Part shown: positions 1 through 64,000 of the stretch, piece after piece
Position numbering within the stretch: the first letter of the stretch is position 1
How the letters are laid out: each line of letters opens with the position of its first letter
Source of the DNA: Sphaerochaeta associata
Lineage (GTDB): Bacteria > Spirochaetota > Spirochaetia > Sphaerochaetales > Sphaerochaetaceae
Length of the DNA stretch: 64,000 bases
Assembly (NCBI RefSeq): GCF_022869165.1
Contig: NZ_CP094929.1
Span: 1-64,000, forward strand
Reading direction: 5' to 3'
Translations under genes and position numbers: made by a program
Notes under the pieces: model-generated
What the model saw: the letters and a program-made list of their open reading frames with translations, nothing else
What the model was told of the DNA's origin: nothing
Databases searched by the model: none

Positions 1-1422
1 ATGAGCGACATGCATACGACCTATTATGAATTCTGGCAGGAGACCGCCTCCAGGATCAAGGATACGCTGCCGGAACAGGAATACAATACCTGGTTCAACC
101 GTATCGCGTACCTGAAATCAGAGAATAAAAAAGTATTATTGGCGGGAGCAAGCCAATTTATTCTCGATACAGTGATAGCCCGTTACAGGGATTTAATCGT
201 CAATACACTCAGTGAATTGACAGGAGAAGACATCAATGTGGAATTTGTTGTCGTCTCGCGTTCAGAAATTGAACAAATCAACAAACCAGAAGGAACAGCC
301 AAGGACAAAGAGGAAAAAGCCGAACCTGTTCAAGTCCAGGCGAAGCCCAAGATTTCCAGTGAAAAAACACTTCGCATGAAGGAGGAGAGCAATCTCAACC
401 CTTCCTACGATTTCGGCACATTCGTCATCGGGGACAACTCGGCATTCGCCTACAATGCAAGCCTGGCGATCGCCAAGAACCCGGGGGTGAGCTACAACCC
501 CTGTCTCATCTACGGAGGGGTCGGGCTTGGTAAAACACACCTGCTTAATTCAATCGGGAACTACATCATCAATAATACCCCCGAACTGAAGGTAATGTAT
601 GTCACCGCTGAGATGTTCACCAACGAATTCATTGAGTCGATTGGATCGCAAAGAACCCAGCATTTCAAGAACAAGTTCCGCAAGGTGGACGTGCTGCTCA
701 TCGATGATATCCACTTCCTGCAGGGAAAGGACAGTACCCAGGAGGAGTTGTTCCATACCTTCAACAATCTGTATGAATCGAAGAAACAGATGGTATTCAC
801 CTGTGACCGTCCCATCAGCGAACTGAAGAACATAACCGATCGTCTGAGCAGCCGATTCGAACGGGGCCTGAATGTTGACCTGCAGCCGCCGAATTATGAA
901 ACGAGAATGGCGATCCTGAAGAAGAAGCTTGTGGAGCGGGGAAGCTCCATGAGTGAGGAAATTCTCAACTATATCGCCACCAATGTCTGCACCAATGTCA
1001 GGGATTTGGAATCCTCGCTGACAAAGCTGATTGCATACAGCGAACTGTTGTCCCAGGAAATATCCTTCGATAAGGCAAAAGAGCTGTTGGGTATTCTCCC
1101 TTCTTTGGCCGCCAATGCAAACCAGACGCTCTCCATCGACACCATCATCAAGGTGGTCGGTGAGTATTTCAATGTCAGCAGCTTCGAAATCAAGGGGAAA
1201 AAGAAGAACAAGTCCCTGATCCAACCGCGTCAGATTTCAATGTATCTTGCAAGGGACATCACCGAGTATTCAACAACCGAAATCGGTACTGAATTCGGAG
1301 GCCGCGACCACACGACGGTCATGCATGCATACGATCGAATAGAGTCATTGATGAAGGGAGACGAGGCCTTCGCAAATACCATCCTGAAATTGAAGCGTGA
1401 CTTAACAAATGTTAAGAAGTAA
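1..1422 (+). CDS. dnaA: Chromosomal replication initiator DnaA
   Basis: DnaA binds DnaA boxes and melts oriC in an ATP-dependent way. The 473-residue protein has the usual order: an N-terminal helicase-loading domain (about 1-85), a charged linker (about 95-130), an AAA+ ATPase with Walker A GGVGLGKTH near residue 172 and Walker B VLLIDDIHFL near 231, and a C-terminal HTH carrying the DnaA signature GGRDHTTVMHAYDRIE near 431-446. Length is normal for the family. The window starts at its ATG, so the promoter and any upstream boxes are outside the view. It is followed by an intergenic region dense in its own binding sites and then dnaN, the classic origin arrangement. Confidence 0.98.
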   Translation: MSDMHTTYYEFWQETASRIKDTLPEQEYNTWFNRIAYLKSENKKVLLAGASQFILDTVIARYRDLIVNTLSELTGEDINVEFVVVSRSEIEQINKPEGTAKDKEEKAEPVQVQAKPKISSEKTLRMKEESNLNPSYDFGTFVIGDNSAFAYNASLAIAKNPGVSYNPCLIYGGVGLGKTHLLNSIGNYIINNTPELKVMYVTAEMFTNEFIESIGSQRTQHFKNKFRKVDVLLIDDIHFLQGKDSTQEELFHTFNNLYESKKQMVFTCDRPISELKNITDRLSSRFERGLNVDLQPPNYETRMAILKKKLVERGSSMSEEILNYIATNVCTNVRDLESSLTKLIAYSELLSQEISFDKAKELLGILPSLAANANQTLSIDTIIKVVGEYFNVSSFEIKGKKKNKSLIQPRQISMYLARDITEYSTTEIGTEFGGRDHTTVMHAYDRIESLMKGDEAFANTILKLKRDLTNVKK

Positions 1423-1638
1423 TTGCCTGTGGATACCCTCGGGACACATTGTGGATAACTCAGAAAACTTGTGGATAGAGGGTTTTTGCTTGTGCAAGGA
1501 ATGTGGACAACTCTAAAAGTTATCCACAGGATGACAAAAAGTAAGAAGAGATTGTATAATGAATTAAAAAGTTATCCACAAAATATGTGCTATTATTACT
1601 ATTATTACTACATATTCTAATAAACTAGGAGTATTAAG
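1423..1638. other. oriC: Candidate oriC between dnaA and dnaN
   Basis: Six DnaA-box-like 9-mers lie in 155 bases. Reverse-oriented TGTGGATAA types are at 1428-1436 (TGTGGATAC), 1450-1458 (perfect), 1470-1478 (TGTGGATAG) and 1502-1510 (TGTGGACAA). Forward TTATCCACA perfect boxes are at 1520-1528 and 1572-1580. The last box is followed after about 10 bases by a trinucleotide-periodic AT-rich run (about 1590-1612) whose lower strand reads as TAG/TAA-like triplets. That matches the DnaA-trio plus unwinding element described at bacterial origins. The dnaN promoter must also lie here. That this is the main origin is inferred from position and box density. Confidence 0.88.
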
Positions 1639-2745
1639 ATGAAATTCGTCTGCAGCAAAGAAGCCATCCTCACCGAGATCATATATTCCATGGATTTCAC
1701 CAGCCAAAGGAACTCCCTTTCCATCACTTCCAACGTCTATCTTGAGACCTACAACGACACCCTGGTTATCAGAGCTACAGACCAGAAACTTGGATTCAGC
1801 ACCCATATCGCCGTACAGACCCTCCAAGAGGGAAAAACTACTGTGTTTTGCGAGAAACTTTTGAACATTCTTCGCTCTCTGCCCGATACCAATGTTGAAT
1901 TCAACGTTGAAGACGGCATGTTTACCATCAAGCCGGTAAGCCAAAACATAGATTTCAAACTAAGAACCATAACACCGGATGAGTTTCCCGCCCTTGAAAC
2001 AGCACCTGAGGGACAGTATTTCACCGTCCCCCAGAAAGCATTCTCCGATATGGCCAACCAGACGATATTTGCCATCAGCGAAGATGAAACACGTTACTTC
2101 TTGTGTGGTCTCTACCTCGAACGCAATGCAAGCGGAATGAACATGGTTGCAACCGACGGAAGAAGGCTTTCCATTGTTGAACGTACATTTGAAGAAAATT
2201 TACCCATGTTTACTCCTGTCATCATAGCTCCTAAGTTTTTCACCGAGCTTAAGAAGCTTTCCACCGATGAAGGTATGTTGGAACTGTGCATAACAGAGCA
2301 GTTGCTCTTTGCAAAAATCGCACAGAGAACGTTCTACACAACCCTGATAAAGGGTCAGTATCCAAACTATCGCCGTGTTATTCCCGACACTCAGAATTAC
2401 AGTTGCACCATGCGTATCCAGGATATGTTGGATGCATTGAAGCGCGTCTCGTTGTTGGTTGAAAACAAGGCGAAGCGAATATTCCTGGACATCAGCGAAG
2501 CCGGCGTGCTCTTGACCAGTGATGAGAGTGAAGTCGGGGAAGCCAAGGAAATAATTCCCTGCCAGTATGAAGGACCAGAGAGCAAGGTTTCTTTAAACTA
2601 CACCTACCTGCTCAACCCTCTTAAGGCGATGGAAGGTGAGTATTTCTCCATCAATTTCACTGAACCTACCAAAGCTATGACGGTAAAACCTGAGAGTAAC
2701 AGGGATTACTATCATATCATCATGCCGATGCAGCCCAATTCCTAA
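1639..2745 (+). CDS. dnaN: DNA polymerase III beta sliding clamp
   Basis: DnaN forms the ring-shaped dimer that tethers DNA polymerase III to the template. The 368-residue product has the normal length and ends in the typical beta-clamp C-terminus with the family-like MPMQ segment before the stop. Three repeated clamp domains are expected from length and sequence. The start ATG follows an AGGAG-type ribosome binding site. The stop codon overlaps the recF start (TAATG), so dnaN and recF are translationally coupled. Confidence 0.97.
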   Translation: MKFVCSKEAILTEIIYSMDFTSQRNSLSITSNVYLETYNDTLVIRATDQKLGFSTHIAVQTLQEGKTTVFCEKLLNILRSLPDTNVEFNVEDGMFTIKPVSQNIDFKLRTITPDEFPALETAPEGQYFTVPQKAFSDMANQTIFAISEDETRYFLCGLYLERNASGMNMVATDGRRLSIVERTFEENLPMFTPVIIAPKFFTELKKLSTDEGMLELCITEQLLFAKIAQRTFYTTLIKGQYPNYRRVIPDTQNYSCTMRIQDMLDALKRVSLLVENKAKRIFLDISEAGVLLTSDESEVGEAKEIIPCQYEGPESKVSLNYTYLLNPLKAMEGEYFSINFTEPTKAMTVKPESNRDYYHIIMPMQPNS

Positions 2746-3830
2746 TGCGTTTCATCGAGCTTTGGGCAAACCAATTCAGAAATATCGCAGCAGAAAGGAT
2801 ACCTGTCGACAATCGGCAGGTATTCCTCATTGGGCCCAATGGTCAGGGTAAAACAAATCTACTTGAAGCAATCTACACCCTCTGCTACGGCTCCTCTTTT
2901 CGTACCAATCAACTCAAGGAATTGACTGCCCACGGCCAGAAGGCCTTTAAGATTGAAGGACGCTACCTTGGTGACGATCACGTGGTTCATACGCTGGTAC
3001 TCGAGTGGAAGGACGGAAAGCGCAGCCTTGTCCTCGATGACCGTGAAGTCAAGGACCGCAAGGAGTTGATATACAACATTCCCTGCATAGTATTCAGCCA
3101 TGACGATATTTTTTTCATCAAGGGGGAGCCTGAGCAACGCCGCCGATTCTTCGATCAGACGATGAGCATGTACAACCCTCTTTTTTTTGATGATCTTCGT
3201 CGGTATCGTCTGGTGCTTCGTCAGCGTAATCAGGCTATCAAGGATGGAAGGCTGGAGCTTTTGGCCCTGTATGACCTGCAGCTTGCGAAATACGGGCTTG
3301 CAATCCAGAGTGAACGGACTCGTGCAGTTTATGAATTCGACCAAATTTTTCCTTCGATGTACAAGAATGTCTCACAAAGTTCGTTGGATGTGCATATCGA
3401 GTACCACCCTTCTTGGAGCGATTGTGCAACCGAGGATGAGATCGTCGAATATTTGGCTCGTACGAGAAGCCGTGACTTGAGTTTGCTGACCACCACCAGC
3501 GGCATCCATCGGGACAGGTTTCTCGTAATGGAGGACCGCCAGCCGTTCTCCCAGACCGGCTCTACCGGGCAACTCAGACTTGCCTCCTTGATTTTCAGAA
3601 CGGCACAGATGGCATTTTTCCAGAAAAAGACAGGTAAGGAACCGTTGATTCTTGTCGATGATGTACTTTTGGAGTTGGATTTTAAGAAACGAGAACAGTT
3701 TTTACACTTGATGCAGACCTACTGCCAAGCCTTTTTCACCTTCCTGCCGGAAGAACACTATTTTTCAGAGCTGGCGGATGAAGGAGCTTTGCTCTATACT
3801 GTCCAGGAAGGAAGGTTTTTGCGCTCATGA
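2745..3830 (+). CDS. recF: DNA replication and repair protein RecF
   Basis: RecF is an SMC-like ATPase that helps load RecA at gaps. Visible motifs are Walker A GPNGQGKTNLLEAI at about residues 30-43, the signature region STGQLRLASLIFRTAQ near 269-284, and Walker B LILVDDVLLELD near 302-313. The 361-residue length is usual. The start overlaps the dnaN stop by one base and the 3' end overlaps the next gene by four bases (ATGA), so it sits inside a tight operon. gyrB, which often follows recF near an origin, is not present here. Confidence 0.96.
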   Translation: MRFIELWANQFRNIAAERIPVDNRQVFLIGPNGQGKTNLLEAIYTLCYGSSFRTNQLKELTAHGQKAFKIEGRYLGDDHVVHTLVLEWKDGKRSLVLDDREVKDRKELIYNIPCIVFSHDDIFFIKGEPEQRRRFFDQTMSMYNPLFFDDLRRYRLVLRQRNQAIKDGRLELLALYDLQLAKYGLAIQSERTRAVYEFDQIFPSMYKNVSQSSLDVHIEYHPSWSDCATEDEIVEYLARTRSRDLSLLTTTSGIHRDRFLVMEDRQPFSQTGSTGQLRLASLIFRTAQMAFFQKKTGKEPLILVDDVLLELDFKKREQFLHLMQTYCQAFFTFLPEEHYFSELADEGALLYTVQEGRFLRS

Positions 3831-4147
3831 AGGACAAAAAGCCCAGGTTATGCAAAGAAGGGGAACCTCTGGAGGGAAGAAAAGTCCTGGACTTTGTGTT
3901 GCGATCGCTTGATATCAACTCTGATAATCCTAAGGCGGCAATCGGTTTCGAATGGCAGAAAATCATCGGAAACAGACTGTATCCGCATGTAAAAATTGTC
4001 GAAATCAAGGGTTCAACATTGGTTCTTCGGGCCGATCATCCTTCTTGGGCACAGATTGCATTGATGCAGCAAAAGAAAATACTTGCTTTAATTACCAAGA
4101 AATATCCATCATTGGGCATCAAATCCATACAGATGCTGAGCGCCTAG
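3827..4147 (+). CDS. dciA: DciA-like DUF721 protein, putative helicase loader
   Basis: This 106-residue protein carries the DUF721 hallmarks: a W-x-x-I-x-G segment (EWQKIIGNRLYPHV) near the middle and a later LRADHPSWAQ motif. DUF721 includes DciA, which in many bacteria lacking DnaC or DnaI helps load the replicative helicase DnaB. The ATG overlaps the recF stop by four bases. The position directly after dnaA-dnaN-recF fits a replication role. Family membership rests on motif recognition; the loader function is inferred from characterised DciA proteins. Confidence 0.82.
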   Translation: MKDKKPRLCKEGEPLEGRKVLDFVLRSLDINSDNPKAAIGFEWQKIIGNRLYPHVKIVEIKGSTLVLRADHPSWAQIALMQQKKILALITKKYPSLGIKSIQMLSA

Positions 4148-4151
4148 TTAC

Positions 4152-4180
4152 TTGACGTAACGACAGTTGCTCATTATACT
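4152..4180 (+). promoter_or_regulatory. Promoter for rpmH-rnpA
   Basis: TTGACG at 4152-4157 and TATACT at 4175-4180 are separated by exactly 17 bases, a near-consensus vegetative promoter. The predicted transcript has a leader of about 70 bases with a small CGGAG/CTCCG hairpin near 4190-4205 before the rpmH start. Confidence 0.75.
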
Positions 4181-4255
4181 GCACCACTCGGAGGACCTTA
4201 CTCCGTCAAAGTAGAAAATATCCGCGTTAAGCGATGTAAAATTGGAGAATATCTC

Positions 4256-4423
4256 ATGAGTTACAAAGGAAAAAGAACCTACCAGCCCAGCAAAGTCAAG
4301 AGAAACAGAAAGTTCGGATTCAGGGCTCGTATGGCAACGAAGGGCGGACGCCTGGTATTGGCCCGCAGGCGAGCCAAAGGCAGACACAAGCTGTCCGTAT
4401 GTGATGAGAAGAAGCCTTTCTAA
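4256..4423 (+). CDS. rpmH: 50S ribosomal protein L34
   Basis: The frame encodes a 55-residue, very basic protein beginning [20 protein letters not shown] and containing the L34 signature [23 protein letters not shown]. The C-terminus runs a few residues past the usual short L34 end (CDEKKPF). A GGAG ribosome binding site precedes the ATG. Its last 20 bases are shared with the start of rnpA in another frame. It has its own strong promoter just upstream. Confidence 0.96.
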
Positions 4424-4754
4424 GACAGAAATTGTAAAGCGTAAACCGGAGATTGACCGAATTTTTAAAACAGGCAGGACATACGCCTGCCGTGGTTTAA
4501 AACTGATTGTTAGCCAAAACCAGCTGGATGTTGACAGGATTGTAGTTATACCCGTCCGTCACTATGGAAGCGCTGTTCAGCGTAACAGAATACGCAGACA
4601 GATCAAGGAAATCTGGCGAAATGAAAAGCCTCGGATGATCCCCGGTTACGATTTTGCATTCATCGTATATCCAGGAAAGGTTAATGACCATACATCCCAA
4701 AAAAAACAACTCCTCTCTCTCTGTGAAAAGGCTGGGGTCTTCCTCGAGCCTTAA
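4404..4754 (+). CDS. rnpA: Ribonuclease P protein component
   Basis: RnpA is the protein subunit of RNase P, which trims tRNA 5' leaders. The sequence starts [24 protein letters not shown], typical of RnpA, and contains the RNR-like signature as [15 protein letters not shown]. The product is 116 residues. A GTG at 4401 directly before the chosen ATG is an alternative start. Either start lies inside the 3' end of rpmH, so the two genes overlap by about 20 bases. No good ribosome binding site is visible, so translation probably depends on coupling with rpmH. Confidence 0.92.
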
Positions 4755-4858
4755 GACTTTCTGTTAGTCTTTCCCCACTCCTGTTGTTGCAGAAATTCGT
4801 TATGTACCTATCTTTCCTGTGATCGTTTTCTCACCACACCCCATCATCAGGAGCAGAT

Positions 4859-6682
4859 ATGGACAAAAATACCATTCTAGCCATAGTTCTTTCCGTATTG
4901 GTCATTACTGTCGGTATGACCATTCAGACCACGTTCTTCGCCCCCGATCCGGCGACACAGGCAGTTCAGCAGGAAGCTCTGCAGCCCGGGACTTCCCCTG
5001 CCGCCGCCACCACCACGCTTGAACCTGCCCAGTATTCACAGATTCCCTCCAATATTGCATGGAACAGCAAGCTTCCGGGCTCGTTGGTATCGGTGGGTAA
5101 CCAGGGATCGAGTGCACCTTTCACCTTCTCAACCGAATACTTCATCGTTGAGTTCAATCCAAATGGCGCATCCGTCTCCTCCTTCAAGCTGAGAAAACAC
5201 CTTGATGAAGGACAGCCGGTGGAACTGCTTTTCAAAAGTCAGGAATCCAACGATGCATTCCTGCTTTATGCCGGAAAGGATAAGACCAACCCCATTGATG
5301 CCAATTTCAGGTATCAGATCAGTGGAAACAAAGTTATTTTCACCCAAGAATTCGCCCTCCTTTCCGAAGACGGCAAGCGTGCAGGTGATCCGTTCACCCT
5401 CACCAAGACCTATACCTTCGGCAGTGAGGACTACTTGTTTCAGATCGACGTGGCTACCAAGAACAGCGTAAACAAGGCTGTTCCCCTCTCGTTCGAGAAT
5501 GCAGCCTACACCTTGGCCTTTGAGCCCCAGATCGGCCCTTCTTTTGCTTCGCTTGACAACAACTACAACTATAGAAGGTTCTACGTCAAGGAAGATGGAT
5601 CTTCCAAGAAGAGTCAGGTCAAGCTCAGCAATGGTGCCTATACCACCACCAAGCCCCTCTCCTGGGTGGCTCTGGTCGGCAAGTATTTCTCCATGATTGC
5701 AATTCCCGACGCCACCAACTACACCGTCAGCCTGTCCGAGGAAAGTGATGCAGGATTGCCGCTCCAGTCAAGTATGTACTTGACCCGACCGGCCATCAGA
5801 AGCGCATCGCAAACCGATACGTTCCGCTTTTATGCTGGGCCTCAGCTCAAGGGTGACATGGCCATCTACAACGATGCGTCACAGAATAGCTTCGGGGTTG
5901 CAAACCTCCAGCTTGAACAGGCATTGGACAGCAGTTCCTGGCTTGGTTGGCTTGAGACCATCCTCAAGACCATCCTGAACCTTCTCTACAAGGTGATTCC
6001 CAACTACGGTGTGGGCATCATAATTCTCACCTTCCTGCTCAAGATGGTGCTGTATCCCATTTCCAAGAAAGGCATGGAGTCCACGGCAAAGATGGCCTCC
6101 CTCTCACCTAAAATGGCTGAGATCAAGGAGAAGTATCCGGACAATCCGACCAAGCAGAATGAAGAGATGGCTACCTTGTACAAGAAGGAGAAGATCAATC
6201 CGATGGGCGGCTGTCTGCCGATGCTGCTCCAGTTCCCGATCCTCATCGCCTTCTACGGACTGCTCAACAAGCACTTTGAACTTCGTGGTGCCATGTTCAT
6301 TCCCGGTTGGATTCCTGACCTTTCCATGCCGGATACCGTATTCACCTTTGGTTTCAATCTTCCCTTCCTGGGCAATCAGGTGCACTTGCTGCCGATCATT
6401 TATACGGTCAGCATGATTTACTCGATGAAAATCACCCAGAATGCCTCGACTGCAGGAAGCCAGCAGAGCATGATGAAGTTCATGACCTACGGCATGCCCT
6501 TGATGTTCTTCTTTGTTCTGTACAATGCTCCCTCCGGTTTGATCCTCTACTGGTCGGTCATGAACGCTCTCTCCATCTTCCAACAGTTGTATACAAACAA
6601 GAAGAAGAGCAAGGAGGCAGCTGAAGAGAAGAGCTCCAATGTGCAGCAGTTCCCCGGCCCCAAGGGGAAGAAGCGGACCTAG
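4859..6682 (+). CDS. yidC: Membrane protein insertase YidC
   Basis: YidC inserts proteins into the inner membrane alone or with SecYEG. The 607-residue protein has an N-terminal membrane anchor (about 5-25), a large periplasmic domain (about 60-350) of the Gram-negative type, and a C-terminal core of hydrophobic segments from about 365. The core includes GMESTAKMASLSPKMAEIKEKY and the NPMGGCLPMLLQFPI motif. The lysine-rich tail is typical. The ATG at 4859 follows GGAG. The usual rnpA-yidD-yidC order lacks yidD here; only about 100 non-coding bases separate rnpA from yidC. Confidence 0.97.
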   Translation: MDKNTILAIVLSVLVITVGMTIQTTFFAPDPATQAVQQEALQPGTSPAAATTTLEPAQYSQIPSNIAWNSKLPGSLVSVGNQGSSAPFTFSTEYFIVEFNPNGASVSSFKLRKHLDEGQPVELLFKSQESNDAFLLYAGKDKTNPIDANFRYQISGNKVIFTQEFALLSEDGKRAGDPFTLTKTYTFGSEDYLFQIDVATKNSVNKAVPLSFENAAYTLAFEPQIGPSFASLDNNYNYRRFYVKEDGSSKKSQVKLSNGAYTTTKPLSWVALVGKYFSMIAIPDATNYTVSLSEESDAGLPLQSSMYLTRPAIRSASQTDTFRFYAGPQLKGDMAIYNDASQNSFGVANLQLEQALDSSSWLGWLETILKTILNLLYKVIPNYGVGIIILTFLLKMVLYPISKKGMESTAKMASLSPKMAEIKEKYPDNPTKQNEEMATLYKKEKINPMGGCLPMLLQFPILIAFYGLLNKHFELRGAMFIPGWIPDLSMPDTVFTFGFNLPFLGNQVHLLPIIYTVSMIYSMKITQNASTAGSQQSMMKFMTYGMPLMFFFVLYNAPSGLILYWSVMNALSIFQQLYTNKKKSKEAAEEKSSNVQQFPGPKGKKRT

Positions 6683-6703
6683 TTCCCACAAGAAATTTCA
6701 CCT

Positions 6704-6720
6704 GGGGGACCCGGTCCCCC
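6704..6720 (+). other. GC-rich hairpin between yidC and khpB
   Basis: GGGGGAC and GTCCCCC form a perfect 7-bp stem with a 3-base loop. No T-run follows, so it is not a good intrinsic terminator. It may stabilise the upstream mRNA or separate expression of the two genes. Its stem resembles the GGGGAC/GTCCCC terminator after khpB. Confidence 0.5.
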
Positions 6721-6735
6721 GAACGGAGTAGCTAT

Positions 6736-7425
6736 ATGATGAAAGAATTCGAAGGACGTACCGAGCAGGAAGCTATTGCAAAGGCAGTAGAAGAACTGCA
6801 CATTGAGCGGGAAGATTTCGATGTAGAAATCGTCGAGCCTGTCCGCAAGGGACTGTTCAAGAAAAGCAATGTAAAGATTAGAATCCACTTTGAAGATGAG
6901 AATGATGTACCAGAAGAAAGTTACGATGTTCAGAGTACGCAGGACGAGGAAGAGCTTGATGCTCCAATCAACAGCGACCTCGAGGACAAGCTCCTGCTGT
7001 TCGTAGCAACCATTCTCGAGAAGATGGGATACCAGGGTAAAGTTTCCATCTCCTTTCGCAAAGCCCGTAAGCTTGGCTTGAATATTGAGAGCGACAACTC
7101 CAGTATCATCATCGGCCGCAAGGGAAAGAACCTTGATGCCATCCAGCTGCTGGCCAATGTATATGCCGGTCAAATCGATCCTGATTTGAAGGTCATCATC
7201 GACAGTGAAAACTATCGCATGCGTCATGAGGAGCAGTTGATCAGGATGGCTTTCAAGACAGCCGAACAGGTCAAGAAGAGCGGCAGAAGCAGATTGCTTG
7301 AACCGATGAACCCGTATGAAAGACGGCTGGTGCACACCGCCCTCAACGATTTCGGGGGAGTGGAGACCAAGAGTGAGGGTGAAGGCTTGTACAAGCAGAT
7401 CCGCATCACCAACCAACGACACTAA
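6736..7425 (+). CDS. khpB: RNA-binding protein KhpB/Jag (EloR)
   Basis: This 229-residue protein matches Jag/KhpB: an N-terminal Jag_N domain (about 1-50, starting MMKEFEGRTEQEAIAKAVEEL), an acidic linker, a KH-like domain with IIGRKGKNLDAIQLL near 121-135, and an R3H domain ending with NPYERRLVHTALNDF. KhpB binds RNA and in Gram-positive bacteria affects cell elongation and division. It lies after yidC as in many genomes. ATG codons at 6736 and 6739 are both possible. Confidence 0.92.
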   Translation: MMKEFEGRTEQEAIAKAVEELHIEREDFDVEIVEPVRKGLFKKSNVKIRIHFEDENDVPEESYDVQSTQDEEELDAPINSDLEDKLLLFVATILEKMGYQGKVSISFRKARKLGLNIESDNSSIIIGRKGKNLDAIQLLANVYAGQIDPDLKVIIDSENYRMRHEEQLIRMAFKTAEQVKKSGRSRLLEPMNPYERRLVHTALNDFGGVETKSEGEGLYKQIRITNQRH

Positions 7426-7432
7426 ACCTGCT

Positions 7433-7456
7433 GGGGACTTCGGTCCCCGTTTTTTT
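7433..7456 (+). terminator. Intrinsic terminator after khpB
   Basis: GGGGAC (7433-7438), a TTCG tetraloop and GTCCCC (7443-7448) are followed by G and seven Ts. This is a textbook Rho-independent terminator closing the rpmH-khpB transcript. Confidence 0.93.
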
Positions 7457-7463
7457 ATTCTGC

Positions 7464-7532
7464 TTGACAACAATCCTTATTGGACCTACTGTTAGTAGTG
7501 TACCGTATGGTACTAAACACTATATCTTGTGT
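7464..7532 (+). promoter_or_regulatory. nrdD promoter with tandem NrdR boxes
   Basis: TTGACA at 7464-7469, a 17-base spacer and TACTGT at 7487-7492 form a promoter. The 16-mer at 7517-7532 (ACACTATATCTTGTGT) fits the published NrdR-box consensus acaCwAtATaTwGtgt at 15 of 16 positions. A degenerate second box at 7486-7501 starts exactly 31 bases upstream, the three-helical-turn spacing known for NrdR box pairs, and overlaps the -10. NrdR represses ribonucleotide reductase genes in response to (d)ATP. nrdR itself is not in this window. Confidence 0.8.
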
Positions 7533-7533
7533 G

Positions 7534-7748
7534 TATAGGAAAAGGGAAGTGGGTGAGAAGCCCACGCGGTCCCGCCGCTGTAAAGGGGAGATTCCGCTAA
7601 GAGCCACTGGAGTAATCCGGGAAGGGAGCGGGATTGATGAACCTGAGCCAGAAGACCTTGCCTGTACAGACACGCCGTCACGGAGTATGACAGGAGCGTG
7701 TGCCAATGCAGCACCGTTGCTCTGTCCATACTCCGTCAGGAGGAAGCC
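7534..7748 (+). promoter_or_regulatory. Cobalamin riboswitch upstream of nrdD
   Basis: Conserved cobalamin-aptamer blocks occur in the right order: AAAGGGAAGTGGGTGAGAAG, then GCGGTCCCGCCGCTGT, the B12-box GCCACTGG with GGGAAGGGAG, and a 3' GATGAACCTGAGCCAGAAGACC. Downstream, 7680-7693 pairs with 7722-7736 in a 14-bp hairpin with one bulge that ends two bases before the AGGAGG Shine-Dalgarno. An alternative CTCC/GGAG pairing (7731-7734 with 7739-7742) would mask that site, so translational control is likely. The aptamer is recognised with good confidence; the switching scheme is inference. Confidence 0.9.
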
Positions 7749-16441: not shown

Positions 16442-17965
16442 GTGAAACAAAGAACCTGGGTTGCCAGCACGACCCTCATTTTATTATCGACTCTTCTGCT
16501 TGTTGTCATGTCACTGCTCACCATCATTCGTGTCGAACAGGTTTACACCAACAATACTGCTCAAAGCATCGAGCAGCTGAAGCGTCGGTTTCTCTACGAT
16601 GCTGTGAACAACCAGATCAAACGCATCGACACCCAGCGCGAGCTGACTCAGCAGTTTTACTTTTCAGAGTTGGACAGGACAATCTGCATGGTCGACCACA
16701 TATATAGCAGCGGAAGCGAACACATCGACCGGATTGTTTCCTATTTCACCAGTGAGAGCAATACTCTTTGGACGGCGATATTGTGGGAGAAGAGTACAGG
16801 GAATGTGTTGCTTGACAATCATTCACAGATTGAGGAAGGCCTTCCGGCGATTGAGACGGTCGACCGCCTGAGCAAGGAGTACCAAGTATATACAATCAAG
16901 TCCTATGGTCTTTACAACCTTTACCTAGGTATTCCCCAGTCGTTCATTGATGCACAGGTTCAAGAGTATATCGCCAAGGAAATATATGACTCCAAGTATT
17001 CGGAAGACTCCTACATCTGGGTGAATGAGGTGGTCAACTACGAGGGAGGGGATGCTTATGCCATCAGGCGCATTCATCCCAACCTTCGAGATACTGTAGG
17101 GACACTCCTTTCAACGAGCATGACCGATGTGAGGGGCAGCACTCCCTACAAGACCGAGTTGGAAGGGGTGAAGCAGAATGGAGAGCTGTTCTTCACCTAT
17201 TATTTCAAAAAGATGGGCAGTGACATCATTTCCGAGAAGCTCACCTATGCCAAGCTCTACAAGGACTTTGACTGGATAGTCGCCATGGGAATCCATTTGG
17301 ATGACCTTACGGAGTATATTGATGAAACGACCGGACAAAGTACGAGAATCGTCAGGCAGATCGCCCCTGTATTCATTATTTCCATCCTTGTTCTCTTCGT
17401 TCTGCACTCCCTGCTTCTGGTCTATCTTGAGCATCGCAGAAATAAAAAAAGCGAGCATATTCTCGAGGAGCAGGTCTATCAGGATCCCCTGACCGGTATC
17501 GGGAACCGGCGCTTCGGCCTGATGGTGCTCAAAGATCGCTTTCTCCAATTCAAACGGGCAAATACCGCAACGCTGATAGCCCTGTTTGATGTAGATTTCT
17601 TCAAACAGATAAATGACACCTATGGACACGATATCGGAGACCGCTGTCTCGTACAGCTTTCCAAGGCAATTTCCCAGGTCATCTGTACGGAAAAGTCACT
17701 CTTTCGATGGGGTGGCGATGAATTTCTAATTATTTGTCCCTCTGTTGCCACCGATGAGCTTGAACGAGTGAAAAAGACACTCCTTGAGACCGCACAGGCA
17801 ACGTACATCACCTATGAAGGGATCTCCATCACCTTGACCATTTCGGTTGGGATTTCTTCATTTTTTCCCGCAGATGAGAGCGAGGAGCAAATTCTCAAAC
17901 GTGCGGACAAAGCCTTGTATCGAGCCAAACAGCTTGGCCGTAATCGAATAGAAACAGAATTATAG
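16442..17965 (+). CDS. Membrane sensor diguanylate cyclase (GGDEF)
   Basis: GGDEF enzymes make the second messenger cyclic di-GMP from two GTP. The 507-residue product starts at a GTG five bases after AGGAGG. It has an N-terminal membrane helix (VASTTLILLSTLLLVVMSLL), an extracytoplasmic sensor region of about 270 residues that looks Cache-like, a second helix near 307-327 (APVFIISILVLFVLHSLLL), and a C-terminal GGDEF domain with an intact RWGGDEF motif near 423-429. The RxxD inhibitory site normally five residues before GGDEF is missing, so product feedback is probably absent. The sensor ligand is unknown. Confidence 0.9.
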   Translation: MKQRTWVASTTLILLSTLLLVVMSLLTIIRVEQVYTNNTAQSIEQLKRRFLYDAVNNQIKRIDTQRELTQQFYFSELDRTICMVDHIYSSGSEHIDRIVSYFTSESNTLWTAILWEKSTGNVLLDNHSQIEEGLPAIETVDRLSKEYQVYTIKSYGLYNLYLGIPQSFIDAQVQEYIAKEIYDSKYSEDSYIWVNEVVNYEGGDAYAIRRIHPNLRDTVGTLLSTSMTDVRGSTPYKTELEGVKQNGELFFTYYFKKMGSDIISEKLTYAKLYKDFDWIVAMGIHLDDLTEYIDETTGQSTRIVRQIAPVFIISILVLFVLHSLLLVYLEHRRNKKSEHILEEQVYQDPLTGIGNRRFGLMVLKDRFLQFKRANTATLIALFDVDFFKQINDTYGHDIGDRCLVQLSKAISQVICTEKSLFRWGGDEFLIICPSVATDELERVKKTLLETAQATYITYEGISITLTISVGISSFFPADESEEQILKRADKALYRAKQLGRNRIETEL

Positions 17966-17974
17966 AAAAAAGTG

Positions 17975-18030
17975 TTGACAGACCAAACAAAGGAACGGTA
18001 TAACATATTTGAAAGTTAGTTTTAGCTAAC
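17975..18030 (+). promoter_or_regulatory. feo promoter with DtxR/IdeR-type operator
   Basis: TTGACA (17975-17980), 18 bases, TATAAC (17999-18004). Just downstream GTTAGTTTTAGCTAAC (18015-18030) is an inverted repeat (GTTAG/CTAAC) that differs at one base from the site before feoB. The form resembles boxes of the DtxR/IdeR/MntR metal repressor family. Placement just after the predicted start fits iron-dependent repression. The repressor is not in this window. Confidence 0.7.
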
Positions 18031-18045
18031 TATGGAGGATTCAGT

Positions 18046-18258
18046 ATGCCCCTTTCCTTTGCCCAGGTCGGAGAAACTCGCAAGGTGCTTTCCTTGCAGG
18101 GTGATGATATGTTGAAACAGCATCTGCTTGACCTTGGGTTTGTTGCTGGACAAACCGTGCAAATCATCGGAAACAGTAATCAGGGCCTCATTCTCTCCAT
18201 CAAAGGTGTTCGCCTTGCCCTCAATCGCGGCTTGGCTCACCGTATCAATGTAGCATAA
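18046..18258 (+). CDS. feoA: Ferrous iron transport protein A (first copy)
   Basis: FeoA is a small SH3-like cytosolic partner of FeoB. The 70-residue sequence follows the FeoA pattern: a short basic start, then LLDLGFVAGQTVQIIG and a final GVRLALNRGLAHRINV. GGAGG precedes the ATG. It is the first gene of a feoA-feoA-feoB-Cys-rich operon under an iron-type operator. Two adjacent FeoA genes are common in spirochaetes and clostridia; whether both bind FeoB is unknown. Confidence 0.9.
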   Translation: MPLSFAQVGETRKVLSLQGDDMLKQHLLDLGFVAGQTVQIIGNSNQGLILSIKGVRLALNRGLAHRINVA

Positions 18259-18289
18259 TACCGTTCGAAGGAACGAAGAGAGGATAGAG

Positions 18290-18514
18290 ATGACACTAGG
18301 AGAGTTGCGTCCTGGAGAGAAAGCACGGGTTCTGAAGATCGGGACCCAGGGAATGTTGCGTCAACGCATTTTGGATATGGGAATAACCCCTTCAGTCGAG
18401 GTGAAGCTTGTAAAGGTCGCTCCTTTGGGAGACCCCTTGGAACTCACGTTGCGCGGATATCAGTTGAGCTTGAGAAAAAGCGATGCCGCGTTGATTGAAG
18501 TTGAAAGATTATAA
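18290..18514 (+). CDS. feoA: Ferrous iron transport protein A (second copy)
   Basis: The 74-residue protein is a second FeoA-like SH3 domain: MTLGELRPGEKARVLKIG, then RILDMGITPSVEVKLVKVAPLGDPLELTLRGY. It is closer to classic FeoA than the first copy, with the APLGDP loop conserved. It starts 31 bases after the first copy, with an AGAGAGG-type ribosome binding site. Between it and feoB lies a second copy of the iron-type operator. Confidence 0.93.
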   Translation: MTLGELRPGEKARVLKIGTQGMLRQRILDMGITPSVEVKLVKVAPLGDPLELTLRGYQLSLRKSDAALIEVERL

Positions 18515-18532
18515 GGTTTTTTTCTACTTAAA

Positions 18533-18548
18533 GTTAGTTATAGCTAAC
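18533..18548 (+). promoter_or_regulatory. Second DtxR/IdeR-type operator before feoB
   Basis: GTTAGTTATAGCTAAC matches the operator at 18015-18030 at 15 of 16 positions. It sits between feoA2 and feoB, 19 bases before the feoB ATG. That suggests an internal regulated promoter or a roadblock site. Confidence 0.65.
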
Positions 18549-18566
18549 ATATAGAAGGAGTTCCTA

Positions 18567-20597
18567 ATGTCCATTACCATCGCACTTGCCGGCAATCCCA
18601 ATAGCGGCAAAACCACCGTATTCAATGCCCTGACCGGAGCAAAACAACATGTAGGCAACTGGCCGGGAGTAACCGTCGATAAAAAGGAGGGGCAGTACCG
18701 AAAGGACAAGAATCTGACCATCCTCGATCTGCCCGGCACCTACTCCCTCAGTCCCTACAGTGCAGAGGAGATCATCACCCGTACGTACATCGTGGAAGAG
18801 AAACCGTCCTGCATCATCGATGTGTTGGACGGCACTTCGCTTGAGAGGAATCTCTATCTCGCCCTGCAGATCTTGGAGACCGGCACCCCTACCGTACTTG
18901 CTGTGAACATGATGGACGAAGTAGCAGCAAAGGGTGATGTAATCGATGTTGCCCGACTTGAAGCAGAGCTTGGGGTTGCCGTAGTTCCTATTGAAGCGAG
19001 AAACAATAAGGGCCTCGACCAATTGATGGAGGCTGTGAATCGGACCATCGAGCAGAACCGCAGGCCCAAGCAGCTTGAACTCTACAGCCTTGCAGGCAAG
19101 GTCGATGAGGATACCCTCGCCGATCGTCGCTATAGCTACATTCAGTCCTTGGTGGAAACCTGTGTTCATTCAAAAAGAACCCAGGTTGTGCACATTGAGA
19201 GCTTGAGTGACAAACTGGACAAGGTGTTGACCCATCGGCTGTTCGCCCTTCCTGTATTCGCCTTGGTCATGTATGTGTTGTTTTCCATGACCTTCAGTGA
19301 AAATTTCCTCTTCGTCCCGGGGCTTCCTAGTCCCGGTATCGCCCTCGCAACCCTGGTCGAGACCCTCTGGGGTGGTTTGACAGGTGTTGTTTCCACGTTC
19401 CTTGAGAACGCAGGGGCTGCCGACTGGGCATACAGCCTGGTAGTGGATGGAGTGTTGGAGGGCATTGGAGCCATTTTCGGCTTCCTTCCCCTCATCCTTG
19501 TCCTCTACCTGTTGATGAGCTTTCTGGAAGACAGCGGCTATATGGCACGGGTTGCTTTCGTCATGGACAGAATATTCAGACGATTCGGGCTCTCCGGGCG
19601 CTCTTTCATCCCCCTCTTGATGGGTTTTGGATGCTCCGTCCCTGCAATCATGGCCACCCGAACCTTGGATAGTGAGAAGGACCGAAGGATTACCACACTC
19701 TTGTGCGGCTTTATGCCATGCGGAGCCAAACTGCCGATTTTCATCATGTTCGTCTCGGTCTTTTTTTCCGAGGGAAACAAGACCTTGGTGATTTTCTTCT
19801 TGTATGCACTCAGTCTTACCGTTTCGATTCTTGTTTCACTCATTATCAATCGTATTGCCTACAGGGGCCAGGTTTCCAACTTTTTGATGGAACTTCCCCA
19901 GTATCGTCTTCCCACCCTCCGTTCGGTATGGATTCATGGGTTTGAGAAAGTAAAGGGATTCGTACAGAAGGCAGGAACCGTCATTCTTGCTGCAACCATT
20001 CTCATCTGGCTGCTCTCCAATTTCAATCTACACTCCTTCACCGGACGAAATCAGATTGAACGTGGAACCGTACTCTCGGGGATGGACGACTCGTTCTTGG
20101 CTTCAGTAGGAAAGACGGTGGCTCCCGTGTTCAGACCGACCGGATTCGGCGCTTGGCGTCCTACCGTAGGAATTGCAACAGGCTGGGTCGCCAAGGAGAT
20201 GGTTGTTGTCACCTTGGCACAGTTGTACAGCGAGGATGTCAATGATGAGTATCTTGAGCGGTACTTCTCGTCGATGGATGGTGATGCCTTGAGTGACCTT
20301 GGCTTTACTGATGGCCTCTACTCAGGTGATGAAGCGTTTGACATCTATACCGAAGCGGTATTGATGGAAGGATCCGACGAACATGCCCTGAGTACACTCC
20401 GCACTGATATTCCCACCAAGCAGGCCGCCCTTGCGTACATGGCTTTCAATCTTCTTTGCATGCCCTGTTTTGCGGCAGTCGGGGCCATGAAACGGGAGTT
20501 GAAAAGTTGGAAGCGTACCGCTTCCGCAGTGGGAATTCAGATGGCGACAGCCTATGTAGTGGCTCTGTTGATCAACCTGATCGGTTCACTGGTTTAG
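18567..20597 (+). CDS. feoB: Ferrous iron transporter FeoB
   Basis: FeoB is the inner-membrane Fe(II) transporter. The N-terminal G domain shows G1 GNPNSGKTT (9-17), G3 DLPGTYSL and G4 NMMDE. The membrane part has the two gate-like repeats, including PLLMGFGCSVPAIMATRTL and later GIATGWVAKEMVV. The 676-residue length is normal. It is preceded by AAGGAG and an iron-type operator and followed 10 bases later by the small Cys-rich protein. The operon order supports anaerobic ferrous iron uptake. Confidence 0.97.
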   Translation: MSITIALAGNPNSGKTTVFNALTGAKQHVGNWPGVTVDKKEGQYRKDKNLTILDLPGTYSLSPYSAEEIITRTYIVEEKPSCIIDVLDGTSLERNLYLALQILETGTPTVLAVNMMDEVAAKGDVIDVARLEAELGVAVVPIEARNNKGLDQLMEAVNRTIEQNRRPKQLELYSLAGKVDEDTLADRRYSYIQSLVETCVHSKRTQVVHIESLSDKLDKVLTHRLFALPVFALVMYVLFSMTFSENFLFVPGLPSPGIALATLVETLWGGLTGVVSTFLENAGAADWAYSLVVDGVLEGIGAIFGFLPLILVLYLLMSFLEDSGYMARVAFVMDRIFRRFGLSGRSFIPLLMGFGCSVPAIMATRTLDSEKDRRITTLLCGFMPCGAKLPIFIMFVSVFFSEGNKTLVIFFLYALSLTVSILVSLIINRIAYRGQVSNFLMELPQYRLPTLRSVWIHGFEKVKGFVQKAGTVILAATILIWLLSNFNLHSFTGRNQIERGTVLSGMDDSFLASVGKTVAPVFRPTGFGAWRPTVGIATGWVAKEMVVVTLAQLYSEDVNDEYLERYFSSMDGDALSDLGFTDGLYSGDEAFDIYTEAVLMEGSDEHALSTLRTDIPTKQAALAYMAFNLLCMPCFAAVGAMKRELKSWKRTASAVGIQMATAYVVALLINLIGSLV

Positions 20598-20607
20598 GAG
20601 GATACGT

Positions 20608-20763
20608 ATGATCAACTATGTAATTGGAATCGGTTCGGCACTCTTTTTGTTCTCCATGCTTGTGAAGAGCATCCGTCGAAGACGAAGGATTAAGGCGGGG
20701 AAAGAGATGCTTCGGATGTGCAGCGGATGCTGTTCCTCCTGCCCGAGCAGCTGTTCAACCTAA
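20608..20763 (+). CDS. FeoB-associated Cys-rich membrane protein
   Basis: A 51-residue frame with AGGAGG upstream encodes one membrane helix (INYVIGIGSALFLFSMLV), a basic stretch (SIRRRRRIKAGKE) and a C-terminal cysteine cluster (CSGCCSSCPSSC). This is the known FeoB-associated small protein pattern. It may help pass Fe(II) to or from the channel. Its last 9 bases overlap the end of the convergent ATPase gene. Confidence 0.85.
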   Translation: MINYVIGIGSALFLFSMLVKSIRRRRRIKAGKEMLRMCSGCCSSCPSSCST

Positions 20764-21870
20764 CTCCAGATCTTCCTCCATGATTTGGAGTTCCTGCTGT
20801 TCTCCACATGCGATGACACTCCGCCTGAGGGTGGAGAACAGCTGTCTGACATTGCCGGGCCAGTGATAGGACTGCAAGAGCCTGATGCTGGAGGATGAAA
20901 CTTTTTTGTGGGGAGCATTCAAACCGAGGTAGTGGGAGCATAGCTGGGGAATGTCCTCCTTGTGTTCCCTAAGGGCCGGCATATGGATGTGGGTATCGGT
21001 GATGCGATACAGGAAATCACTACGCATGACATTCCGGTGAATCAAGGCGGAGAGCTTTTCATTGGATGCGGTGATGAGTCTGAACTTTGAGGTGTGCACC
21101 TGTGTGTCCCCGTATCTACGGTACTGCCCTGTCTCCAGCAGTCGCAGCAGATGAGCCTGGAATTGCAAGGAAAGGTTTTCAACTTCATCGAGAAAGAGGG
21201 TGGACTGATGTGCTTCGTGTATAAGGCCGGGAAGCTCTGTCTTGCCGTCGGTGAAGGCCCCTTTTGTGTGGCCGAAAAACATCGAGTTGCCCAAGGCGCT
21301 GCTGAGCAACGAGCAATTTATCGAGACTATGTTTCTATGGGGATATTTAAGGCGGTGCAGATAGTTCGCAGCAATCTCCTTGCCTGTTCCGGTTTCTCCG
21401 TAGAGATGTACCGAACAGTCCTGATGAGCATACCGCTTCAACTGTTCCCTCACCGAATGCATGCATTTGCTCTGTCCGATCAAGCCGCTTGGGTGATATG
21501 CGTGGCTCTCCTTCACTGCATCTTGCTGTTGAAGCTTGTCCAGATATTCAAACAGCTTCGAATAGTTCAACTCTTCTCGTCTCACACAGTATACCTTCAA
21601 GTTTGCCTTGGACAGTACCGGTTCCATTTGGTCTTTTTCAAGACAGAGAAGGATGGGAATGGTTGTTTGTCTGTCGGATAGGGCCTGCAGGAACCACTGG
21701 TAGGAACCCTTTGCCAATCGGTTGTCGATGATTATGAGTGCCGGTTGTTCGGTAGGCAGGGCTGCCAGGGCTTTTTCTGCCATGGAAAACTCACGAAGAA
21801 AGGCTGGTGTGAAATGCGACTTGAACTTTCCCTTGAATCGCCAGTCGGAGGAGACGATGAACAAAGACAT
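20755..21870 (-). CDS. Sigma54-activator-like AAA+ protein with atypical GAFTGA and no HTH
   Basis: The 371-residue protein has a receiver-like N-terminal domain (about 1-115, with a lone IIDN Asp49) and a sigma54-interaction AAA+ domain: Walker A GETGTGKE (158-165), Walker B LFLDEVE (225-231) and WPGNVRQL (337-344). The sigma54-contacting GAFTGA loop reads GAFTDG (204-209). The chain stops soon after the ATPase, with no Fis-type DNA-binding domain. The start is taken at 21870 because AGGAGT lies just upstream. It may be a non-DNA-binding activator, or an AAA+ protein that no longer works with sigma54. Its target is unknown. Confidence 0.82.
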   Translation of the reverse strand: MSLFIVSSDWRFKGKFKSHFTPAFLREFSMAEKALAALPTEQPALIIIDNRLAKGSYQWFLQALSDRQTTIPILLCLEKDQMEPVLSKANLKVYCVRREELNYSKLFEYLDKLQQQDAVKESHAYHPSGLIGQSKCMHSVREQLKRYAHQDCSVHLYGETGTGKEIAANYLHRLKYPHRNIVSINCSLLSSALGNSMFFGHTKGAFTDGKTELPGLIHEAHQSTLFLDEVENLSLQFQAHLLRLLETGQYRRYGDTQVHTSKFRLITASNEKLSALIHRNVMRSDFLYRITDTHIHMPALREHKEDIPQLCSHYLGLNAPHKKVSSSSIRLLQSYHWPGNVRQLFSTLRRSVIACGEQQELQIMEEDLELG

Positions 21871-21984
21871 AGAAACTCCTAACAAATGAGTATAGGAAAT
21901 CTCGACTTGCAGAACAGAGACGCATCAATGGATTTCGATTATTTCCATGAAGATTTTGGGAGCAGGTTAGGTATAATTCTACTC

Positions 21985-22806
21985 TCATTGTGAGAGGTGT
22001 ACCGGTTTATTGTTGTAGGTTTCTGTGAGGAGAACTTGTATGGCAGAAAGGGCGTAGACACCCGCTGTCTCACTTCTGAGGATGTTGGTCTTAAGAACGA
22101 CCGGATAGAATCCCGATTGCTCCAGGAATGTGCACTCCTCATCACTGAAACCTCCTTCAGGACCAATGAGGACACAGACAGGCTTCTCAATAGGATGAGC
22201 CTCAAGCAGGGATGTGAGAGTCTTTTGGCTTTCGGAGCGGGTGCTTTGGTGAAAGAAAATGGCTAATCCCCGATCAGCCCACCATGAGGGGACATCCTGT
22301 AGATCAAGTACCTGCGATACAAGCTGCGTGGGGACAGGGGACCCGCTTTGCTGCAGGGCTTCCTTGATCTGGATCTCAAGCCGTTCAAAGCGTGCGTGTA
22401 CCGCCTTCTCTTTTTTATCCGAAAGATCGGTAACACAGTACCTGCTGGAGACCAGGGCGAGTGTTGCAGCCCCGATCTCAGTGGCTTGACGGAAAATTTG
22501 TTCCTCTTTCCTTCCTTTGCAAAGACATTGCAGAAGCACCAGGTTGGGATAGGGCCCTTGGTAGGATGGCAGGGCATCAGTGGTCTGGACCTGCATGTTC
22601 TGCTCCACTTGTTGGCAGGAAAGTATACAACTGTGGCTTGTAATCTCGATAAGCGTGAGCAGATACTTGCGACCTTCAGTGTCGCGCCCGAGGATCTGCT
22701 GTCCTCGTTTCAAGCGCAACACCTTGGTCAAGTACTGGCTCTCCTTTCCTTCCAGCTCCAGATGCGGACCACCTTGGTAGGAGCGAGGCAGTACCAACTG
22801 CCTCAT
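21985..22806 (-). CDS. rsmE: 16S rRNA m3U1498 methyltransferase
   Basis: RsmE methylates U1498 of 16S rRNA with SAM. The 273-residue SPOUT-family protein has an N-terminal PUA-like domain (LPRSYQGGPHLELEGKESQYLTKVLRLKRGQQI) and the C-terminal trefoil-knot motifs LIGPEGGFSDEE and LKTNILRSETA. The ATG overlaps the stop of the upstream ctp gene by four bases, so both come from one minus-strand transcript. Confidence 0.93.
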   Translation of the reverse strand: MRQLVLPRSYQGGPHLELEGKESQYLTKVLRLKRGQQILGRDTEGRKYLLTLIEITSHSCILSCQQVEQNMQVQTTDALPSYQGPYPNLVLLQCLCKGRKEEQIFRQATEIGAATLALVSSRYCVTDLSDKKEKAVHARFERLEIQIKEALQQSGSPVPTQLVSQVLDLQDVPSWWADRGLAIFFHQSTRSESQKTLTSLLEAHPIEKPVCVLIGPEGGFSDEECTFLEQSGFYPVVLKTNILRSETAGVYALSAIQVLLTETYNNKPVHLSQ

Positions 22807-24233
22807 TTCCCTGTCCTGATGAATTCAACCGCCCGATTGAGCTGCTTGTCGAAGGTTGCATCAGCAATGGGTCGCTTGTCATAGGGCATCTTGGAAAGAT
22901 ACTCGTTGCGAACCAGAAGCGTCAGTACCTCCTCGTCAATCCCTCGTTCGGTGTAAAGGGAGGCGAAGCGGCGGATGTTGGCCTCACTCGGTTCTGGATT
23001 TTCCTGTACAAAGGTGCTGATCACCTTGTCGGTCATCAGCTGTTCAAAGGCGGGAATCTCCTCATCCGAGAGCTGGACATCCTCTACCAAAATATCCGGT
23101 TCAATTCCCAATTTGTGGATATTCTCCCCATTGGGTGTGTAATAATGGGCGGTTGTGACCTGGGCGAAACCCGAGCCGAATCGGAAGACATCCTGCACAA
23201 TGCCCTTTCCGAACGTTTTTGTCCCGATGAGCGTCGCCCTGCCGTTGTCCTTCATTGCAGCGGCGAAGATCTCCGCCGAGGAAGCCGAGCCTGTATTGGT
23301 AAGGATTACTATAGGAAGATTGGCAGGAACCTCCGCTTTTCCCGTTGATATGTAGCGCTGGTCGCGCATCGTGCCTTTCTTACCTTGGATGGTTACCAGC
23401 GTCTTGCCTTCTTCAAGGAAGATGTTCGCCGACTGCATGGCTCCGTCCACAGCCCCTCCGGAATTGTTTCTCTCATCGATGATCAAGCCGACGATACCCT
23501 GCTTCATTAACTTTTGTACATGTTCGAGCAGTTGGTTGCCGGTTTGAGGCGTGAATTCAGAGAGAATAATATACCCGATGGTATCTTCAATGATGCCGCT
23601 GTCTACAGTGGGGGCGGTAATGCGTTCCCTTTTGAGCGTCAAATCGAAGGAGGTTCCATTTCGGTAGACCGTTATTGTTACGAACGTGTTCGCTTCTCCT
23701 CTTAGCTTCATGCTCGCTTCGTAACTGGTCAGTTCGTCTACCTTCTCCCCGTCTATGTGGCTGATCAAATCACCTGCCATCAAGCCCGCTCTCTGCGCCG
23801 GGGATCCGGGGAACGGTGATACGATGGTGATCATATAGGAGGAGGGAACGGAGGGGTCGATATTGTCCGGGGCGGGTTTGTTCAAATACGTCCCGATGCC
23901 TCCATATACCCCGCTGGTCTCTTCCTGGTACTCCTGTGCCTTGGAGGGCGGTACATAGAAGGAGTAGGGGTCGTCCAGGGATGCGACGAGGGCGGAAGCC
24001 AGGTCGTTGAACATCTTCTGCTTGTCGACCTCATCGATGTAAATTGAATCGACATATCGATACAGCCGTTCCAGCGAGGCCATATCGATAGTGATCTGGT
24101 CTGCTTCCATGCTTGTCCGTGTGGAAAGCGGAGCAGCAAGAATCTGCTCCATTGAACCACCTGCGAACAGGGGCAGGAAAATCAGCAATACTATGAAACT
24201 AAGGCTAAGCCTGCGTATTATGGTTCTTCTCAT
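22803..24233 (-). CDS. S41-family C-terminal processing protease
   Basis: Ctp proteases are periplasmic serine proteases that trim protein C-termini. The 476-residue form starts at MRRTIIRRLSLSFIVLLIFLPLFAGG, a signal sequence or anchor; an upstream in-frame start at 24296 would add an unlikely 21 residues. A PDZ domain lies around GGIGTYLNKP to LISHIDGEKV. The protease domain has the Ser in TGSASSAEIFAAA and the Lys of TFGKGIVQ. No ribosome binding site is seen, and a TATATT lies six bases before the ATG. It is divergent from lgt. Confidence 0.92.
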   Translation of the reverse strand: MRRTIIRRLSLSFIVLLIFLPLFAGGSMEQILAAPLSTRTSMEADQITIDMASLERLYRYVDSIYIDEVDKQKMFNDLASALVASLDDPYSFYVPPSKAQEYQEETSGVYGGIGTYLNKPAPDNIDPSVPSSYMITIVSPFPGSPAQRAGLMAGDLISHIDGEKVDELTSYEASMKLRGEANTFVTITVYRNGTSFDLTLKRERITAPTVDSGIIEDTIGYIILSEFTPQTGNQLLEHVQKLMKQGIVGLIIDERNNSGGAVDGAMQSANIFLEEGKTLVTIQGKKGTMRDQRYISTGKAEVPANLPIVILTNTGSASSAEIFAAAMKDNGRATLIGTKTFGKGIVQDVFRFGSGFAQVTTAHYYTPNGENIHKLGIEPDILVEDVQLSDEEIPAFEQLMTDKVISTFVQENPEPSEANIRRFASLYTERGIDEEVLTLLVRNEYLSKMPYDKRPIADATFDKQLNRAVEFIRTGK

Positions 24234-24280
24234 AGAGAGAATATACAGTATTAGAGAGAAAACGGCTAGGTTTTGTAGTA

Positions 24281-24309
24281 TTGACCACACCCGCACAGCA
24301 CATTACACT
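24281..24309 (+). promoter_or_regulatory. Leaderless promoter of lgt
   Basis: TTGACC (24281-24286), 17 bases, TACACT (24304-24309), then only TGCCCC before the ATG at 24316. There is no Shine-Dalgarno, so the mRNA very likely begins at or beside the start codon. Confidence 0.78.
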
Positions 24310-24315
24310 TGCCCC

Positions 24316-25275
24316 ATGACACAATTCATCTCCTTCCCCAGCTGGATTTCACCGGAGATTATCCCCGGTCTACCCCTACGGTGGTATGGCCTGATGTACG
24401 TAGTGGCATTCAGTTTTGCCTACCTGATGATTCGCGTCCAGGCACGCAAAGGGGATATAGCCCTCGATGCCGACCAAACCCTGAACCTGGTGCTCTACTG
24501 TGTTGTCGGCCTGGTAGTCGGGGCAAGACTCTTTTCTGTTCTGTTCTATGACGGGACAACCTATTACTGGACACATCCTTGGATGATTTTCTGGCCGTTC
24601 AGAGACGGCCGATTCGTTGGATTGCCGGGGATGAGTTACCATGGTGGTTTGGTGGGCGCAATTCTCGGAGCCTGGCTTTTCAGCCGAAAATACCGTTTCA
24701 ATTTTCTCTCTCTTGCCGATACGGTAAGTTATGCCGCTCCCTTGGGCTATACCTTCGGACGGTTGGGAAACTTCATCAACGGCGAGCTCTTCGGGCGTGT
24801 CTCGACGACTCCTTGGGCGATGGTTTTTCCCGATGCCCCCCGCTTTTCAACCAACTATGAATGGGTGAGAACCCTTGCCGATTCGCTAGGCATCGCCTAT
24901 CAGAGCGGGGAGCTGGTCAACCTGCCCCGCCATCCCAGTCAACTGTACGAGGCCCTGTTTGAAGGGGTGCTGCTCTTCTGCTTCTTGTGGTTTGTCATCC
25001 GAAAGCGGAAAAACCTTAAAACCGGTATGGGTCTGGCTTGGTATATGATCGGATACGGGACGGTGCGGTTCTTCATCGAGTACTTGCGCTCCCCCGATGA
25101 GAATCTCGGCTACATTCTTGCATTCGGAAAACAGTCGGACAATATTGCCTTGTTTCAATCCTTCTTCAATTTCTCCATGGGGCAGCTTTTCTGCCTTGCC
25201 ATGATATTCAGTGGAATCATCTTCATCCTTGTCCTACGAAAACAAAAAGGAGCCTTGCATGTCTCACATACATGA
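24316..25275 (+). CDS. lgt: Prolipoprotein diacylglyceryl transferase
   Basis: Lgt attaches diacylglycerol to the lipobox Cys of prolipoproteins in the inner membrane. The 319-residue, seven-helix protein has MSYHGGLVGAILGAW (the His region) and the signature GRLGNFINGELFGR. I choose ATG 24316, fitting the family N-terminus MTQFISFPSWISPEI..LRWYGLMY; an earlier in-frame ATG at 24091 overlaps ctp and is rejected. Its 3' end overlaps the next gene by 17 bases. The window has several predicted lipoproteins that would need it. Confidence 0.95.
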   Translation: MTQFISFPSWISPEIIPGLPLRWYGLMYVVAFSFAYLMIRVQARKGDIALDADQTLNLVLYCVVGLVVGARLFSVLFYDGTTYYWTHPWMIFWPFRDGRFVGLPGMSYHGGLVGAILGAWLFSRKYRFNFLSLADTVSYAAPLGYTFGRLGNFINGELFGRVSTTPWAMVFPDAPRFSTNYEWVRTLADSLGIAYQSGELVNLPRHPSQLYEALFEGVLLFCFLWFVIRKRKNLKTGMGLAWYMIGYGTVRFFIEYLRSPDENLGYILAFGKQSDNIALFQSFFNFSMGQLFCLAMIFSGIIFILVLRKQKGALHVSHT

Positions 25276-27028
25276 ACGGGTAGCGGCACTGCGCGCCCTT
25301 CTAGCTCAACATGATCTTGATGCATGGATCATCAATGGAACCGATCCTCATCAAAGTGAATATGTTTGTACACGCTATAGAAGCCGGGAGTGGATAAGCG
25401 GGTTTACCGGAAGCGCCGGGACGGTGGTAATCACCAAGGAAGCTGCTCTTTTGTGGGTCGACTCACGCTATTTCATCCAGGCCCAGCAGCAGATCGAGGG
25501 TAGTGAATTTATCATGATGAAGGTCGATACCCCTTCCTATCCCGACCCCTATTCCTACCTTGTGCAGCAGCTTCCAGAGGGGGGCAGGGTCGGCATCGAC
25601 AGCGCAACCCTCACTGTCTCAGCCAAGGCCTCGTTGGAGGCATCTTTTGAAGGCAGGGTGGTCCTCGTTCCCTTCTCAGACCTTCTGGATGCAATCTGGC
25701 TCGACAGGCCTCCTGTTCCCTCTCGGGAAGTTGTTCATCTTCCCAACGATATTGCAGGGTTCAGTTCGGTGCAGAAACTTACCATGGTACGCCTTGCCAT
25801 GGCTCAGAAGGGGTGTGACTATACCGTCATCTCCTCCCTTGACGATATCGCCTGGATCACCAATCTCAGAGGATCGGATGTCACCTACAACCCGGTGTTT
25901 CTCTCCTACTTGGTGGTAGGCAGACAGCAGGCTTGGTTGTTTACCGATCCGGGCCGCTTTGATGCAGAGACCAAGGACCTGATTTCCTCCGATTTTGAGA
26001 TTCTTGACTATGAGGCGATCTCTCCCACCCTCTCAGCCATGCTGAAGGCCGACGATGTCATCTATTACAATCCCGATAAAACAAACCTTCTTCTTTTTGC
26101 CGCTTTTCAAGGAAACAAGCATGTGACAGGGCGCGAATTCACCACCGACCTGAAGGCGAGCAAGAATGAGACGGAGTTGGAGGGAATGAGAAAGGCCCAT
26201 CTGCTCGATGGGGTTGCCTTGGTTAATTTCCTGGCTTCCCTGGATACCAAGAAAGGCACCTATACCGAAATTGAACTGAGCACCATGCTCAAACAACAGC
26301 GGCAGCGTAATGCCCACTGCATCGGAGAATCATTCTCCCCCATCAGCGGGTGGGCCGCCCACGGGGCGATGTGTCACTATAGTGCCGACGAGAAGAGCAA
26401 TGCGACGGTGCAGGGGGACGGACTGCTTGTCCTCGATACCGGCGGAATGTATACCTTCGGCCTTACCGATGTGACCAGGACCATTCTTTTCGGTACCCCC
26501 ACCGAGGAGCAGAAGCGTGACTACACCTTGGTGCTCAAAGGCAATCTTGCCCTTGCGAACATGCGCTTCCCCGAGGGAACCTGCGGGTATCAGCTGGACG
26601 TGCTTGCAAGGCAGTTCCTCTGGCAGCAGGGCTTGAGCTACTTCCATGGTACCGGTCATGGACTGGGGTTCCGCCTCGGCGTCCATGAGGGTCCGCAGTC
26701 GATCAGTGTGAAGCCGCTTGCCGTACCGCTTAAGAAGGGTATGATCGTCAGTGATGAGCCCGGCATCTACAAGGAAGGCCGGCATGGAATCCGTATTGAG
26801 AACATCCTCGCGATCAAAGAGGATGTGAAAACTGAATTCGGGCAGTTCTTGAGCTTTGAAGTCTTGACCATCTGTCCGTTTGAACGCACATTGATAGATA
26901 AGAATCTACTTACAGTGGAGGAGATTGCCATGGTGGACGCCTACCATCGATGGGTCTTTGAAGAATTGAAGGACCTGGTGGACAGTGCCGCTCTCCCATA
27001 CCTTGAGAGAGCCACCGAATGTTTGTAA
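25259..27028 (+). CDS. Xaa-Pro aminopeptidase, M24 family
   Basis: This 589-residue enzyme removes an N-terminal residue before proline. It has two creatinase-like N-terminal domains and a pita-bread catalytic domain with metal ligands visible in LLVLDTGGMYTFGLTDVTRTI (two Asp), FHGTGHGLG (His), SDEPGIYKEG (Glu) and HGIRIEN (Glu). The length fits the long aminopeptidase P type. The start at 25259 has AAAAGGAG seven bases upstream and lies inside the end of lgt. Confidence 0.93.
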   Translation: MSHIHERVAALRALLAQHDLDAWIINGTDPHQSEYVCTRYRSREWISGFTGSAGTVVITKEAALLWVDSRYFIQAQQQIEGSEFIMMKVDTPSYPDPYSYLVQQLPEGGRVGIDSATLTVSAKASLEASFEGRVVLVPFSDLLDAIWLDRPPVPSREVVHLPNDIAGFSSVQKLTMVRLAMAQKGCDYTVISSLDDIAWITNLRGSDVTYNPVFLSYLVVGRQQAWLFTDPGRFDAETKDLISSDFEILDYEAISPTLSAMLKADDVIYYNPDKTNLLLFAAFQGNKHVTGREFTTDLKASKNETELEGMRKAHLLDGVALVNFLASLDTKKGTYTEIELSTMLKQQRQRNAHCIGESFSPISGWAAHGAMCHYSADEKSNATVQGDGLLVLDTGGMYTFGLTDVTRTILFGTPTEEQKRDYTLVLKGNLALANMRFPEGTCGYQLDVLARQFLWQQGLSYFHGTGHGLGFRLGVHEGPQSISVKPLAVPLKKGMIVSDEPGIYKEGRHGIRIENILAIKEDVKTEFGQFLSFEVLTICPFERTLIDKNLLTVEEIAMVDAYHRWVFEELKDLVDSAALPYLERATECL

Positions 27029-27055
27029 GCAGATATGCTGAAGGAGAACATACCA

Positions 27056-28702
27056 ATGGTTGATGCATTAAAAAAAATGGGGAAGATTTCCCGCAAGGGT
27101 CCTGTCGTCCTGGTGATCATGGATGGAGTAGGATTTGGAAAATACAAGGAGGGCGATGCCGTTGCAGCCGCTCTCACCGGACATTTGAACAAGCTGTACA
27201 AGGCCAATCCCTGGACGAAGCTGAAGGCCCACGGACTTGCCGTCGGGCTTCCCAGCGATGACGATATGGGCAACAGTGAAGTAGGGCATAATGCCATGGG
27301 CTGCGGACGGGTTTTCTCCCAGGGTGCGAAGTTGGTCAACAACTCAATCGAGACCGGTGCCATGTTTGAGGGAACCACCTGGAATAAACTGGTTGCCAAT
27401 GTAAAAACCAAGGCATCAACGCTGCACTTCATCGGTTTGCTCAGCGACGGAAACGTTCACTCGCACATCGACAACCTCAAGGCTATGATCGTGCAGGCCA
27501 AGAAGGATGGGGTTGCAAAGGTTCGCATCCATGCCCTGCTCGACGGCCGCGATGTCGGCGAGGTCAGTGCACTTGAATACTTCGACCCCTTCGAGGCTTT
27601 TCTTGCTTCGTTGAACGATGCTTCCTTCGATGCAAGGATTGCCAGCGGTGGCGGCCGCATGGTCATTACCATGGATCGATACAATGCAAACTGGAATATG
27701 GTACGCAAGGGTTGGGAGACTCATGTTCTGGGTGAAGGCCGGATGTTTGAAGGCGCCCATCAGGCCATCGAGACGCTGCGCAAGGAGAGCAAGGCCATCG
27801 ACCAGGACCTTCCCCCGTTCGTCATCGCCAAGGATGGAAAACCGGTGGGAACCATCGAGGATGGCGACAGTGTCATACTCTTCAACTTCCGAGGCGACCG
27901 TGCCCTTGAGATAACCAAGGCTTTTGAAGCACAAGAGCTTGCCGAATTCGACCGAAAACGTCATCCGAAGGTAGAATATGCCGGGATGATGGAGTACGAC
28001 GGGGATTTGCATGTTCCCAGCCAATTCCTGGTCACACCTCCGGCCATCGACAAGACAATCGCCGAGTATCTTTGTGCCTCCAAGGTGCGGCAGTTCTCGA
28101 TCAGTGAAACGCAGAAATTCGGCCATGTAACCTACTTCTTCAATGGCAACAAGAGCGGAAAGTTCGATGACAAGCTCGAAGAGTATGTAGAGATTCCCAG
28201 CGATATCGTTCCTTTCGAGGAGAGGCCCTGGATGAAGTGTGCCGAGATCGCGGACCGTGTCATCAAGGAAGTGGAGAGCGGCAAGTGGGACTTCATCAAG
28301 CTTAATTTCCCCAACGGGGACATGGTCGGTCATACAGGCAACTTCCAGGCTGTTGTGTGCTCGATGGAAGGGCTTGACCTGCAGATAGGGAGAATCCACA
28401 AGGCGGTCATGGAGGCCGGCGGCGTCATGGTAATCACAGCCGACCACGGCAATGCAGATGATATGTTCGAGCATGGAAAGGATGGAAGCGTGCAGTACAA
28501 GGAGAATGGCGATCCGAAGTCCAAGACCAGCCATTCGCTCAATCCAGTGCCGTGCATCATCTGTGACAGCAACTACCAAGGAGAGTATGAGAGCGAGCTC
28601 AAGACAGGGCTGGGGATCAGCAGCATAGCTGCAACGTGCATGAATCTTCTCGACTTTGAAGCTCCCGCCGAGTATGATCCGAGTATCATTACCATGCGAT
28701 AA
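27056..28702 (+). CDS. gpmI: 2,3-bisphosphoglycerate-independent phosphoglycerate mutase
   Basis: GpmI interconverts 3- and 2-phosphoglycerate in glycolysis using two metal ions. Visible are the first metal region VVLVIMDGVGFG, the catalytic Ser in MGNSEVGHNAMG, VHSHIDNL, LLDGRDV and the later metal motif TADHGNADDM. The 548-residue length suits the long GpmI form. I take ATG 27056, preceded by AAGGAG, over the upstream ATG at 27035. A stem-loop follows the gene. Confidence 0.95.
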   Translation: MVDALKKMGKISRKGPVVLVIMDGVGFGKYKEGDAVAAALTGHLNKLYKANPWTKLKAHGLAVGLPSDDDMGNSEVGHNAMGCGRVFSQGAKLVNNSIETGAMFEGTTWNKLVANVKTKASTLHFIGLLSDGNVHSHIDNLKAMIVQAKKDGVAKVRIHALLDGRDVGEVSALEYFDPFEAFLASLNDASFDARIASGGGRMVITMDRYNANWNMVRKGWETHVLGEGRMFEGAHQAIETLRKESKAIDQDLPPFVIAKDGKPVGTIEDGDSVILFNFRGDRALEITKAFEAQELAEFDRKRHPKVEYAGMMEYDGDLHVPSQFLVTPPAIDKTIAEYLCASKVRQFSISETQKFGHVTYFFNGNKSGKFDDKLEEYVEIPSDIVPFEERPWMKCAEIADRVIKEVESGKWDFIKLNFPNGDMVGHTGNFQAVVCSMEGLDLQIGRIHKAVMEAGGVMVITADHGNADDMFEHGKDGSVQYKENGDPKSKTSHSLNPVPCIICDSNYQGEYESELKTGLGISSIAATCMNLLDFEAPAEYDPSIITMR

Positions 28703-28723
28703 CTGTATTTTCGTACTATGATT

Positions 28724-28745
28724 AACAGGGCCTACGGGCCCTGTT
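28724..28745 (+). terminator. Stem-loop after gpmI
   Basis: AACAGGGCC (28724-28732), loop TACG, GGCCCTGTT (28737-28745) gives a 9-bp stem. It is followed only by TGTCGTTT, so it is a weak intrinsic terminator or an attenuator before the next gene, whose AGGAGG is just downstream. Confidence 0.65.
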
Positions 28746-28767
28746 TGTCGTTTCAAGGAGGGTTTCT

Positions 28768-29622
28768 ATGGATTACAAGGAGTTTGGAAGAACCGCTCAT
28801 CGTTCCAGCAGGGTCATCTTTGGTGCTGCGGCACTGGGGGAGGTAACCCAACAGGAAGCAGACAGGACGCTTGGTCTTCTTTTGGACCACGGGATCAACC
28901 ATATCGACACCGCCCGAAGCTATGGAGAGTCGGAACTTCGCATCGGACCTTGGATGAAGCAGCGGCGCTCAGCTTTCTTTCTTGCATCGAAAACCGGTAT
29001 GCGGACCAAGGCGGAGGCTTTGGAAGAACTCAAGCAGACACTCGATCGCCTCAAGACGGACCATCTTGACCTCTGGCAGCTGCATTTCCTTGTCGACGCC
29101 CAAGAGTGGGAAGCAGCCATGGCCGAAGGCGGGGCCCTGGAGGCAGCCATGGAGGCTAAAAAACAGGGTCTGGTACGCTTCATCGGGGTAACCGGTCATG
29201 GTGTTGACGCACCGAAGGCCCATCTGAAAAGTCTTAAAGTCTATGATTTCGATGCGGTGCTTTTACCTTACAATTACACCATGCTCCAGAATCCTGTCTA
29301 CAACGCCGATATGGCACAGCTTCTGGAAGTCTGTTCGAAACGCAATGTTGCCGTACAGACCATCAAATCGCTTGCACGCGGGGCATACAATCCCAATGAA
29401 AAAACGTTCGCGACCTGGTATGACGCTCTCAGCGATGAATCCTCGATTGAAAAAGCAGTGCACTATGTCTTGTCAAACGAGCAACTCTTTCTCAACAGTA
29501 CCGGTGATATCGATCTGCTTCCTCTTTTACTGAAGGCTGCAGAGAAGCCCATTGTTCGGCCTACGGAGGAAGAAATGAAGACATTGGTGGAGAAAGAGGG
29601 AATGAAGGCACTCTTTGTGTGA
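28768..29622 (+). CDS. Aldo/keto reductase family protein
   Basis: The 284-residue protein has the AKR barrel features: IDTARSYGESE with catalytic Asp and Tyr, LASKTGM with Lys and LWQLHFL with the active-site His. It is shorter than the typical 310-330, with the NADP-binding C-terminal loop reduced. AAGGAGGG precedes the ATG. The substrate is unknown. The stop codon directly abuts the end of the convergent membrane-protein gene. Confidence 0.88.
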   Translation: MDYKEFGRTAHRSSRVIFGAAALGEVTQQEADRTLGLLLDHGINHIDTARSYGESELRIGPWMKQRRSAFFLASKTGMRTKAEALEELKQTLDRLKTDHLDLWQLHFLVDAQEWEAAMAEGGALEAAMEAKKQGLVRFIGVTGHGVDAPKAHLKSLKVYDFDAVLLPYNYTMLQNPVYNADMAQLLEVCSKRNVAVQTIKSLARGAYNPNEKTFATWYDALSDESSIEKAVHYVLSNEQLFLNSTGDIDLLPLLLKAAEKPIVRPTEEEMKTLVEKEGMKALFV

Positions 29623-30390
29623 TCAGGTCCAGATGTGATAGGTTCTGGTCACCAGGATGAGAATGGTGGTTCCCGCTACATAGAAGACCAGTCCCAATAC
29701 ATTGAACAACGTTTTTTGGCTGATTGTCACCATCGCATTGCCTACGATCATCAGGATGAATGAGAGACAGCGGACAAACGTCTGCCTGCTGAACTGCTCC
29801 TCGAACATGGCGATGATGAAGGTGGCGACGGCAAGCACGTTGATCAGTATGCACACGCCGAGAAACAGGGAGTTGGTTACACTCGCCTCAAAAAGAAATG
29901 AGGGGGAGTTGACCGATACCGGTACGATCATTGATAAAAACAGGGCGCTGGCAGCTGCAACAAAGGAGTACTGGCTGAGTTTTGCAGGATTGATGGTCTG
30001 TTGGAAGAGCCCTGAGGCCAGAAACAGGAATGATGAGAAGAGCAGGGAGAAGTGATACAGTACTGAAATTGCAGACGGGTTGAGGATGAAAATGTGGGTG
30101 ATGGAGTGATAAAGCGGGAGAATTTTTACATTGCCCAGGCTTATCATTAAAAACAAGAGAGGGAGCACCCTCGCTTCCGCTCCAATGTTTGCACGATAGA
30201 AAAAACAGAGCAGCAAGGCAGCTGTAAACGCCACCCAAAGGTGAATGAAAGAAGGAATCAGAAATGACCGCGCCGTGTCCCATATTTGCTGCTGTACCGC
30301 ACTGATGCTGCCATGAACTATGCTGACAGTAAGAATGAGGGTAAGAAGGCCCTGAATGCCCAATAGGACAAAACGCAGATTTTTTCCCAT
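29623..30390 (-). CDS. Hypothetical polytopic membrane protein
   Basis: I do not recognise this 255-residue protein. It has about seven or eight hydrophobic segments with short polar loops and a first segment LRFVLLGIQGLLTLILTVSIV. The pattern resembles 7TM-type sensor membrane domains, but no cytoplasmic signalling domain follows. It lies just after the SDF symporter gene on the same strand, 6 bases apart, so the two are probably co-transcribed. No catalytic motif is seen. Confidence 0.7.
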   Translation of the reverse strand: MGKNLRFVLLGIQGLLTLILTVSIVHGSISAVQQQIWDTARSFLIPSFIHLWVAFTAALLLCFFYRANIGAEARVLPLLFLMISLGNVKILPLYHSITHIFILNPSAISVLYHFSLLFSSFLFLASGLFQQTINPAKLSQYSFVAAASALFLSMIVPVSVNSPSFLFEASVTNSLFLGVCILINVLAVATFIIAMFEEQFSRQTFVRCLSFILMIVGNAMVTISQKTLFNVLGLVFYVAGTTILILVTRTYHIWT

Positions 30391-30396
30391 AGTCTG

Positions 30397-31644
30397 TTAC
30401 AGGATGTCACGGTAGGCGCTCTCAGTGAGAACACCCATTTGTTGGCAGGTGTAGGCTGAGCCGAAGGCTGCAATGAAGGAGTCTACAAGGATTCCCAATC
30501 CGTTGAGTATCGGCATCAGGGCGACAAGCGTCATCTCGGCACCATATAAGTCGATTTTCAGAAATTGCAGGGCGATGATGGAGATGAAGAATACCTCATA
30601 GCCGAGGTAGAGCGGGCTTGCATACGCGAAAAGGGCACTGGAAAGGGCGACAAAGATAATCACCTTGTCCGAGGGCATGGAGGATGTGGCGGCATAGAGC
30701 AGGCTGAGTATGCTCAAAGTCGCAATCATGGCCGAACCTCCCCTGCCGATGAGGGTGTAGAGGGGAACGGCTGTCGCACTGACACGTTTTTGACAACCAA
30801 GGTTGTGTCGGGAAAGCGATATGGTCATAGGGCTGGAGAAAAAGATGCTGCCGGTGAAAAGAGCCGCCGCCGCCGGTGCGAGCATGCGGTAGATGATCAT
30901 ATAAGGATTAACACGGAAACGGGTGACCAGACCAAAGAGAAGTGGCAGAACAACCAGGATGCCCGAAAGGGTTGAAATGATCAGCATGAGCAAGAAACGT
31001 CCGGCGACAAAGAGGGTGCCTTCCATCTGCAGGTGGCTGAACCAGTAGGAGGATGCAAAGAAAATAAAGAAGTGCCCGGTGGTGCTGTACGCCCTGGCAA
31101 GGCGGAACATGGTCTCGCTGAGCGAGTTCATGGTGACGTATGCCGGTCTGATTACCTCTACATTCGGCTTGAGAAAGTAACCGAAGACCAAGGCTATTAC
31201 CAGAACAGGGAGCAAGAAGCTCTCTGCATTGGCCAAGGTGTAGAACGGATTGATCGGAAGCATCGATTCGAAGAGGGTGGAAATCGATTGGGGTGCAATA
31301 ATGGAAAGCGATGATGCATCGCTGCCTGCACTGGTGCTGGCAGGGAAATTGGACGGGAAGAACCTGAAGACAATGGCACAGCTCATAACCAACAGCAGGG
31401 TGGAACCTATGCTCCATAGAATGGTGGTACGTGCGAACACCCCTCCCTTACGATCTTTCCTGAGGGATGCTATTCCGCTTGAGAAGCCGAAAAAGACCAG
31501 TGGAATCAAGACGAACCCACCGAGCTGCACCAAAAGGGCGGTGATGGTGTACATCACTTGTTGAAATATACCCGACTCTCCAAATAAAAGGGTTGCAGCC
31601 AAACCGAGGGCGGTTGCAGCCAGATAGCTTATCCAGGTCTTCAT
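30397..31644 (-). CDS. SDF-family (DAACS) sodium/dicarboxylate-type symporter
   Basis: The 415-residue membrane protein has the length and layout of the sodium/dicarboxylate symporter fold: early helices with GGFVLIPLVFFGFSSGIASLR, a re-entrant-loop region (FFSSPMTISLSRHNLG), RGGSAMIATLSIL and an end loop LNGLGILVDSF. The classic serine-rich hairpin is present only in part (ATSSMPSDK). The substrate may be a C4-dicarboxylate or amino acid but is not resolved. ATG 31644 is chosen; the upstream in-frame start is a TTG overlapping the promoter -10. Confidence 0.78.
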   Translation of the reverse strand: MKTWISYLAATALGLAATLLFGESGIFQQVMYTITALLVQLGGFVLIPLVFFGFSSGIASLRKDRKGGVFARTTILWSIGSTLLLVMSCAIVFRFFPSNFPASTSAGSDASSLSIIAPQSISTLFESMLPINPFYTLANAESFLLPVLVIALVFGYFLKPNVEVIRPAYVTMNSLSETMFRLARAYSTTGHFFIFFASSYWFSHLQMEGTLFVAGRFLLMLIISTLSGILVVLPLLFGLVTRFRVNPYMIIYRMLAPAAAALFTGSIFFSSPMTISLSRHNLGCQKRVSATAVPLYTLIGRGGSAMIATLSILSLLYAATSSMPSDKVIIFVALSSALFAYASPLYLGYEVFFISIIALQFLKIDLYGAEMTLVALMPILNGLGILVDSFIAAFGSAYTCQQMGVLTESAYRDIL

Positions 31645-31652
31645 AGTTTCCA

Positions 31653-31681
31653 AGAGTATCTTATCAGATGCAGCAAGTCAA
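31653..31681 (-). promoter_or_regulatory. Leaderless promoter of the SDF symporter
   Basis: On the minus strand TTGACT (31676-31681), 17 bases, TACTCT (31653-31658), then eight bases to the ATG at 31644. Little or no leader is expected. Confidence 0.65.
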
Positions 31682-31695
31682 TCAAACGTCGCTTT

Positions 31696-34600
31696 TCAAC
31701 CCAACAGCTGATCAAGCTTATATCCAGACTGCATCTCAGCTTCCATAAGAATCCTGATATAGGAGCTTACATTCCCCATTCCCTTGATTACTGCAAGAGA
31801 AAGCGCTGATAGATAGATGATCTCCTGCATTGCCTCCTTTGTGTACCACGTTACTCCCTGGTACTCATTGACCTGTGCATATTTGGCAAGGCTGGAATCG
31901 GAAAGCAACAGAGCCAATATCTGCTTGGGATCTTCCATGCCGTCATCCACCATGAAGGCCGCACTTGCCAGGATGGCGGCACTATGGCAGGCTTTTCTCG
32001 CTGATTCCTCGGTAAATCCTGCATCGCAGAGCTCTTTGGAGAAGAACCGGGAAAGAAGCAGGCTGTCGCTCGCCCTCATAGCCTCGCTGATGGTCGCCTC
32101 GTCACCGAGAAACGGTTTGAGGAAGAATGATGCTGCGACCACTGCTTCCATCTCATCAAGGATGCGCGAACCGTACAGGAATGCGCGATTTTCCTCACGC
32201 TTGAAGAGAGTGCTGTATCGCTGGACTTGTGAAAGCATCTGTGCAGGACTCACATCATTGGGGAGGGAAGGCAGTGATTTTTGGGCGGCGGGATGCAGGT
32301 TCTCGACGGCAGCCGCCAAATGCGCATAGGCCTCGGCCAAGGTGAGAATGAGCTTTCGCTCGCTCTTGCTGGTAGCCTCTCCATTGAGAATAAGCCTGAT
32401 TTGCTTGAAGAAGTTCTCCGAGTGGAAACTCTCCATTGCTTTGTAAACAGGCTTGAGGCGGAGCGCAAGGATTTCTTGTTCGAGGTTGGCTATCCCGCTC
32501 TCTCCGATCTGCTCATACAGTTCGGAGTATGTCCCGTCGACATCCTCAACTTCACGGATATTCAGAAGCACCTTGGTCTCAAAACCTCTGAGATGGACTG
32601 CCATCCCCTCATCATACACCCTCAGTGACGGTCTCATATACGTGAGGCCCTCATTGAACGAGTCGTAAATCAGGTACCTTCTTCCTCCTACCGTCAAGCC
32701 GAGAGCCTCTCCGAGACTTACCGTCTCGCTTCGTTTCTCCTCTCCAATTTTCTGAAGCTTGGGGCAGCTGGTCTTGATCCAGCCTTCCACACTCTCATAT
32801 TGGTTATTGTAGAGAACCAAGGCGCGCTCACGCTCATTGCCGTTGACATAACAGAATGCCGATTGCTGGACATTCCCCTCCCGATACAAGTCGAAGAGTT
32901 GGAAGTAGTCGACGCCGCTGAAGAGATACCGCCTTTTCAAAAGCGGGAAAATCCGTCGATAGTGCTCATCGACCAGATATTGATTGGGCTTTTCGTCCCA
33001 ATACGCTCGGCGGTACTCCATGCCGTACTTTTCCCTATAGCCTTCAATCTGGCCGTGACCGAACATCGGCAGTCCCGGCATGGTGGAAAGCAGGGTGCAG
33101 ACCCCGAAATATTTGTCCCCGTCTCCAAATTGGGCGAGTGCCGTTTCCTCATCAGGGTTGTTCATGAAATTGACGAAACGCTTGAGAATCTCAGGCTCGA
33201 AGGCGATGGTGTTCTTGATCGTCTCCCGATACTTCTGGTTTTCCTGATTCTTGAGCATGTTCATGAAAGCGCTGTTGTAGACTCGATGCATTCCCAGGGT
33301 ACGCACGAAGTACCCTTCCATCATCCAGAAGGCCTCGGCAAGCAGCAATGTGTCAGGCAGCTCCTCATTGATGCGGTCGACAACCTCACGCCAGAACTCC
33401 TGGGGGATTTTCTGGTTGAACTCGAGTTCGTCCATGCCGTATTGGGTGCGGCCTGCTATATCACCTCCATGTCCCGGTTTCGGATACCAAAGTCGCTGGA
33501 TGTGCTTCTTTGCCAGGGTCATTGCAGCATCGAAGCGGATGATCGGGAAGTTGCTGGCAACATGCTTTATCTGCTGATAGACAGCCTCGCGGGTGGCAGG
33601 ATTGAGGAAATCGAGCTGTGCAGTGTCATTCCAAGGCATCGATGTACCATCGTTGCCATGGAAAATATAGGTGGTGTCTCCTGAACGAAGGTCTTTGCGT
33701 CTGAATGTGACGGCAGCATCGCTGCGGTCATAGTAGTGATCCTCAAGCTTGATTTCCACCGACGGGTCTGAAGAGAGATTGGGACCATCATACGTATAGG
33801 AGGGGAAAGGAGGATAATGCTGCTGGATGAAATATTCACTGTGGTTGAAGACCCAATCCCCATCGATTCCGGTGTGGTTGGGCACCATGTCGCTCGCCAG
33901 ACGGATGTGGTAGCGGCTGCAGCGCTGGCGCAGGTTGTCCAGTGCCTGCCAGCCTCCGATGGACTGGGCGATCTCATAGTTCTTCAGCGAGTAAGCCGAT
34001 GCTTCGGCATCAGGATTGCCGCACAGATTCTTGATCTTCTTGCTTGCCGAGCTGCGCTCCCACAATCCGATGAGCCACAGGGCGGTGAATCCTCGAGAAG
34101 CGAGTTTCTCCAGCTCCTGGTCGGGAATCTTGTCCAACGTGTCGATCGGGTAGCCGTACTCCTTGGTAAGCTGGTCCAGCCAGACCAGAGTCGATTTGGC
34201 GATCATGATGACATTGGGCATCCAGTTCCGGTCGGCGGTGAAGGCTTCGTATTCATGGTCGAATATGCTGTAGTCGGGAACCACCATCACAGGACTCCCG
34301 CCTGCGCCCACCGGCGGGAAGTGCGGCTTGTCCTCCTCCTGCACGAAGTCGATTGCCCTGAGGAGCATCGTCTTCAGGCTCTGGGGAATCAGGTCCGCCC
34401 AGGCTTCAAGAATGTAGCTGATCTGGTCGAGCAACGAATCCGGATAGAGTTTTGCAGGACGGGTGAGGAAGGAAAAAATGTCGGAGTCACTGTTGCCCAT
34501 GACGGCGGAGGCTTTGGTATACCCACCCAGCAGGGCGGTAACCGCCTGGGATGCCTGGGGGAAGGAGAGTCCTTCGGGTGAAAGGAACGGCTTTGCAGCC

Positions 34601-34998
34601 ATGATGAGGGCAGGATTCTCCTGCATTACCTGATGAAGGAAGTAGCCGCGAAGCGACTCTTCATAGAAGAAATCCAAAGGAAGGGATTGCTGAACCAAAA
34701 GCGGCGACGGGAACTCCTTCATGTAGAAGGCCAGCACCTCCTGGGCGGCATGGTTCTTATTGATCAAGGCCGTAAGGCGGGTGAAGAAATCAGGTTCGCT
34801 GTCGCTGAGGTATCGGCTGAGAACACTCTGATAGAGCTGGTGGAGGACCGCTGTGGCATGGAGCTTGCCGGCTGACACCCAGTCGTTTCCCCCCTTTGCC
34901 TTTACCTTGCTGTTGTAGATGTGTGCGATTTCCGTGGCTTGCTTGTAGAGCAAAGAAAGATCGGAATCCGAAGGGAACAACGCTGGAAAAAAATCCAT
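31696..34998 (-). CDS. Very large GH13 alpha-amylase-family protein
   Basis: The 1100-residue protein has a GH13 core between two long extensions. Region I is DMVPNHTG (about 370-377), region II IIRFDAAM with the nucleophile Asp490, region III LLAEAFW with acid/base Glu555, and region IV MNNPDEE with Asp616, where the usual His before this Asp is Pro. About 300 mostly helical residues precede the barrel and about 300 follow it (lacking carbohydrate-binding signatures). No signal peptide is seen, so it is probably cytoplasmic, perhaps glycogen or maltodextrin remodelling; the activity is not known. The start at 34998 follows AGGA; an upstream in-frame start at 35097 lies within the promoter. 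Confidence 0.83.
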   Translation of the reverse strand: MDFFPALFPSDSDLSLLYKQATEIAHIYNSKVKAKGGNDWVSAGKLHATAVLHQLYQSVLSRYLSDSEPDFFTRLTALINKNHAAQEVLAFYMKEFPSPLLVQQSLPLDFFYEESLRGYFLHQVMQENPALIMAAKPFLSPEGLSFPQASQAVTALLGGYTKASAVMGNSDSDIFSFLTRPAKLYPDSLLDQISYILEAWADLIPQSLKTMLLRAIDFVQEEDKPHFPPVGAGGSPVMVVPDYSIFDHEYEAFTADRNWMPNVIMIAKSTLVWLDQLTKEYGYPIDTLDKIPDQELEKLASRGFTALWLIGLWERSSASKKIKNLCGNPDAEASAYSLKNYEIAQSIGGWQALDNLRQRCSRYHIRLASDMVPNHTGIDGDWVFNHSEYFIQQHYPPFPSYTYDGPNLSSDPSVEIKLEDHYYDRSDAAVTFRRKDLRSGDTTYIFHGNDGTSMPWNDTAQLDFLNPATREAVYQQIKHVASNFPIIRFDAAMTLAKKHIQRLWYPKPGHGGDIAGRTQYGMDELEFNQKIPQEFWREVVDRINEELPDTLLLAEAFWMMEGYFVRTLGMHRVYNSAFMNMLKNQENQKYRETIKNTIAFEPEILKRFVNFMNNPDEETALAQFGDGDKYFGVCTLLSTMPGLPMFGHGQIEGYREKYGMEYRRAYWDEKPNQYLVDEHYRRIFPLLKRRYLFSGVDYFQLFDLYREGNVQQSAFCYVNGNERERALVLYNNQYESVEGWIKTSCPKLQKIGEEKRSETVSLGEALGLTVGGRRYLIYDSFNEGLTYMRPSLRVYDEGMAVHLRGFETKVLLNIREVEDVDGTYSELYEQIGESGIANLEQEILALRLKPVYKAMESFHSENFFKQIRLILNGEATSKSERKLILTLAEAYAHLAAAVENLHPAAQKSLPSLPNDVSPAQMLSQVQRYSTLFKREENRAFLYGSRILDEMEAVVAASFFLKPFLGDEATISEAMRASDSLLLSRFFSKELCDAGFTEESARKACHSAAILASAAFMVDDGMEDPKQILALLLSDSSLAKYAQVNEYQGVTWYTKEAMQEIIYLSALSLAVIKGMGNVSSYIRILMEAEMQSGYKLDQLLG

Positions 34999-35093
34999 TT
35001 CAGTCCTGGTACGAACTGAAATGCGAAAATCACGTGTAATCAAATCACGCCTCCCTGAGGGTGGGTCCATCCCTGAACAGTAATGCCAGTATA
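34998..35093 (-). promoter_or_regulatory. Promoter and hairpin leader of the GH13 gene
   Basis: On the minus strand GTTACA, 17 bases, TATACT (35088-35093) forms a plausible promoter. At the start codon TTTCAGT (35015-35021 in plus coordinates as ACTGAAA) and its inverse at 34998-35004 form a 7-bp stem with the AGGA Shine-Dalgarno in the loop. Upstream, CGTG and CACG half-sites (35033-35049) make a weak operator-like repeat. Confidence 0.45.
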
Positions 35094-35140
35094 CCATGAG
35101 AGCGCTTGGTTGTAACCCCTTTCTTGAAAAACGGGGACTG

Positions 35141-35671
35141 TTAGACTAGTGTATTTGTTACTGGTAGAGAAGAATATGCGTCTGTAAGCATTTTTTCTGC
35201 GAGATCGATGACCAGCGGCAGGGAAATTTCCTCGTCAGGTGTAAACCGTTCCAGCACAAAGGAGGCAACCGAGCCGTGCTGCGGTCTGCCGATACCTATC
35301 CTCAACCTGAAAAATTGATCGCTTTGAATATGGGCCCTGATGGACTTCAGCCCGTTGTGACCTCCCAGTCCTCCGCCTTTCTGCAGTCGTAGTGTTCCGA
35401 ACGGCAGTTCCAAATCGTCGTGTACGACTAGAATCTCATCGATGGCGTATCCGTAGAAATCCATGCAGGCACGAACCGACCTTCCGCTCTCATTCATGTA
35501 GGTGGAGGGTTTGAGCAGCTTGGTTGAATTGTCCGAACTCACAAGGCCGTGGAACTTCTCACTCCATCTTGCCTGGGGATGACGATGCTCTGCAACCATC
35601 CAGCCGACATTATGTCTTGTTCTTGCATATACCTTGCCCGGGTTGCCCAGAAATACCAGAAGCTTTACCAT
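35141..35671 (-). CDS. pth: Peptidyl-tRNA hydrolase
   Basis: Pth frees tRNA from stalled peptidyl-tRNA. The 176-residue protein shows the family motifs LLVFLGNPGKVYARTRHNVGW with the catalytic His20, LLKPSTYMNESGRSV, ILVVHDDLELPFGTLRLQKGGGLGGHNGLKSI and the central Asp of that loop. Length is slightly short of the usual 185-195. The promoter -10 ends six bases before the ATG and there is no ribosome binding site. It is divergent from the PII-like gene and upstream of the GH13 gene. Confidence 0.95.
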   Translation of the reverse strand: MVKLLVFLGNPGKVYARTRHNVGWMVAEHRHPQARWSEKFHGLVSSDNSTKLLKPSTYMNESGRSVRACMDFYGYAIDEILVVHDDLELPFGTLRLQKGGGLGGHNGLKSIRAHIQSDQFFRLRIGIGRPQHGSVASFVLERFTPDEEISLPLVIDLAEKMLTDAYSSLPVTNTLV

Positions 35672-35677
35672 ACGCGT

Positions 35678-35706
35678 ATCATACGGGCAATACGGGAGGC
35701 ATGCAA
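35678..35706 (-). promoter_or_regulatory. Leaderless promoter of pth
   Basis: On the minus strand TTGCAT (35701-35706), 17 bases, TATGAT (35678-35683), then ACGCGT and the ATG at 35671. A start of transcription at the A of the ATG is expected. Confidence 0.75.
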
Positions 35707-35708
35707 CG

Positions 35709-36041
35709 ATGTACGTGATGGTTTTCTATGTTCCCCAGTCGCATCTGGAGGAAGTGAAAGAGGCGGTCTTCAGTGCAGGGGCCGGTATCATGGGCGGGTA
35801 CGATCGATGTTGCTTCCAAACCTTGGGAACCGGACAGTTTCGGCCCCTTGCAGGCAGTTCTCCTTTTCTCGGGCAGGTTGGAACGCTTGAACAAGTACCG
35901 GAGTGGCGTTTAGAATTGGTCGTTGATGAAGAGCATGCCGCCCAGGCAGTCCAAGCCCTTTTGGACACCCATCCCTATGAGGTCCCTGCCTATCATTTGA
36001 TCCCGGTCTTGACCCTTGAGGGGGTCGAGTTCAGCGAATAG
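35709..36041 (+). CDS. NIF3/YqfO PII-like domain protein
   Basis: The 110-residue protein matches the stand-alone PII-like insert domain of NIF3/YqfO proteins: MYVMVFYVPQSHLEEVKEAVFSAGAG, then a GxGxFRPL-like TGQFRPLAGSSPF and a final HPYEVPAYHLIPV. The start at 35709 follows GGGAGG at nine bases. It is just upstream of the homocysteine-forming gene pair and probably in the same transcript. Its function is unknown; a regulatory or metal-related role is possible. Confidence 0.8.
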   Translation: MYVMVFYVPQSHLEEVKEAVFSAGAGIMGGYDRCCFQTLGTGQFRPLAGSSPFLGQVGTLEQVPEWRLELVVDEEHAAQAVQALLDTHPYEVPAYHLIPVLTLEGVEFSE

Positions 36042-36051
36042 AGGAGCTTCT

Positions 36052-37212
36052 ATGGCAAAAACGATTGCCCAGATCAACGAGAAGATCAAGGCAGGAAAGG
36101 CGGTGGTGGTCACTGCCGAGGCCTTCAGTGCTATGGCGAAGGAGAAAAGCCTCGCCGAGCTGGCCCAGGAAGTGGATGTGGTAACCACAGCTACCTTCGG
36201 ACCGATGTGCTCCTCCGGGGCGATCATCAACTTCGGCCACTGGTCGCCGGGAATCAGAATGGAGGAAATTTCCCTCAACGGGGTAAGCGCTTATGAAGGG
36301 CTTGCCGCTGTCGACACCTACATCGGGGCGACCAGTGAATCGAAATTCGATCCCGCCTATGGCGGGGCGAACGTAATCGAGGACCTTATCCGCGGCAAGG
36401 ATGTGCGCCTGCATGCCAGGGGCAAGGGCACCGATTGCTATCCTACCAAGGAGGTCGATACCTGGATCAACAAAGAGACGGTCAATGAGTTCTACCTTTT
36501 CAATCCCCGTAATGCCTACCAGAACTATGCAGCGGCGACAAACAGCACCAATCGCATACGATACACCTATATGGGAAGCCTTCTTCCCCGCTTCAGCAAT
36601 ATCACGTATTCGACCAGCGGTGAGCTTAGTCCCTTGCTCAATGATCCATTTTTGAGGACCATAGGAATCGGCACCCGAATTTTTCTCGGCGGCAGCGAAG
36701 GGTATGTGGTATGGAACGGGACCCAGTTCAATACCAGGCGCGAGCGCAATGAATATGGGATCCCCAAGCTCCCCGGGGCCACCTTGGCCGTAATCGGTGA
36801 TGCAAAACGAATGTCCTCCGATTATATCCGTTCAGCCTACTATGAGAAATACGGCGTATCGCTCTTTGTCGGTATCGGGATTCCCATTCCGGTTCTTGAT
36901 GAGAGGATGGCCAAGCATCTGAGCATCTCCAATGAACAGATTGAGACCACCATACTCGACTACGGGCAGGAACATCACCCGGCGGTGGGAACCACCTCCT
37001 ACGCCAAGCTTGCCAGCGGAAGCGTAACGCTGCCTGACGGCAAGGTGGTGAAAACCGCTCCGCTCTCCTCGCTTGCAAAAGCCAGGGAGATTGCCGAACT
37101 CTTAGGTCAATGGATTCGTGAAAAGCGATTTTTTCTTACCGAGCCTGTACAAATGCTTCCCAAAGACAGTTTTGTCAAACCCTTGGTTCCCCGTGAAGGA
37201 GGTGAGCAATGA
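36052..37212 (+). CDS. COG1900/DUF39 homocysteine-forming protein
   Basis: The 386-residue protein belongs to the DUF39/COG1900 family. In methanogens this family, with a NIL-ferredoxin partner, converts aspartate semialdehyde and sulfide to homocysteine. Two conserved Cys are visible, Cys53 in FGPMCSSGAII and Cys129 in GKGTDCYPTKE, matching in position the two Cys reported as essential in the methanogen protein. AGGAG precedes the ATG and the 3' end overlaps the ferredoxin gene by four bases. metH follows, which supports a methionine role. Confidence 0.86.
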   Translation: MAKTIAQINEKIKAGKAVVVTAEAFSAMAKEKSLAELAQEVDVVTTATFGPMCSSGAIINFGHWSPGIRMEEISLNGVSAYEGLAAVDTYIGATSESKFDPAYGGANVIEDLIRGKDVRLHARGKGTDCYPTKEVDTWINKETVNEFYLFNPRNAYQNYAAATNSTNRIRYTYMGSLLPRFSNITYSTSGELSPLLNDPFLRTIGIGTRIFLGGSEGYVVWNGTQFNTRRERNEYGIPKLPGATLAVIGDAKRMSSDYIRSAYYEKYGVSLFVGIGIPIPVLDERMAKHLSISNEQIETTILDYGQEHHPAVGTTSYAKLASGSVTLPDGKVVKTAPLSSLAKAREIAELLGQWIREKRFFLTEPVQMLPKDSFVKPLVPREGGEQ

Positions 37213-37622
37213 AACGTCGCTACGCCCTTCGCTTCTCTCCCACCCTGGTGGAGCAGCCGATCGTCAGCAAACTCGCCCGCTCCTACGATGTCGACATCAA
37301 CATCCTTAATGCCGATGTAGCCAGCGGTCGGGGAGGCAAGCTCATCGTTGAGCTCTGCGGAACCGAACAGAATCTTGATGCCAGTGTGGTGTATCTCTCA
37401 GAGATGGGTGTCATTGTCTCGGAAATGGTCAAGGAGCTGCTCTTCCGGGAGGATGGGTGCATCCACTGCGGTGCCTGTACCGCTGTCTGCTCCCCCAGGG
37501 CACTGCGGTTGAACGCCGAGGCAAAGCTGGTCTTTGATGTTTCCCTTTGTGTGGTATGCGGACTGTGCACCCAAGCCTGTCCTCTGCGACTCTTCGAGGT
37601 TTCCCATGAGCGGGAAGCGTGA
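37209..37622 (+). CDS. NIL-domain ferredoxin, homocysteine synthesis partner
   Basis: The 137-residue protein has an N-terminal NIL domain (about 1-75) and two 4Fe-4S motifs: Cys84, 87, 90, 94 (CIHCGACTAVC) and Cys114, 117, 120, 124 (CVVCGLCTQAC). This is the known partner of the COG1900 protein in the sulfide-dependent homocysteine route. GGAGGTGAG precedes the ATG, which lies inside the end of the previous gene. Electron transfer or sulfur handling is the expected role. Confidence 0.88.
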   Translation: MKRRYALRFSPTLVEQPIVSKLARSYDVDINILNADVASGRGGKLIVELCGTEQNLDASVVYLSEMGVIVSEMVKELLFREDGCIHCGACTAVCSPRALRLNAEAKLVFDVSLCVVCGLCTQACPLRLFEVSHEREA

Positions 37623-37737
37623 GACCAGACCCCGATGCCTGCTTGAACCTTGATGTCCCCTTACCAAGGGATGCACTATAGATATATGTAAGAGTTAGGG
37701 TTCGAGAACATCGATGCCGTTGGAGGTGCATACTGCA

Positions 37738-40700
37738 ATGAATAGAACGGAGTACCTGAAGAGCCTGCTTTCCCAGCGCATCGTATTGCTTGACGGGGCG
37801 ATGGGGACCATGATCCAAAGTCAGGGATTGGGCATCGATGATTACACGCTCGACGGCTTGGCCGCCTTTGGATGCAATGAGGTGCTCAACCTCACCCGTG
37901 GCGAGGTGATATTCTCAATCCATCGGCAATACCTTGAGGCAGGGGCCGATATCATCGAGACCAATACCTTTTGTGCCAATGCCTTTAATCTGGCGGAGTA
38001 TGGTCTGCAGGACCAGGTTCAGACCATCAACCAGGCAGCTTGTGAAATTGCACGCGAAGCCGCTGCCGATTTTGAGGCGGTCAATGCAGGCTACGTATTT
38101 GTTGCAGGCGTCATCGGACCAACCAATCGTTCCCTCTCTTTCTCTCCCAAGATGGAGGACCCCGCCTATCGGCAGAGTGATTTCTCCGATTTCCATGCCA
38201 TGTACCTCCAGCAGGCGCGTGTGCTCGTCCAAGGAGGCGTCGATCTGATTCTGATCGAAACCGTCTTCGATACGCTCGCGGCCAAGAGTGCCATCCTCGC
38301 ATGCATCGATGCCATGGGTGAGGAGGGAAGGACCATTCCCATTATGGTCAGCGTCACCTTCAGCGACCAAAGCCGGAGAACCCTCAGCGGTCAGACCCTT
38401 GATGCATTTGTAACAAGTCTTGGAGCGTTTCCCCTCTTCAGCCTGGGGCTGAACTGCTCGACCGGACCACAGGAGATGCTTCCCCTCCTGCAGGAGCTTG
38501 ATGCAATCTGCCCGTTTTACGTCTCCGCCCATCCCAATGCAGGCTTTCCCGATAAGGAGGGGCATTACACCCTTACCCCGCAGCAGATGGAAACCCAGCT
38601 TTCACCACTCTTGGAGGAAGGAAGGCTCAATATTCTTGGAGGTTGCTGTGGCACCACCCCGGCCCATATTGCCGCTCTGAAGAAAGCCTCCCTGCAGGCA
38701 GTACCCAGAAGTAAGCCTCAAGCTCCTCATGCCTTGCAGCTCAGCGGTCTCGATGCAATCACCGTCAAAGAGAACACCCTGCTGGTAATCGGGGAGCGTA
38801 CCAACGTCGCCGGTTCACGCAAATTTGCCCGTCTGATCAAAGAGGAGAAGTGGGAGGAGGCTCTTGCCGTTGCCCGTCTGCAGGTAGCCCAGGGCGCCCG
38901 GGTTTTGGATATCTGCATGGATGCCTCCATGCTTGATGCAAAAGAGAGCATGCGCTCGTTTTTACGTCATATCGCCGGCGATCCCTCGGTGAGCAAGGCG
39001 GCCTTGATGATCGACTCCTCCGATTGGTCGGTAATCGAAGAAGCCCTGGGTGAAGTGCAGGGCAGGGGAATAGTAAACTCCATCAGTCTGAAGGAAGGTG
39101 AGGAAAGCTTCGTCAGCCATGCCAAGCACATTGCCCGTTACGGGCATGCCATGGTGGTCATGCTTTTTGACGAAGAGGGGCAGGCTGCCACCTATGAGCG
39201 AAAGATGGCCATTGCCGAGCGCAGCCATGCCTTGCTCCTTTCTGCTGGTATCAGGGAGCAGGACATCATCTTTGATGCTAATGTGCTTTCCATCGCCACC
39301 GGTATTGAAGAGCATGACACCTATGCCCGTGATTTCATCCTTGCCACGCGAGAGCTGAAGCGGCGCTATCCCTTGTGCCATACAAGCGGCGGGGTCTCCA
39401 ATCTCAGTTTTTCCTTCAGGGGCAATGAGAAGGTCAGGACAGCGATGCATGCCGTGTTGCTCTCTCTTGCAGACCTGGATATGGCAATCATCAACCCTGC
39501 CTCTCTTCTGGATGCAGAGCGCTTGGACGAAAAGACGCGTACCATCATCGAGAAAGCCCTGCTTGCAGAGGATGAGGACCTGGCGCAGAACCGCGCCAAT
39601 CTGATTGCTCTTGCACTGGCGATGCAGGAGGATGAGAGTCCGCAGAGCAAAATGGCCGACCGTAAAGAACGAAGTGCAGGCGAGCGTCTGTTCGACGCCG
39701 TCCTTGCAGGAGACCACACGTATCTGGAGCAGGACCTGAAGGAACTTGAAGCGGAGAATCCTCTGACCTTGGTGGAAGGAACGCTGATGGATGGGATGAA
39801 GGAGGTAGGCCGGCTTTTTGGTCTGGGTAAGCTGTTCCTCCCTCAGGTGGTACGAAGTGCACGGACGATGAAGCTTGCTGTTGATATCCTCCAACCGCGT
39901 ATTGCAGAGTATTTAAAGCAGAATAACAATGAATCAGGTAGTCAAAAGAGGCCGGTTGCGGTGATGGCTACAGTCAAGGGTGATGTGCATGACATCGGCA
40001 AGAACATCGTCAACCTAATCCTTCGATGCAACGGCTTTGAGGTGATCGACCTTGGAGTCATGGTACCTCCCCTGACTATCTGGGAAGCCGCGGTCGCCAA
40101 TAAGGCGGACTTGGTCGGCTTAAGCGGTTTGATCACTCCATCGCTGAAAGAGATGGAGGCTGTCATTACGTTGTTTGAGCAAAAGGGCTCTTCCATTCCC
40201 ATTTTTGTGGGGGGCGCCACCACCAGTGAAATCCATACCGCAGTCAAGCTGGCGGTCCTCTACTCCGCCTCGGTGATCCAGACCAAGGATGCATCGGCAA
40301 TGGCCTTGGCTGCCAAGCAGGTGGTGGGGCCGGATAAGGAAGCCTTCAAGCGAGGTTTGAATGCTGTCTACCAGGACCTGAGACAAGCTCATCACATGCC
40401 CAAGGATGGAGCCAAGGTTCAATCGGCCTATGCAGAGTCTCTACAGAAGAGCAGTCAGAAGCAGACGGGATCCAAAGCCAGGACCTATGGGGTGTTTACC
40501 AAGACCGATTTCCATCTTGGTGATTTGGCGGCCGGCATCAATTGGCGCATGTACTGTTCTGCATGGAAAGTCCCGTTTGACAGCGAGGAGGGAAGGAACC
40601 TCATTACCGAGGCGAAGCATCTTCTTGCCGAGAGCGAGGTCATCCGCCTCTTCGAAACCGGATGCAAAATCGTCTATGGCTTGTTTCCTGCCTCCAGCGA

Positions 40701-41256
40701 CCGCTTGCAGGTGCAGGTGGGTGATGCTTCCTTCTTCTTTCTTCGTGACGAGGAAAGCGGACTCTGTCTGGCGGATTTCATCGCAGTCGATGATACGGTG
40801 GGACTGTTTGTTTCCACCTCATCGCTGAGCCTCGAGCCCTATCTGAAGCAATTGGAAGCCGAAGGAAAAACCATGCAGCTGCTCAGCCTCAAGCTGCTTG
40901 CCGACCGGCTGGCCGAAGTATTGGCCGAGCAAGCCCAAATCCAATTGAAGCGGCTGTGGGGATCTGATGAGCTCTCATTCATAAGACCGGCTCCCGGCTA
41001 CCCGTCCTGGAACGACCACAGCGAGAAACAAACGCTATTCTCCCTGCTGGCTGCGACAAAGACCATTCAAGTCCGCCTGACCGAGAGCTTTGCCATGGAT
41101 CCACCTTCATCGGTATGCGGTCTGCTCATCGGAGGGGAAAATCTTCGTTACTTTGCCTTAAAGCAGGTAAGTGAAGAGCAGAAAGCCCTGTATGCAAGGA
41201 GAAAAGGGGTGTCGATAGAGACGCTTGCCACACTGCTCAGTGGTATGGAATACTGA
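37738..41256 (+). CDS. metH: Cobalamin-dependent methionine synthase
   Basis: MetH methylates homocysteine using methyl-cobalamin and methyl-tetrahydrofolate. The 1172-residue protein has the full order: homocysteine domain (LLDGAMGTMIQ; zinc Cys in GLNCSTG and GGCCGTTPAHI), pterin domain (VIGERTNVAGSRKF), cap and B12 domains with GDVHDIGKNIV near 750, and a C-terminal reactivation domain. The ATG at 37738 follows GGAGG; an upstream in-frame ATG at 37714 is less likely. It lies between the homocysteine-forming pair and metF, giving a compact methionine pathway. Confidence 0.96.
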   Translation: MNRTEYLKSLLSQRIVLLDGAMGTMIQSQGLGIDDYTLDGLAAFGCNEVLNLTRGEVIFSIHRQYLEAGADIIETNTFCANAFNLAEYGLQDQVQTINQAACEIAREAAADFEAVNAGYVFVAGVIGPTNRSLSFSPKMEDPAYRQSDFSDFHAMYLQQARVLVQGGVDLILIETVFDTLAAKSAILACIDAMGEEGRTIPIMVSVTFSDQSRRTLSGQTLDAFVTSLGAFPLFSLGLNCSTGPQEMLPLLQELDAICPFYVSAHPNAGFPDKEGHYTLTPQQMETQLSPLLEEGRLNILGGCCGTTPAHIAALKKASLQAVPRSKPQAPHALQLSGLDAITVKENTLLVIGERTNVAGSRKFARLIKEEKWEEALAVARLQVAQGARVLDICMDASMLDAKESMRSFLRHIAGDPSVSKAALMIDSSDWSVIEEALGEVQGRGIVNSISLKEGEESFVSHAKHIARYGHAMVVMLFDEEGQAATYERKMAIAERSHALLLSAGIREQDIIFDANVLSIATGIEEHDTYARDFILATRELKRRYPLCHTSGGVSNLSFSFRGNEKVRTAMHAVLLSLADLDMAIINPASLLDAERLDEKTRTIIEKALLAEDEDLAQNRANLIALALAMQEDESPQSKMADRKERSAGERLFDAVLAGDHTYLEQDLKELEAENPLTLVEGTLMDGMKEVGRLFGLGKLFLPQVVRSARTMKLAVDILQPRIAEYLKQNNNESGSQKRPVAVMATVKGDVHDIGKNIVNLILRCNGFEVIDLGVMVPPLTIWEAAVANKADLVGLSGLITPSLKEMEAVITLFEQKGSSIPIFVGGATTSEIHTAVKLAVLYSASVIQTKDASAMALAAKQVVGPDKEAFKRGLNAVYQDLRQAHHMPKDGAKVQSAYAESLQKSSQKQTGSKARTYGVFTKTDFHLGDLAAGINWRMYCSAWKVPFDSEEGRNLITEAKHLLAESEVIRLFETGCKIVYGLFPASSDRLQVQVGDASFFFLRDEESGLCLADFIAVDDTVGLFVSTSSLSLEPYLKQLEAEGKTMQLLSLKLLADRLAEVLAEQAQIQLKRLWGSDELSFIRPAPGYPSWNDHSEKQTLFSLLAATKTIQVRLTESFAMDPPSSVCGLLIGGENLRYFALKQVSEEQKALYARRKGVSIETLATLLSGMEY

Positions 41257-41260
41257 TGCC

Positions 41261-42214
41261 ATGCAAGTAATCGATATACTCAACCAAGCGAAGCGCCCTC
41301 TTTTCACCTTCGAACTGGTACCTCCCCTCAAGGGTGGTGATGTCCAGACTCTTTTGGAGACGGTGCGTCAGCTCTCCCGCTTCGAGCCGGCGTATATCAA
41401 TGTCACCAACCATCAGCAGGAAGTTGTATACATCGAACGTCCCGACGGCCTTTTGGAACGCAGGACGGTGAGAAAAAGACCGGGGACCATCGCCCTCTCG
41501 GCCTTGATCCAATACACCTTCAATATTCCGGTAGTGGCACACCTGATCTGCGGTGGCATGGACCAAGACGAGCTGGAGGATGCCCTGGTTGAGCTGAACT
41601 TCCTGGGTATTGAAAATGTACTTGCACTTCGCGGTGATCCCCCCAACGGGGAGAAGCGGTTTGTTCCGGTCAAGGGAGGGTATGAACACTCCAGCGAGCT
41701 GGTCTCCCAGATCAGTGATTTGAACCGGGGAAAGTACCTGGACCAGGATTTGCAGAATGCCCAGAAGACCCACTTCTGCACAGGGGTTGCAGGTTATCCT
41801 GAAAAGCATGCCGAGGCTCCGAACCTGGAGCGCGATATCGAGATGCTGAAGTACAAAGTAGACTGCGGTGCCGACTACATTGTCACCCAGATGTTCTTCG
41901 ACAATGCGGTATACTACCGCTTCGTCGATGCCTGCAGAAAAGCCGGTATTACCGTTCCCATCATCCCGGGGCTCAAGCCCATCGGGAGCAAACGGGATTT
42001 GGCCACCATCCCCCAAACCTTCCATGTCGACTTTCCCTCGGAGCTGGTGGAACTGCTCTCAAAGGCCACCAAGCTCTCCGAGATTCGTGAGATCGGGGTG
42101 CATTGGTGTACGCTTCAGACCAAGGACCTGCTTGCCCATGGAGTACCGGGGGTGCATTTCTACACCCTTGGGAAGGCTGAATCGGTTGCAAGCGTGGTAC
42201 GTTCCTGCTATTAA
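41261..42214 (+). CDS. metF: 5,10-methylenetetrahydrofolate reductase
   Basis: MetF reduces methylene-THF to methyl-THF, the methyl donor for MetH. The 317-residue protein has the family start PLFTFELVPPLKGG, the LALRGDPPNGEK motif, and DYIVTQMFFDNAVYYRFVDACRKAGI. I take the start at 41261, five bases after metH; no strong ribosome binding site is seen, so coupling is likely. Its last four bases overlap the convergent nth. Confidence 0.94.
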   Translation: MQVIDILNQAKRPLFTFELVPPLKGGDVQTLLETVRQLSRFEPAYINVTNHQQEVVYIERPDGLLERRTVRKRPGTIALSALIQYTFNIPVVAHLICGGMDQDELEDALVELNFLGIENVLALRGDPPNGEKRFVPVKGGYEHSSELVSQISDLNRGKYLDQDLQNAQKTHFCTGVAGYPEKHAEAPNLERDIEMLKYKVDCGADYIVTQMFFDNAVYYRFVDACRKAGITVPIIPGLKPIGSKRDLATIPQTFHVDFPSELVELLSKATKLSEIREIGVHWCTLQTKDLLAHGVPGVHFYTLGKAESVASVVRSCY

Positions 42215-42873
42215 CGACTGCGACTCACACCGATTTTCGGACAGCGCTGCGCTTGAGGGCACTTGCTGCAGAATGGGCTGACAGGAGTGCAGATGAGCTG
42301 ACCGTAACGCACCAAAAGCTCGTTCAGCGGTATCCAGAAACGTCTGGGCATGACCTCTTGCAAGGCAAGTTCAGTCTGCTCTGGCGTTTTGGTATGTACC
42401 CAGCCAAGACGGTTTGCGATCTGATGGACATGGCAGTCCACGCAAATTGCATCGATCTGATACCCCAGATTCAACGTAAGATTCGCAGTCTTGATGCCCA
42501 CTCCCGGCAGTGCAAGCAGCTCGTGTTGGGTATCGGGAACCCTGCCCTCATACTGTTCAATCAATCGCAGTGAAATCAAGCGTATGTTTTTAGCCTTGGT
42601 TTTATAAAATCCTGCCGGATAGATGGCCTCTTGGATGGCCTGTTCGGAAAGACAGGCCATGGCATGGGGATCACCGGCCAGTGCAAAGAGGCGTTGGCTA
42701 GCTGCAAGGGTGACCTCATCCTTGGTTCTGAGCGAAATGAGGGTGGCGATCAATACCCGGAAGGGATCATGCTCCCGCTCGGCGATTATGGAGACGGAGG
42801 GCAGTATCTGTCCCTCAGCTTCAATGGCTTTTCTGAATTGTTCAAAAAGATTATCCCAATACTGTTCATTCAT
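42211..42873 (-). CDS. nth: Endonuclease III (DNA glycosylase)
   Basis: Nth removes oxidised pyrimidines and nicks the abasic site. The 220-residue protein has the helix-hairpin-helix LPGVGIKTANLTL with the catalytic Lys, the Asp in VDCHVHQIANRLG and the C-terminal iron-sulfur Cys set (CTPVSPFCSKCPQAQRC). It overlaps metF convergently by four bases. Confidence 0.93.
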   Translation of the reverse strand: MNEQYWDNLFEQFRKAIEAEGQILPSVSIIAEREHDPFRVLIATLISLRTKDEVTLAASQRLFALAGDPHAMACLSEQAIQEAIYPAGFYKTKAKNIRLISLRLIEQYEGRVPDTQHELLALPGVGIKTANLTLNLGYQIDAICVDCHVHQIANRLGWVHTKTPEQTELALQEVMPRRFWIPLNELLVRYGQLICTPVSPFCSKCPQAQRCPKIGVSRSR

Positions 42874-42916
42874 ACTCTAGGGCCTACCATGCCACAACAA
42901 AAAAAGCAACGCTCAC

Positions 42917-42945
42917 TTGACCTTTTTATGGTTACGCTCTAGCGT
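42917..42945 (+). promoter_or_regulatory. Leaderless promoter of the DAHP synthase-prephenate dehydratase gene
   Basis: TTGACC (42917-42922), 17 bases, TAGCGT (42940-42945), then ATTTTC before the ATG at 42952. The geometry is the same as at lgt, with no Shine-Dalgarno. Leader-peptide attenuation of this aromatic gene is therefore not possible. Confidence 0.72.
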
Positions 42946-42951
42946 ATTTTC

Positions 42952-44862
42952 ATGATAATCGTACTGAAAAAACAAATCAGCGAAATGCAGAAAGAGTCGA
43001 TCAGATCCTTTCTGGTGGAGAAGGGCTACACCGTCAAGGAAATCGTTGGGCAGGAAGAGACTGTCTTCGGTGCCGTCGGGCAGAGCACCCTCGATATCCG
43101 TGAGGTTGAGCTGCTCGAAGGGGTGGCCAATGTCGTGCCCATCAGTAAACCATACAAGCTCGCTTCGCGTGAGCTGAAGAAAGAGGATACCATTGTTACC
43201 GTCGGCAAGGTGAAAATCGGCGGTAACCGCATTGCAATCATAGCAGGGCCCTGCGCCGTTGAGTCGCGTGAACAGATCATGAGCATTGCGGCCTCGGTGC
43301 GTGAAGCGGGAGCAGTGATTCTTCGCGGCGGGGCCTTCAAACCCCGTACCAGTCCCTATGCTTTCCAAGGCTTGGGTGAAGAGGGGTTGAAGTACCTCAA
43401 GGAAGCCGGAGAAACCTATGGCATGCCGGTGACCACCGAAATCGTCAATCCTTCCGATGCTCCCATGATGACCAAGTACATCGATATGTTCCAGATCGGT
43501 GCGAGGAACATGCAGAACTTCGAACTGTTGAAGGCGGTCGGGAAGACCGGCATGCCGGTGCTGCTCAAGCGCGGCTTGTGCGCCACGATCGAAGAATGGC
43601 TGATGGCTGCCGAGTACCTGATGGCCAGCGGAACCGACCAGATAGTCCTGTGCGAGCGGGGCATTCGGACATATGAGCGGGCTACCCGCAACACCTTGGA
43701 CGTCTCTGCAATCCCCGTGGTGCAGAAGATGACCCATCTGCCGGTCATCGGCGATCCCAGTCATGCAACAGGGTTGAGGGACATGGTAAGTCCGATGAGT
43801 CTTGCCTTAATCGCCAGCGGAGCCTCCGGCTTGATCGTCGAGGTGCATAACAACCCGGAAAAGGCTTTCAGCGACGGCCCCCAGTCTCTCTACCCTTCCC
43901 AGTTTGAGAAGTTGATGCGTGACCTGCACTCGCTCAGTGCCGTTGTCGGAAAATCTCTGGAGCGCATACCGCGTATTGTTCCCGAATCACTTGCCCTGAA
44001 TCCAACAGCTTCGCCTGTAAGCGACCACCTGGTGGTTGCCTTTCAGGGAGAGCGGGGTGCGTACAGCGAGCTTGCCATCCGCAGGGCGTTTGACGAGTCG
44101 ACCGATGTGCTTCCCTGCAAGTCCTTCTCCGATGTATTCGAGGCCGTGCTGCAGGGCAAGGCCGCCTACGGCATGATTCCCCTGGAAAATACGCTGGGTG
44201 GTACCATCTATGAGAATTTGGACCTGTTGGACCGACATCAGGCCATCCAGGTGGTAGGGGAGCAGCAGATCAGGATCATCCATAATCTCATCGGCCTTCC
44301 CGGCTCGAACATAGGGAGCCTTCGAGAGGTCTACTCTCATCCACAAGGGCTTGCACAGTGTACCGAGTACCTGCAACATGAACTCTCTTACGCCCAGGCT
44401 ATTCCGTTTTTCGATACCGCCGGTGCAGTAGCGTATGTCAAGGATGCAAAGGATCCCACCAAAGCCGCTATCGCCGGCGCTCCCGCGGCCAAGGTGTACG
44501 GGATGGAAATCCTGTGTGAAGGCATCGAAAGCAACCCCCGCAACTATACCCGCTTCTACATTATCTGCCGCGAGGAGCGCAGTGCAGTATTCCGTTCAAC
44601 GGCCGCTGTCAACCGTGCTTCCCTTCGGTTCACGGTTCCCGATCGTCCGGGCTCCCTGTTCGCGGCCCTGTTGGTTTTAACAAAGCATGGTCTGAACATG
44701 AAGAAGCTGGAAAGCCGCCCGATACCTGGCAAACCTTGGGAGTACTCGTTCTTCGTCGAGACCGAGCTCGGTGAAAGCGGGGCCTTCGACGTTGCATTGG
44801 CTGAACTGTCCGAGCTCTGCCTTTCGGTTCGAGTTCTCGGAACATTCACCTCGAATCTGTAA
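42952..44862 (+). CDS. DAHP synthase / prephenate dehydratase fusion
   Basis: The 636-residue fusion joins the first step of the shikimate pathway to the phenylalanine branch. Residues 1-345 are a type I-beta DAHP synthase with a small ferredoxin-like front domain and IAGPCAVESREQ, RGGAFKPRTSPYAFQG, QIGARNMQNF and DPSHATG. Residues 358-540 are prephenate dehydratase (FQGERGAYSE, GMIPLENTLGGTIYENLDLL, NYTRF). Residues 553-632 are an ACT domain with PDRPGSL and the Phe-binding ESRP motif. No chorismate mutase is included. Phenylalanine would inhibit through the ACT and front domains. The two-base gap to the next gene suggests an operon. Confidence 0.95.
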   Translation: MIIVLKKQISEMQKESIRSFLVEKGYTVKEIVGQEETVFGAVGQSTLDIREVELLEGVANVVPISKPYKLASRELKKEDTIVTVGKVKIGGNRIAIIAGPCAVESREQIMSIAASVREAGAVILRGGAFKPRTSPYAFQGLGEEGLKYLKEAGETYGMPVTTEIVNPSDAPMMTKYIDMFQIGARNMQNFELLKAVGKTGMPVLLKRGLCATIEEWLMAAEYLMASGTDQIVLCERGIRTYERATRNTLDVSAIPVVQKMTHLPVIGDPSHATGLRDMVSPMSLALIASGASGLIVEVHNNPEKAFSDGPQSLYPSQFEKLMRDLHSLSAVVGKSLERIPRIVPESLALNPTASPVSDHLVVAFQGERGAYSELAIRRAFDESTDVLPCKSFSDVFEAVLQGKAAYGMIPLENTLGGTIYENLDLLDRHQAIQVVGEQQIRIIHNLIGLPGSNIGSLREVYSHPQGLAQCTEYLQHELSYAQAIPFFDTAGAVAYVKDAKDPTKAAIAGAPAAKVYGMEILCEGIESNPRNYTRFYIICREERSAVFRSTAAVNRASLRFTVPDRPGSLFAALLVLTKHGLNMKKLESRPIPGKPWEYSFFVETELGESGAFDVALAELSELCLSVRVLGTFTSNL

Positions 44863-44863
44863 G

Positions 44864-45406
44864 ATGGGACGGGTTGCTTCCTTCACCCCCAGATCCTTGG
44901 TCATGGGGGTGTTGTTGGAAAATGAAGGTCTGCTCGAGACGGTTGTGACTCGTCTTGAAACCCAGTACGGCCCTGTTTTGAACCAAAGCCCCCTTACACT
45001 CTTTACCTATACTGATTATTACGACCGGGAGATGGGGACCAAGCCCCATCGCTGTTACCTGCAATTCAGGACCCTTGTCGATCCCGCACGATTGAGTACC
45101 ATAAAAATCGAGACCAATGCGCTTGAGGACCTGTTCCGCAACGACATCGGGCGTCGGGTGAATCTCGATCCCGGGCTGCTCTCTTTGGAGAACCTCATTC
45201 TCGCAACCACCAAGAATCGCAGTCATCGCATCCCGCTTTGCGACGGCATCTACGCCGAAGTGACGTTGCAGTATGAGAACCATGCATTCCAGGCGTTTCG
45301 ATGGACATATGCCGATTACAACAGTGAAGAGGTGAAAAAGCTGTTTTTTCGGTGGAGGAGCGTCTATCATGAGCAGCTGAAGCAGGAGGGCTGTCTCGCC
45401 ACCTAA
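44864..45406 (+). CDS. DUF4416 family protein
   Basis: The 180-residue protein has the DUF4416 look: a TYTDYYDREMG motif, a YLQF(R/K) strand and NLDPGLLSLENLILATTKN, then an acidic-aromatic YADY end. The function is unknown. It starts two bases after the aroF-pheA stop, with no clear ribosome binding site, so translation is probably coupled. The family is common in spirochaetes and other anaerobes. Confidence 0.82.
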   Translation: MGRVASFTPRSLVMGVLLENEGLLETVVTRLETQYGPVLNQSPLTLFTYTDYYDREMGTKPHRCYLQFRTLVDPARLSTIKIETNALEDLFRNDIGRRVNLDPGLLSLENLILATTKNRSHRIPLCDGIYAEVTLQYENHAFQAFRWTYADYNSEEVKKLFFRWRSVYHEQLKQEGCLAT

Positions 45407-45412
45407 GGTGGT

Positions 45413-46141
45413 GTGAAATGGTTAGCTTGCTTGAGCTTGTTGGTCTTGTGCATAAGCTGTGAATTCAACCCTCTTCATGAGAGACGGCTTGAGGTCGCGA
45501 TTGCAAAAGAGCATCCCTGGAAGGAAGGCAGTCATCGCCCGCTTTGGCATACCCTCGTCTATTTCGATGCTTCAGGATCGCTTAAGCGTGTACATCTTGA
45601 AGGCGGGACAACCAGGGCCTCAGTGACGGTTAAACGCGAGGGCCTTACAGTCCTGTGCGCCTATCCACTCTCAAACCTCCATCCCTATGGAGGATTCTTC
45701 TATCCTGGTTGCGAGCTGCCGGTCGTGCTGACCCAAGAGCAGGGTCGGCTGGCCGGCCTCCTGCTGGATGTGTATGCGTATAATGCCCAGGCAATAGAGA
45801 ACCTCAACGGAGAATTACTAACCGAATTGGCACCTGATACCGGGCTGCTGGACACCTCAAACCTATTGGTTGATCTTCTGAACGGTACCGTGGACCAAGA
45901 AAGCCTGACCCCCAAACCAACGCTTTCGATTACGCTCGCCGATCTCCCTGCAGGGAATTGGGTCAGCGAGAGAACCGGACGGCAGTCCTTCTACTTTCAC
46001 TATGGCGACACCATCAGTCTTGAGGCCGAAGGAGGCGTCGAGCGTTGGTGGAACCAAGAACATCAGCTTTGTCTGACGCTCTTTGCAGACCTCATCCAAG
46101 GCACGTTTTCCACCTCCCTTTCCAAAGCACCCCTCTGGTAA
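45413..46141 (+). CDS. Predicted lipoprotein of unknown function
   Basis: The 242-residue protein begins with a signal sequence KWLACLSLLVLCISC, where Cys16 fits the relaxed spirochaete lipobox (L-x-C-I-S-C). The mature part has beta-rich segments and no recognised domain. GTG at 45413 is the only early start, with AAGGTGG directly before it. It follows DUF4416 by six bases and may be in the same transcript. Confidence 0.75.
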   Translation: MKWLACLSLLVLCISCEFNPLHERRLEVAIAKEHPWKEGSHRPLWHTLVYFDASGSLKRVHLEGGTTRASVTVKREGLTVLCAYPLSNLHPYGGFFYPGCELPVVLTQEQGRLAGLLLDVYAYNAQAIENLNGELLTELAPDTGLLDTSNLLVDLLNGTVDQESLTPKPTLSITLADLPAGNWVSERTGRQSFYFHYGDTISLEAEGGVERWWNQEHQLCLTLFADLIQGTFSTSLSKAPLW

Positions 46142-46183
46142 AAACACCTTCCCTTTTTATGGATAAACCGATAGAGTTTGGTT

Positions 46184-47392
46184 ATGGAATCCCTTCGAGA
46201 ACTCTTTCGGATCGGCTACGGCCCATCCAGCAGTCATACCATGGGACCGCGTTCAGCGGCCACCCATTTCCTCTCGCTGTATCCTCGGCAGGCCCGCTAT
46301 GAGGCCGACCTGTACGGCAGCCTCGCGGCTACCGGGAAAGGTCACTTGACCGACAAGGCCCTGCGTGAAGTTTTTGCCAAGGAGGGAAGCGAGGTTGAGA
46401 TAGTCTGGTATCCCGACATCGAAAAGCCGTTTCATCCCAATGCCTTGACCATCCGCTCCTACAATCATGCAGGAAATGTGGAGCATGAGCAGACCTACTA
46501 CAGTGTGGGCGGCGGCAAGGTTGTCATTGAAGGGGTGCAGGAAGAGACTTCCAAACTTGTCTATCCCAAAGAGTACTCCAGAATGAAACAGATTCTTGAG
46601 TATTGCTCCGAGGAAGGTCTGCAGCTGTGGGAGTTCGCCGTCCAATGGGAAGGTACGGAAATCCTGGCTTACATCGAGGAAGTGTGGAACGTCATGGCTA
46701 GTGCCGTCGAGCGCGGTTTGGATGCCGAAGGCGTCCTTCCCGGTGGTTTGAAGCTGGCACGCAAGGCGAGCCAGTACAACTCCAAGGCAACCGAGTTCTC
46801 CGGCCCGCTCGGAAGCACTGCCTCCGCTCTCAGTTATGCCTTGGCTGTCAGTGAAGAGAACGCCGGAGGCGGCTTGATCGTCACAGCACCCACCTGTGGA
46901 AGCTGCGGAGTGCTGCCGGGGGTGCTCTACTATCTGGCCAAGCAGTATAAGCTGCCCAAAGTGAAAATCCTTAGGGCCCTGCTCACCGCCGGTGTCATCG
47001 GCAATGTAGTGAAAACCAATGGGTCGATCAGTGGAGCCGAGGTAGGGTGCCAGGGGGAGATCGGTGTAGCTTGTGCCATGGCAGGAGCTGCCGCAACCCA
47101 CCTTCTGGGAGGCAGCATCCACCAGATCGAGTATGCTGCGGAGATGGGCCTTGAGCACCATCTGGGGCTTACCTGTGACCCTATGCGCGGCTTGGTTCAG
47201 ATACCCTGCATAGAACGTAATGCCTTGGCAACCATGCGCTCGCTCGACCACTGTTCCTACGCCCTGCTTGGAGACGGTCGTCACAAGGTAAGTTTTGATA
47301 ATGTCATTGAAGTCATGATGGAGACAGGACAGGCTCTGCCCTCCCTCTATCGTGAGACTTCCAAAGGTGGTCTGGCAAAGGTCCTTGGTTAG
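46184..47392 (+). CDS. sdaA: Iron-sulfur L-serine dehydratase (single chain)
   Basis: SdaA deaminates L-serine to pyruvate using a 4Fe-4S cluster. The 402-residue chain has a beta domain with GPSSSHTMGP near 13-22 and an alpha domain with the cluster Cys in APTCGSCGV, GCQGEIGVACAMA and LTCDPMRGLVQIPCIERN. I take the ATG at 46184; the upstream TTG is within a TAGAGT -10 that ends six bases before the ATG, so this mRNA may also be leaderless. About 200 bases without a gene follow. Confidence 0.94.
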   Translation: MESLRELFRIGYGPSSSHTMGPRSAATHFLSLYPRQARYEADLYGSLAATGKGHLTDKALREVFAKEGSEVEIVWYPDIEKPFHPNALTIRSYNHAGNVEHEQTYYSVGGGKVVIEGVQEETSKLVYPKEYSRMKQILEYCSEEGLQLWEFAVQWEGTEILAYIEEVWNVMASAVERGLDAEGVLPGGLKLARKASQYNSKATEFSGPLGSTASALSYALAVSEENAGGGLIVTAPTCGSCGVLPGVLYYLAKQYKLPKVKILRALLTAGVIGNVVKTNGSISGAEVGCQGEIGVACAMAGAAATHLLGGSIHQIEYAAEMGLEHHLGLTCDPMRGLVQIPCIERNALATMRSLDHCSYALLGDGRHKVSFDNVIEVMMETGQALPSLYRETSKGGLAKVLG

Positions 47393-47588
47393 GCTTTGCT
47401 ATGTCACAAGGGAAGCATGGTTTGTGATATCTTATTATTTCACTATATAAGAAACAAATATTTTCATTCTTTTTGACTCCTACTAGAAAGGAATCTCAAC
47501 TAATCTGGATTTCTTCGGGGAATTGCTCTGTGCTTAATGTATAACACTTGACATAGGTTTTTAGGCTAAGATACTGTACAAAGAGCGT

Positions 47589-48065
47589 ATGGAGAAGAGA
47601 TCAAGGTCAGTGAGACGAACACAGCGATGCAAGGCAGCCACTTTCGGCCTGCTTCTGTGTTTGTTGTGTCTTGCATCCCCTTTAGAACTCCGCTCTGCCA
47701 TCACCCTCCAGACTCCTTCAACGGATGTGGTTATTGTTGTCGAGCCCGTTCCTTTCGACGGAAGCGATGCTTCTCTTCTCATCCCGATTTGTGATGTGAC
47801 ACTGATGGCCAAGCACCCGGGCTTCGGGAGGGTCTACATCGATCACACCCCTTTGTCCAATCAACTTGAAATAGTCATGTACCAGCTGGTATCAGAACGT
47901 GGTTTGGATTTTGAGCGTTCCGAACCTTTTCTCTATTATGTGCGGGGAGCATTGCACGAGGAGATTTCCATCGGTCGGCTTTGGGCCCGCTTGGTGCGTC
48001 CTCTGGGTACAAGGGGCAACCTCTACTCAAGTACGCTCAGGGTGAATCTGGTATTGGAAAAATAG
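47589..48065 (+). CDS. Hypothetical secreted protein
   Basis: The 158-residue protein has a long N-terminal basic region and a hydrophobic core (ATFGLLLCLLCLASPLELRS) consistent with a signal peptide. The rest shows beta-rich stretches and no known domain. A TTGACA lies about 40 bases upstream (47548-47553) in the otherwise featureless 47393-47588 gap. It is convergent to leuS. The function is unknown. Confidence 0.68.
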   Translation: MEKRSRSVRRTQRCKAATFGLLLCLLCLASPLELRSAITLQTPSTDVVIVVEPVPFDGSDASLLIPICDVTLMAKHPGFGRVYIDHTPLSNQLEIVMYQLVSERGLDFERSEPFLYYVRGALHEEISIGRLWARLVRPLGTRGNLYSSTLRVNLVLEK

Positions 48066-48071
48066 TGAGGT

Positions 48072-48107
48072 TATAAAAAACCACGCCCGATTTTGCTCGG
48101 ACGTGGT
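48072..48107 (-). terminator. Intrinsic terminator of leuS
   Basis: ACCACG-CCCGA and TCGG-A-CGTGGT form a 10-bp stem interrupted by one mismatch (48080-48107). Read on the minus strand it is followed by a T-run (48072-48079), so it ends leuS transcription. Confidence 0.85.
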
Positions 48108-48129
48108 CTCAACCTTGTTGGTTCTCTCG

Positions 48130-50646
48130 TTATTTTACAACGATATTCACCAGCTTATCGACAACTACGATCTCTTTGACAATGGTCTTTCCCTCGAGCC
48201 AGCTCGCAAGCTTCTCGTCCCTCTTGGCCATGGCCAGGACTTCGTCCTTGCCGAGCCCCTTGGGGACCGTAGTCTTGGAACGCACCTTTCCGTTGATCTG
48301 GAAAACCATTTCAATCTGGTTGTCGACCGTCAACTCCTCAACGAACTGCGGCCACGCTGCTGTTGAAAGACTTGTGCTATGGCCAAGGCGTTCCCACAGC
48401 TCCTCGGCAAGATGGGGTACGTACGGTCCCAGCAGTTTTACAAGCGTCTCGGCCACCACCTTGGGCAGGACATCGATCTTGTACAGCTCGTTGACCAGTA
48501 CCATCATCTGGCTGATGGCGGTATTGAAGTTCAGGGTATTGGTATCCCAAGTCACTTTCTTGATCGTCTTGTGCAGCGTTCTGTTCAGCTCATCCGAAGG
48601 CTCTTCATCGACGATGACACGCTCCTCAAACAGTCTGTAAATTCGGTCGAGGAAGCGATACACACCAACCAAGCCGGTGGTAGCCCAAGGTTTGGAGACT
48701 TCAAGAGGTCCCATGAACATCTCATACATGCGCATTGAGTCGGCACCGTATTCGCTGATGATCTCATCGGGATTGATGACGTTCTTCAGGCTCTTGGACA
48801 TTTTGGCGATGACACGCTCAAGCACCTCGCCGGTTGCCTTCTCCACGAAGACATCGGTCTCCTTTTCCTCGACCATATCGGTGGGGACAAGGCTCTTGTC
48901 CTTGCGTTGGAAGGCATAGCTGGTGATCATGCCCTGGTTGATCAGCCGCTTGAATGGCTCGGGAGTGGAAACCAGACCGAGGTCGAAGAGAACCTTGTGC
49001 CAGAAACGGGCATAAAGCAGGTGAAGCACCGCGTGCTCTGCTCCCCCGACATAGAGGTCGACGGGCATCCAATATGCTTCCTTTTCAGCCGATACGAACT
49101 GCTTTGTGTTGTTTGGATCGAGATAGCGCAGGTAGTACCAGCAGGAACCCGCCCACTGGGGCATGGTGTTTGTTTCACGTTTTGCTTTTCCGCCGCAAAC
49201 CGGGCAGGAGCAATTGACCCACTCATCAATCTTTGCAAGCGGGCTCTCTCCGGTTCCGCTGGGCTCATAGCTGCTTACTTCGGGCAGCAGCAGGGGGAGC
49301 TGGTCCTCAGGGACGGCTACCGTACCGCAGGTGGGGCAATGCACCAAGGGAATGGGTTCCCCCCAATAGCGTTGACGGCTGAAAATCCAGTCGCGAAGCT
49401 TGTAGTTGACCGCCTTCGAACCAAGCTTGTGTTTTTCAAGCCATGCAAGCATTGCATTGATTGCATCTTCCTTGTTCAGGCCGTCGAGGAAGTCGCTGTT
49501 CACATGCACGCCATCCTCGGTCCAAGCCTGGTTCTGTACATCGACCTCACTCTTGAGGACTTCGATGATCGGAAGCTCGAACTTCTTTGCAAACTCCCAG
49601 TCGCGGGTATCGTGGGCGGGAACGGCCATGATGGCGCCGGTTCCGTAACTGATCAATACATAATCGGCGATCCAAATGGGGATGCGCTTGTTGTTTACCG
49701 GGTTTATTGCATAACTGCCGCTGAAGACACCGGTCTTGTCTTTGGCAAGGTCGGTTCTTTCGAGATCGCTCTTGCGGGCGCTTGCCTCAAGGTAGGCCTC
49801 AACCGCCTCTTTCTGTCCGGTCTTGGTCAGTTGTGCAACCAGCGGGTGCTCAGGGGCGACGACCATGTAGGTCGCTCCAAAAAGCGTATCGGCACGGGTG
49901 GTATAGACTTCCAGGTGCTCATTCGATCCATCTATCTTGAAGAGGACCGAGGCCCCCTCACTGCGACCGATCCAGTTGCGCTGCATGAGCTTCACCGATT
50001 CAGGCCAGTCCACACTGTCCAGGTCGGCAAGCAGCTTGTCGGCATACTCGGTGATCTTGAGCACCCATTGGCGGATGTTCTTGCGAACAACCGTCGTTCC
50101 GCAGCGCTCGCACTTTCCTTCCTTGACTTCCTCGTTTGCGAGGCCGGTCTTGCATGCCTCGCACCAGTTGATCGGTGTGTGGGACTCATAGGCAAGGCCC
50201 TTGTTGAAGAGCTGGATGAAAATCCACTGGGTCCAGCGGTAATAGTCGCTGCTGTGGGTCGAAATCTCTCGATTCCAGTCATAGCTGAACCCCAAGCTCT
50301 TGATCTGCTTGCGGAAGTTCTCGATGTTCTTCTCGGTGGTGGCACGAGGAGGAGTTCCTGTCTTGATGGCATAGTTCTCAGCCGGCAGTCCGAAAGAGTC
50401 GAAGCCCATCGGATGAAGCACGTTGTAGCCGTTCATTCTGAGGAATCTGCAGTAGATATCGGTAGCGGTATATCCTTCAGGATGGCCGACGTGCAGACCA
50501 GCGCCGGAGGGATAGGGGAACATATCCAAGACATACGCCCGCTTTTCCTTGGGGATGCTTGGATCCTCGGTGACGGCAAAACTCTGATGCTCGTCCCAGT
50601 ACCGTTGCCATTTCGTTTCTATTTCATGGAAGGGATATTTGCTCAT
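48130..50646 (-). CDS. leuS: Leucyl-tRNA synthetase
   Basis: LeuS charges tRNA-Leu. The 838-residue protein has the HIGH-type motif HVGHPEGYT, the editing insert and the KMSKS loop [11 protein letters not shown]. The length is usual. The start is taken at 50646 ([17 protein letters not shown]). A promoter -10 lies seven bases before it with no ribosome binding site, so no T-box or other leader can fit. The 3' end is closed by a strong terminator. Confidence 0.97.
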
Positions 50647-50653
50647 GGGAGCC

Positions 50654-50682
50654 ATCATACCTTCGCATCACGCTTCAGTCAA
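50654..50682 (-). promoter_or_regulatory. Leaderless promoter of leuS
   Basis: On the minus strand TTGACT (50677-50682), 17 bases, TATGAT (50654-50659), then GGCTCCC before the ATG at 50646. A strong near-consensus promoter with the expected start at the ATG. Confidence 0.75.
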
Positions 50683-50684
50683 CG

Positions 50685-51950
50685 CTACAGAAGGGTTCCA
50701 TCATCGATGGTCGGGGAAAATTCCACAGCCTCCATTCTGTTTCCCTTCATGGAGATGATGCGAAAGGTTCCTAAAGGAGACTGGACAACATCCCCCTCTT
50801 GGGGAATGTCCCCGGTCAACTCCAAAACATAGGCGGCAACAGTGGAAATCCTCTGCCTCTGGTGGTCGGCCGAAAGATCCAGCTCGTCGATGAACTGCTG
50901 GAATGGAGTGTCGGCCATCACCAGGAAAGTACCCGGCATCTGCTCACGCTCGACAATCCGGTCGGGGAACCTTCGCTCATGCTCATCGTAAAGTTCGCCG
51001 AAGAGCTGCTCGGCCACGTCTTCCATCGTCACCACTCCGCTGAAACCGCCGTATTCATCCAGGACGATGGCTTGCTGCAGCTTGTCCTTCTTGAACAGGA
51101 AAAACACATCGTCGAGGTGCATCTGTTCAGGGACGAAGATGGGCTTTCTGAGAATGGTCGAGATGCTCTTGTCCATCCGTTTTTCCAATTGGGCACGCAA
51201 TATATCGCGGACAAGCACAATACCGATGATGTTCTCGGCGCTGCCATGGAAGACCGGGACGCGGCTGAAGCCGGACTTCACAATAGACGGGAATGCATCA
51301 CGGATTGTAAGCTCGTCGCTGATGCAGAATACGTTCGTCCGGTGGGTCATGATGGTGCGTACCTGGGTTTCGCTGAAGTGGATGGCCCTCTGCATAAGGT
51401 CGGACTCATACTGGTCAACCAAGCCTTCATCCTCTGCGGCGTCCACCATGTGCATCACCCCTTCGGTTGTGATAGCCGGCTCTGCATGGGAGGCGAACAG
51501 GCGGGTGATCAGGGAGGAGAACTGTCTGAGCAGCCAAACAACCGGAAAGAGGACGATGGAAATGAACCTGAGAGGATAGGCCATGAAGACGGCGATCTTC
51601 ATGTTGTGGGTGAGGGCCAGCTGCTTGGGCGTGATCTCTCCGAAGATCAGAATCACCAAGGTCAGCAGACCGGTGGCGTACCCAACCGCCTGGCTTGAGA
51701 AGTATTCGATGGCGAACGTGGTCACCAGGGCGGAAGCTGAGATGTTCACCACGTTGTTGCCCACCAGAACTGTCGTAAGCAACGCGTCACGATTCTGGCT
51801 GAGTTTGTACGCGACTCTGCTGGAACGCTTCCTGCGGTTCTCCAAGGTCTTGAGCTGTACGAAAGAGAGGGAGGTGTATGCTGTTTCCGTTGCTGAGAAT
51901 ACAGCGGAAAGCAGCAACAGGATTATAATGGCGGTCAGTTGTACTTGCAT
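50685..51950 (-). CDS. CNNM/CorC (HlyC-type) membrane protein with CBS domains
   Basis: The 421-residue protein has an N-terminal DUF21 membrane domain (SAVFSATETAYTSL near the start, several helices), a CBS pair in the middle (MTHRTNVFCI ... GFSRVPVFHGSAENIIGIVLVRDIL) and a C-terminal CorC_HlyC domain. Family members are linked to magnesium or sodium efflux. The start at 51950 follows GGGGGGTG. A terminator of the upstream operon lies just before it. Confidence 0.88.
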   Translation of the reverse strand: MQVQLTAIIILLLLSAVFSATETAYTSLSFVQLKTLENRRKRSSRVAYKLSQNRDALLTTVLVGNNVVNISASALVTTFAIEYFSSQAVGYATGLLTLVILIFGEITPKQLALTHNMKIAVFMAYPLRFISIVLFPVVWLLRQFSSLITRLFASHAEPAITTEGVMHMVDAAEDEGLVDQYESDLMQRAIHFSETQVRTIMTHRTNVFCISDELTIRDAFPSIVKSGFSRVPVFHGSAENIIGIVLVRDILRAQLEKRMDKSISTILRKPIFVPEQMHLDDVFFLFKKDKLQQAIVLDEYGGFSGVVTMEDVAEQLFGELYDEHERRFPDRIVEREQMPGTFLVMADTPFQQFIDELDLSADHQRQRISTVAAYVLELTGDIPQEGDVVQSPLGTFRIISMKGNRMEAVEFSPTIDDGTLL

Positions 51951-51972
51951 GTACACCCCCCGGCCACATACG

Positions 51973-51998
51973 AAAAAAGCGAGTGTTCGTTTGAACAC
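51973..51998 (-). terminator. Terminator of the yhhN-corA-GNAT operon
   Basis: GTGTTC and GAACAC (51983-51998) make a 6-bp stem with a 4-base loop. On the minus strand it is followed a few bases later by a run of six Ts. It would separate the operon from the CorC-type gene. Confidence 0.6.
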
Positions 51999-52031
51999 CC
52001 TTTACTAGGTAACGGGTCATCCATAATGGAA

Positions 52032-53105
52032 TCAGTATACCAAGAGAAATGCGTAGCAGGCAAGGGTAAGTATGATGCCGTACGTCCTGTAATTCCACCC
52101 TTCCCGCATGATTCGTGATGCGTTGAAGCCACAGAATGGATAGAAGAAAAAAAACGTATCCAGGGTAAGCAAAAAGAGGGTGTAGGGATTGGGAAGCAGT
52201 ATGAACAGCAGTGCGAGCGAAGTGTTGGAAACCAGGCTCATCCGAGCCAAGTCCCTTGCATGGGTCTTCATCGACCAATTGCTACCTTGTATATAGAGGT
52301 TTCCGGGGACGGGAAACGGCAGCCCTGCAAGAAAGGGCAGCAGAAGGGCTGTGAAGTACGCCGTATCCCACTGCCGATAGACGAGCTGGATTTTCCTTGC
52401 ATGTGCAAACACCAGTGAGGGGACGGTGCGTACGAGCAGGCTCAGAAGGGGTATCGCAACCAAGAGAGACTTGTTCGGGTGGGAGACCTGCATCCATGAG
52501 AGGTTGAGAAGGGAAAGCAGGTTCCAACCCAAAAGAACGGGAAGAAACAGCAGGGTGTTCGCGACACACCCCAACACAAAGGCCTTGCAGTTTTCGGGGT
52601 ATTCCTGCTTGGTTGCATCGTCGAGATGCAGATGCCACATGAAGTAGCCCATGTCGAAAAATCGGGAGGCATGTTTCCAAACTCGAAAAAGTCCGAAACG
52701 AAAGCGTCGTATTTGGCCGACGAGAGGAAGGCGTGAGAAGCCCTCGTTCTCCAGCTGTTTGAACGATGCCGGATTGTCCCCTTCAACACATGCTGCGACA
52801 TCGGTGCAGCCCAGGCTTTTAAGGAAGGGAAGGGACTCGGATATAAGTTTGCCGGCAAGGCCCTTCCCACGGTGCTTTTCATCGGTGTAGAGCCAACCCA
52901 GATACCCCATGTTCACCTGCTCGTTCACCCGGTAGACATCGAGGTTCAAGCCTGCAACCACCCTGCCTTCATAGAGGACTACCAAGGTGGTATCGGGGTG
53001 AAGAAAGAAAATGGAGGCAAGACTCTTGTCAAAGCAGCGTTGCATGAGTTCTTTCGTCTCGCTCTCCTGTTCCTTTTTCATGATTGAAATGGTGTATGTG
53101 CTCAT
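52032..53105 (-). CDS. GNAT acetyltransferase fused to a membrane domain
   Basis: The 357-residue protein has an N-terminal GNAT domain (about 1-135) with the acetyl-CoA loop DEKHRGKGLAGKLI. It is followed by about six hydrophobic segments (about 175-357) with polar turns such as HARKIQLVYRQWD and GNLYIQGSNWSM. I do not recognise the membrane part; no HExxH of M50 proteases is present. An enzyme acting at the membrane is possible. It overlaps the upstream GNAT gene by four bases. Confidence 0.75.
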   Translation of the reverse strand: MSTYTISIMKKEQESETKELMQRCFDKSLASIFFLHPDTTLVVLYEGRVVAGLNLDVYRVNEQVNMGYLGWLYTDEKHRGKGLAGKLISESLPFLKSLGCTDVAACVEGDNPASFKQLENEGFSRLPLVGQIRRFRFGLFRVWKHASRFFDMGYFMWHLHLDDATKQEYPENCKAFVLGCVANTLLFLPVLLGWNLLSLLNLSWMQVSHPNKSLLVAIPLLSLLVRTVPSLVFAHARKIQLVYRQWDTAYFTALLLPFLAGLPFPVPGNLYIQGSNWSMKTHARDLARMSLVSNTSLALLFILLPNPYTLFLLTLDTFFFFYPFCGFNASRIMREGWNYRTYGIILTLACYAFLLVY

Positions 53106-53932
53106 ATCTGCGACTCTGAAAGGGTGAGGGTCATTTCGCTTTGGGTGGTGAAGTTGGAGAACCCGACTTCCTGCAAGGCCTTGATGGTCAGATCATCGCC
53201 ATGGTCGACATTGAGCATGCGGACCGATTGGGTCGTACATGCCATTGTACAGGAAATAATGGCCTGCTTCAGCAAATCCACATCTCTATACTCAGGCTCT
53301 ATGTTTATCTGGGCTATTAATCCACGATTCGGGTGATACCAGACAAAGCCTTTCCTTACTCCCTTTTCCACAATATCAGAGCATGTGTATGCTCCTTCTG
53401 CAACCGACTCATCACTGTTCTGGTAGCTTGGCTCAAAGCTTGCAGGGACGATGTATCCTTTATCGTGATTTTCCAGGATAAGGTCGGACCGACCAGTGAG
53501 TTCCTCCTGTTTTACTGTGAAGCACAACAGGCTGCGCCTGATCGCAAACCCATGACTGAGGTAGAGGTTCTTTGCCTTGGTATTGGTATCGAGGACCTCA
53601 AGGACGAAGGTGGTGCACCCTCTTGACCGGAGGTGTCCTATTGTATCGTCAATGAGGATGTGGGAGAGGCCTTGACCCCGATAGGAGGGAATGATGCCGG
53701 TTCCGGCATCGTATGCCGTGTTGCCCCTTCGTCCAATGAGCAGAAAGCCCACCAAATCTCGTTTCTCGAACAGGCCCACCGAGTCCTCACTGGTATAAGA
53801 GAGGCTTTGCAAATGGGCTTGCAAGGCCGCAAGCGTCATGGATACCGGTACATCGTAATCACTGAATGCTTCATTGAAAACAGGAAGGAGCTGCTCGATA
53901 TCTGTGTGCTTGAGTGAGGCTGTCACCACCAT
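53102..53932 (-). CDS. GNAT family N-acetyltransferase
   Basis: The 276-residue protein has a GNAT domain with the CoA-binding IIPSYRGQGLSHILI and the later AKNLYLSHGF, then a second, degenerate GNAT-like half. The ATG at 53932 follows AGGAGG and lies in the last bases of corA. The substrate is unknown. It is the third gene of a tight minus-strand operon. Confidence 0.85.
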   Translation of the reverse strand: MVVTASLKHTDIEQLLPVFNEAFSDYDVPVSMTLAALQAHLQSLSYTSEDSVGLFEKRDLVGFLLIGRRGNTAYDAGTGIIPSYRGQGLSHILIDDTIGHLRSRGCTTFVLEVLDTNTKAKNLYLSHGFAIRRSLLCFTVKQEELTGRSDLILENHDKGYIVPASFEPSYQNSDESVAEGAYTCSDIVEKGVRKGFVWYHPNRGLIAQINIEPEYRDVDLLKQAIISCTMACTTQSVRMLNVDHGDDLTIKALQEVGFSNFTTQSEMTLTLSESQI

Positions 53933-54963
53933 TTTTTCCTCCTGAAATAGATGGCCATGCCGCTGACAACGAGAACACAGCAGACCAGGATTGCATAAAA
54001 GCCCCAATAGGCAGCGGTAAAGGGCATATATGAGAAGTTCATACCATATAGACCGGTCAGGAACGTGAGCGGAATGAATACTGTCGAGATGATTGTCAGC
54101 ACCTTCATGATGGCATTCATTTTCATATCGAGACTTGAAAGGTAGACTTCCATGATACCCGACACGGTTTCACGCATCATATCGCACTCATCGGCTAGCC
54201 AAAGGGCGTGGTCGTGGATGTCGCGCAACAGGAAGGTGGTGTTTCGGTCGAGAAACGGATTCTCGGTTCGAATGAGGGTGGTCAGGATATCCTTAAGCGG
54301 GCTGGTCATTCGCCTGAGCTTCAGAATCTCGGCTTTTTGTTGATGAATTGCCGAGGCGGTGGTCTGTTGGGGGTTGGTGATGACCAGCTCCTCAAGGTTC
54401 TCGGTCTTCATTTCCAACTCATCGGCCTTGACCAGGTACTGATCGACCACCCGGTCGATGAGGGCGTGCAGCAGGGCGCTGGAACCCGCACTCTGCAGCT
54501 TTGTCGCCGAGGAGAGCTGGCGAACCACCGCCTCAAACGTCTGGTGGCTGTACTCTGCAATCGACAGCACCCATCCATCCCCTAGAAAGAGTGTCAGCTG
54601 CTGTTCTTCACTTCCTTGATGAGCCAAAATCCTCAAGGTGACTGAAAGATAGGCGTCGTACTGGTCCAGCTTGAGCCGCTGGTCGGTGGAAAAGACATCC
54701 TCAAGACTGAGATTGGCTATCTGGAACTCTTTGGCAATCTTTACGATGGTCTGGATATCCTCCAGCCCGGTTATCTCGACCCACCTTATACTTTCATTGC
54801 CGGCCTGCCTGAAACCCTGTTCCACCCGATACGATCCTGAGCGGTAGTGATGGGTGCGCACGGATGTCTGTTGGGGTTGGGTATCTCCGACATAGACAAG
54901 GCTTCCAGCGGCCAGTCCTTCTTTCTTCTTGTGAGCATAGGGATTCACTTTCTTTTCGTGCAT
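53923..54963 (-). CDS. corA: CorA-family magnesium/divalent cation channel
   Basis: The 346-residue protein has the CorA layout: a cytoplasmic funnel rich in charged helices and two C-terminal membrane helices with the signature GMN in LTGLYGMNFSYMPF. The start at 54963 is set by AGGAGAA upstream; a longer frame to 55572 runs into the upstream gene and is rejected. It transports Mg2+ or related ions. Its end overlaps the GNAT gene. Confidence 0.94.
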   Translation of the reverse strand: MHEKKVNPYAHKKKEGLAAGSLVYVGDTQPQQTSVRTHHYRSGSYRVEQGFRQAGNESIRWVEITGLEDIQTIVKIAKEFQIANLSLEDVFSTDQRLKLDQYDAYLSVTLRILAHQGSEEQQLTLFLGDGWVLSIAEYSHQTFEAVVRQLSSATKLQSAGSSALLHALIDRVVDQYLVKADELEMKTENLEELVITNPQQTTASAIHQQKAEILKLRRMTSPLKDILTTLIRTENPFLDRNTTFLLRDIHDHALWLADECDMMRETVSGIMEVYLSSLDMKMNAIMKVLTIISTVFIPLTFLTGLYGMNFSYMPFTAAYWGFYAILVCCVLVVSGMAIYFRRKKWW

Positions 54964-54971
54964 ACGTTCTC

Positions 54972-55568
54972 CTACAGATTGACCAATCCCTGCACCAAAA
55001 GCAGTTGTGCGAGTATGTAGGCGGCCATTTCCGTGACGACGCTGAAGCGGCGTCGATGCAAGGTGTCCATGGCAATCATACCGTCGGATATGATGAAAGC
55101 CAAGGCTCCCAGTGAGGCAAGGTGCGAACCGGATCCGAAGCACAAGGCTGTCATCACGAACAGATTGATGCCGTAGAGGACATAGCGTAGTTTGACAGCA
55201 GATGCTTTGAGAAGCAATACAAGATAGATCAAAGGAATGAGTGCAATCAGAGTCCCGATTACCAGGAGGGGCTGATGAAGAGGGCGCAGCAACAGATGGA
55301 TGGAGTAGAGCAGGTGGGCGAGTGCGAAGCTGACCATGCCCAAGGTGAAATAGGCTTTCCGGGTACCGTCGGTGAGAAAGTAATCGCCCAGCGTTGCAAG
55401 TGATAGTGAGACAAGCAGGAGAGGCTGGGCTCCGTTTGCCAGTACGTACGCCATGAGGGTCGGCATCAAGAGTACTTTTGTCAACGAGCCCGGTCGCTTC
55501 AAACCTTCTGCGCGAAGGCTCAGATGCAATAGGGCCAAAGCGATGTACAGCAAGAGTATCGTATCCAT
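54972..55568 (-). CDS. YhhN-family (lysoplasmalogenase-like) membrane protein
   Basis: The 198-residue protein has about eight hydrophobic segments and the YhhN pattern: KPGSLTKVLLMP-type region (here KRPGSLTKVLLMP), LATLGDYFL and LGALAFIISDGMIA. Relatives include lysoplasmalogenases that split vinyl-ether lysolipids. The start at 55568 is the first Met before the hydrophobic core. A TACCCT lies six bases upstream, so this may be leaderless too. It is the first gene of the corA operon, eight bases from corA. Confidence 0.82.
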   Translation of the reverse strand: MDTILLLYIALALLHLSLRAEGLKRPGSLTKVLLMPTLMAYVLANGAQPLLLVSLSLATLGDYFLTDGTRKAYFTLGMVSFALAHLLYSIHLLLRPLHQPLLVIGTLIALIPLIYLVLLLKASAVKLRYVLYGINLFVMTALCFGSGSHLASLGALAFIISDGMIAMDTLHRRRFSVVTEMAAYILAQLLLVQGLVNL

Positions 55569-55574
55569 ACATGC

Positions 55575-55603
55575 AGGGTACTGGAGCGAATATGAGAGTG
55601 CAA
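55575..55603 (-). promoter_or_regulatory. Candidate leaderless promoter of yhhN operon
   Basis: On the minus strand TTGCAC (55598-55603), 17 bases, TACCCT (55575-55580), then GCATGT before the ATG at 55568. The -35 is weak, so confidence is moderate. Confidence 0.5.
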
Positions 55604-55623
55604 GAGAGAAAGATGAGAGTATT

Positions 55624-55652
55624 TTGCCATCATTATGGAATTCTGCTATAAT
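55624..55652 (+). promoter_or_regulatory. Leaderless promoter of parE
   Basis: TTGCCA (55624-55629), 17 bases, a perfect TATAAT (55647-55652), then CCCTGGAT and the ATG at 55661. No Shine-Dalgarno is present. Confidence 0.78.
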
Positions 55653-55660
55653 CCCTGGAT

Positions 55661-57463
55661 ATGGCAAAGACAACCTATGATGAATCGAAAATCCAAACGC
55701 TCAGCGCGCTGGAGCATATACGAAAGCGCCCAGGCATGTACATCGGGCGATTGGGAAATGGTACGCATGTCGATGACGGCATCTACATCCTCCTCAAGGA
55801 GGTGGTGGACAACAGCATCGATGAATTCATCATGGGGTTCGGCAGCAAGGTTGTCATACGCCGCAAAGAGTGCGAGGTCCGGGTGCGTGACTATGGTCGC
55901 GGCATACCGCTTGGCAAGGTGGTTGATTGTGTTTCGATCATCAATACCGGTGCAAAATACAGCGACGATGTATTTCAGTTTTCCGTCGGTTTGAACGGGG
56001 TGGGAACGAAGGCGGTCAATGCGCTCTCCTCCCGCTTCGTGGTCACCAGTTATCGTGAGGGCAGGTTCCACAGCGCAACCTTCTCTCAGGGCATCATTGT
56101 GAACGAGGCGAACGGGGACACCAAGGAAGTCGACGGGACCGAGGTATCCTTCATCCCCGATCCCGAGTTGTTCGGAGACTATGCCTACAACGAGGACTTC
56201 ATCATCTCCAGGCTTTGGAGTTATGCATATCTGAATACCGGGCTCTCGCTCGATTACAACGGTAAAATCTATAAATCGGCACACGGCCTGCTCGACCTGT
56301 TGGAGAAAGAAGTGGGAACCGAAGCCCTCTATACCATCATCCATTATCAGGCCAAGCAGATTGAGTTCGCCCTGACCCATGTAGCGGGCTCCTATGGGGA
56401 GAATTACTTCTCCTATGTGAACGGCCAGCATACCACCGATGGAGGAACCCATCAGAGTGCCTTCAAGGAGGGGATACTCAAGGGTATCAACGAGCACTTC
56501 AAGAAGAACTGGGCACCCCAGGATGTTCGCGAGGGCGTGGTCGGGGCGATTGCTGTGAAGGTAAAGGACCCGGTGTTTGAGTCGCAGACGAAGAACAAGC
56601 TGTCCAATACCGAGATCCGTACATGGATTGTGAACGAGGTGCGGGACGCCCTCGTTGATTTCCTGCTCAAGAATGCCGAGGAAGCCCAGAAGATCTATCA
56701 GAAGATCATCAACAACGAGGCGCTTCGCAAGGAGCTCAACGAGGTCAAGAAAGGGGCGAGGGAGTCGGCCAAGAAAGTATCGTTGAACATTCCCAAGCTC
56801 AAGGATTGCAAATACCATCTGGGTCAAAGTGCCTCCCATCAGGATGAGTGTGAAAAGTCCATGATCTTTTTAACCGAGGGTGATAGCGCATCGGGAACCA
56901 TCACCAAGACCCGTGATGTCATGACCCAGGCCGTCTTCAGCCTCAGGGGAAAAATTGTAAATGTCTATGGCAAGAAGAAGACCGAGATCTACAAGAATGC
57001 CGAGCTCTATAATATGATGGTCGCCTTGGGGATTGAGAACGGGGTGGAAGGGCTCAGGTACGGCAAGGTCATCATCGCAACCGATGCCGACACCGACGGG
57101 TTTCACATCCGTAACCTCCTTATGACCTACTTTCTGACCTATTTTGAGGATTTGGTGCTTGCAGGCAGATTGTATATTCTGGAGACTCCGCTCTTTCGGG
57201 TGCGCAACAAGAACCAGACGGTCTACTGTTACAGTGAGCGTCAGCGTGACGATGCAGTTGCACAAATCAAGAACAGCGAGGTGACCCGCTTCAAGGGCCT
57301 CGGGGAGATCGACCCCAAGGAGTTCGGCCAGTTCATCGGTGAGGATATGCGTCTCATTCCTGTCTCGATTGCAGGCATGAACGAGATGCATAAGACCATG
57401 GAGTTCTATATGGGCAGCAATACTCCCGATAGACGCGAATTCATCATGGAGAACCTAATCTAA
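55661..57463 (+). CDS. parE: DNA topoisomerase IV subunit B
   Basis: ParE is the ATPase half of topoisomerase IV, which unlinks daughter chromosomes. The 600-residue protein has the GHKL ATP site (EVVDNSIDEF, DYGRGIPLG, VGLNGVGTKAVNALS) and the TOPRIM motifs LTEGDSASG and DADTDGFHIRNLL. It lacks the inserted domain of longer GyrB proteins. It is followed by parC with a TAATG overlap. The predicted mRNA starts at or next to its ATG. Confidence 0.94.
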   Translation: MAKTTYDESKIQTLSALEHIRKRPGMYIGRLGNGTHVDDGIYILLKEVVDNSIDEFIMGFGSKVVIRRKECEVRVRDYGRGIPLGKVVDCVSIINTGAKYSDDVFQFSVGLNGVGTKAVNALSSRFVVTSYREGRFHSATFSQGIIVNEANGDTKEVDGTEVSFIPDPELFGDYAYNEDFIISRLWSYAYLNTGLSLDYNGKIYKSAHGLLDLLEKEVGTEALYTIIHYQAKQIEFALTHVAGSYGENYFSYVNGQHTTDGGTHQSAFKEGILKGINEHFKKNWAPQDVREGVVGAIAVKVKDPVFESQTKNKLSNTEIRTWIVNEVRDALVDFLLKNAEEAQKIYQKIINNEALRKELNEVKKGARESAKKVSLNIPKLKDCKYHLGQSASHQDECEKSMIFLTEGDSASGTITKTRDVMTQAVFSLRGKIVNVYGKKKTEIYKNAELYNMMVALGIENGVEGLRYGKVIIATDADTDGFHIRNLLMTYFLTYFEDLVLAGRLYILETPLFRVRNKNQTVYCYSERQRDDAVAQIKNSEVTRFKGLGEIDPKEFGQFIGEDMRLIPVSIAGMNEMHKTMEFYMGSNTPDRREFIMENLI

Positions 57464-59442
57464 TGACCCAGGCACACTCAATCTTTAAACAAAACTTTCT
57501 TGAATATGCCAGCTATGTCATTAAGGAGCGGGCGATTCCCGACCTTGTGGATGGGTTCAAGCCGGTTCAGAGGCGTATCATCCATACGCTTTTTGAGATG
57601 GATGACGGTAAGTTTCACAAGGTGGCGAACGTCGTAGGTTGGGCGATGCGTTACCACCCGCACGGCGACTCTTCAATCTATGAGGCCTTGGTGAATCTGG
57701 CCAACTGCGACTTGTTCATCGAACGACAGGGTAACTTCGGCAACACCCTCACCGGTGACAGCGCCGCCGCGGCCCGGTACATCGAATGCCGACTGCTTCC
57801 TTTTGCCAAGAAGGTGTTGTACAACCCCGAGCTTACTGAATTTGTCGACTCGTACGATGGAAGAAACCAAGAACCGGTTGCCTTCCCCGCAAAGATTCCC
57901 GTCGTCCTGATCCAAGGTGTCAGCGGCATAGCAGTTGGTATGAGCACCTATATCCTTCCCCACAATCCGTTGGAAGTGCTCGATGCAATGGCTGCCTCCT
58001 TAAAGGGGGAGAGCTATCAATTGTACCCCGACTTCCTTGGCGGGGGTATCGTTGACGTTGAGGACTACCGCGATGGAAGGGGTTCTGTGTCTGTGCGGGC
58101 CAAGCTCAACACCTCCGATCCAAAACGCATCATCATTGAGGAACTTCCGTACGGGACCACCAGTGAAGCGATGATCCGGTCGGTTGAGGAAGCTGCCAAG
58201 AAGGGTAAGTTGAAGATCAGTTCAATCAACGACTATACCGCCGAGAAGGTGAACATCGAGATCAATCTGGCTCGCAACACCTATGCCCAGGAGATCGTCG
58301 ACGCCCTCTATGCCTATACAGATTGCGAGACAAAGCTTTCCATCAACCCCCTGGTGATCAAGGACAATGTACCGACCATCATGGGTGTGCATGAAATCCT
58401 GGATTGGCATGCCCGGCATCTGGTGGTCGTCCTGAAAGCCGAGCTTGAGCTTGAGAAGGGTCATCTGCTGGACAAGCTGCACGCCCGGACCCTTGAACGT
58501 ATTTTCATCGAGGAGCGCATCTACAAGCGAATCGAACAGAAGAAGAGTGCGGACGAGGTGAACAAGGCTGTCATCTCCGGCTTCAAGCCCTTCACGGAGC
58601 GGCTTCTCCGGCCGGTCGATTTGGATGACGTCGAGCGACTTTTGAAGATTCCCATCAGGCGCATCAGTCTGTTTGACATTGAGAAAAACCGAGAGGACAT
58701 CGATCAGATCAATGCAAACCTCGCCGAGATCGAGCGCAAGCTTGCAGACTTGGTAGGCTATGCCCTCACCTATATTGCCGAGCTGAAAACAATGCTCGGC
58801 GTCAAGGAACATCAGCGCAAGACCACGATCAAGACCTTCGAGCTGATCGACGTCAAGGAGGTTGCCGAACGCAACCTGGCCGTCAAGTACGATCCCGCCA
58901 ACGGCTATCTCGGTTACGCGGTCAAACAGGGAAACACCCTTTTGGAGGTGAGCACCTTCGACCGTGTTCTCGTCATACGCAAGGAAGGGACCTACCAGGT
59001 CATAGATGCTCCGGAGAAGGAGTTTGTGGGTAAGGGGCTGCTCTACTGCGGGTACGCGGACAAGAGCGAGCTTGCCAACCTTGTGTTCTCGGTCATCTAT
59101 CAGGAGAAGACGTACAAGTACCTCTTCCTCAAGCGTTGCCAGATCGTCAGCTACCAGCTGAAGAAGGTCTACCCCTTGCTGCCTGAAGGAAACTTCAAGC
59201 TCGTCAAGCTCAGCACCTATGCCAATGCCGAGCTGGTTGTCACCTACAAACCCAAGCCGGGACTGAGGATACTGGAGGAGAAGTTCTACTTCTCCGATTA
59301 CTTGGTGAAAAATGTGAAGGCGAACGGAGTGAGAATTGCAGTGAAGGAGGTGGCCTCCCTGAAACTGAGATCGGTCAAGGAAGTCGTGCATGCCAATACC
59401 GCAGAACCTACACTGTTCGATGATGAGAATCAGGAGGAATGA
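57463..59442 (+). CDS. parC: DNA topoisomerase IV subunit A
   Basis: ParC is the breakage-reunion subunit. The 659-residue protein has the catalytic pair Arg105-Tyr106 in AAAARYIECRL and the family start RAIPDLVDGFKPVQRRIIHTLFEM. It is shorter than GyrA and no GyrA box is seen, so topoisomerase IV is preferred to gyrase. The acidic C-terminus ends DDENQEE. The next gene begins inside its stop codon. Confidence 0.94.
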   Translation: MTQAHSIFKQNFLEYASYVIKERAIPDLVDGFKPVQRRIIHTLFEMDDGKFHKVANVVGWAMRYHPHGDSSIYEALVNLANCDLFIERQGNFGNTLTGDSAAAARYIECRLLPFAKKVLYNPELTEFVDSYDGRNQEPVAFPAKIPVVLIQGVSGIAVGMSTYILPHNPLEVLDAMAASLKGESYQLYPDFLGGGIVDVEDYRDGRGSVSVRAKLNTSDPKRIIIEELPYGTTSEAMIRSVEEAAKKGKLKISSINDYTAEKVNIEINLARNTYAQEIVDALYAYTDCETKLSINPLVIKDNVPTIMGVHEILDWHARHLVVVLKAELELEKGHLLDKLHARTLERIFIEERIYKRIEQKKSADEVNKAVISGFKPFTERLLRPVDLDDVERLLKIPIRRISLFDIEKNREDIDQINANLAEIERKLADLVGYALTYIAELKTMLGVKEHQRKTTIKTFELIDVKEVAERNLAVKYDPANGYLGYAVKQGNTLLEVSTFDRVLVIRKEGTYQVIDAPEKEFVGKGLLYCGYADKSELANLVFSVIYQEKTYKYLFLKRCQIVSYQLKKVYPLLPEGNFKLVKLSTYANAELVVTYKPKPGLRILEEKFYFSDYLVKNVKANGVRIAVKEVASLKLRSVKEVVHANTAEPTLFDDENQEE

Positions 59443-60131
59443 TGGACATCAAGGATAGGATTCTTTATGAGGACAACCACCTGATCATCATCAATAAGCT
59501 GTGCGGTGAGTTGGTTCAGGGGGATGTGACCGGGGATGAGACGTTGGCTGATTTGGTGAAGGAGTACCTGAGGGTGACCTACGCCAAGCAAGGCAATGTG
59601 TATCTGGGCATCCCTCACCGTCTGGACCGCCCCACCAGCGGCATTGTCGTCTATGCAAAGACCGAGAAGGCTTTGATTCGCCTCAATGAACTGTTCAAGG
59701 GCAGTTCGGTCAAGAAGACCTACTGGGCGATCGTGGACCATATGCCCAACCAGAGTGAGGGAACCTTGGTCCACTACATCATCCGCGATACCAAGACAAA
59801 CAAGAGTGTGGCTCTCTCGGTGGAGAAGAGAGGCGGCAAGCTTGCCAAGCTCGACTACAAGTTGATTGCTGCATCCAAGAATTACTTTTTGGTTGAGGTG
59901 AATCTGCATACCGGCCGTCATCACCAGATCAGGGCGCAGTTTGCGGCCATAGGCCTGCATATCAAGGGCGATCTCAAGTATGGTTCTGCACGATCGAATC
60001 CAGACGGCGGCATCTGCCTGCATGCCCGCTCCATTGATTTCATCCATCCGGTGAAGAAAGAGCAGATTTCCATTACAGCCGCACCCCCTGACGATACACT
60101 GTGGAATGCCTTTGTTTCAGAGAGGCACTGA
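59442..60131 (+). CDS. RluA-family RNA pseudouridine synthase
   Basis: The 229-residue enzyme isomerises uridines in rRNA or tRNA. It has the RluA catalytic motif IPHRLDRPTSGIVVYAKT with the conserved Asp and the later LHTGRHHQIRAQFA. No S4 domain is present. The ATG at 59442 is four bases after AGGAGG; another ATG at 59439 is too close. It ends the parE-parC transcript. Confidence 0.9.
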   Translation: MDIKDRILYEDNHLIIINKLCGELVQGDVTGDETLADLVKEYLRVTYAKQGNVYLGIPHRLDRPTSGIVVYAKTEKALIRLNELFKGSSVKKTYWAIVDHMPNQSEGTLVHYIIRDTKTNKSVALSVEKRGGKLAKLDYKLIAASKNYFLVEVNLHTGRHHQIRAQFAAIGLHIKGDLKYGSARSNPDGGICLHARSIDFIHPVKKEQISITAAPPDDTLWNAFVSERH

Positions 60132-60165
60132 AAATTTCTGCCGAAAGCGGCAATAGTTTTCAGTG
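60126..60165 (+). other. Long imperfect hairpin after rluA
   Basis: CACTGAAAA and TTTTCAGTG are perfect 9-base inverted arms around an inner GCCG/CGGC stem. The element overlaps the rluA stop. It may slow 3' decay or act as an extra terminator on either strand. Confidence 0.55.
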
Positions 60166-60205
60166 AGGGATAATTGCCTCTCCTCGAAAATACCTTTTAT
60201 TGAGT

Positions 60206-60236
60206 ATCCACCCTACAGCAGGGGTGGATTGTTTTT
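60206..60236 (+). terminator. Intrinsic terminator after parE-parC-rluA
   Basis: ATCCACCC (60206-60213), a loop of eight bases and GGGTGGAT (60222-60229) followed by TGTTTTT. It closes the topoisomerase operon. Confidence 0.88.
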
Positions 60237-60312
60237 CCTTGACAGATTGCAAAACGTGCCTCATTCTTCATATGTATGATGTATGATGATAAAGAGCATG
60301 GGGGTGCATAAC

Positions 60313-60981
60313 ATGGCTGAACATAAGATTGCCGCAATATATACTGGAGCTGCTTTAGTCAAACCGCTTTCGGATTTGTTGAAACAGACGCTGCCCGACT
60401 GCAAGGTAATGAATATCCTTGACGACAGCATGATCGCCGAAATCATCGAGACAGGATATCTGACGAAGGCTGTGAAGCGCAGGTTGTACGGCTATTATGA
60501 AATCGCCTGCGCCTCGGGCGTTGAATTGATTCTCAATACCTGCTCATCCATCGGGGATGCCGTCTATGGTGCACGGGAGTTCTTCCCCATCCCCATCGTA
60601 CGCATCGATGAGCCGATGGCGAGGCGGGCGATTGAACTCACCGACTCCATTGCCGTCCTGGCAACCCTTCCCACCACGCTCGATCCGACCATCCGCCTGC
60701 TTCAGCGTTGTGCTTCTGAGATGGGCAAGTCCATCCGCACGATCAGCGCCCTGGCCGATGGGGCGTTCAGCGCCATCACAGCTGGCGACGCAGAGGCCCA
60801 CGATCGTCTCATCGCCGAGACCGCCAAGCAGGTCGGTGACCGTGCCGAGGTCATCCTGCTCGCCCAGGGCTCGATGGCCAGAATGGAAGAACCACTTGCC
60901 AAGCTTACCGGCAAGACGGTGCTCTCAAGCCCCCGTCTTGGCGCCTTGATGGTCAAGGATCTGCTGAGGGAGGCCCGCTGA
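60313..60981 (+). CDS. Asp/Glu/hydantoin racemase-family protein, one-Cys type
   Basis: The 222-residue protein has the Asp/Glu racemase fold pattern: an early Rossmann-like AAIYTGAAL, Cys77 in LNTCSSIGD and a late LLAQGSMARM. Classic members use two Cys; here the second position reads Ala-Gln-Gly-Ser, so two-base racemisation is unlikely. It may act as a decarboxylase or isomerase. I choose ATG 60313 after GGGGGTG; ATGs from 60283 are possible. It overlaps the transketolase N-subunit by one base and sits in a TRAP catabolic operon. Confidence 0.8.
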   Translation: MAEHKIAAIYTGAALVKPLSDLLKQTLPDCKVMNILDDSMIAEIIETGYLTKAVKRRLYGYYEIACASGVELILNTCSSIGDAVYGAREFFPIPIVRIDEPMARRAIELTDSIAVLATLPTTLDPTIRLLQRCASEMGKSIRTISALADGAFSAITAGDAEAHDRLIAETAKQVGDRAEVILLAQGSMARMEEPLAKLTGKTVLSSPRLGALMVKDLLREAR

Positions 60982-61799
60982 TGGATATCCAGGCATTACA
61001 GGATATATCGCTGTCCCTTCGACGTGATGTGGTTGAAATGGTCTATCGCACCAAGGACGGGCATCCCAGCCCAAGCTTCTCGGTCGCCGACATCATCACC
61101 GCCCTCTACTTTGAAATCATGCGCTTGGACCCTTCCAATCCTGACTGGGAGGACCGCGACCGCTTTGTCCTCTCCAAAGGCCACAGCTGCCCAGTTCTCT
61201 ATGCCGCTCTCGCCAAGAAAGGGTACTTCCCCCGCGAGGAGTTGTTTACGCTGCGCTACCTCAACAGTCATCTGCAGGGACATCCCTATGCCCCCAAGAC
61301 CAAAGGCTTGGATGCCACAACCGGTTCACTGGGAAACGGGGTATCGATCGGTCTGGGTATGGCCTTGGCTGCCAGGATTCGCAGGAAGGACTACCAAGTC
61401 TATGCCATCACCGGAGACGGTGAGCTCGGCGAAGGCATGATTTGGGAGGCTGCGATGGCTGCCAGCCATCATAAGGCTTCAAATTTGACCGTTTTCATCG
61501 ATAACAACAACTATCAGAGCGGTGGAACCGTAGGTGAAGTCTCAGGACCCTATCCGATCGAGGACAAGTGGCAGGCTTTCGGTTGGCATGTCCAGACGAT
61601 CGACGGACACGACATCGCACAGATTCTGAAAGCTGTAGAGAACGCCCGTCTGGTCAACGACAAGCCCTCGGCCATCGTCTGCAAGACGGTGAAAGGCAAC
61701 GGCGTCTCCTTCATGGTGGGGGAAAATTCGTGGCATAAGCGTGTTTATACTGATGAAGAGTACAAGCAGGCCATCAAAGAGTTGGGAGGAGCAGTATGA
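60981..61799 (+). CDS. Transketolase-like N-terminal subunit
   Basis: The 272-residue protein is the thiamine-diphosphate half of a split transketolase. It has the TPP motif GDGELGEGMIWEAAMAAS ending in FIDNNNY. Partner residues lie on the next gene, which overlaps by four bases. Such pairs serve in pentose and branched-sugar catabolism (for example apulose-4-phosphate transketolases). The substrate here is unknown. Confidence 0.92.
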   Translation: MDIQALQDISLSLRRDVVEMVYRTKDGHPSPSFSVADIITALYFEIMRLDPSNPDWEDRDRFVLSKGHSCPVLYAALAKKGYFPREELFTLRYLNSHLQGHPYAPKTKGLDATTGSLGNGVSIGLGMALAARIRRKDYQVYAITGDGELGEGMIWEAAMAASHHKASNLTVFIDNNNYQSGGTVGEVSGPYPIEDKWQAFGWHVQTIDGHDIAQILKAVENARLVNDKPSAIVCKTVKGNGVSFMVGENSWHKRVYTDEEYKQAIKELGGAV

Positions 61800-62746
61800 G
61801 CACCGTTGACAGCACAAGAATTGGATTTCGTGACGCTCTGCTGAAATTGGCCACCGAGCGCGAGGATGTGGTCTTTGTCTCCACCGACTCCCTCAAGGTA
61901 GTGAAAGGCGAACCCTTCTTGGAACAGTTTCCCGACCGGGTTGTGGAGCTGGGAATCTCGGAACAGAACGGAGTGGGTGTTTGCAGCGGTCTCGCCGCCA
62001 GCGGCCTCCTTCCTTATATATGTACCTATGCTGGGTTTCTGACGATGAGAGCCTGCGAGCAGATGCGCACCTTCGTCTCTTATCCGAACCTCAAGGTTCG
62101 GTTTGTCGGAGCCAACGGAGGTCTGCACGGGGGCAACCGTGAAGGGGTTTCCCATCAGTTCATCGAGGATGTAGGCATTCTCAGGGGTATGCCGAACTTC
62201 ACCATCCTCTGTCCGGCCGACGGAGGACAGGTGTATGAGGCGATGCTGGCAAGTGCCGATATCGACGGGCCTGTCTACATTCGCATCGGCAGCGGCCGTG
62301 AGGACAAGGTGTTCCCCGACGGAACCCCGTTCCCTATGGGAAAAATCCGCACCCTCGTAGATGAAGGAAACGATGTAGCCCTGCTTGCCCATGGGTTTGT
62401 GCTGGGTCGCGTCCTTGAGGCCGCCAAGAAGCTCAAGGAGGAAGGCATCAAGGCCAAGGTGGTTGAGGTGGCTACGATCAAGCCGTTGGACAAGGAAGGA
62501 CTTGCAGAAGTCCTGAACGCCACCGGTTGTGCGGTGACTGTGGAGGACCATACGATCATCAACGGTCTCGGTAGTGCCGTCGCCGAGGTGATCGCAGAGG
62601 GAGCCCCGGCACACCTGATCCGTCTTGGACTGCAGGATGTCTACGGGGAGTCCGGGTTCCCCGAGGAGCTGCTTGATGCCTATGGCATGCGCGTTGAAGA
62701 TATTGTCAGCGCAGCCAAAAAGGCCATGTCACGGAAAAAACTGTAA
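61796..62746 (+). CDS. Transketolase-like C-terminal subunit
   Basis: The 316-residue protein has the pyrimidine-binding domain (VELGISEQNGVGVCSGLA with the catalytic Glu) and a C-terminal transketolase domain (VVEVATIKPLDKEGL). It completes the enzyme with the previous subunit. The ATG overlaps the previous stop. Forty-seven bases separate it from the TRAP binding protein. Confidence 0.92.
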   Translation: MSTVDSTRIGFRDALLKLATEREDVVFVSTDSLKVVKGEPFLEQFPDRVVELGISEQNGVGVCSGLAASGLLPYICTYAGFLTMRACEQMRTFVSYPNLKVRFVGANGGLHGGNREGVSHQFIEDVGILRGMPNFTILCPADGGQVYEAMLASADIDGPVYIRIGSGREDKVFPDGTPFPMGKIRTLVDEGNDVALLAHGFVLGRVLEAAKKLKEEGIKAKVVEVATIKPLDKEGLAEVLNATGCAVTVEDHTIINGLGSAVAEVIAEGAPAHLIRLGLQDVYGESGFPEELLDAYGMRVEDIVSAAKKAMSRKKL

Positions 62747-62793
62747 CGGTTTCCGGGTATACCGGAGTTCGTATAAAAAAGGAGAACATTGTT

Positions 62794-63816
62794 ATGAAGA
62801 AAAGGATTATCGCATTACTGCTCGTTGTTTCCTTGGTTGGTGTGCTGTTTGCCGCAGGGCAGGCTGAAGCTAGCGGACCTACCGCCGCCAAACCCTTGGT
62901 GCTCCGGTATGCGCACATGAACCCCGCTTCCAGCCCGAATGGACTGCAGGCAACCTACTTTGCCGACAAGATCGCCGAGAAGACCGGCGGCGCCATCAAG
63001 ATCGAGGTGTATCCTGCAAGCCAGCTTGGTTCCATTTCTGAAATGGCCGAGGCTGTATCCATGGGCTCGATCGCCATGCACCACAACACCTACGGAGGTC
63101 TTCAGCCCCTGCTCAACGACCTGGGCCTGTTTGACACCCCGTATCTGTATCGTGACGTCGACCACCTCTTGAAGGCCACCGATCCCGAGACCTCTCCGGC
63201 CTTGAAGGAACTGAACCAGAAGCTCATCGACACCAGAGGAGTGAGAATCCTTTACTCCTTCTATTTCGGTACCCGTGAGCTTACTGCAAACCACGCTGTC
63301 TACTCCCCCAAGGATTTGGCAGGCAAGAAAATCCGTGCCATTCCCTCTCCCATTTATCTGGCAGCGGTCGAAGGCATGGGTGCAGTAGCAGTGCCCATCG
63401 ACTGGGCTGAAGTCCCCGTGGCTCTTTCCACCGGCGTAGCCGACGGACAGGAGAACCCGGTAAGCACCTTGGTCACCAGCAATATCTACGAAGTGCAGAA
63501 GTTTGCCATGATGACCGACCATATCATGGGTTCCGAACCTGTGGTTATCAACGAGAAGGTCTGGCAGGGCTTGAGTGCCGAGCATAAGAAGATTTTTACC
63601 GAAGTGGCACGCGAGACCCGCGATTGGGCTTCCAACTATGTGCTGCAGAATGAGGCCAAGGATGTGCAGACCCTCAAGGACAAGGGCATGAAGATCATCA
63701 CCAAGGCAGACGGGCTGAAGGTTGATGAGTTCCGCGCCTCTGTTTCAAAAGTGGTGAATGATCGCTTCGGCGCTGCCTGGGGCAAGTACTATGAGATGAT
63801 TGCCGCTGTTAAGTAA
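62794..63816 (+). CDS. dctP: TRAP transporter substrate-binding protein
   Basis: The 340-residue DctP-type protein binds a solute outside the inner membrane for the TRAP permease. It has a signal peptide (KKRIIALLLVVSLVGVLFAAGQAEA) and the DctP segments LRYAHMNPASSP and EGMGAVAVPIDWAEVPVALSTGVADGQENP. An Arg in AGKKIRAIPSPIY is the usual carboxylate-binding site, so an acidic sugar or organic acid is likely. AAAAAAGGAG precedes the ATG. A strong hairpin follows before dctQ. Confidence 0.93.
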   Translation: MKKRIIALLLVVSLVGVLFAAGQAEASGPTAAKPLVLRYAHMNPASSPNGLQATYFADKIAEKTGGAIKIEVYPASQLGSISEMAEAVSMGSIAMHHNTYGGLQPLLNDLGLFDTPYLYRDVDHLLKATDPETSPALKELNQKLIDTRGVRILYSFYFGTRELTANHAVYSPKDLAGKKIRAIPSPIYLAAVEGMGAVAVPIDWAEVPVALSTGVADGQENPVSTLVTSNIYEVQKFAMMTDHIMGSEPVVINEKVWQGLSAEHKKIFTEVARETRDWASNYVLQNEAKDVQTLKDKGMKIITKADGLKVDEFRASVSKVVNDRFGAAWGKYYEMIAAVK

Positions 63817-63832
63817 GTATAAGTAACTGGTG

Positions 63833-63860
63833 GTGGATGGAAAGAAATCTTTCCATCCAC
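63833..63860 (+). other. 12-bp hairpin between dctP and dctQ
   Basis: GTGGATGGAAAG and CTTTCCATCCAC form a perfect 12-bp stem with a 4-base loop and no T-run after it. Such stems often protect the binding-protein mRNA and lower expression of the membrane genes. Confidence 0.7.
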
Positions 63861-63892
63861 GCTCGCCCCTTCTATGAGCAAGGAACAATCCT

Positions 63893-64000
63893 ATGAACAA
63901 CCTCGCAAAAAAGGTGACCAAGGGATATCAGGCGGTGGCAGTGGTTTTCCTGCTGGTACTGTTTCTTTCGGTCTTCATCCAGATTATCATGCGCAACGTA
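63893..64000 (+). CDS. dctQ: TRAP transporter small permease subunit (partial)
   Basis: Only the first 36 codons are in the window. They encode MNNLAKKVTKGYQAVAVVFL and a first membrane helix LVLFLSVFIQIIMRNV, which is the DctQ pattern with the conserved RN after helix 1. AAGGAAC precedes the ATG. Position after dctP supports the call. The gene continues past the end of the window. Confidence 0.85.
   Translation, partial: MNNLAKKVTKGYQAVAVVFLLVLFLSVFIQIIMRNV

Follow-up and report, generated by a model that had tools for sequence, protein, structure and literature searches.

The nrdDG genes of Sphaerochaeta associata, which encode the anaerobic ribonucleotide reductase (RNR) and its activase, are very probably under a two-input OFF control, with NrdR acting at the promoter and a B12 riboswitch acting on translation. 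The window analyzed comprises 64,000 nucleotides (C1:1-64000) of a single-contig genome of 3.55 Mb, and the features of the locus described below lie on its plus strand. The nrdD gene (7749-9824) encodes a protein of 691 aa scoring 528.8 bits against TIGR02487 (cut-off 326), and the gene next to it (9821-10525) encodes an nrdG-type radical SAM activase, NrdG2 (TIGR02495, 179.5 bits, cut-off 131). An NrdD match above the model cut-off, together with the adjacent activase gene, places the enzyme in class III. Enzymes of this class are oxygen-sensitive and B12-independent, and make DNA building blocks. Upstream of nrdD lies jag/eloR, and the intergenic region between the two genes was inspected. 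Since an intrinsic terminator (7432-7456; a 7-bp stem followed by TTTTTTT) ends jag/eloR, nrdDG forms its own transcription unit with its own promoter region. The predicted -35 hexamer, TTGACA (7464-7469), is conserved as TTGAC in 27 of 27 aligned leaders, and is followed after a spacer of 17 bp by a predicted -10-like hexamer, TACTGT (7487-7492), whose TAnnnT is invariant in alignment A1. A promoter scan called no consensus promoter, because TACTGT agrees with TATAAT at only three of six positions. From these elements, transcription is predicted to start at about 7499-7500.

Two NrdR boxes are found in this region. The strong one (box 2, ACACTATATCTTGTGT, 7517-7532) matches the scanned pattern, ACACWATATMTWGTGT, at 16 of 16 positions, or at 15 of 16 if the M degeneracy in the pattern is left aside, the latter being the score given in a preliminary description of this DNA. 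Throughout the 3.55 Mb, it is the only perfect match, and the second-best box (ACACTATATATAGCGT, one mismatch, C1:72614) lies ahead of the class II gene nrdJ; the two best boxes of the genome thus precede its two RNR genes, and the scan for further sites suggested in that description yielded no other near-perfect box. Matches with up to three mismatches occur at chance level (29 versus 30 for a reversed control pattern). The weak box (box 1, CTACTGTTAGTAGTGT, 7486-7501; 10/16 by eye) starts exactly 31 bp upstream of the start of box 2, as had been noted before. Its C4 and G13 are nearly invariant among relatives in alignment A1, and the corresponding base pairs have been found important for the binding of NrdR (PMC9110341); both the 31-bp spacing and these C/G positions agree with the NrdR-DNA cryo-EM geometry (PMC9110341). 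The leader therefore has the arrangement that defines the NrdR regulon, two boxes separated by about three helix turns close to a promoter, the first of them weak, and NrdR would be expected to bind there and repress nrdDG. That the boxes overlap the promoter, as first described, holds for the weak box, which lies over the -10 hexamer; the strong box falls in the predicted 5' UTR, at about +18 to +33. Between the two boxes, the sequence can form a hairpin, GUACC-GUAU-GGUAC (7500-7513; covarying in riboswitch-bearing nrdD leaders, 85% paired with two compensated pairs), which coincides with the predicted 5' end of the mRNA and is possibly a 5'-end mRNA hairpin. A hairpin of different sequence occupies the equivalent position in relative G050; in nrdD leaders that lack the riboswitch, the hairpins at this place are for the most part shorter or weaker.

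The presence of a B12 riboswitch in the leader, also proposed in the preliminary description, was confirmed with the Rfam model RF00174 (89 bits, E 1e-20, threshold 31.5). The match spans 7491-7679 and places the strong NrdR box as helix P2 of the aptamer. Taken at face value, the palindrome at 7517-7532 would then be an RNA element only and not an NrdR operator, and an ACAC/GUGU pairing is indeed possible; we consider this reading very improbable. Pair counting on alignment A1, which comprises 26 leaders, gives no compensated pairs and 74-78% pairing for the box as P2, whereas a P1 formed by UGUAUAGG (7532-7539) and CCUGUACA (7661-7668) reaches 99.5% pairing and shows four compensated pairs. 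This P1 collapses when the strands are slid against each other, and the minimum-energy fold forms it likewise. A dual use of the strong box, as operator and P2, was rejected on the same counts, because the competing P1, which draws on the same 3' bases, does show compensated pairs. The P1 placed by Rfam was also rejected, being only 48% paired. The closing helix expected of RF00174 is therefore present, though not at Rfam's own 5' placement, and the P2 aligned by Rfam is without covariation in alignment A1. P2 is a variable, peripheral helix of cobalamin riboswitches, so that it is the score, together with the conserved core and P1, that assigns the RNA to the family. Given the covariation of P1, the aptamer (7532-7668) is of a P2-less form and starts where the operator ends. 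The start at 7534 given earlier was thus nearly right, but the transcript probably opens with about 32 nt ahead of the aptamer, the strong operator among them, and not with the riboswitch itself. The aptamer would bind a corrinoid and thereby change expression. As a caution for annotation, in P2-less aptamers the Rfam alignment can take up a neighboring DNA operator palindrome and show it as a spurious P2. A P2-less look, by eye, was also observed in the cobalamin riboswitch upstream of the TonB-type receptor gene mentioned below (L002, 1501-1680, minus strand), in which AUCUGG/CCAGAU stand beside the core.

The comparison with relatives also speaks against a palindrome that serves the RNA only. 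The pairing of box and riboswitch is kept in 26 other spirochaete leaders, and TTGAC, box, and riboswitch are found together in the nrdD leaders of 27 genomes, which come from Sphaerochaeta, from further genera of its family, and from a second family within the class. In 26 nrdD riboswitch leaders the best box scores 13-16/16, versus 8-12/16 upstream of 44 non-nrdD cobalamin riboswitches drawn from the same genome group, where the palindrome is absent. The same palindrome is instead found ahead of nrdJ, which has no riboswitch, and ahead of riboswitch-free nrdD genes of relatives. Boxes and riboswitch are modular: some relatives have the boxes without the riboswitch, and G085 has a riboswitch without a good NrdR box. 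The spacing of about 31 bp within the box pair is found in most relatives. A second RNR-like gene, an 813-aa open frame matching the N-terminus of NrdD, was observed in G044 (L102, G044:C72:20600-21300); a cobalamin riboswitch of its own and an NrdR box scoring 14/16 precede it.

The genome encodes one NrdR (TIGR00244, 164 bits, cut-off 124.65), a protein without which the reading in the preliminary description would have fallen. By residue number (positions from PMC9110341), R17, R26-29, and R37 are present, with E at 15 and K at 12. Outside the window, nrdJ (C1:72799-75309) encodes a class II RNR (TIGR02504, NrdJ_Z; 580 bits, cut-off 400), as had been anticipated; its promoter has NrdR boxes of its own, and it is unlinked to nrdR. 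Nearly all members of the genus and family that were inspected have NrdR boxes at the nrdJ promoter, scoring 14-16/16 in most of them and usually accompanied by a weaker partner 31-32 bp away. When partial NrdJ matches are counted as present, and with the genomes not being phylogenetically independent, NrdJ is found in 28/30 genomes with an nrdD riboswitch and is absent from 11/14 with a riboswitch-free nrdD. The exceptions are G005, G028, and G047, which combine NrdJ with a riboswitch-free nrdD, and the incomplete genomes G022 and G023, which have the riboswitch and in which NrdJ was not found. No class I small subunit and no cobB/cbiA, a marker of de novo B12 synthesis, were found in the S. 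associata genome, and of its two further cobalamin riboswitches, one lies ahead of a TonB-type receptor gene and one ahead of a btuF-like gene (genes named by eye from their sequences). With only these two reductases and no cobB/cbiA found, which of the two is used would depend on imported B12. The dual control of the class III enzyme with a class II alternative, as first suggested, is thus supported by inference from nrdR, from nrdJ with its boxes, and from the finding of neither a class I small subunit nor cobB/cbiA in the genome.

Downstream of the aptamer, a P13-like hairpin (7670-7701) has a loop, CGGAGUA, that is highly conserved among the leaders and is a candidate partner for an L5-L13 interaction; it would pair with L5. 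A CUCC at 7731-7734 can pair either with the GGAG of this loop or with the GGAG of the nrdD Shine-Dalgarno sequence (AGGAGG, 7738-7743, from the sequence). At this position, just upstream of the Shine-Dalgarno sequence, CUYY is found in 21/27 leaders and is missing in 6/27. Folding predicts the Shine-Dalgarno sequence to be paired when the P13 state is enforced, and the free-state fold does not cleanly release it, which makes the platform a plausible but unclean switch. Many cobalamin riboswitches act by transcription termination. The nrdAB transcripts of Propionibacterium acnes terminate early (PMC3848588), and a riboswitch that, alongside the operator, acts on nrdDG by termination instead of translation can be envisaged on these grounds. 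We regard this as unlikely, since no stem followed by a U-run was found between the aptamer and nrdD on the plus strand, and the last hairpin stops immediately ahead of the Shine-Dalgarno sequence. The lack of such a terminator after the aptamer, together with the CUYY alternatives, makes translational control the better guess.

Under the two-input control favored here, plentiful dATP would place an NrdR tetramer on the two boxes 31 bp apart, and initiation would be blocked. NrdR would also act on nrdJ, so both reductases would be lowered when dNTPs are high. The B12 arm would be specific to nrdDG: B12 bound to the aptamer (7532-7668) would stabilize the P13-like hairpin, whereby the CUCC would be freed to mask the Shine-Dalgarno sequence. 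With this sequence masked, nrdD would remain untranslated and the B12-dependent NrdJ would be used; imported B12 would thus let NrdJ work while the riboswitch shuts nrdDG. Points against this model are the weak -10 hexamer (3/6), the weak box 1 (10/16), and the unclean fold of the free state.

Operator and aptamer adjoin closely, as the NrdR box ends on base 7532, which also takes part in the outermost P1 pair; in relatives, this pair is U-A, C-G, or U-G. This double use could mean that the abutment is a functional coupling, in which NrdR bound to 7517-7532 influences the aptamer as it is being transcribed, or a start within the box decides whether P1 can form. The distribution in other phyla bears on the same point. 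A pattern scan covering one genome per bacterial and archaeal species returned 41 stretches, of which 35 were scanned with Rfam, six titled Sphaerochaeta or Sphaerochaetaceae being set aside. Twenty pattern matches in the 35 coincide with an RF00174 match, the others being background or falling below threshold. RF00174 aptamers with an NrdR box immediately ahead of them occur in Bacillota, Proteobacteria, and Planctomycetes, and in several phyla the operator lies 0-13 bp from the aptamer edge called by Rfam. In the leader of G044, however, where a P2 seems to be retained (ACUGC/GCAGU, by eye), box and P1 are 2 nt apart, and closeness is expected even without coupling, because both elements would lie near the start site. 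We therefore consider a functional coupling improbable. Equally doubtful to us is that operator and aptamer are physically fused under overlapping selection, with occupancy or start choice setting which transcripts carry a working riboswitch; if it were true, dNTP and B12 sensing would be coupled and not merely additive.

The preliminary description had called the combination of both elements in one leader unusual, which does not hold: it is kept throughout the genus and also outside it, was reported for P. acnes nrdDG in 2013, and is found on class I genes elsewhere. As an example, the class I leaders of Lentibacillus, Virgibacillus, Paenisporosarcina, and Alicyclobacillus, as well as those of Devosia, Roseiarcaceae, Steroidobacteraceae, and Planctomycetaceae, resemble the nrdDG leader in having an NrdR box just upstream of or at the RF00174 edge. 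These lie among loci L158-L194, were compared by box and aptamer, and differ in the gene downstream, which in all ten ORFs tested encodes a class I alpha subunit, versus class III here. Seven Bacillota loci of this kind (L159, L160, L163, L168, L178, L181, and L192) have a cobalamin riboswitch within tens of bases downstream of the NrdR box, with class I RNR genes downstream where tested.

Several published systems follow a similar logic. In delta-proteobacteria, a different phylum from Sphaerochaeta, control of nrdDG by a B12 element with NrdJ as the alternative was proposed in 2004 (PMC545781); as in S. associata, a cobalamin riboswitch precedes nrdDG and the B12-dependent NrdJ is encoded in the genome, and that report makes no mention of NrdR. 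In P. acnes, a cobalamin riboswitch and two NrdR boxes are combined on nrdDG, and nrdRJ has boxes without a riboswitch (PMC3848588). However, the P. acnes boxes are a long way downstream of the active nrdDG promoter and nrdR adjoins nrdJ there (PMC3848588), whereas the boxes of S. associata span the predicted promoter and reach up to the aptamer, and its nrdR and nrdJ are unlinked. In Streptomyces, nrdABS has a B12 riboswitch (PMC3293853) and NrdR boxes (PMC9110341). For S. coelicolor, according to Borovok et al. 2006 as cited in PMC3293853, NrdR boxes are on both RNR operons (nrdABS and nrdRJ) and the riboswitch is on the B12-independent one, nrdABS; the 31-bp box geometry of the NrdR-DNA structure (PMC9110341) is also shared, but the enzyme under riboswitch control is class Ia there and class III here. 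A literature search for Sphaerochaeta and riboswitch found nothing. The regulatory logic is thus known from other bacteria, and the novelty is confined to the lineage of the host and to the way in which operator and riboswitch are packed head to tail. With 27 aligned leaders, our analysis extends the choice of reductase by NrdR and a cobalamin riboswitch to Sphaerochaeta, a spirochaete genus, and to the family it belongs to.
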